Source of the DNA: a virus | Strand: one strand, 5' to 3' | Length of the DNA stretch: 21,757 bases | IMG/VR virus record: IMGVR_UViG_3300031227_002617 | Span: 1-21,757 of that record | Part shown: one piece after another, positions 1-21,757 of the stretch | Layout of the letters: each line of letters begins with the position of its first letter | Numbering within the stretch: position 1 is the stretch's first letter | The notes under the pieces: generated by a model | Database searches by the model: none | Seen by the model: the letters and a program-made list of their open reading frames with translations, nothing else | What the model was told of the DNA's origin: nothing | Translations under genes and position numbers: made by a program

Positions 1-29
1 AGGATATTGTGTACTTGTCTTCTTTTGTG

Positions 30-152
30 AAGGTTCTGCGGATTTAGCACTAGGATGAGGGTTCTACACCCTATATGCTACCGTAGATTGGCTTACAGGT
101 TATTGGCAGGTTAAGCCACCGATTACTGCTTGCTTTGCCGTCTCAACCTTGT
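30..152 (-). ncRNA. Candidate structured RNA 1 (unknown family), possibly running off the left edge
   Basis: All three minus-strand frames are closed soon after the promoter at 159-187, so this transcript is probably non-coding. The expected transcription start (about 151-153) falls just before a long-range helix: 145-150 pairs with 30-35 (AAGGTT/AACCTT), and 138-140 with 39-41 continues it after an internal loop. Inside lie two arms. One is 76-80 with 45-49 (TAGCA/TGCTA), enclosing a hairpin 68-72 with 58-62 (AGGGT/ACCCT). The other is 112-117 with 90-95 (GGCTTA/TAAGCC). The fold therefore looks like a closed multi-branch junction. I see no terminator before the window edge, so the 3' end is unknown. 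I could not match it to tRNA, tmRNA or any RNA family I know. All the pairs are Watson-Crick, so the strand rests on the promoter alone. Confidence 0.45.
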
Positions 153-158
153 ACTAAC

Positions 159-187
159 ATTGTATATCAATTATATACAAAAGTCAA
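159..187 (-). promoter_or_regulatory. Sigma70-type promoter for candidate RNA 1
   Basis: On the minus strand, TTGACT (187-182) and TACAAT (164-159) are separated by exactly 17 bases. The -35 box overlaps the TGA stop codon (186-184) of the upstream 51-aa gene, so the two transcription units are packed end to end. Confidence 0.6.
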
Positions 188-339
188 GTAACCTTGTTGA
201 TAACTTTCTTATGCGTATTATACAGCCTATAATGGCAATTAGGACATTGTTTTGGCTCTTTTACACGTGTGACCCAAGTAAAGCTACACTTAGGACATGT
301 AACTGCTGGTATCTTGGTCTTTTTTAGCTTTAATTTCAT
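184..339 (-). CDS. Small zinc-ribbon-like protein, 51 aa
   Basis: A 51-residue basic protein on the minus strand, beginning MKLKLKKTKIPAV. It has two Cys pairs, TCPKC (residues 14-18) and QCPNCH (about 33-38), spaced as in a classic CxxC-x15-CxxC zinc ribbon, with a lysine-rich start and tail. Such miniature ribbons usually bind nucleic acid or another protein. No enzymatic residues are visible. The ATG at 339 is preceded by a TTGACT-17-TACATT promoter whose start site would lie only about 5 bases upstream, so the mRNA is nearly leaderless, with no Shine-Dalgarno motif. It is transcribed divergently from the 54-aa Cys protein at 382, sharing promoter DNA. The paired-Cys pattern and good promoter make this a much better call than the overlapping plus-strand frame at 130-327. 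The function is unknown. Confidence 0.65.
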   Translation of the reverse strand: MKLKLKKTKIPAVTCPKCSFTWVTRVKEPKQCPNCHYRLYNTHKKVINKVT

Positions 340-343
340 AGTA

Positions 344-372
344 TTGCTTATAATGTATATTATTGATATACT
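344..372 (+). promoter_or_regulatory. Promoter of the 54-aa Cys-containing gene
   Basis: Plus strand: TTGCTT (344-349), 17-base spacer, TATACT (367-372). The predicted start at about 379 leaves only two or three bases before the ATG at 382, so the mRNA would be effectively leaderless. It overlaps the minus-strand promoter at 352-380. Confidence 0.55.
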
Positions 373-380
373 TTAGTCAA
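352..380 (-). promoter_or_regulatory. Promoter of the 51-aa zinc-ribbon gene
   Basis: Minus strand: TTGACT (380-375), 17-base spacer, TACATT (357-352). It overlaps almost entirely the opposite-facing plus-strand promoter at 344-372, so RNA polymerase bound to one should exclude the other. Confidence 0.5.
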
Positions 381-381
381 T

Positions 382-546
382 ATGTTAGATACCTATTGCC
401 GGCTATGCGGTAAACCAATCAAAAGAAAGCCGTCTCTAATCCAAGTGAGTGCTACTCCCAATGGTTCACTTATAGATGTATGCGCTAAACATTACGGAGA
501 AAAGGATTTTTGGGAGAGATTAGATCAAATAAAAAAGCCCACATAG
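382..546 (+). CDS. Small Cys-containing protein, 54 aa
   Basis: A 54-residue protein starting MLDTYCRLCGKPIKRKPS. The N-terminal YCRLCGKPI (residues 5-13) is a typical treble-clef or zinc-ribbon knuckle. A second half, DVCAKHYGEKDFWERLD, supplies one Cys and one His that could complete a C-C-C-H zinc site. The C-terminal part is predicted helical. It resembles the small 'CRYC/CGKP' knuckle proteins often encoded by phages, but no precise family can be named. The start is set by the near-leaderless promoter at 344-372 and there is no Shine-Dalgarno motif. Its stop codon lies in the loop and stem of the terminator of the opposing RNA at 530-622, so the 3' ends of the two transcripts overlap by about 17 bases. 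Function unknown. Confidence 0.6.
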   Translation: MLDTYCRLCGKPIKRKPSLIQVSATPNGSLIDVCAKHYGEKDFWERLDQIKKPT

Positions 547-622
547 TGAGCTATCCCTTTTCGCCTCGGTAGTACATACATTATTCCGCATAATTGTACT
601 GCGAACGCCTATTAAGGGAATC
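530..622 (-). ncRNA. Candidate small structured RNA 2, about 93 nt, unknown family
   Basis: A complete minus-strand transcription unit without a usable reading frame: near-consensus promoter (629-657), predicted start near 622, and an intrinsic terminator at 531-552. Within it 614-619 pairs with 554-559 (TCCCTT/AAGGGA). This encloses an arm made of 596-600 with 571-575 (AGTAC/GTACT), then 590-594 with 580-584 (ATTAT/ATAAT), closing a GCGGA loop. The terminator stem contains a U-G pair on this strand that would be an A-C mismatch on the other, which supports the orientation. The 3' end is antisense to the last 17 bases of the 54-aa gene. It is far too short for 6S RNA and lacks SRP or tRNA motifs. 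It could be a phage regulatory RNA or an antisense RNA. Confidence 0.55.
531..552 (-). terminator. Intrinsic terminator of candidate RNA 2
   Basis: Minus-strand stem AGCTCAC (552-546), loop TAT, GTGGGCT (542-536), then a run of U (the last stem U plus 535-531). Seven pairs, including one G-U. In the plus direction the stem has an A-C mismatch and is followed by ATCCCTTTT, so it would be a poorer terminator for the 54-aa gene. Confidence 0.7.
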
Positions 623-628
623 CAAAGC

Positions 629-657
629 ATTTTACGACCCGTAACCCTCTTTGTCAA
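629..657 (-). promoter_or_regulatory. Strong sigma70-type promoter for candidate RNA 2
   Basis: Minus strand: consensus TTGACA (657-652), exactly 17 bases, TAAAAT (634-629). It is one of the best promoters in the window, and the transcript it makes reaches the terminator at 531-552. Confidence 0.65.
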
Positions 658-707
658 TAGTTATGCACATTTACAGATAAGCTATTTTCTTTTATTGTGT
701 AGTTGTG

Positions 708-733
708 TATACTATAAGTTATAGCACTATAAC
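708..733 (+). promoter_or_regulatory. Possible promoter with operator-like palindrome
   Basis: TATACT (708-713) is a fair -10 box, but no good -35 lies 17 bases upstream. Immediately downstream is a perfect inverted repeat, GTTATAGCACTATAAC (718-733): seven bases either side of CA, covering the predicted transcription start. The half-site GTTATAG recurs at 1054-1060, just before the -35 box of the methyltransferase promoter. A dimeric repressor site is the simplest reading; no regulator gene is present in the window. Confidence 0.35.
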
Positions 734-744
734 AAGCTATTATA

Positions 745-787
745 CATCGACTGAAGCCGATGGGATTTATTCCTGTGGGCTTTTTTC
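745..787 (+). terminator. Terminator with competing anti-terminator hairpin
   Basis: AAGCC (754-758) pairs with GGCTT (778-782), and GGGA (762-765) with TCCT (771-774), around a short loop; the stem runs into a T tract (781-786), as in an intrinsic terminator. CATCG (745-749) can instead pair with CGATG (758-762), which uses bases of the terminator's 5' arm. The two structures are mutually exclusive. That is the layout of an attenuator, which would decide whether polymerase continues into the structured RNA that follows at 789. Confidence 0.45.
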
Positions 788-788
788 G

Positions 789-1004
789 TTGCCGAGGCTC
801 GAGCAGACCCAGCTTGGATAGCAGGCTTTAAATGCTATGTATAAGGGGTTCTTATGGACACCTCAGCTCGTCCCACGAGTAGTCCAAAGAAAGGCGAACG
901 TAAATGTTGAACGCCAAGCGGTGGCACTATCGCAAGTTTCAACAGCTCTTACCCAATGAAAGGGAATCTAAGAGTGCTATCCTTCAATCATCGAATATCG
1001 GCGA
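789..1004 (+). ncRNA. Candidate large multi-branched RNA 3 with pseudoknot, unknown family
   Basis: No credible gene lies in this 216-base stretch, but many helices nest consistently. P1: 789-795/998-1004. P2: 816-823/975-982, eight perfect pairs (GGATAGCA/TGCTATCC). Hairpins: 841-845/851-855; 866-871/875-880 inside 856-859/882-885; 918-923/928-933; 946-951/969-974 with 952-954/962-964. GGCG (893-896) with CGCC (912-915) crosses TGTTGAA (905-911) with TTCAACA (938-944), a sterically feasible H-type pseudoknot with abutting helices and a hairpin in its third loop. G-U pairs in P1, 866-880 and 918-933 make sense only on the plus strand. An alternative local hairpin, 818-823/833-838, competes with P2. 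I found no signature of tmRNA, RNase P RNA, group I intron, SRP RNA or tRNA. No terminator follows directly. Confidence 0.5.
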
Positions 1005-1061
1005 GGCTTTCCCTTATGTTTTCCTAGCTGAACCCTGAGTAGTTATGCTAAGTGTTATAGT

Positions 1062-1090
1062 TTGATTAAACCTTAGATAAAGGCTATAAT
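1062..1090 (+). promoter_or_regulatory. Near-consensus promoter of the methyltransferase/packaging operon
   Basis: TTGATT (1062-1067), 17 bases, TATAAT (1085-1090). Transcription should begin near 1097, giving a leader of about 50 bases that holds a small hairpin (GTTTC 1113-1117 with GAAAC 1122-1126) but no Shine-Dalgarno sequence before the ATG at 1150. Confidence 0.7.
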
Positions 1091-1149
1091 ATAACTAGAT
1101 AAACCTTTTACCGTTTCTTTTGAAACATAATTAGTGATAGAATATCTGT

Positions 1150-2331
1150 ATGCAACTTGAAAGTATTGCAATAGACGATTTAAAACCATATTCCAAGAAT
1201 GCTCGTAGGCATTCTACGAAACAAATTGATTTGTTAGCTAAGAATATCCAAGAGTTTGGGTTCACGACACCAATTCTAATAGATAAAGACAATGAAATTG
1301 TTGCTGGTCATGGAAGGTTAGAGGCTCTTAAAAAATTAAAATGGCAAAGTGCATTCTGTGTAAGAATGGATAATTTAAATAAAGAACAAATAAAGGCACT
1401 TAGATTGGCTGATAATCAGATTGCTTCAATGGCAGATTGGGATATGGAGCTTGTAGTTGAAGAATTAAAAGATTTAACAAAAGATATTGTTGAGCTTACT
1501 GGGTTTGATGTGGATTTAATTATTGAGCCTGATGAAAAAGATGATGAAGTTCCTGATGTACCAGATGAACCAAAGTCAAAGCTAGGCGATATTTATCAGC
1601 TAGGGAATCATAGGATTATGTGTGGTGACTCAACCAAGATTGAGGATGTAGAGAAGTTAATGGATGGGAAGAAGGCGGATATGGTTTTTACTGACCCACC
1701 TTATGGGATAAGTGTTGTAAAACCAGATGGGATGATTGGAGGTAATAGAGTTGGAGTTGGAAAGGTTAGATATCCTGGTTTAGTAAATACTAAAGTTTAT
1801 CGACCTGTTATTGGAGATGATGAAGATTTTGACCCAACGTTTCTGTTGGACCAAGCAGCTCATTTAATAATTTGGGGAGCTAATAACTTTGCTGCTTTGT
1901 TGCCGAATTATAGTCATTGGTTAGTTTGGGATAAAAAAGGGGAGATGCAACTGAAGAATGATTTTAGTGATTGTGAGTTAGCTTGGACGAATTTTCCAAA
2001 GAAGACAGTAAAAAAATATATTCATATGTGGGCAGGCATGACTAGGAAGGGAAGTAGAAAAGAAGAACTTAAAGAGAGGGTGCATCCAACTCAAAAGCCA
2101 GTGGGATTATTTGTTGACATCTTACAAGATTATAGCAATGAGAAATGGATTATTTTAGACTTATATCTCGGTTCAGGTTCAACCCTCATAGCTTGTGAAA
2201 AGACAAACAGAGTATGTTATGGAATGGAGATTGACCCTAAGTATATCGACGTAATAATCCAAAGGTATATTGACTATACTGGTAAAAATGCTGTAAGATT
2301 GAATGATGGAAAGATGTATAGCGAAGTATGA
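1150..2331 (+). CDS. ParB-like domain fused to a DNA N6-adenine/N4-cytosine methyltransferase
   Basis: A 393-aa protein. Residues 1-100 form a ParB/Srx-type domain (IDDLKPYSKNARRHS; VAGHGRLEAL with the GHGR core at 53-56; LRLADNQIA). Residues 145-393 are an amino-methyltransferase of the N-6/N-4 family (PF01555 type). The catalytic motif IV is TDPPYG (182-185 DPPY), and the S-adenosylmethionine-binding motif I comes after it as LDLYLGSGST (336-345), preceded by HPTQKP (312-317). That order is class beta. It should methylate an exocyclic amino group in phage or host DNA, commonly to escape restriction or mark DNA near packaging. The ParB half probably helps DNA recognition. No cognate restriction enzyme is visible. 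It overlaps the HNH gene by 29 bases and heads the terminase operon. The gene is visibly more AT-rich than the structural genes, hinting at separate acquisition. The target base cannot be read from sequence. Confidence 0.9.
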   Translation: MQLESIAIDDLKPYSKNARRHSTKQIDLLAKNIQEFGFTTPILIDKDNEIVAGHGRLEALKKLKWQSAFCVRMDNLNKEQIKALRLADNQIASMADWDMELVVEELKDLTKDIVELTGFDVDLIIEPDEKDDEVPDVPDEPKSKLGDIYQLGNHRIMCGDSTKIEDVEKLMDGKKADMVFTDPPYGISVVKPDGMIGGNRVGVGKVRYPGLVNTKVYRPVIGDDEDFDPTFLLDQAAHLIIWGANNFAALLPNYSHWLVWDKKGEMQLKNDFSDCELAWTNFPKKTVKKYIHMWAGMTRKGSRKEELKERVHPTQKPVGLFVDILQDYSNEKWIILDLYLGSGSTLIACEKTNRVCYGMEIDPKYIDVIIQRYIDYTGKNAVRLNDGKMYSEV

Positions 2332-2791
2332 ATATAAGCATTTAATATGTAAGGGCTGTGGAATTTTATTTGATTCAAGAACAAGGAATAAAAATCAAAA
2401 ATATTGTTCAAAGAGTTGTGCTGGGAAGAACAATACAAACGTCGGTAGGTTAAAGAAGGGATTTCCAGCATGGAATAAGGAGCTGAAGGGATATAGAGCT
2501 GGATACACAATGTCAGAAAATACGAAGCGCAAAATAGGATTAGCAAACTCACAAGATAAAAGTATACTGTGGAAAGGTGATGAAGTTGGTTATTATGCTT
2601 TACATGATTGGGTGAGAAAATATAAAGGAAAACCGTTACAATGTGAAGATTGTGGTAAAGAAGATGGACGGATTGAGTGGGCTAATCGAAGTCAAGAATA
2701 TAAGCGAAATTTAGATGATTGGATTGCTTTGTGCGTTCCGTGTCATAAGCGATATGATAAAGGTAAATTTAAGCGCATCCTCAAAAAATAA
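2303..2791 (+). CDS. HNH homing-type endonuclease with zinc ribbon and NUMOD3-like motif
   Basis: A 162-aa protein. Residues 16-39 hold CKGCG and YCSKSC, a zinc ribbon. Residues 53-83 (FPAWNKELKG, then SENTKRKIGLANS) resemble the NUMOD3 DNA-binding repeat of free-standing homing nucleases. Residues 98-152 are an HNH domain: LHDWVRKYKGKP, CEDCG, IEWANRSQEYKRNLDDW and LCVPCHKRYD, with two Cys pairs for structural zinc and the final His of the motif at 148. This HNH type nicks or cuts DNA. Beside terminase genes such enzymes can act as selfish mobile genes or assist cos cleavage with the large terminase. The start overlaps the methyltransferase end by 29 bases; a second ATG at 2306 is equally possible. 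It shares the AT-rich composition of the methyltransferase, so the two may have arrived together. Confidence 0.85.
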   Translation: MMERCIAKYEYKHLICKGCGILFDSRTRNKNQKYCSKSCAGKNNTNVGRLKKGFPAWNKELKGYRAGYTMSENTKRKIGLANSQDKSILWKGDEVGYYALHDWVRKYKGKPLQCEDCGKEDGRIEWANRSQEYKRNLDDWIALCVPCHKRYDKGKFKRILKK

Positions 2792-2796
2792 CATAT

Positions 2797-3249
2797 ATGA
2801 AAAAGATAACAAAGCCTAAAGCCAAGCTCCCTTACAAAACAGGGCGCAATACCAAGAACACGCCAGATACTCGTAAGGAGCTATTAGACGCGCTCAAAGT
2901 AGGGCATACAGATAAGGACTCGTGCATATTAGCAGGGGTAGGACATGATTTTTTTTATAGTTTGATTAAGAAAGATACAGAGTTTTCGGAAGAAGTAAAA
3001 AAAGCAAGGTTAGTAGCTAAAGACCAATGTATCAAAATTATCAGGTCAGCCGCTACAAAAACATGGACAGCCGCCGCTTGGTATTTAGAGCGCAAGTTCA
3101 AGAATGAGTTTTCATCGCGTAACGAAGTGACCGGCGCGAACGGTGAAAGCCTAATGATGACAGATGAGGAGCGAGCAGAGGCACAGAGGGTGTTTCCTAA
3201 CATGAATCTTAAAAAAGAAAATGGAGATAATAACCTACGAAAAGATTAA
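2797..3249 (+). CDS. terS: Putative terminase small subunit
   Basis: A 150-aa protein directly upstream of, and overlapping by 29 bases, the large terminase. After a basic N-terminus (KKITKPKAKLPYKTGRNTKN), residues about 27-60 read as a helix-turn-helix: RKELLDALKVGHTDKDSCILAGV, then FFYSLIKKD. This matches the small-terminase pattern in which a helix-turn-helix recognises the pac or cos site. Residues 62-105 form long helices (FSEEVKKARLVAKDQCIKII, KTWTAAAWYLERKF) that typically assemble the ring, and the acidic, asparagine-rich tail may contact the large subunit. The start ATG follows the HNH stop by five bases in A/T-rich sequence without a Shine-Dalgarno motif. Assignment rests on position and helix-turn-helix architecture; the sequence family was not confirmed. 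Confidence 0.7.
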   Translation: MKKITKPKAKLPYKTGRNTKNTPDTRKELLDALKVGHTDKDSCILAGVGHDFFYSLIKKDTEFSEEVKKARLVAKDQCIKIIRSAATKTWTAAAWYLERKFKNEFSSRNEVTGANGESLMMTDEERAEAQRVFPNMNLKKENGDNNLRKD

Positions 3250-4795
3250 ATGGCTTGACTCTGCTGCAACAGCGCAACGGGTTGAAGTCACGAGCAAAGA
3301 TTTTTTGATTTTCTTTTCGTATTATTTCAGGCATTACGTCAAAGCACCTTTTGCAGATTTCCATTATGAAATGGGGCAGGATATCCACGATTTGGTTGGC
3401 GGTAAGATTAAGGAGCTAGGGTGGTTTCAGTTTCGTGAGTCGGCTAAGACTTCACTAGGTAAAGGAATATTGATTTGGAATATCGCACATCGCAAATTCG
3501 AATACATGAACGTTGACTCTCACGATAAGAGTAACTCTGGAAGATTTCTGTTCGATGTTGTTTTGGAACTTCAAACAAATAAGAGACTTAAACGAGATTA
3601 TGGCGAATTGTTTAATACAAAACGCCGGGAGGAAGAACGCACGCAAAAAAGTATCACAGACTTTCTAACTTCAAACGGTGTACGTGTCGAAGCCCATTCA
3701 ACCCAAGAACCTGTTCGTGGTAGGTTGCACGGCTCAATTCGCCCGCAGTTTGTAATCATGGATGATTTTGAAGATATGGGAACGGTGCGCTCAGAAGCTG
3801 CGACAAGACAAGTGCGCGAACATATAGCAGAATTTAAAGGTGGACTTGATCAGGCATGTGGCCGTGTATTGTATCTTGGTAATCACTTATCAGAAGCCGG
3901 CACGGTTCAATCAATCATCGACCGGTCAAAAAATGACCCATCTGTCAGAGTACGCAAGGTTTGGATTATTGGTGACGACGGTAAGCCTTCATGGCCTCAA
4001 AAACACGTCCTCACAGACGATGAAGCCAAAGCAACGGGCAAAATATCCATTGAAGAGATTAAACGCCGTATGCACACGCCAGAGGCTGGTGACGCTGATT
4101 TTATGCGTGAAATGATGGGTACACCTTTTGACCCGAAACTAGCGAAATTCAATCGTTCTATGTTTAGGGATGTATCCCGGGAAGAGGTGGACGATAAAGA
4201 CACGGCTTGTTACTTAACCATCGACCCTCCCGGTCAGGCTTACACAGAGGCTTCGATAAGGCGTGGTGAGGGTGATTTCGTTGGATATGCGCTGATCAAA
4301 GTAACGATTGAGGGTAAATGGATGGTTGAATGTTGGAGAGCTCGAAATACACCAAAGGAAATGATAGATAATATCTTTTCTATTTGGTCAACTGAATCAG
4401 TGATTAAAATTGGGATTGAGGATACACAGTTTTGGCAAGGACTTAAAGACCAAGTTAAGGACGAAGAATCCCGGCGCGGAGTGCGATTGACCATCGTTGA
4501 GTTGAAACATACAGCTCGCGCTTCAAAGAAAGACCGCATACTCACATTACAACCAAGATATGCTGAGGGTAAGATTTGGCATGTAGCCGGACGTTGTAAT
4601 GATTTAGAAGTGGAGTTATTGCGTTTTCCAATAGCTGAACACGATGACGCGAGTGATTCTCTAGCCATGGGGAACGAAATCGCGGAACGTCCACGACAAC
4701 AAATTAGCCAAGTTGTTCATAGTAAAGCGACGACAAATGCCTATCGATACGGCTCAGCGCGTAACCAAGCTATTCGCAGCGGGGCTGATTCGTGA
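3221..4795 (+). CDS. terL: Terminase large subunit (packaging ATPase-nuclease)
   Basis: A 524-aa motor protein that pumps and cuts phage DNA at the portal. The N-terminal ATPase shows a Walker A-like loop FRESAKTSLG (71-80), with Ala in place of the usual Gly before the Lys, and a Walker B FVIMDDFED (177-185), where D181/D182 stand at the metal/catalytic position. A motif-III-like stretch RVLYLGNHLSEAG (215-227) follows. The C-terminal RNase H-type nuclease has acidic clusters at CYLTIDPPG (330-338, D335), GIEDTQFW (398-405) and HDDASDSLAMG (474-484), the three metal-binding positions expected of this domain. Length is normal for the family. The start at 3221 lies inside the small-subunit gene; no later Met is plausible because the next falls at residue 51. 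The stop TGA sits within GTGA, just before the portal gene. Confidence 0.92.
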   Translation: MEIITYEKIKWLDSAATAQRVEVTSKDFLIFFSYYFRHYVKAPFADFHYEMGQDIHDLVGGKIKELGWFQFRESAKTSLGKGILIWNIAHRKFEYMNVDSHDKSNSGRFLFDVVLELQTNKRLKRDYGELFNTKRREEERTQKSITDFLTSNGVRVEAHSTQEPVRGRLHGSIRPQFVIMDDFEDMGTVRSEAATRQVREHIAEFKGGLDQACGRVLYLGNHLSEAGTVQSIIDRSKNDPSVRVRKVWIIGDDGKPSWPQKHVLTDDEAKATGKISIEEIKRRMHTPEAGDADFMREMMGTPFDPKLAKFNRSMFRDVSREEVDDKDTACYLTIDPPGQAYTEASIRRGEGDFVGYALIKVTIEGKWMVECWRARNTPKEMIDNIFSIWSTESVIKIGIEDTQFWQGLKDQVKDEESRRGVRLTIVELKHTARASKKDRILTLQPRYAEGKIWHVAGRCNDLEVELLRFPIAEHDDASDSLAMGNEIAERPRQQISQVVHSKATTNAYRYGSARNQAIRSGADS

Positions 4796-4809
4796 TAAAA
4801 TTACTTCAT

Positions 4810-6825
4810 ATGTCAATTATCGACCAAAAACTAACCGACGCTATTGCAAAGGTAGGAACTAAGGAGCCCTTAGACCCAGACATTAAGATTGAAGAATCGA
4901 AGTACATACCAACTGAATTGGAGATTAAAGTTCGTGGTAATATTCTTAAAGACTTCGCCTTTGGTTATCAAACAATGTATCGGCCACGCCAGGAATTTAA
5001 CGACTTATCCGTTTTACAACGTGACCAAGTGGACTCGATGGCTTTTAATACGTATCAACCAAATAACGGTGAGCCAGAGGAAGGCGACCCGGCCAACTCA
5101 TGGCATTCAAATGCGATTCGACCTATCGAACGAAACAAAGCTATTTCAATGGCTGGTCACGCAGCTGGACGTCTAGGTTTTTTGCAAGTACAAGCTACCG
5201 ATAACGAGGCTAACCCAGAAGACGACTCGTCAATGATAATGAATTCAGCTCTTGATTGGGTGAGTTCTACCTATTTTAGTAAAGAATGGTGGCTACATGC
5301 GGTCTTGCAGTCAGAGGTTTCTCCGGCTTGTATCGTCCATCAGGAATACCGCCAAGTATGGCGAGAAATGAAAACAACACGAAACAAAACAGGCGAATGG
5401 AATACAAAATTTGTTTTGGATGAGTGTAATTCCGGGTTTATTGGTACAATCGTGCCAACTGATCAGCTTTATATTGATAATATTTTTGAGAAAGATATAC
5501 AAAAACAAAGGTTCCTTCTTTGGAGGCGCGTGCAATCGCATGACCAATTAGAGGCTAAGTATCACGGCAAGAAAAATTGGGAACATGTTCGCAAAGGAAT
5601 GCAGTTACTTTTCAATGACGCTAATCAAGGATTTTATTTTGCTTATGACCCGAATCTACGCGACCAACTTGGGGAGGAAGTTATTTATTGGTCAAAAGAT
5701 AAAGGCGGGTGCATGGTCACGATGGTAAATGGAATCATAATAGGCGAAGCCGACGAAAAGAACCCCAGAGAAGATGGACTCTTTCCATTCGGGAAGTGGT
5801 TTTATTCGTGGATTCGTGAAAACTGTTTTTATGGAAAATCACTCGTGTTTGCGGTTTCTCACGACGCTAATATTATCAATACTTTGTACCCTGTGCTTGT
5901 TGATGGTGCTATTATCGACACGATGAAGCCAATGAAGTACATAGGCGAGGATATTATTGGTTCGGATGTAATTATCCCGGGTGCTACGGTTAATATGCGT
6001 GACCCAAAATCACAGCTTGAGCCGTTGCTTCCACCACTTCAAACAACAAATCTACTAAATGCACTGAGCGAAGTTGAAAAATCCATTGACCAGACGGCGA
6101 ATACACAGGCAACACCAGCGGATAGACCTGGCCAAATCACGGCATACGAAATGTCATTGCGTGAAGAACAAATGCAACAAGACCTAGGGCCTTTTTACTC
6201 GGAACTTATTGGTGCAAGTGTTCAGATGACGCGATTGGTTCTAGGTGATATTCTTCAATTTATGACTACGGTAGATATTGACCAAATGCAGGGAGCAAAG
6301 GCAGGTCTACGTTACAAATCGTTTTTAGTTGAATTAAAGAACGGTGAGAATGGTGCTAAGAAACGTAAAGTTCAATTTGAAAGTATAGGTTCTGAGATGG
6401 GAAGCGAGGAAGCAATCATGGAAGCCTCAGCCGGGATACTTAAAGAGCAAGGCGGAATTAATCCTGACACAGAAATAGTGAAAGCCGACCCGATACGTGC
6501 AAGAGCTATGAAATATGCGATGGTGATGTCAGATGACGTACTCAAACCAAAGAGCGAGAAGGTACGTTTTCAGCAAAATCTCGAAATGCTTGATAAGATT
6601 ATCGCAACCGAAGGCGTTAAACCCGGACTCAATAATATGGAGGAGGTTGTAAAGAAATTGTTATATTCGACGAATCCAGTAACGGCTAGAAACCCTGACT
6701 CATTCGTAGGACAGCCCAACCCACAGGGCGGGGCAAACTTACCGCCACCTCCAACCTCCGGCGCACAGGGCGCACCACAGGGCGCACCACAAGGTCAACC
6801 GGCCATGCCAGCACCACAAATGTAG
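4810..6825 (+). CDS. Portal protein
   Basis: About 671 aa from ATG 4810 (MSIIDQKLTDAI). A GTG at 4792 overlapping the terminase stop would add six residues; I prefer the ATG because every other gene here uses one. It is the dodecameric ring at the head vertex through which DNA is packaged and ejected. Evidence: position immediately after the large terminase, length of 600-700 aa usual for podovirus-type portals, an N-terminal clip/stem layout rich in Trp and aromatic residues (e.g. YFSKEWWLHAVL), a long helical region near 430-510 (NALSEVEKSIDQTANTQ, AYEMSLREEQMQQDLGPFYS) matching the stem-to-crown helix pattern of portals, and a Gln/Pro/Gly-rich C-terminus. The tail has short tandem repeats (GAPQGAPQG) coded by a 12-bp repeat near 6765-6800. 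The family call is by pattern and context. Confidence 0.85.
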   Translation: MSIIDQKLTDAIAKVGTKEPLDPDIKIEESKYIPTELEIKVRGNILKDFAFGYQTMYRPRQEFNDLSVLQRDQVDSMAFNTYQPNNGEPEEGDPANSWHSNAIRPIERNKAISMAGHAAGRLGFLQVQATDNEANPEDDSSMIMNSALDWVSSTYFSKEWWLHAVLQSEVSPACIVHQEYRQVWREMKTTRNKTGEWNTKFVLDECNSGFIGTIVPTDQLYIDNIFEKDIQKQRFLLWRRVQSHDQLEAKYHGKKNWEHVRKGMQLLFNDANQGFYFAYDPNLRDQLGEEVIYWSKDKGGCMVTMVNGIIIGEADEKNPREDGLFPFGKWFYSWIRENCFYGKSLVFAVSHDANIINTLYPVLVDGAIIDTMKPMKYIGEDIIGSDVIIPGATVNMRDPKSQLEPLLPPLQTTNLLNALSEVEKSIDQTANTQATPADRPGQITAYEMSLREEQMQQDLGPFYSELIGASVQMTRLVLGDILQFMTTVDIDQMQGAKAGLRYKSFLVELKNGENGAKKRKVQFESIGSEMGSEEAIMEASAGILKEQGGINPDTEIVKADPIRARAMKYAMVMSDDVLKPKSEKVRFQQNLEMLDKIIATEGVKPGLNNMEEVVKKLLYSTNPVTARNPDSFVGQPNPQGGANLPPPPTSGAQGAPQGAPQGQPAMPAPQM

Positions 6826-6840
6826 AATTAACCCTTAACA

Positions 6841-6875
6841 TAGGAGGAGTTAAAGGCTAAAGCCACTACTCCAAA
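6841..6875 (+). promoter_or_regulatory. Isolated Shine-Dalgarno-like sequence in a hairpin
   Basis: AGGAGGAG (6842-6849) is the strongest Shine-Dalgarno match in the window, yet no start codon lies at a usable distance; the next ATG is 38 bases away (6888). GGAG(T) at 6846-6850 pairs with (A)CTCC at 6868-6872 around an inner GGC/GCC stem, so the motif is at least partly sequestered. It may be an RNA-level regulatory element, an RNA-processing site, or coincidence. Confidence 0.3.
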
Positions 6876-6887
6876 CAGAGAAAGTTT

Positions 6888-7367
6888 ATGATAATAGAAA
6901 GACTGTTAACTCCCAACATCTGGTTGCAAGCTCTTCCAGTTGTTCGCAATCATCTCGCCAAAGCGTTCAAAACTGAACGTTCGGCCTCGCCACGTATCGT
7001 GACAGAGCTTGGCAATACCCGCGTTGAGTCAGACGGATTTACGGTAGAGGATTTGAGGGTTTTTAGTGTTGAATCTATGCAAGAATGGCTTGGATTTACA
7101 ACCATCGACCCCATGACAGATGTGAACGCATTATTTGAAATGTGTGCAACCAAGGCAGAAGAAACTCTTGGCATTTGTGAAACTATTATAAGCCCTTCCA
7201 TCGATGATGGTGTCGCCCCAGTTGAAAAAGACACAACCCCGGAAAATGTGGACTCTGTCGAAAAAACGACGACACTAACAGACGAACCCTTTTGCCATTT
7301 TTGCACGGCTAAAGGCCCTATCAATCACCTTAAAGTATGCAATCGACCATCTAAAACTAATCAATAA
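6888..7367 (+). CDS. Uncharacterised protein with C-terminal zinc-finger-like motif, 159 aa
   Basis: A 159-aa protein of unknown function between portal and scaffold. The N-terminal two thirds appear mixed helical (RLLTPNIWLQALPVVRNHLA, VEDLRVFSVESMQEWLGF). Residues about 100-135 are an acidic, Thr-rich linker (EKDTTPENVDSVEKTTTL). The C-terminus contains FCHFCTAKGPINHLKVCN, a CxxC-x8-H-x3-C knuckle that should bind one zinc. An in-frame TAA at 6858-6860 upstream fixes the ATG at 6888 as the first start. Genes at this position often encode head-maturation or portal-associated factors, but nothing in the sequence says protease or adaptor. It is followed eight bases later by the 178-aa gene, so it is presumably co-transcribed. 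Confidence 0.7.
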   Translation: MIIERLLTPNIWLQALPVVRNHLAKAFKTERSASPRIVTELGNTRVESDGFTVEDLRVFSVESMQEWLGFTTIDPMTDVNALFEMCATKAEETLGICETIISPSIDDGVAPVEKDTTPENVDSVEKTTTLTDEPFCHFCTAKGPINHLKVCNRPSKTNQ

Positions 7368-7375
7368 TTACTACT

Positions 7376-7912
7376 ATGAAAACTTTTACAATCAAATCCT
7401 CACTTGCTTACGGTTTATCACATCGCTTACGTACAATGGACGGTCAAGCTATTGTTGACGCTTGTTCCTCTTTTTTTAACGCCCTTGTAGCTATTCGTAA
7501 GAACATGGCCAACGCCGATAAAATCAATGAGGCCAACGCCGTATTTGTTCGCGCCGTTGAGGATACAGAAGCAAAGAAACGCGTCATCTTTGATGAAGAA
7601 CAAAAGAATTTTCAAGCTGCCAAAACTGAAATTAAAAAAGACGATAAAGAAGCTACGGCCAAGGAGGCTGAATTGTCACGCAAATTTCAAACAGAATTTA
7701 ACAAGAAGGCTGCAGAAGTTCAGAAGTTATCAAAAGCTGACCCAGATTCCTTAATCTCTGTATCACTTGGCGATGATGAGTATGAAAAGGTTTTAATCCC
7801 AGTATTTATGAAAACAGCTCAACTTTGGGATGTAGACGGTAACGGTAAAGGCCAAGAGTTATTTGTTCAGGTGGGCGACGCAATAGAGAATTTAACACCA
7901 GAGGTTAAATAG
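7376..7912 (+). CDS. Uncharacterised helical (coiled-coil) protein, 178 aa
   Basis: A 178-aa protein with no recognised family. Residues about 55-120 are strongly charged and Ala-rich, with Glu and Lys spaced as in a coiled coil (VEDTEAKKRVIFDEEQ, DDKEATAKEAELSRKFQTEF). They are followed by a short mixed C-terminal region (LISVSLGDDEYEKVLIPVF, DVDGNGKGQELFVQVGDAIE). The N-terminus FTIKSSLAYGLSHRLRTMDG looks amphipathic. It lacks a signal peptide or membrane span. It lies in the head-morphogenesis block, between the zinc-finger gene and the Cys-containing 120-aa gene that starts two bases after its stop. A chaperone or assembly role is possible but not shown. Confidence 0.7.
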   Translation: MKTFTIKSSLAYGLSHRLRTMDGQAIVDACSSFFNALVAIRKNMANADKINEANAVFVRAVEDTEAKKRVIFDEEQKNFQAAKTEIKKDDKEATAKEAELSRKFQTEFNKKAAEVQKLSKADPDSLISVSLGDDEYEKVLIPVFMKTAQLWDVDGNGKGQELFVQVGDAIENLTPEVK

Positions 7913-7913
7913 T

Positions 7914-8276
7914 ATGCCAAAAAAAGGAGAATGTAGGTATTGTAAAGCGCTTTCAGTTATTCACGATGTTGAAAGTATTGTGGAATACACCACGGACGGC
8001 TTGAAAATTGGCGGTAAGAAGCCTACAGACGCTCAATTAAAGGAACTAATTGGTCAATGTTTGTTTTTAGAACGTTCCGAATTATGGAAATTATTAAGTT
8101 CGACCCTCAAAGCTCAAGCAATTAAAACTGGACTTATTGAATCAAAAGATTTTGATCAGGTTATTTTCGCTAAAGCCTCGTTGCATTCAGTGGATGTTCA
8201 ACAAAGTATAATAAATGCCATAAGATTAGAGAATAAGAACCGTGAAGGAGTGGCTAAGACTACCAAGAGTAATTAA
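7914..8276 (+). CDS. Uncharacterised 120-aa protein with N-terminal CxxC
   Basis: A 120-aa protein starting MPKKGECRYCKALSVIHDVES. The CRYC pair near the start suggests half a zinc knuckle, which would need a partner protein or dimer to complete it since no second pair is present (the only other Cys is in GQCLFLERSELW). The rest is predicted helical, with a Lys/Asn-rich tail. Its start is one base past the stop of the preceding gene, and the 3' end touches the scaffold promoter (8273-8289). The two small neighbours on its left suggest a co-transcribed trio of head-assembly accessory proteins. Function not recognised. Confidence 0.65.
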   Translation: MPKKGECRYCKALSVIHDVESIVEYTTDGLKIGGKKPTDAQLKELIGQCLFLERSELWKLLSSTLKAQAIKTGLIESKDFDQVIFAKASLHSVDVQQSIINAIRLENKNREGVAKTTKSN

Positions 8277-8289
8277 GACGTGCTATAAT
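8273..8289 (+). promoter_or_regulatory. Extended -10 promoter of the scaffold/capsid unit (repeat copy 1)
   Basis: TTAAGACGTGCTATAAT: an extended -10 box (TGC-TATAAT) with no recognisable -35. The same 17 bases occur at 20927-20943, in front of another virion gene. This suggests a shared phage promoter class or activator site that boosts expression of capsid-region genes. Confidence 0.6.
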
Positions 8290-8302
8290 TAAAATAACTT
8301 CA

Positions 8303-8322
8303 CGCGCAGTAACCAATGCGCG
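8303..8322 (+). promoter_or_regulatory. 5' leader hairpin before the scaffold gene
   Basis: CGCGCA (8303-8308) pairs perfectly with TGCGCG (8317-8322) around an eight-base loop, between the -10 box and the ATG at 8334. It leaves an unstructured GTTAAATAAAT before the start codon. It probably stabilises the mRNA or keeps the start region open. Confidence 0.45.
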
Positions 8323-8333
8323 GTTAAATAAAT

Positions 8334-8972
8334 ATGGAAATCAAAGACAAAGAGGGTAAGCCGGATATCACCTCACCGGCAGAGGGTAAACAATCGGGAG
8401 ATACCTCGCCTGATAATGGCGGTAACAAATCCGATACGCCTACGGATGAGTCTGCTATAAAGATAGCTGACCTTGAAGCGCGTTTAGCTAAGGAAACTAA
8501 AGACAAAGAGGTTTATCGTGCGGGCTTGCTCGCAGCGAAAGAACTTGGTTCTAAACCTAAAATAACGCCAGAGGATTTAGCAGACCCTGTTAAATTAGAT
8601 TCAGCTATCGAAGCGAAAATCAAACAGGATAAATTGGAACAACAAGCGCAAACTGACGCTGAGGCCAAAACCTTAGAAGACGACCGCTTGAAAGCGGAGA
8701 ATGAAGAACTGCGCCGAACACTCGAAGCTGCTAAAACTGCCGGGTTCTCGTCCCCAAGCGTGGGGTCAGGTCATAACGAAAATTCTGAATCAAAACCGCA
8801 AGGTTATTGGTCGGAACCTCAAAAGGCCGAACTTAGACAGATGTATCAGTCAAGGAACCTCTATTCATCAGAACAAATTGACACGATGATTAAGAGGGCT
8901 GAGGATATTGCAAGAGCAAAATCTGCAACATCTGAACGCGGTAATGATTTGTCAGATACCCGCCCATACTAA
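8334..8972 (+). CDS. Putative capsid scaffolding protein
   Basis: A 212-aa, very hydrophilic protein. Residues 1-45 are disordered and rich in Asp, Gly, Ser and Pro. Residues about 44-140 form long charged helices likely to be coiled coils (LEARLAKETKDKEVYRAGL, KQDKLEQQAQTDAEAKTLED, LKAENEELRRTLEAAKTAG). A Ser/Asn-rich linker leads to a helical C-terminus with basic residues (EPQKAELRQMYQSRNLYSSEQ, then MIKRAEDIARAKSA), the usual capsid-binding end. Size, composition and position two genes before the major capsid protein all match tailed-phage scaffolds, which organise the procapsid and then leave. It has its own promoter, as expected for a protein needed in bulk. There are no protease residues, so it is not a fused protease-scaffold. 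Confidence 0.8.
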   Translation: MEIKDKEGKPDITSPAEGKQSGDTSPDNGGNKSDTPTDESAIKIADLEARLAKETKDKEVYRAGLLAAKELGSKPKITPEDLADPVKLDSAIEAKIKQDKLEQQAQTDAEAKTLEDDRLKAENEELRRTLEAAKTAGFSSPSVGSGHNENSESKPQGYWSEPQKAELRQMYQSRNLYSSEQIDTMIKRAEDIARAKSATSERGNDLSDTRPY

Positions 8973-9011
8973 AAAATCCATACGTTCCACAAGATTTTCG
9001 CGCTAACTTAT

Positions 9012-9017
9012 TATAAT
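9012..9017 (+). promoter_or_regulatory. Possible -10 box before the decoration-protein gene
   Basis: A perfect TATAAT, 17 bases before the ATG at 9035, with no clear -35 hexamer. The short leader is T-rich (eight consecutive T). It may raise expression of the decoration and major capsid genes. Confidence 0.4.
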
Positions 9018-9034
9018 TAACGTGAATTTTTTTT

Positions 9035-9532
9035 ATGTCTACTTCTTCAGTGAAAGACTTAGAATTGTTATCAAGCAAAAACGGTTCGGGTTTCCCAGGA
9101 ACAAAAAAGGTTAATGTTGCAGCTTCTGCTACATTGATTTATCCAGGTGACCCAGTTGCACAAGCCCCAGGTGAAATTGTTGGCTCAATCTTAGCCACGA
9201 ACAAACCTGTAGTTGCAACTGACTTTATAACCGGTATTGCTTATAGCATTTCAAACAACACCTCAGATTTAGCCGGCACAGTTCAGGTTCTACCAATCGA
9301 CTCAGGCGACATCTGGTTGATCAGTGCAAACGATACAACAGACTACGACACACAGGCAGAATACGACGCTTTAGTCGGCAAACGTGTTTTGATGGATTTA
9401 ACTACCCTCAAATACACTCTATTGGCAACAGATGGAGCAACTAATGGTTGCGTTATCGAGCCTTTAGACATTACTCGTTACCCAGGCAAGGTTGCTTTTA
9501 GCTTCCGCACCGGCGTTTCGACTTTAGTTTAA
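9035..9532 (+). CDS. Candidate capsid decoration / head-stabilising protein
   Basis: A 165-aa protein, predicted almost entirely beta-strand (KVNVAASATLIYPGDPVA, ITGIAYSISNNTS, AGTVQVLPIDSGDIWLISA, KVAFSFRTGVSTLV), with many Thr, Ser, Ala and Gly and a single Cys. It sits between scaffold and major capsid protein, the usual slot for a decoration or cement protein. The ILATNKPVVATDFITGIA region, with a small hydrophobic beta core, fits the compact beta-barrels of such proteins. No sequence family was recognised, so the call is by position and composition. It could equally be a minor head protein. No Shine-Dalgarno motif; the leader is T-rich. Confidence 0.6.
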   Translation: MSTSSVKDLELLSSKNGSGFPGTKKVNVAASATLIYPGDPVAQAPGEIVGSILATNKPVVATDFITGIAYSISNNTSDLAGTVQVLPIDSGDIWLISANDTTDYDTQAEYDALVGKRVLMDLTTLKYTLLATDGATNGCVIEPLDITRYPGKVAFSFRTGVSTLV

Positions 9533-9561
9533 TTCATAACAGCAAATAATAAACTACTTAT

Positions 9562-10491
9562 ATGTTTACAGAAGCTGATAATCTAGCGATAACTCGAACA
9601 GAATTAGACTCCGTGTTTTTTCAACAGTTCGAGATAGGCGCTGGAGGTGCTTGGGGCGTAGCAACAGCCGAAAACGGCAAACTATTTCGTAAAGTACCAA
9701 CAACCCATTCTGCGTATATTCATAACGTCAACATGGGAACAGGTAAATGGAAGGCTATTGGAGAATTAGAGACAGTTCCATCCGATACACCAAAGACCGG
9801 TTACAAAAACACAGTTTTAGTTTCCGACTTCGCAGAAAAAATCCTCGTATCAAAGAATCTATTTGACGATAACATGCACGATGTTTGGGCTGAGGATGTT
9901 CGCCAGTTCGCCTTGATGGCGCGTATTACTCAGGATGATAATGCTTTTGGTTTATTCCGTGGCATGTTCGGCACGACTTTAACGCCAGATGGTGTAGCTG
10001 CAATAAGTGCAAGTCATGTCACACTTTCGGGTGAGACAGTTTCCAACTTGATAACAGGCGCTCTTACCGACTCAACTCTTAATCAAGGTTTGGTTAGTTT
10101 GCGCGAGCAAAAAAATCAACGTGGAGTAATCTTGGGTTCAGAAGGTAAGTATTTGGTTGTAGCACCAGCTGGTTTCAAGAACGCTCTTCAAATCACGCAA
10201 TCCGTTCTCGTATCAGATTCCGCTAATAACGCAGTCAATGTTTACCTTTCCGTATTTGGATTAGAGGTAATGACTTCCCCATACTTGGGCGCAGCTGCCG
10301 GCGGTTCCGACACAGCTTGGTTCTTACTCGCACAATTCCACGGTGTAAAACGTGTTGTTCGCCAAGGCGTTCAAACAGCGCTTGTATCATGGGAATACAG
10401 CGATAATCGTTCATACAAATATCAAGGCAACTACCGCGAAGCTTACTTCGTAGCAGATTGGGCTGGTATGGTAGGTTCGACAGGAAATTAA
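9562..10491 (+). CDS. Major capsid protein, HK97 fold (Mu gpT-like)
   Basis: A 309-aa protein that should build the icosahedral shell. Supporting features: location after scaffold; an N-arm followed by an E-loop-like stretch (NMGTGKWKAIGELETVPSDT); a helix-rich P-domain region (DVWAEDVRQFALMARITQDDNAFGLF, split over residues about 107-133); a central segment typical of Mu gpT-type capsid proteins (GKYLVVAPAGFKNALQIT, residues about 194-211); and a C-terminal A-domain strand pattern (VNVYLSVFGLEVMTSPYL, TAWFLLAQFHGVKRVVRQG). The length suits a medium-size HK97-fold capsid protein with a separate scaffold. A terminator-like hairpin follows, consistent with a boundary after a highly expressed gene. 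The Mu-gpT resemblance is from pattern memory and was not tested by alignment. Confidence 0.85.
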   Translation: MFTEADNLAITRTELDSVFFQQFEIGAGGAWGVATAENGKLFRKVPTTHSAYIHNVNMGTGKWKAIGELETVPSDTPKTGYKNTVLVSDFAEKILVSKNLFDDNMHDVWAEDVRQFALMARITQDDNAFGLFRGMFGTTLTPDGVAAISASHVTLSGETVSNLITGALTDSTLNQGLVSLREQKNQRGVILGSEGKYLVVAPAGFKNALQITQSVLVSDSANNAVNVYLSVFGLEVMTSPYLGAAAGGSDTAWFLLAQFHGVKRVVRQGVQTALVSWEYSDNRSYKYQGNYREAYFVADWAGMVGSTGN

Positions 10492-10503
10492 GAAATTCAG
10501 CTT

Positions 10504-10535
10504 AACCCGGTAGGCAATCGCCCGCCGGGTTTCGC
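10504..10535 (+). terminator. Intrinsic terminator-like hairpin after the major capsid gene
   Basis: AACCCGG (10504-10510) pairs perfectly with CCGGGTT (10525-10531), with a nested GGC/GCC pair inside. It is followed by only a short T run (TTTCGCTT). It is the most stable stem in the structural region and probably attenuates rather than fully stops transcription into the beta-helix gene. Confidence 0.6.
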
Positions 10536-10554
10536 TTAACAAATTAAATAAATT

Positions 10555-11532
10555 ATGTTAACAAACTTTCCAAACGGAATCACCTCGTACGGAATGCCAG
10601 TTGTTGGCGGTGGAGTACCATTTAGCTTCGGCAAATACTACTTTGTTGATTATGCTCTAGGCTCTGATGGCAACGCTGGCCTTTCGCCAAATGAAGCTTT
10701 CAAGACGCTTACAGCGGCTTACAATGCTTGCACAAGTAACATGGACGACACTATTATCATTCGTGGGTATTCAACCGTGGTTGACGCGCCTATCGCATGG
10801 ACTAAAAATCGAATACATGTCTACGGTTCAGATGGCACACCCGGGCGTCTCGTTCAGCAAGGCGCGATAATTTCATCTACCACAGCCGGCGCATTATCCT
10901 ATGTTATTAAAGACACTGGTACACGAAATAGCTTCGTAAATCTCAAGTTCATTCAAAATTCAGCCGTAGCAACAGCATTGACTGTACTAGAATTGGGTGG
11001 CGAAGGAACTTATCTTGCAAACTGTTCAGCCGTGTTTGGTGTAGCTGATAATCTTAGCGGAACAACTGCTCACGAAATAGTAGCCGGTACTGATTCAGCT
11101 TCAATGATTAACTGTACATTCGGTTCGGATGTCCTATTGACCTCTGGTGCTCGTACAGTTTTCTTGATTGATCAGGTTACTTCCGGTCAGGAATTCAAAT
11201 CGAACTACATTAGTGGTTGTAAATTCATCATTTCATCCTCTGAAACAACAGCAGAACTAATCTCGATGGCTGCCAATACAGACGTCTTGTTCACCAATCT
11301 TTTCGAAGATTGCACATTCATGGCTTCAATTGACACCGCCGGAGGCGTTGCATTGGCCAGAGCAGTTTCAACTGCAAATGGTCTAACAAAAGGAACTTTG
11401 TATTTCACAAATCCAAGACCCTTTGGAATTACTAACTTTGGTGTTAATGGCACAAACAATGATGGTCTTTACGTTATCGGCGCACTTGTCGTAGCAACTG
11501 ACCTCGTCGGAGTTCAACCAGTAGCAACTTAG
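10555..11532 (+). CDS. Right-handed beta-helix (pectate-lyase-like) virion protein
   Basis: A 325-aa protein. Residues about 28-60 (YYFVDYALGSDGNAGLSP, then FKTLTAAYNAC) are the signature opening of pectate-lyase-type beta-helices, in which a 'GSD..GLSP..AFKTL' loop begins the coil. The rest shows the short strand/turn rhythm of a parallel beta-helix (DTIIIRGYSTVV, NSFVNLKFIQNSAVA, ASMINCTFGSDVLL, SNYISGCKFIISS, TNLFEDCTFMAS), each rung ending in Asn, Cys or Phe stacks. Usually such proteins are tail spikes that bind or cleave surface sugars, but this one lies directly after the major capsid gene rather than with the fibres. It may therefore be a head fibre or capsid ornament. No catalytic residues could be assigned. 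Confidence 0.7.
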   Translation: MLTNFPNGITSYGMPVVGGGVPFSFGKYYFVDYALGSDGNAGLSPNEAFKTLTAAYNACTSNMDDTIIIRGYSTVVDAPIAWTKNRIHVYGSDGTPGRLVQQGAIISSTTAGALSYVIKDTGTRNSFVNLKFIQNSAVATALTVLELGGEGTYLANCSAVFGVADNLSGTTAHEIVAGTDSASMINCTFGSDVLLTSGARTVFLIDQVTSGQEFKSNYISGCKFIISSSETTAELISMAANTDVLFTNLFEDCTFMASIDTAGGVALARAVSTANGLTKGTLYFTNPRPFGITNFGVNGTNNDGLYVIGALVVATDLVGVQPVAT

Positions 11533-11537
11533 AGTTT

Positions 11538-11573
11538 TCCCTCTACCTCACTGCCAGGGGGTAGGGATAAAAA
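11538..11573 (+). terminator. Weak hairpin before the adaptor gene
   Basis: CTCTACC (11541-11547) pairs with GGTAGGG (11560-11566), with one G-U pair. It is preceded by TTTT and followed by ATAAAAA rather than a T run. It would act better in the minus direction than the plus, and may simply protect the mRNA end. The adaptor ATG is at 11578. Confidence 0.3.
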
Positions 11574-11577
11574 CTTT

Positions 11578-12780
11578 ATGCCATACTTAATATCAGACCT
11601 TAAAAATGCCATTGCACGTAAACTGCATGGCACTACCGCAAATAAATTAACTGATTTTTACGGCTTACTTTACGATGTAGCCGTGCGTTGTCAAACAGAT
11701 TGCGATTTCGAAGAAACTCGAAGAACCGTAGCCCTCGCTACGCCTTTATACGGTCAAGCTGCATTCGATTATGCGTGTCCGGCCGATGTGAAAGGAAATA
11801 GGATTATTGACCTACGACCGCAAGCTAATCGACAGCGTAATAACATCACAACTCAACAGAACTCACAAGATTTTGATATTGGAAAAGCAAACGTTTTAGC
11901 CGGTTCGAAAATTGAGGTACGATGGAACGGTTACGTTAAAACTTTACGTGCAGCGCTACCGGTTAAAGCAAACGTTCTGATCAATGCGTGTGATAGCGTG
12001 GATGGAAATGGTACATGGAGTGTGGGTGGTGGTGCTTCAGATATTGAAACGGATAATTTATATTTTACTCAGGGCACCGGTTCGTTAAAGTACAGCTTGA
12101 ATGGTGACAGTCACATAATCAATACAACAATGACGGCCGTTGATTTGACTAACTATGAAGATGTAGGCGTTATCTTTGCTTGGGCTTATTGTCAATCGAC
12201 ACTCCCAACATCTATGACGCTTAGATGGGGCAGTGACGCAACCGCAAATTATTGGTCAAAAGCAGTGACGACTCAATGGGATGGAACAGCTTTTAAAGAA
12301 GGGTGGAATTTATTAGGCTTTGAATGGCAAAGCGCAACAGAAACGGGCGCACCAGTTGTAACAACCATTGATTCATTGAGATTCGATACAGCAATAACAG
12401 GGGCAGTGACGCCTGTATATTTTGATTCGGTTGTATGCTCGTTAGGTTCAATTTATGAGGCTGAGTATTACAGCAAATATATGTTCAGAGATTCGGCTGG
12501 AGCATTTAAGGAACGCGTGACCGCTGATACTGATTTATTAAATCTCGATACCGATTCGTACGGTGTTTTCACAGAATGCTTGGCCTATTACGCAGCACAA
12601 CAACAGCAAGGCAAAGATTCAGGCTACGATATTAAAGTTTTCCAAGCAAACTACGACAACGCAGTGTTATCTTACAATCGACTCTATCCATCGCAAGCAA
12701 AGAAAGTTACGGGTAGTTATTACAAAGTCAAACGTTCATCCTATGCAAGCAAATTAGGTGGCGTTGCATTAAGGCCTTAA
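11578..12780 (+). CDS. Head-tail adaptor with inserted carbohydrate-binding-like domain
   Basis: A 400-aa protein in two flanking parts. Residues 1-130 (PYLISDLKNAIARKLHG, FYGLLYDVAVRCQTDCDF, CPADVKGNRIIDLRP) and 295-400 (AEYYSKYMFRDSAGAFKERV, FTECLAYYAAQQQQG, NYDNAVLSYNRLYPSQ) read like a connector or head-completion protein that docks under the portal. Between them, residues about 134-290 look like a jelly-roll carbohydrate-binding or galactose-binding-like module: NACDSVDGNGTWSVGG; LYFTQGTGSLKYSLNG; a Trp-rich core (MTLRWGSDA, NLLGFEWQSA); and VYFDSVVCS at the end. The insertion keeps the adaptor frame intact on both sides. The protein should seal the DNA exit and attach the tail; the insert would decorate the neck. 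Function is inferred from pattern and neighbours. Confidence 0.65.
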   Translation: MPYLISDLKNAIARKLHGTTANKLTDFYGLLYDVAVRCQTDCDFEETRRTVALATPLYGQAAFDYACPADVKGNRIIDLRPQANRQRNNITTQQNSQDFDIGKANVLAGSKIEVRWNGYVKTLRAALPVKANVLINACDSVDGNGTWSVGGGASDIETDNLYFTQGTGSLKYSLNGDSHIINTTMTAVDLTNYEDVGVIFAWAYCQSTLPTSMTLRWGSDATANYWSKAVTTQWDGTAFKEGWNLLGFEWQSATETGAPVVTTIDSLRFDTAITGAVTPVYFDSVVCSLGSIYEAEYYSKYMFRDSAGAFKERVTADTDLLNLDTDSYGVFTECLAYYAAQQQQGKDSGYDIKVFQANYDNAVLSYNRLYPSQAKKVTGSYYKVKRSSYASKLGGVALRP

Positions 12781-12783
12781 TCT

Positions 12784-14952
12784 ATGGCAAAAACAGCTTT
12801 ATCATCAAATGTTCGTTCGGGTTTTCCCGGCTATCGCAACCGTGAGGATGTATCTGTTTTGGCGCCTGATGTGATGGTCGTAGGCTCGCAAAATGTTTTG
12901 ACAAATACATATAGCAGGGTAGGAAGCCGTAAAGGCTACGCTCTCGACGGCCAACGTTCGACCGTCAATTCAGGTTATGGAATTTATGGAACTTTTGATT
13001 GGGCACGACATACCGGAGATGAGCGCAATGTAAGAGCCGGTTATAATACAGATGGAACGGATGGAAAGCTACAATTCAGATACACGGCGACCGCCGGCGA
13101 CAAAAATAACGCCCTCACATTCACAGAGGGCGAAATTTATTGGATTGATTTGGCTACTAGTGTTGGTGCAACCTTTTCGGCATGTAGATTTTGGGATTTC
13201 TCGCAGGAATTAAAAGATATGATGTTATGGGTTGATGGCTCAAGCAATATATTCATGTGGTCTGGTGCAATTGATAAAGTTAGTGCCACTTCATGGGCTA
13301 CCGGTTCAGTCAGCGCAATTGTAGCGGCACCTACAGTAGCCGGATTAAATTATGTTGTAGGCGATATTATTACAATCTCGACTGGTGGAACTAATGCAAC
13401 GGCTAAAGTCTTATCTATAACATCAGGAACGGGTGCAGTGACCTTGCTGCAACTTATAACTCCTGGTGAAAGGTACACAACCGGCGCGGGTAAAGTGACA
13501 ACCGGCGGAAGTGGTACAGGTTGTACGGTGGAAATATCAACAATAGTTCAAGGATATATAAAATTGGATGTTGAAGCCCCGGGTGCACAAGGTTTCATGT
13601 CTTCTGGTTATTATGAGCAAGCTGTTACGATAAATGGCACTTCATACACTTACTCAGCACTCGTAGGAGCTTACTTGACCGGCATTTCGGCCGACCCAAC
13701 GGGCGAGGCAGTGCAATCCGTAGTATTTCAAACCCCAGTCACCAAAGCTAACGACACGGCCATTTCAAGCGTTCCAGCAATATTCAAGAATACAATCATC
13801 GAAAACCTTAATAATCAGATTTACTTATCGGCTTCTGATAATAATTCGGTTTATATCTCGCAAGTTAATGCTTATAACAATTTTAACTACTCGACACCAC
13901 GCAAACCGGCCGAAGGTGCTGTAATAACACTCGATGGCGTTCCATCGTGTTTACAGCAACAAAGCGACACGATGTTTATATCGGCGGGTGAAGATTATTG
14001 GTATCTGATCAAACTTCAACCATCCGCAGACCTCTTGAATGAATCAGTCAATGTAATACCACTTAAAACCACAGCTAAACAAGCGAGTGTTAGTGATGTG
14101 TTATCGACAAAGATTAAAAATAAGATAGCTTTTGTTTCACATGAAACACAAATTAACACTATTGGTATCTCTGAGAACTATTACGATGACCCACAAGTTA
14201 AGGCCATTTCTTTACCCATAGTGCATGATGTACAGAATACAGATTTTACTGGTGGTCAGATTCTTTATATTCAAAAATTTATCTTTCTTACAGCTCCGGT
14301 GATTGGAAAAATGTTTATTTATAATATGACTCTTGATAACAGCGAGGGCATGGTTGATACCGGTTCGCATTATTGGGAGGCACCTCAAATCATGCCTTTT
14401 GCACATCTATCAATCATTGATGGCGCGCTTTACGGTCACGCTTACAATGAATCGAATACTTTTAAGTTATTCACTGGATTAGATGATGATGAGAAGCCCT
14501 ATAAATGCGTGGCTTTATTCGCTTATGATGTTTACGCCGACCGCGCTGCAAAAAAATCAAGCGATGAGTTCTTTATTGAGGGTTACAAATATCAAGATAC
14601 AACCCTTACAAGTTACTTACGCCGAGAATTGAACGGTTCAGTGGCAAAATGGGATTTTAAGACGTTGCCAGATAGGTGCATTACACCGCCAACAGATGAT
14701 ATCTCAATCGGAAAAGCCCCTATTGGAAAATCACCAATAGGTGGAACACTAGATGAGACTGATTTAACGACTCCGCCAAAATTCAGATTGATTCAAACTT
14801 ATCCTAAAGTTCCATTTTTTGAAGAACAGGTGGGTTTCAGCTCCGAGGGTGTAGGCCAATGGTGGGAAATCGTATCTTTCGCAACTAACGCCCAATTAAC
14901 ACTAGAAAATCAATCATCCATTAAAGACCCAAATGAAGGAGAAATAAACTAA
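12784..14952 (+). CDS. Tail hub / stabilisation-type protein with inserted beta domain
   Basis: A 722-aa, Gly- and aromatic-rich protein, predicted nearly all beta. The N-terminus resembles podovirus tail stabilisation/tubular B-type proteins, which often start with a 'GFPGYRNREDVSVLAPDV..GSQNVLTN..SRVGSRKGY' pattern (residues about 13-52). Later strands (ENLNNQIYLSASDNNSVYIS, LQQQSDTMFISAGEDYWYLI, TKIKNKIAFVSHETQINTIG, DGALYGHAYNESNTFKLFTG) look like beta-propeller blades. An inserted module at residues 174-252 (VSAIVAAPTVAGLNYVVGDI; ITPGERYTTGAGKVTTGGSG) is a repeat-type beta sandwich seen in many phage structural proteins. It should form the tail nozzle or hub below the adaptor. It begins three bases after the adaptor stop and ends one base before the fibre start codon. 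Confidence 0.7.
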   Translation: MAKTALSSNVRSGFPGYRNREDVSVLAPDVMVVGSQNVLTNTYSRVGSRKGYALDGQRSTVNSGYGIYGTFDWARHTGDERNVRAGYNTDGTDGKLQFRYTATAGDKNNALTFTEGEIYWIDLATSVGATFSACRFWDFSQELKDMMLWVDGSSNIFMWSGAIDKVSATSWATGSVSAIVAAPTVAGLNYVVGDIITISTGGTNATAKVLSITSGTGAVTLLQLITPGERYTTGAGKVTTGGSGTGCTVEISTIVQGYIKLDVEAPGAQGFMSSGYYEQAVTINGTSYTYSALVGAYLTGISADPTGEAVQSVVFQTPVTKANDTAISSVPAIFKNTIIENLNNQIYLSASDNNSVYISQVNAYNNFNYSTPRKPAEGAVITLDGVPSCLQQQSDTMFISAGEDYWYLIKLQPSADLLNESVNVIPLKTTAKQASVSDVLSTKIKNKIAFVSHETQINTIGISENYYDDPQVKAISLPIVHDVQNTDFTGGQILYIQKFIFLTAPVIGKMFIYNMTLDNSEGMVDTGSHYWEAPQIMPFAHLSIIDGALYGHAYNESNTFKLFTGLDDDEKPYKCVALFAYDVYADRAAKKSSDEFFIEGYKYQDTTLTSYLRRELNGSVAKWDFKTLPDRCITPPTDDISIGKAPIGKSPIGGTLDETDLTTPPKFRLIQTYPKVPFFEEQVGFSSEGVGQWWEIVSFATNAQLTLENQSSIKDPNEGEIN

Positions 14953-14953
14953 T

Positions 14954-16450
14954 ATGGCAAACACTCTATACCCACAACTTCAACTTTTTACTCTGTACTC
15001 AAGCGGTGCAAGTATCGGCGACACAAGCCTTGTCTTAACATCCTTCCAAACAATTGACGAGGTGAGTTTGGCGATGACAGACTTCGGCGATAAAGGGTTT
15101 CTAACCCTCGACCCGGGTTCTGGAACACTTGAGGAACAGATTAGCTTTTCAGGTGTCACTCAGAACGCAAATGGCACGGCAACATTAACAGGCGTCAAAC
15201 ATGTGGGCGATTTAAGCCCTTACACGGAGGTTTCCGGTATCACAAAACAGCACTCGGGCGGATCTACATGTTCAGTAGCCATTACATCGGGTTTACTTAA
15301 TCAATTTGTTAATAAAGGAAATGCTGAAACTATCACCGGTCTTTATACTTTTACTAATACAAGTATCCCTGCGCTGGATAGTTATCTTGCACCAACTTTG
15401 GATGGAGAATTCGCACCTAAAAAATATATTGACGATATTGCTATCGCCGGCTCACCGGACGCAAGCGAAACGGTAAAGGGTATTTCTGAATTAGCGACTG
15501 GCGCCGAATGTGCAGCTGGAACTTCAAGCGGTGGCGCTGGAAGATTAGTTGTGCCAGCCTCGAATTGTAAAAAAACAAGCGCAGGCGTTGGCGACGCCAA
15601 CAAAGTGCCGGTACTTGGTGCGGATGGACTCCTTGACCAGACGTTCTTAGATAAGGCACGAACTTGGGCTTTAGTGCAATCATTCACAGCCGATAATGCA
15701 CAAATAACAACCGCCCCGGATAGTGCTAATGACGCTATGAGATATGTTCAAGCTCAATTAATGTCAAGCACAAATGAAGCGACTGGTTTAAGTGGTGTCG
15801 CCATAGCTATTGGAAAAGCTATTTATTTGAAAGCCTCAGATGAGAAACTTTACTTAGCAGATTCAAACGCAGACGAAAGCACTTACAGTTTTGTGGGTTT
15901 TGCGCTTACCGTTGCAACGGGGGCAGACGAGACAATAAGATATGCGAAAGTTGGTGGTATTGCTACTGGGTTATCTGGCTTAACACCGGGAAGTTATTAT
16001 TTTCTCAATAGTACAGCCGGCGCAATTTCTGTAACACCCGACTCGACAAGAGCAGCTAAAATTGGTCAAGCTCTTTCAGCAACCACCCTAAGAATTTGCG
16101 AACCTAAATTTATCAGGCGAGGGGTTTCGAACATGTCTTCCGCTACAACATTCACGGAGACTATAGGTTTTTATCCAGTGCATATTGACATTAAAGCTGC
16201 CCCAGACGTCACAGGTCAAGCTGGCGGTTCAGTAGGTGATTGTAGTAATAGATGCATAAGCTTTGAATTGTTGGGTGCTAATAATGATGCAGTGGATGAC
16301 GCTAGTTTAGCGTGGAGATGTTATGATAAAAATGCTTCAATGCTTAGGAATGGAGGAACTGTAAGCGCAAAAAGTCAGACGGGTTTTGTGCTAACATGCT
16401 CTACTTACGTTTCGACTGCCAAAGTTCAATGGGTAGCTTATAGTGGATAA
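14954..16450 (+). CDS. Tail fibre protein (receptor-binding candidate)
   Basis: A 498-aa protein. The N-terminal 125 residues carry an attachment-type beta region (GASIGDTSLVLTSFQTID, FGDKGFLTLDPGSGTLEE, QISFSGVTQNANGTATLTGV). Next comes a hinge (FAPKKYIDDIAIAGSPDASE, then TVKGISELATGAE, residues 152-183), a motif familiar in phage tail fibres. A middle domain follows (YSFVGFALTVATGADET; GGIATGLSGLTPGSYYFLNS; AAKIGQALSATTLRI), also typical of fibre shafts. The C-terminal region from residue about 390 contains three of the five Cys and many Gly and Thr, and is the likely receptor-binding tip. An AAGGAG motif at 14936-14941, 12 bases before the ATG and inside the previous gene, is the only plausible Shine-Dalgarno in the window. 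Confidence 0.75.
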   Translation: MANTLYPQLQLFTLYSSGASIGDTSLVLTSFQTIDEVSLAMTDFGDKGFLTLDPGSGTLEEQISFSGVTQNANGTATLTGVKHVGDLSPYTEVSGITKQHSGGSTCSVAITSGLLNQFVNKGNAETITGLYTFTNTSIPALDSYLAPTLDGEFAPKKYIDDIAIAGSPDASETVKGISELATGAECAAGTSSGGAGRLVVPASNCKKTSAGVGDANKVPVLGADGLLDQTFLDKARTWALVQSFTADNAQITTAPDSANDAMRYVQAQLMSSTNEATGLSGVAIAIGKAIYLKASDEKLYLADSNADESTYSFVGFALTVATGADETIRYAKVGGIATGLSGLTPGSYYFLNSTAGAISVTPDSTRAAKIGQALSATTLRICEPKFIRRGVSNMSSATTFTETIGFYPVHIDIKAAPDVTGQAGGSVGDCSNRCISFELLGANNDAVDDASLAWRCYDKNASMLRNGGTVSAKSQTGFVLTCSTYVSTAKVQWVAYSG

Positions 16451-16466
16451 ACGAATATAAAAAATT

Positions 16467-19274
16467 ATGCCTAATTCTACACAAAACATGTCCTTGGCTT
16501 CGTCAGGCGCTACCACTAACTCTGGTGCGCCTTCTGCTTCTCCGACATTGAAAGCCCCGATTGAACAAAACGCTTCATATCCGATGAGCGTTGAGCCAAA
16601 AAAGAAAGCTCCATTACAAAACGCTTCATATCCGATGAGCGTTGAGCCAAAGACTGATGTCACCCCAGCCCCAGCACCTGTTCCAACACCCGCACCCGTG
16701 CCGGCGGTTATCACTGCTAAACCGGCCGTTGATAGGGCACGAAGTCAAATAGCCGACGTTAATCAGATGTCAGCAGATGTTGAGGCTAAGCAAGTAAAAG
16801 AAGCCGAAGCCCCTGCGTTCACTGGTAAGGATTTTGAATCGTCTGACCCAGCCGTACAAGCTCGAATAAAGGAAATGCAGATGAAAGCTGAGACCAGCAG
16901 TAAAACTGTACCACCTCCTGCAGCTATTAAGGCAAAAGATGAAACCGTAGCCGTTCCCACCGTTGATACGGTAAATGGTGAGAAAATGCTCTCCAATTCT
17001 TACGTTGACCAACTCAATGCGCAGGATGCGAAATCCCAAGGTTATTTAGAAGACTACATAGAGAAATCAAGTCAGATAATGAACGGCTCATTTCCATTAT
17101 CACCTGATCAGCAAGCCGAGGTTAATAGCATTACTCAGCAATATCAAAACATGATTTCAGAACAGCGTTCTGTTAATCAAAGCTATCAGAATGGCCTCAC
17201 AATGGCGGGTGTATCGTCAGGACGTAGCATGTACGCACCGGAAATTGAGCTTGGTAATATCAATGCAGCTATATCGGCTGGTGTTGCAAAAATTAGCGCG
17301 TTGAATGCCGACATGTTGAGTTCTATTGCAGAGGCCAAATCAGCAATCAAGTCCGATAATATGGATTTGCTCAATTCAACGTATGAGCATATTTCGGATG
17401 TAATGGCGCAAAGACGCGATACATTAAAAGAAACTCATAAAGCTACCCAAGAAGCAATCACCGCAGCTAAAGAGGATTATTCAACTATGCGTGAAGAGAT
17501 TCTTAGCATGGCGAGTGTTGGTAAAGACCCGAGCGAGTTTTCGGAAGGCTTTTTTGATAAGCTCGATACTCAACGTGAGAAATTAGGCCTTCCATCATAC
17601 GGTGGCTATACAAAAGACCTTTACAATTTACAATACGAAACGTCACAAGACACTCGAGAATCAGAAGCCGAATCGGCTGCGCTTGATAGGGCTGAGAAAA
17701 TAAATAATATTCTTGATGGAATCCCAGTGGGTACTTCAATAGAAATCGGCGGTTATCAGTACGAAGGGCGCGACCGTGGTGAAATTAAAACAGGAACAGA
17801 AACGGACTCAAACGGCAACGTTAATTTTTGGAGCTACGATTCAATCTCTGGTGAAGTCACTACGACAAATTTAGGAGCGATTGGTAAGGCCGAGGATGGT
17901 TGGGAGACTAAGTTCGATGATAACGGCGAACCGTGGCGCATTAACTCAAAGACAGGTGCTATGCAGCCATTTTTCCCGTCTAACGAGCAAACAAACATTC
18001 AGCAAACTTGGCCTGATGGTTCAACATCGCCTTTCTTAGATGGAAACGGCAACCCGCGCACAGAGTGTGGAATGCTAACCAACGACTTGCTTGGAATGGG
18101 TGTAGGGAATGAGGTAGAAACGAAATTAAATAAATGCGACCCGTCTATTAAACCCGGCTCGGATAATCCGCCACGCGTTGGTGATATGTTCGTTCAAGCT
18201 GCCGGTTTTGGATGGACTGGTCATGTTGGTATTGTTTGCGGTGTAGAAACGACACCAGATGGTAAAACGCAAATCAGGTGTCTTGAATCCAATTATCCGC
18301 AAGCTGATAAAATCACATCTACAAGAGTAGTCGACGCGAGCAAAATTGCCGGTTTCGGCCGACAATCGCAGGATAACTGGTCACCGGTACTCAAACAGCT
18401 TCTCGGTGGTACTGATACGCCAAGCAATAGGCCGACATTTGGTAGCAAGAACAAGGCTTCGGAAGCTAAACAACTAAGCCCGAGTGAAATAAAAGCATAT
18501 CGTGATTTAGGTTATGACGTGAACCCCGGTATGACTGCCGGGGATGTTATCGGTATGCCAAAAATGGAAGGCAAAGAATCATTTAAGGTTCCTACTAAAG
18601 ACGAATTTACAAATGATTTGATTGATAAACTCCCAATGGATGTAGCAGCGAAAATGAACTTTAGTGAAATTGATCAGATGTACGAGCAGACTATTGGTAA
18701 AATGCAACCAATTGTTGACGCTACAGAAATAATTACCGCTATGGATAAGATGACCGCCAAACAATCGGCGTCCATAATGTCAACAGTTAATAAGGCTTTG
18801 GAACGTGGCGACATTGAAGGTGCTAGACAACAGGTTCAAGCAGCTGCAATAGCTTCACTGCCAACTCCGGAGGCGACTTTAGTACGTGGCCGAACAATCG
18901 CTATTAGCCAACTTCAAAAGATACAAGGCCAATTAGAAGATTATAAAAATGCTGGTTATTCAACTGATGTAATCTCTGGAACGGAGGCTGAGATGTTGGC
19001 CAAGATTGGTAAACTTTCTAAGGGTGATTCTGAAAAAAGAAAACTGGCCACTGCAATTCGGACTTCTCTTATTGATTATCGAAAATCAATGTCAGGCGCA
19101 GCTTTCACAGAGTCAGAAATGATTGAGTACAAATCTCTATTCCCGGGCATTGATAGCGAATATGATTTGAATATGGCCAAGATTGGCGGGCTTTTAGACA
19201 CGTGGCAATCATCTAATGACGCGACATTCAGAACTATAATGACACCATCACTTTACGACCAAATATGGGAATAG
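16467..19274 (+). CDS. Large internal virion protein with CHAP-like peptidoglycan hydrolase domain
   Basis: A 935-aa protein. Residues 1-85 are disordered and Pro/Ala-rich (TPAPAPVPTPAPVPAV) and contain an exact 12-residue repeat, QNASYPMSVEPK, at 34-45 and 51-62. Residues about 90-430 are long helices (SSGRSMYAPEIELGNINAAI, EHISDVMAQRRDTLKETHKA). Residues about 525-640 form a CHAP/NlpC-P60-like cysteine hydrolase: RTECGMLTNDLLGMG with C534, WTGHVGIVCGV with H586, and CLESNYPQADK with E607/N609 completing the triad. The domain should cut peptide stems in cell-wall peptidoglycan. The C-terminal 290 residues are helical. This layout (disordered N-terminus, helical shaft, wall-cutting domain) fits an ejected internal protein that opens the envelope for DNA entry. 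Its stop overlaps the next start codon. Confidence 0.75.
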   Translation: MPNSTQNMSLASSGATTNSGAPSASPTLKAPIEQNASYPMSVEPKKKAPLQNASYPMSVEPKTDVTPAPAPVPTPAPVPAVITAKPAVDRARSQIADVNQMSADVEAKQVKEAEAPAFTGKDFESSDPAVQARIKEMQMKAETSSKTVPPPAAIKAKDETVAVPTVDTVNGEKMLSNSYVDQLNAQDAKSQGYLEDYIEKSSQIMNGSFPLSPDQQAEVNSITQQYQNMISEQRSVNQSYQNGLTMAGVSSGRSMYAPEIELGNINAAISAGVAKISALNADMLSSIAEAKSAIKSDNMDLLNSTYEHISDVMAQRRDTLKETHKATQEAITAAKEDYSTMREEILSMASVGKDPSEFSEGFFDKLDTQREKLGLPSYGGYTKDLYNLQYETSQDTRESEAESAALDRAEKINNILDGIPVGTSIEIGGYQYEGRDRGEIKTGTETDSNGNVNFWSYDSISGEVTTTNLGAIGKAEDGWETKFDDNGEPWRINSKTGAMQPFFPSNEQTNIQQTWPDGSTSPFLDGNGNPRTECGMLTNDLLGMGVGNEVETKLNKCDPSIKPGSDNPPRVGDMFVQAAGFGWTGHVGIVCGVETTPDGKTQIRCLESNYPQADKITSTRVVDASKIAGFGRQSQDNWSPVLKQLLGGTDTPSNRPTFGSKNKASEAKQLSPSEIKAYRDLGYDVNPGMTAGDVIGMPKMEGKESFKVPTKDEFTNDLIDKLPMDVAAKMNFSEIDQMYEQTIGKMQPIVDATEIITAMDKMTAKQSASIMSTVNKALERGDIEGARQQVQAAAIASLPTPEATLVRGRTIAISQLQKIQGQLEDYKNAGYSTDVISGTEAEMLAKIGKLSKGDSEKRKLATAIRTSLIDYRKSMSGAAFTESEMIEYKSLFPGIDSEYDLNMAKIGGLLDTWQSSNDATFRTIMTPSLYDQIWE
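16565..16651 (+). repeat. 51-bp tandem repeat in the virion protein gene
   Basis: Bases 16565-16600 and 16616-16651 are identical over 36 nt (offset 51 bp). They encode the exact peptide repeat QNASYPMSVEPK, separated by KKAPL. The nucleotide identity with no synonymous change suggests a recent duplication by slippage. Confidence 0.85.
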
Positions 19275-20779
19275 ACTACACAAATCTGGTAAATAGCTAC
19301 CGCAAAGATAATGACAAAAAGAAAACCGCCCCCGCCGGCGTTCTTCGGCGAGATTCTTCAAAAGATGGTGCAACTAAAAAGAAAGAGTCAAGCGGGATTT
19401 TTACAGCGCTTGGCAATTTTGGTCGCGCCCCGGGCAATTTCTTAATTGGTCAAGCTAAAGGAGTAGCGTCAACCGCAATGAGCATGGGTGAATTAGGTTC
19501 AGGGATTATGGAAAAAGGCTATGACGCGACTATTGGTAAAATGACCGGAAAAAAAGCGCAAAAAGGCTCTGAGATGGCAAGGGAAATGAAAGAAAGTAAA
19601 ATCATGGAACGTAAGGGGTTCGCTCAAAAGGCTGGATTTGTAACAGAGCAGATTGGCGAGTTTTTTCTCCCAGTTCCGGGTGGTGCGAAAGTTAAAGCCG
19701 GAGGATGGTTAGCGAAAAACGCCCCTAAAATTGCTGAGGTGGCCGAGAAAGCCCCAAGCGTTGTTAAATTTGGTGCAAGCGTTCTTGGAAAAGGGGCTAG
19801 TGAGGCTACAGAAATGGGCGCAAAATCCTTATTACAAACAGGCGACGTTAAGGAGGCTGAGTCAGCTGCTAAATGGGGTATGGCCGGTGGAGCTATTTCA
19901 CGTGTAGCAACCGGAGCATTATCGAAACTTGGCGACGCTTTTTATGGCATGGTGATACCGTCAACGATAACAGAGAAAGCGAAAGACGCCCGCAAACTCA
20001 TCAACACCGGCGAAGCTGCAAGTGAGACGGGCATTAGCGCTTCAAGAGCCGGCCTTACAAAAAAGATTAGTGACCGTATTAAGATTTTTGGCCAAGAGCT
20101 TGAAAGAATTGTTGGCGCAGAGAACAAAAATGTCACCCGTTCAATGGATGACGTTATAGTCGAAACTGAAAAACTTATTAAAAGTAAAAGCCTTGGTAAA
20201 GAAATGCAACTTAGCCCTATTGATGTAACTGAGGCAGAAGTCAAGATAGCCGAGGTTCTTAATCAATACAAGACTATGTACGGTGGCAAAACCCTTAATG
20301 CAGGCGAGCTTCAAAAGCTCAAACAAGATTTGGGATTAGGCCTTGTGAAGGTTTTTGACAAAAATCTTGCAACCCCAATTCGTGCAAAGGGCATGGCAGA
20401 ACAAGAACTTTATCATTCACTGGATAAATTCTTAGATACTAACATTAACAATTATCAGGCTTTAAATGAAAAACTAGCACCCCTATTGACTGCTAGAGGT
20501 AGATTACAGAAAAAAGGTAAGTATTCTGGTTATATTACTGATGTAATGGTTGCGGGTATGGTTGGAAGTACCGGTGGTGACATAATGACTGACCCTATTG
20601 GATTTATGAAAAACGCCTTGATGGGCGTTCTAGTTAAGCGAGGTCTTTCGTCAACGGCTGCGATGACTACGGCGGGGACGATTCTAAAAAGTAGCGGTGG
20701 CGCATTTGAGAAACCCGAGTTTTGGCAAATCGTAAGAGAAGCCGTTCAAAATTCAATCGGAGAAGAACGGAAAGATTAA
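19265..20779 (+). CDS. Putative internal/ejection virion protein, 504 aa
   Basis: A 504-aa, basic, Ala/Gly-rich protein whose start codon lies inside the 3' end of the preceding gene (19265 versus 19274). Residues 1-40 are charged and disordered (Lys/Asp/Ser). Residues about 43-80 (IFTALGNFGRAPGNFLIG, QAKGVASTAMSMGELGSG) and 410-480 (YITDVMVAGMVGSTGGDI, LMGVLVKRGLSSTAAMTTAG) are small-residue-rich amphipathic segments of the kind that insert into membranes in ejection proteins. The middle holds helices (KKISDRIKIFGQELERIVG, IDVTEAEVKIAEVLNQYKTM). It follows the CHAP-bearing protein, the arrangement expected for ejection complexes that form a channel across the envelope. No known family was recognised; the call is by composition and position. 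It ends overlapping a convergent 36-aa gene. Confidence 0.6.
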   Translation: MGIDYTNLVNSYRKDNDKKKTAPAGVLRRDSSKDGATKKKESSGIFTALGNFGRAPGNFLIGQAKGVASTAMSMGELGSGIMEKGYDATIGKMTGKKAQKGSEMAREMKESKIMERKGFAQKAGFVTEQIGEFFLPVPGGAKVKAGGWLAKNAPKIAEVAEKAPSVVKFGASVLGKGASEATEMGAKSLLQTGDVKEAESAAKWGMAGGAISRVATGALSKLGDAFYGMVIPSTITEKAKDARKLINTGEAASETGISASRAGLTKKISDRIKIFGQELERIVGAENKNVTRSMDDVIVETEKLIKSKSLGKEMQLSPIDVTEAEVKIAEVLNQYKTMYGGKTLNAGELQKLKQDLGLGLVKVFDKNLATPIRAKGMAEQELYHSLDKFLDTNINNYQALNEKLAPLLTARGRLQKKGKYSGYITDVMVAGMVGSTGGDIMTDPIGFMKNALMGVLVKRGLSSTAAMTTAGTILKSSGGAFEKPEFWQIVREAVQNSIGEERKD

Positions 20780-20886
20780 CTGATCAAACCGTCAATCCAC
20801 GATTCAACAGATTTTAGAGTGAATAGAGTTACAAAATAAAGAACCGGAAACCCTATCAATAAGACTAAAACATAAAGTAAATTCAT
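20776..20886 (-). CDS. Small single-span membrane peptide, 36 aa
   Basis: A 36-residue minus-strand gene, MNLLYVLVLLIGFPVLYFV followed by a short tail (TLFTLKSVESWIDGLIS). Residues 2-24 form one hydrophobic span with a Gly-Phe-Pro kink. The tail has two acidic residues and one basic. It is one of only two minus-strand protein genes I can support here. It has its own promoter (20895-20923; TTGACA, 17 bases, TATTGA with an extended TGG), whose start would fall a base or two before the ATG, so the transcript is nearly leaderless. It is convergent with, and overlaps by four bases, the upstream virion gene. Size and topology suit a holin-like, spanin-like, superinfection-blocking or signalling peptide; none can be singled out. 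Confidence 0.5.
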   Translation of the reverse strand: MNLLYVLVLLIGFPVLYFVTLFTLKSVESWIDGLIS

Positions 20887-20894
20887 ATAATATA

Positions 20895-20923
20895 TCAATA
20901 CCACGTTTTCGCTTTTTTGTCAA
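20895..20923 (-). promoter_or_regulatory. Promoter of the 36-aa membrane peptide
   Basis: Minus strand: consensus TTGACA (20923-20918), 17-base spacer, TATTGA (20900-20895) preceded by TGG, an extended -10. It lies back to back with the plus-strand promoter at 20927-20943, so the pair would be regulated together or exclude each other. Confidence 0.5.
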
Positions 20924-20926
20924 TGG

Positions 20927-20943
20927 TTAAGACGTGCTATAAT
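20927..20943 (+). promoter_or_regulatory. Extended -10 promoter of the terminal virion gene (repeat copy 2)
   Basis: TTAAGACGTGCTATAAT, identical over 17 nt to 8273-8289. A possible -35 (TTGTCA, 20917-20922) is only 15 bases upstream, so the extended -10 probably dominates. Transcription would begin near 20950, about 78 bases before the ATG. Confidence 0.65.
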
Positions 20944-20968
20944 AGACTTACAATTAATAATTTATACT

Positions 20969-21012
20969 TGTTTTGGAAGGCGGGGGAACCTACGGGTTAG
21001 CTTTCCAGGAAA
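20969..21012 (+). promoter_or_regulatory. Structured 5' leader with UNCG tetraloop hairpin
   Basis: In the leader of the 21028 gene, TTGGAA (about 20973-20978) pairs with TTCCAG-side bases around 21003-21008, enclosing a Gly-codon-like GGGGG run and an inner hairpin AACC(TACG)GGTT, whose C(UACG)G loop is an unusually stable tetraloop. Sequence then opens to an A-rich stretch before the ATG. It could be a riboswitch-like sensor, a protein-binding site or an mRNA stabiliser. I could not match it to a known riboswitch, although the GGGGGAACC stretch superficially recalls conserved bases of the ydaO type. Confidence 0.4.
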
Positions 21013-21027
21013 AAGTGGAAATATCAT

Positions 21028-21757
21028 ATGTCAATACCACTATTAAGAGGCCAAGAGCAAATCTCTGCTAAACGGCCTATGCCAACTGATGATGTAGGAA
21101 CCTCCTCACAGAGTTCCGTCACATCCTCCGCAACCGTTCCTTTGTATTATTATAATGCAACCGTTCGCACTATCGACGCTGGCCAAGCAACCGGCGTAGT
21201 AGTGGATTTTGTGTTAGCCCATCGCAATATCTACAATTCGCTAGGCGTGAATATCGCAAGCGCAAAAGATACTTCATTAGCTTACACATGTTTAGGTCTT
21301 ACAGAAGAATTAGAATGGGAAGCAAACCCTAAAATCGCAGCTCTTTGGGAATCATTAGACCACCAAACACCGGCTACAGTTGTCGCTGCGATAGGAGCTC
21401 TATTATCTCCGGGTCAATTTATTATTGATTATCGCTGGGGCTATGGTATTGGCAAAAAGGCTACCACAGCGCACGAAATGACAAGCGTCACTTATAACGT
21501 TGTCAAGACAGAAGTTGGGTCAGTTGCGATTGACGAATTTCCTGCCGCTGCAGCTATCACAGACAGTTTTGCCAATCCGACTACAACTTCGGTCATGGGC
21601 ATGAACATGATTTGGAACGGTGCTACTTGGGATAGGCTCACAAGCTCAGATTTGGGCGGTAGTGCTCCTGCTGGTGGTGGTGTTTACTCGACAGAGCAGG
21701 GCGACTTCACAGCGACAATCACAAACGCAACTAATAACATTGTACTGTCTACTGACT
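21028..21757 (+). CDS. Virion structural protein, truncated at the right edge
   Basis: At least 243 aa, open to the end of the window, starting MSIPLLRGQEQISAKRP. The N-terminus is Ser/Thr-rich and probably disordered. From residue about 38 the sequence is beta-rich (VPLYYYNATVRTIDAG, GVVVDFVLAHRNIYNS), then mixed. A stretch near 200-212 (MNMIWNGATWDRLTSSD) matches a short 'NGxTWDR' motif common in phage structural proteins and fibres, followed by a Gly-rich hinge (GGSAPAGGGVYS). It has a promoter and structured leader of its own and no Shine-Dalgarno motif. A tail, baseplate or accessory fibre protein is likely; the missing C-terminus prevents more. Since it is set apart by about 250 bases and its own promoter, it begins a separate unit. 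Confidence 0.7.
   Translation, partial: MSIPLLRGQEQISAKRPMPTDDVGTSSQSSVTSSATVPLYYYNATVRTIDAGQATGVVVDFVLAHRNIYNSLGVNIASAKDTSLAYTCLGLTEELEWEANPKIAALWESLDHQTPATVVAAIGALLSPGQFIIDYRWGYGIGKKATTAHEMTSVTYNVVKTEVGSVAIDEFPAAAAITDSFANPTTTSVMGMNMIWNGATWDRLTSSDLGGSAPAGGGVYSTEQGDFTATITNATNNIVLSTD

Follow-up and report, generated by a model that had tools for sequence, protein, structure and literature searches.

The window, by which we mean the whole 21.8-kb virus record analysed here, contains a control region between a set of left-hand genes and a rightward operon for packaging and structural proteins, and the element under study is situated in this region (Table 1). The operon product listed as a putative HNH protein was named from its sequence. 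No reading frame longer than 44 amino acids was found inside the element, for which a previous sequence-only reading had named a conserved frame as contrary evidence.

Table 1. Coordinates of the genes, promoters and predicted RNA parts in the control region of the window, with counterparts in the related locus L003.
Feature	Position	Strand	Details
Zinc-ribbon gene	184-339	minus	left of the element
Small gene	382-546	plus	left of the element
Candidate -10 box TATACT, weak -35	708-713	plus	sequence reading; putative start ~718-720
5' hairpin GTTATA GCAC TATAAC	718-733	plus	L003 3562-3579
Helix H1, 5' arm	740-747	plus	inverted repeat; imperfect extension from 729; L003 3580-3597
Hairpin HP2	748-788	plus	fold; 3 bp, 2x2 internal loop, 6+6 bp, 5-nt loop, then U6; L003 3598-3632
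Helix H2a, 5' arm (outer stem of the sequence-only reading)	789-795	plus	pairs with 998-1004; crosses H1
Helix H2b, 5' arm	799-802	plus	pairs with 991-994
Small hairpin	811-827	plus	811-814/824-827; H2c arm in loop
Helix H2c, 5' arm	816-823	plus	inverted repeat; L003 3696-3707
Helix H1, 3' arm	837-844	plus	inverted repeat; L003 3732-3749
Hairpin HP3	851-889	plus	851-853/887-889, 855-859/882-886, 866-871/875-880
H-type pseudoknot of the sequence-only reading	893-944	plus	893-896/912-915 and 905-911/938-944; hairpin 918-923/928-933 in loop; without comparative support
Hairpin HP5	946-974	plus	946-951/969-974, 952-954/962-964
Helix H2c, 3' arm	975-982	plus	inverted repeat; L003 3796-3807
Helices H2b and H2a, 3' arms	991-1004	plus	
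Operon promoter TTGATT-17-TATAAT	1062-1090	plus	rightward; directly downstream of the element
Rightward operon	from 1150	plus	ParB-like DNA methylase, putative HNH protein, small terminase candidate, large terminase, portal, capsid

A multi-branched structured RNA had been proposed at 789-1004 from the sequence alone. All pairings of that proposal are present, including the long stem H2c (a perfect 8 bp), the outer stem H2a (7 bp, one G-U pair) and the two crossing helices of the H-type pseudoknot, and they are mutually compatible, the whole model of 94 pairs (9 of them G-U) being drawable without conflict. The preference for the plus strand was reproduced as well, as the minus-strand fold of 789-1004 was weaker (z = -0.80 versus -1.68). 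Comparison with shuffled sequences was less favourable: the fold of this interval (-63.2 kcal/mol), whose z of -1.68 refers to the nested fold only, was equalled by 10 of 200 shuffles and is thus barely better than chance. The proposed boundaries had to be abandoned. In a sliding fold scan of the plus strand the strongest signal appeared upstream, at 651-850 (z from -3 to -4, about -4 for 651-800), which argues for a start of the element near 718 and an extent of ~718-1004 or beyond, that is, ~0.3 kb. Helix H1, overlooked in the sequence-only reading, crosses both of its long-range stems, which belong to the H2 side of the structure. H1 and H2c are the only perfect long-range inverted repeats of at least 8 bp within 735-1045, and since they cross each other, together they would constitute a pseudoknot. 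A 13-bp outer stem (716-728/1051-1063) was left out of the RNA model, being made of GTTATAG copies that are also DNA-operator-like. On the whole, these data support a structured plus-strand RNA.

Queries of viral contigs with the terminase, portal and capsid sequences retrieved only the loci L002 and L003, plus distant phages without the element; a search with a 19-nt pattern of the RNA returned L002 only, and phage GenBank records yielded no relative of the RNA. The comparison set therefore comprises three sequences, two of which (the window and L002) are 99% identical, so that the number of independent sequences in the collections searched is two. Over 738-1299, L002 is 99.1% identical to the window, with five substitutions, all within 806-829; all 94 model pairs are kept in it, and one pair is changed on both sides (G812-C826 to A-T).

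L003 encodes a large terminase 72% identical to that of the window. Its zinc-ribbon gene matches that of the window in position and orientation and is followed by a ~0.4-kb non-coding stretch that folds very strongly (z = -5.1). Alignment of the two elements was no better than that of shuffles, for which reason two apparent common motifs (CTTAT-GAC and AAAGAA-GGCG) were dropped. What the window and L003 have in common is the order of parts: 5' hairpin, 5' arm of H1, an abutting terminator-like hairpin, 5' arm of H2, 3' arm of H1 and 3' arm of H2. The long repeats of L003 (16 of 18 bp in H1, 12 bp in H2) cross in the same order as those of the window and by far exceed what chance would give in 441 bases; in both loci the hairpin follows the 5' arm of H1 without a spacer, its stem is interrupted by a 2x2 internal loop, and its terminal loop is U-rich and five bases long. 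The search for related phages suggested in the sequence-only reading was successful as regards the helix order, which recurs at the same place, and unsuccessful as regards the sequence, which is unalignable.

A descriptor combining H1, the hairpin and the crossing H2 was absent from all 5000 dinucleotide shuffles made of either region (window and L003); within 522 kb of loci, searched on both strands, it matched the window, L002 and L003 alone. It was devised after the window and L003 sequences had been viewed, and these counts overstate the case. A looser descriptor was set aside, its matches being scattered at the background rate. A blind covariance model of the H1-HP2 part of the window neither placed the L003 element in register nor found others. 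Judging from the sequences of both loci, the architecture is likely common to them, and a layout retained at an equivalent site despite the divergence suggests a conserved, so far unnamed regulatory RNA next to the early/late switch of this uncultured phage.

The region might also function without any long RNA, as regulatory DNA with operator palindromes, promoters and the terminator of a ~68-nt RNA, the pairings and the likeness to L003 being incidental. At the DNA level the 5' hairpin is an operator-like palindrome (GTTATAG-CA-CTATAAC), and L003 carries a 20-bp palindrome, CTTTTGGTAAATACCAAAAG (3860-3879), and four TGCGTA motifs clustered within 200 bases around its promoters (3545-3747), all of which are likely operator sites by their sequence. 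The z value of only -1.7, the lack of significant sequence similarity between the two elements and the negative covariance-model test are consistent with such an explanation as well. It would, however, leave to coincidence that the only two perfect long-range repeats of the window cross like the pair in L003, that the latter are far above chance, and that the descriptor was absent from all shuffles, and we regard it as unlikely.

Assignment to a known class of RNA found little ground. The claim that the RNA is unlike known families holds as far as Rfam reaches, since Rfam 15 gave only chance-level matches, with nothing above the gathering score and nothing at permissive thresholds either on a 511-base stretch or on L003. 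Neither the window nor any of six related loci contained a tmRNA or tRNA that ARAGORN could detect, in accordance with the sequence-only reading. According to PMC12286853, GOLLD and ROOL are phage-encoded, multi-helix, pseudoknotted RNAs without a known protein product, features in which the present element resembles them. This likeness might mean that the element belongs, as a divergent representative overlooked by the models, to one of the established classes (tmRNA, RNase P RNA, group I intron, GOLLD or ROOL). The element differs from GOLLD and ROOL in matching no Rfam model, in its size of ~0.3 kb only, far below that of GOLLD, many members of which exceed 800 nt (PMC12286853), in its location outside a tRNA island and in the lack of a conserved sequence core; it also includes a terminator-like hairpin, none of which is described for these RNAs in the available text of PMC12286853. 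We therefore consider membership in a known class very improbable.

The candidate upstream promoter of the window is weaker than the consensus tandem sigma-70 promoters of L003 (at 3499 and 3527; TTGACA-17-TATACT and TTGACA-17-TATAAT), with the start placed at ~3562. HP2 and the L003 hairpin each end ~68 nt after the putative start, which in L003 rests on the promoters and in the window on the weak -10 box together with the hairpin. HP2 has the composition of an intrinsic terminator, i.e., a stable GC-containing hairpin followed by a U tract (-16.3 kcal/mol, U6), and is the best of 72 terminator-like hairpins in the 21.7-kb window; a simple terminator scan overlooked it, probably owing to its mismatch. 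The L003 hairpin, followed by U4, ranks third of 36 in its 17.6-kb locus. At the 3' end of the element no terminator was found in the window or in L003, and no plus-strand terminator-like hairpins were found between the window element and the operon. L003 has an extended -10 box, TGCTATAAT, at the same relative place as the operon promoter of the window.

We prefer to read the element as an attenuated, structured untranslated leader of the operon for packaging and structural proteins to its right, rather than as an independent trans-acting RNA, and estimate the probability of the leader reading at roughly 0.4. The rightward transcript would start near 718 in the divergent control region, and the nascent RNA would form the short 5' hairpin, then the 5' arm of H1 and then HP2, which may act as an intrinsic terminator ~68 nt past the start and release a short RNA. 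Polymerase passing HP2, probably under phage control, would make the remaining leader; H1 could then close, and H2 could form across it as a pseudoknot, which may matter for read-through or stability. As no terminator follows the element, transcription would presumably run on into the methylase, HNH, terminase, portal and capsid genes. Of this scheme, the helices, the recurrence of the part order in another phage, the resemblance of HP2 to a terminator and the missing 3' terminator come from the computations. Since in both phages a separate promoter just past the element apparently serves the operon, the leader would not be needed for operon expression. The weak upstream promoter in the window, the post hoc descriptor, the covariance-model miss and the marginal nested fold all argue against the leader reading.

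A separate operon promoter just past the element, seen in the window and apparently in L003 too, would suit an independent, structured RNA that acts in trans. Such an RNA would be ~0.3 kb long, have its own promoter and a processed 3' end, be separate from the operon and act as a scaffold or in a protein complex, e.g., with the neighbouring zinc-ribbon protein, whose gene is the sole close neighbour common to both phages. The strong tandem promoters in L003 and the many compatible helices with a pseudoknot are also in line with this possibility. Nevertheless, the element includes a terminator-like hairpin, lacks a 3' terminator in both phages and shows no conserved primary-sequence core despite 72% terminase identity, an uncommon situation for a functional RNA machine, and we find an independent RNA of this kind somewhat unlikely. 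The position next to a packaging operon, mentioned in the sequence-only reading, fits an operon leader or attenuator better than an ornate, free-standing RNA.

In phage lambda, late control at pR'-tR' involves the 6S RNA and Q antitermination, and phage HK022 possesses put leader RNAs. The leader reading would make the present locus analogous to these systems, with a control-region promoter, an early terminator nearby, an untranslated structured stretch and then the packaging and structural genes. The differences are that no Q-like gene or put-like sequence was identified here, that neither system is known to include a pseudoknotted fold of 0.3 kb, and that a second promoter follows this element. 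We consider it doubtful that the loci represent a new family of phage RNAs whose pseudoknotted architecture (a 5' hairpin, H1, a terminator-like hairpin abutting it and the crossing H2) is conserved while the sequences are no longer alignable, and which controls the packaging-operon switch. Should the common architecture be genuine, it would represent a control RNA conserved in structure only within a phage lineage, a cultured member of which was looked for and not found; it would also give a concrete example of RNA-based late-gene control outside the lambdoid phages. If the element is merely a leader with a terminator, it would belong to ordinary phage regulation.

In a more distant locus, L012 (CAIZLB010000006.1), a row of phage-like genes, among them one for a terminase of 46% identity, lies beside bacterial genes in a genome of ~0.8 Mb. 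Terminase relatives, distant except for L012, were present in 38 of 380 sampled small (0.5-2.0 Mb) genomes of uncultured bacteria of the same phylum, and the strict descriptor was absent from twenty regions around distant terminase matches in genomes of this phylum. These sequence matches give a hint, though only a hint, that small-genome bacteria may host this phage group.

Several minor observations concern the surroundings of the element. Of the 13 differences between the window and L002, five fall in the 24 bases (806-829 in the window, 69-92 in L002) that flank the unchanged H2c arm. Further downstream (562-1451 in L002, 1299-3079 in the window), the methylase and HNH genes and the start of the small-terminase gene are exchanged for unrelated DNA in L002, the small-terminase start of L002 resembling that of L003; on comparison of the records, this replacement is a mosaic exchange inside the operon. 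The minus strand of the window contains a candidate small RNA of ~90 nt at 530-657, with no gene between its promoter (TTGACA-17-TAAAAT, 657-629) and its intrinsic terminator AGCTCACTATGTGGGCTTTTTTATT (552-536). A second minus-strand promoter (TTGACT-17-TACAAT, 187-159) within 1-187 precedes a non-coding stretch with a folding signal (1-160, z = -2.3), which continues past the contig end; on the minus strand of L003 (2970-3280), a promoter and strong folding (z = -3.5) occupy the same place.
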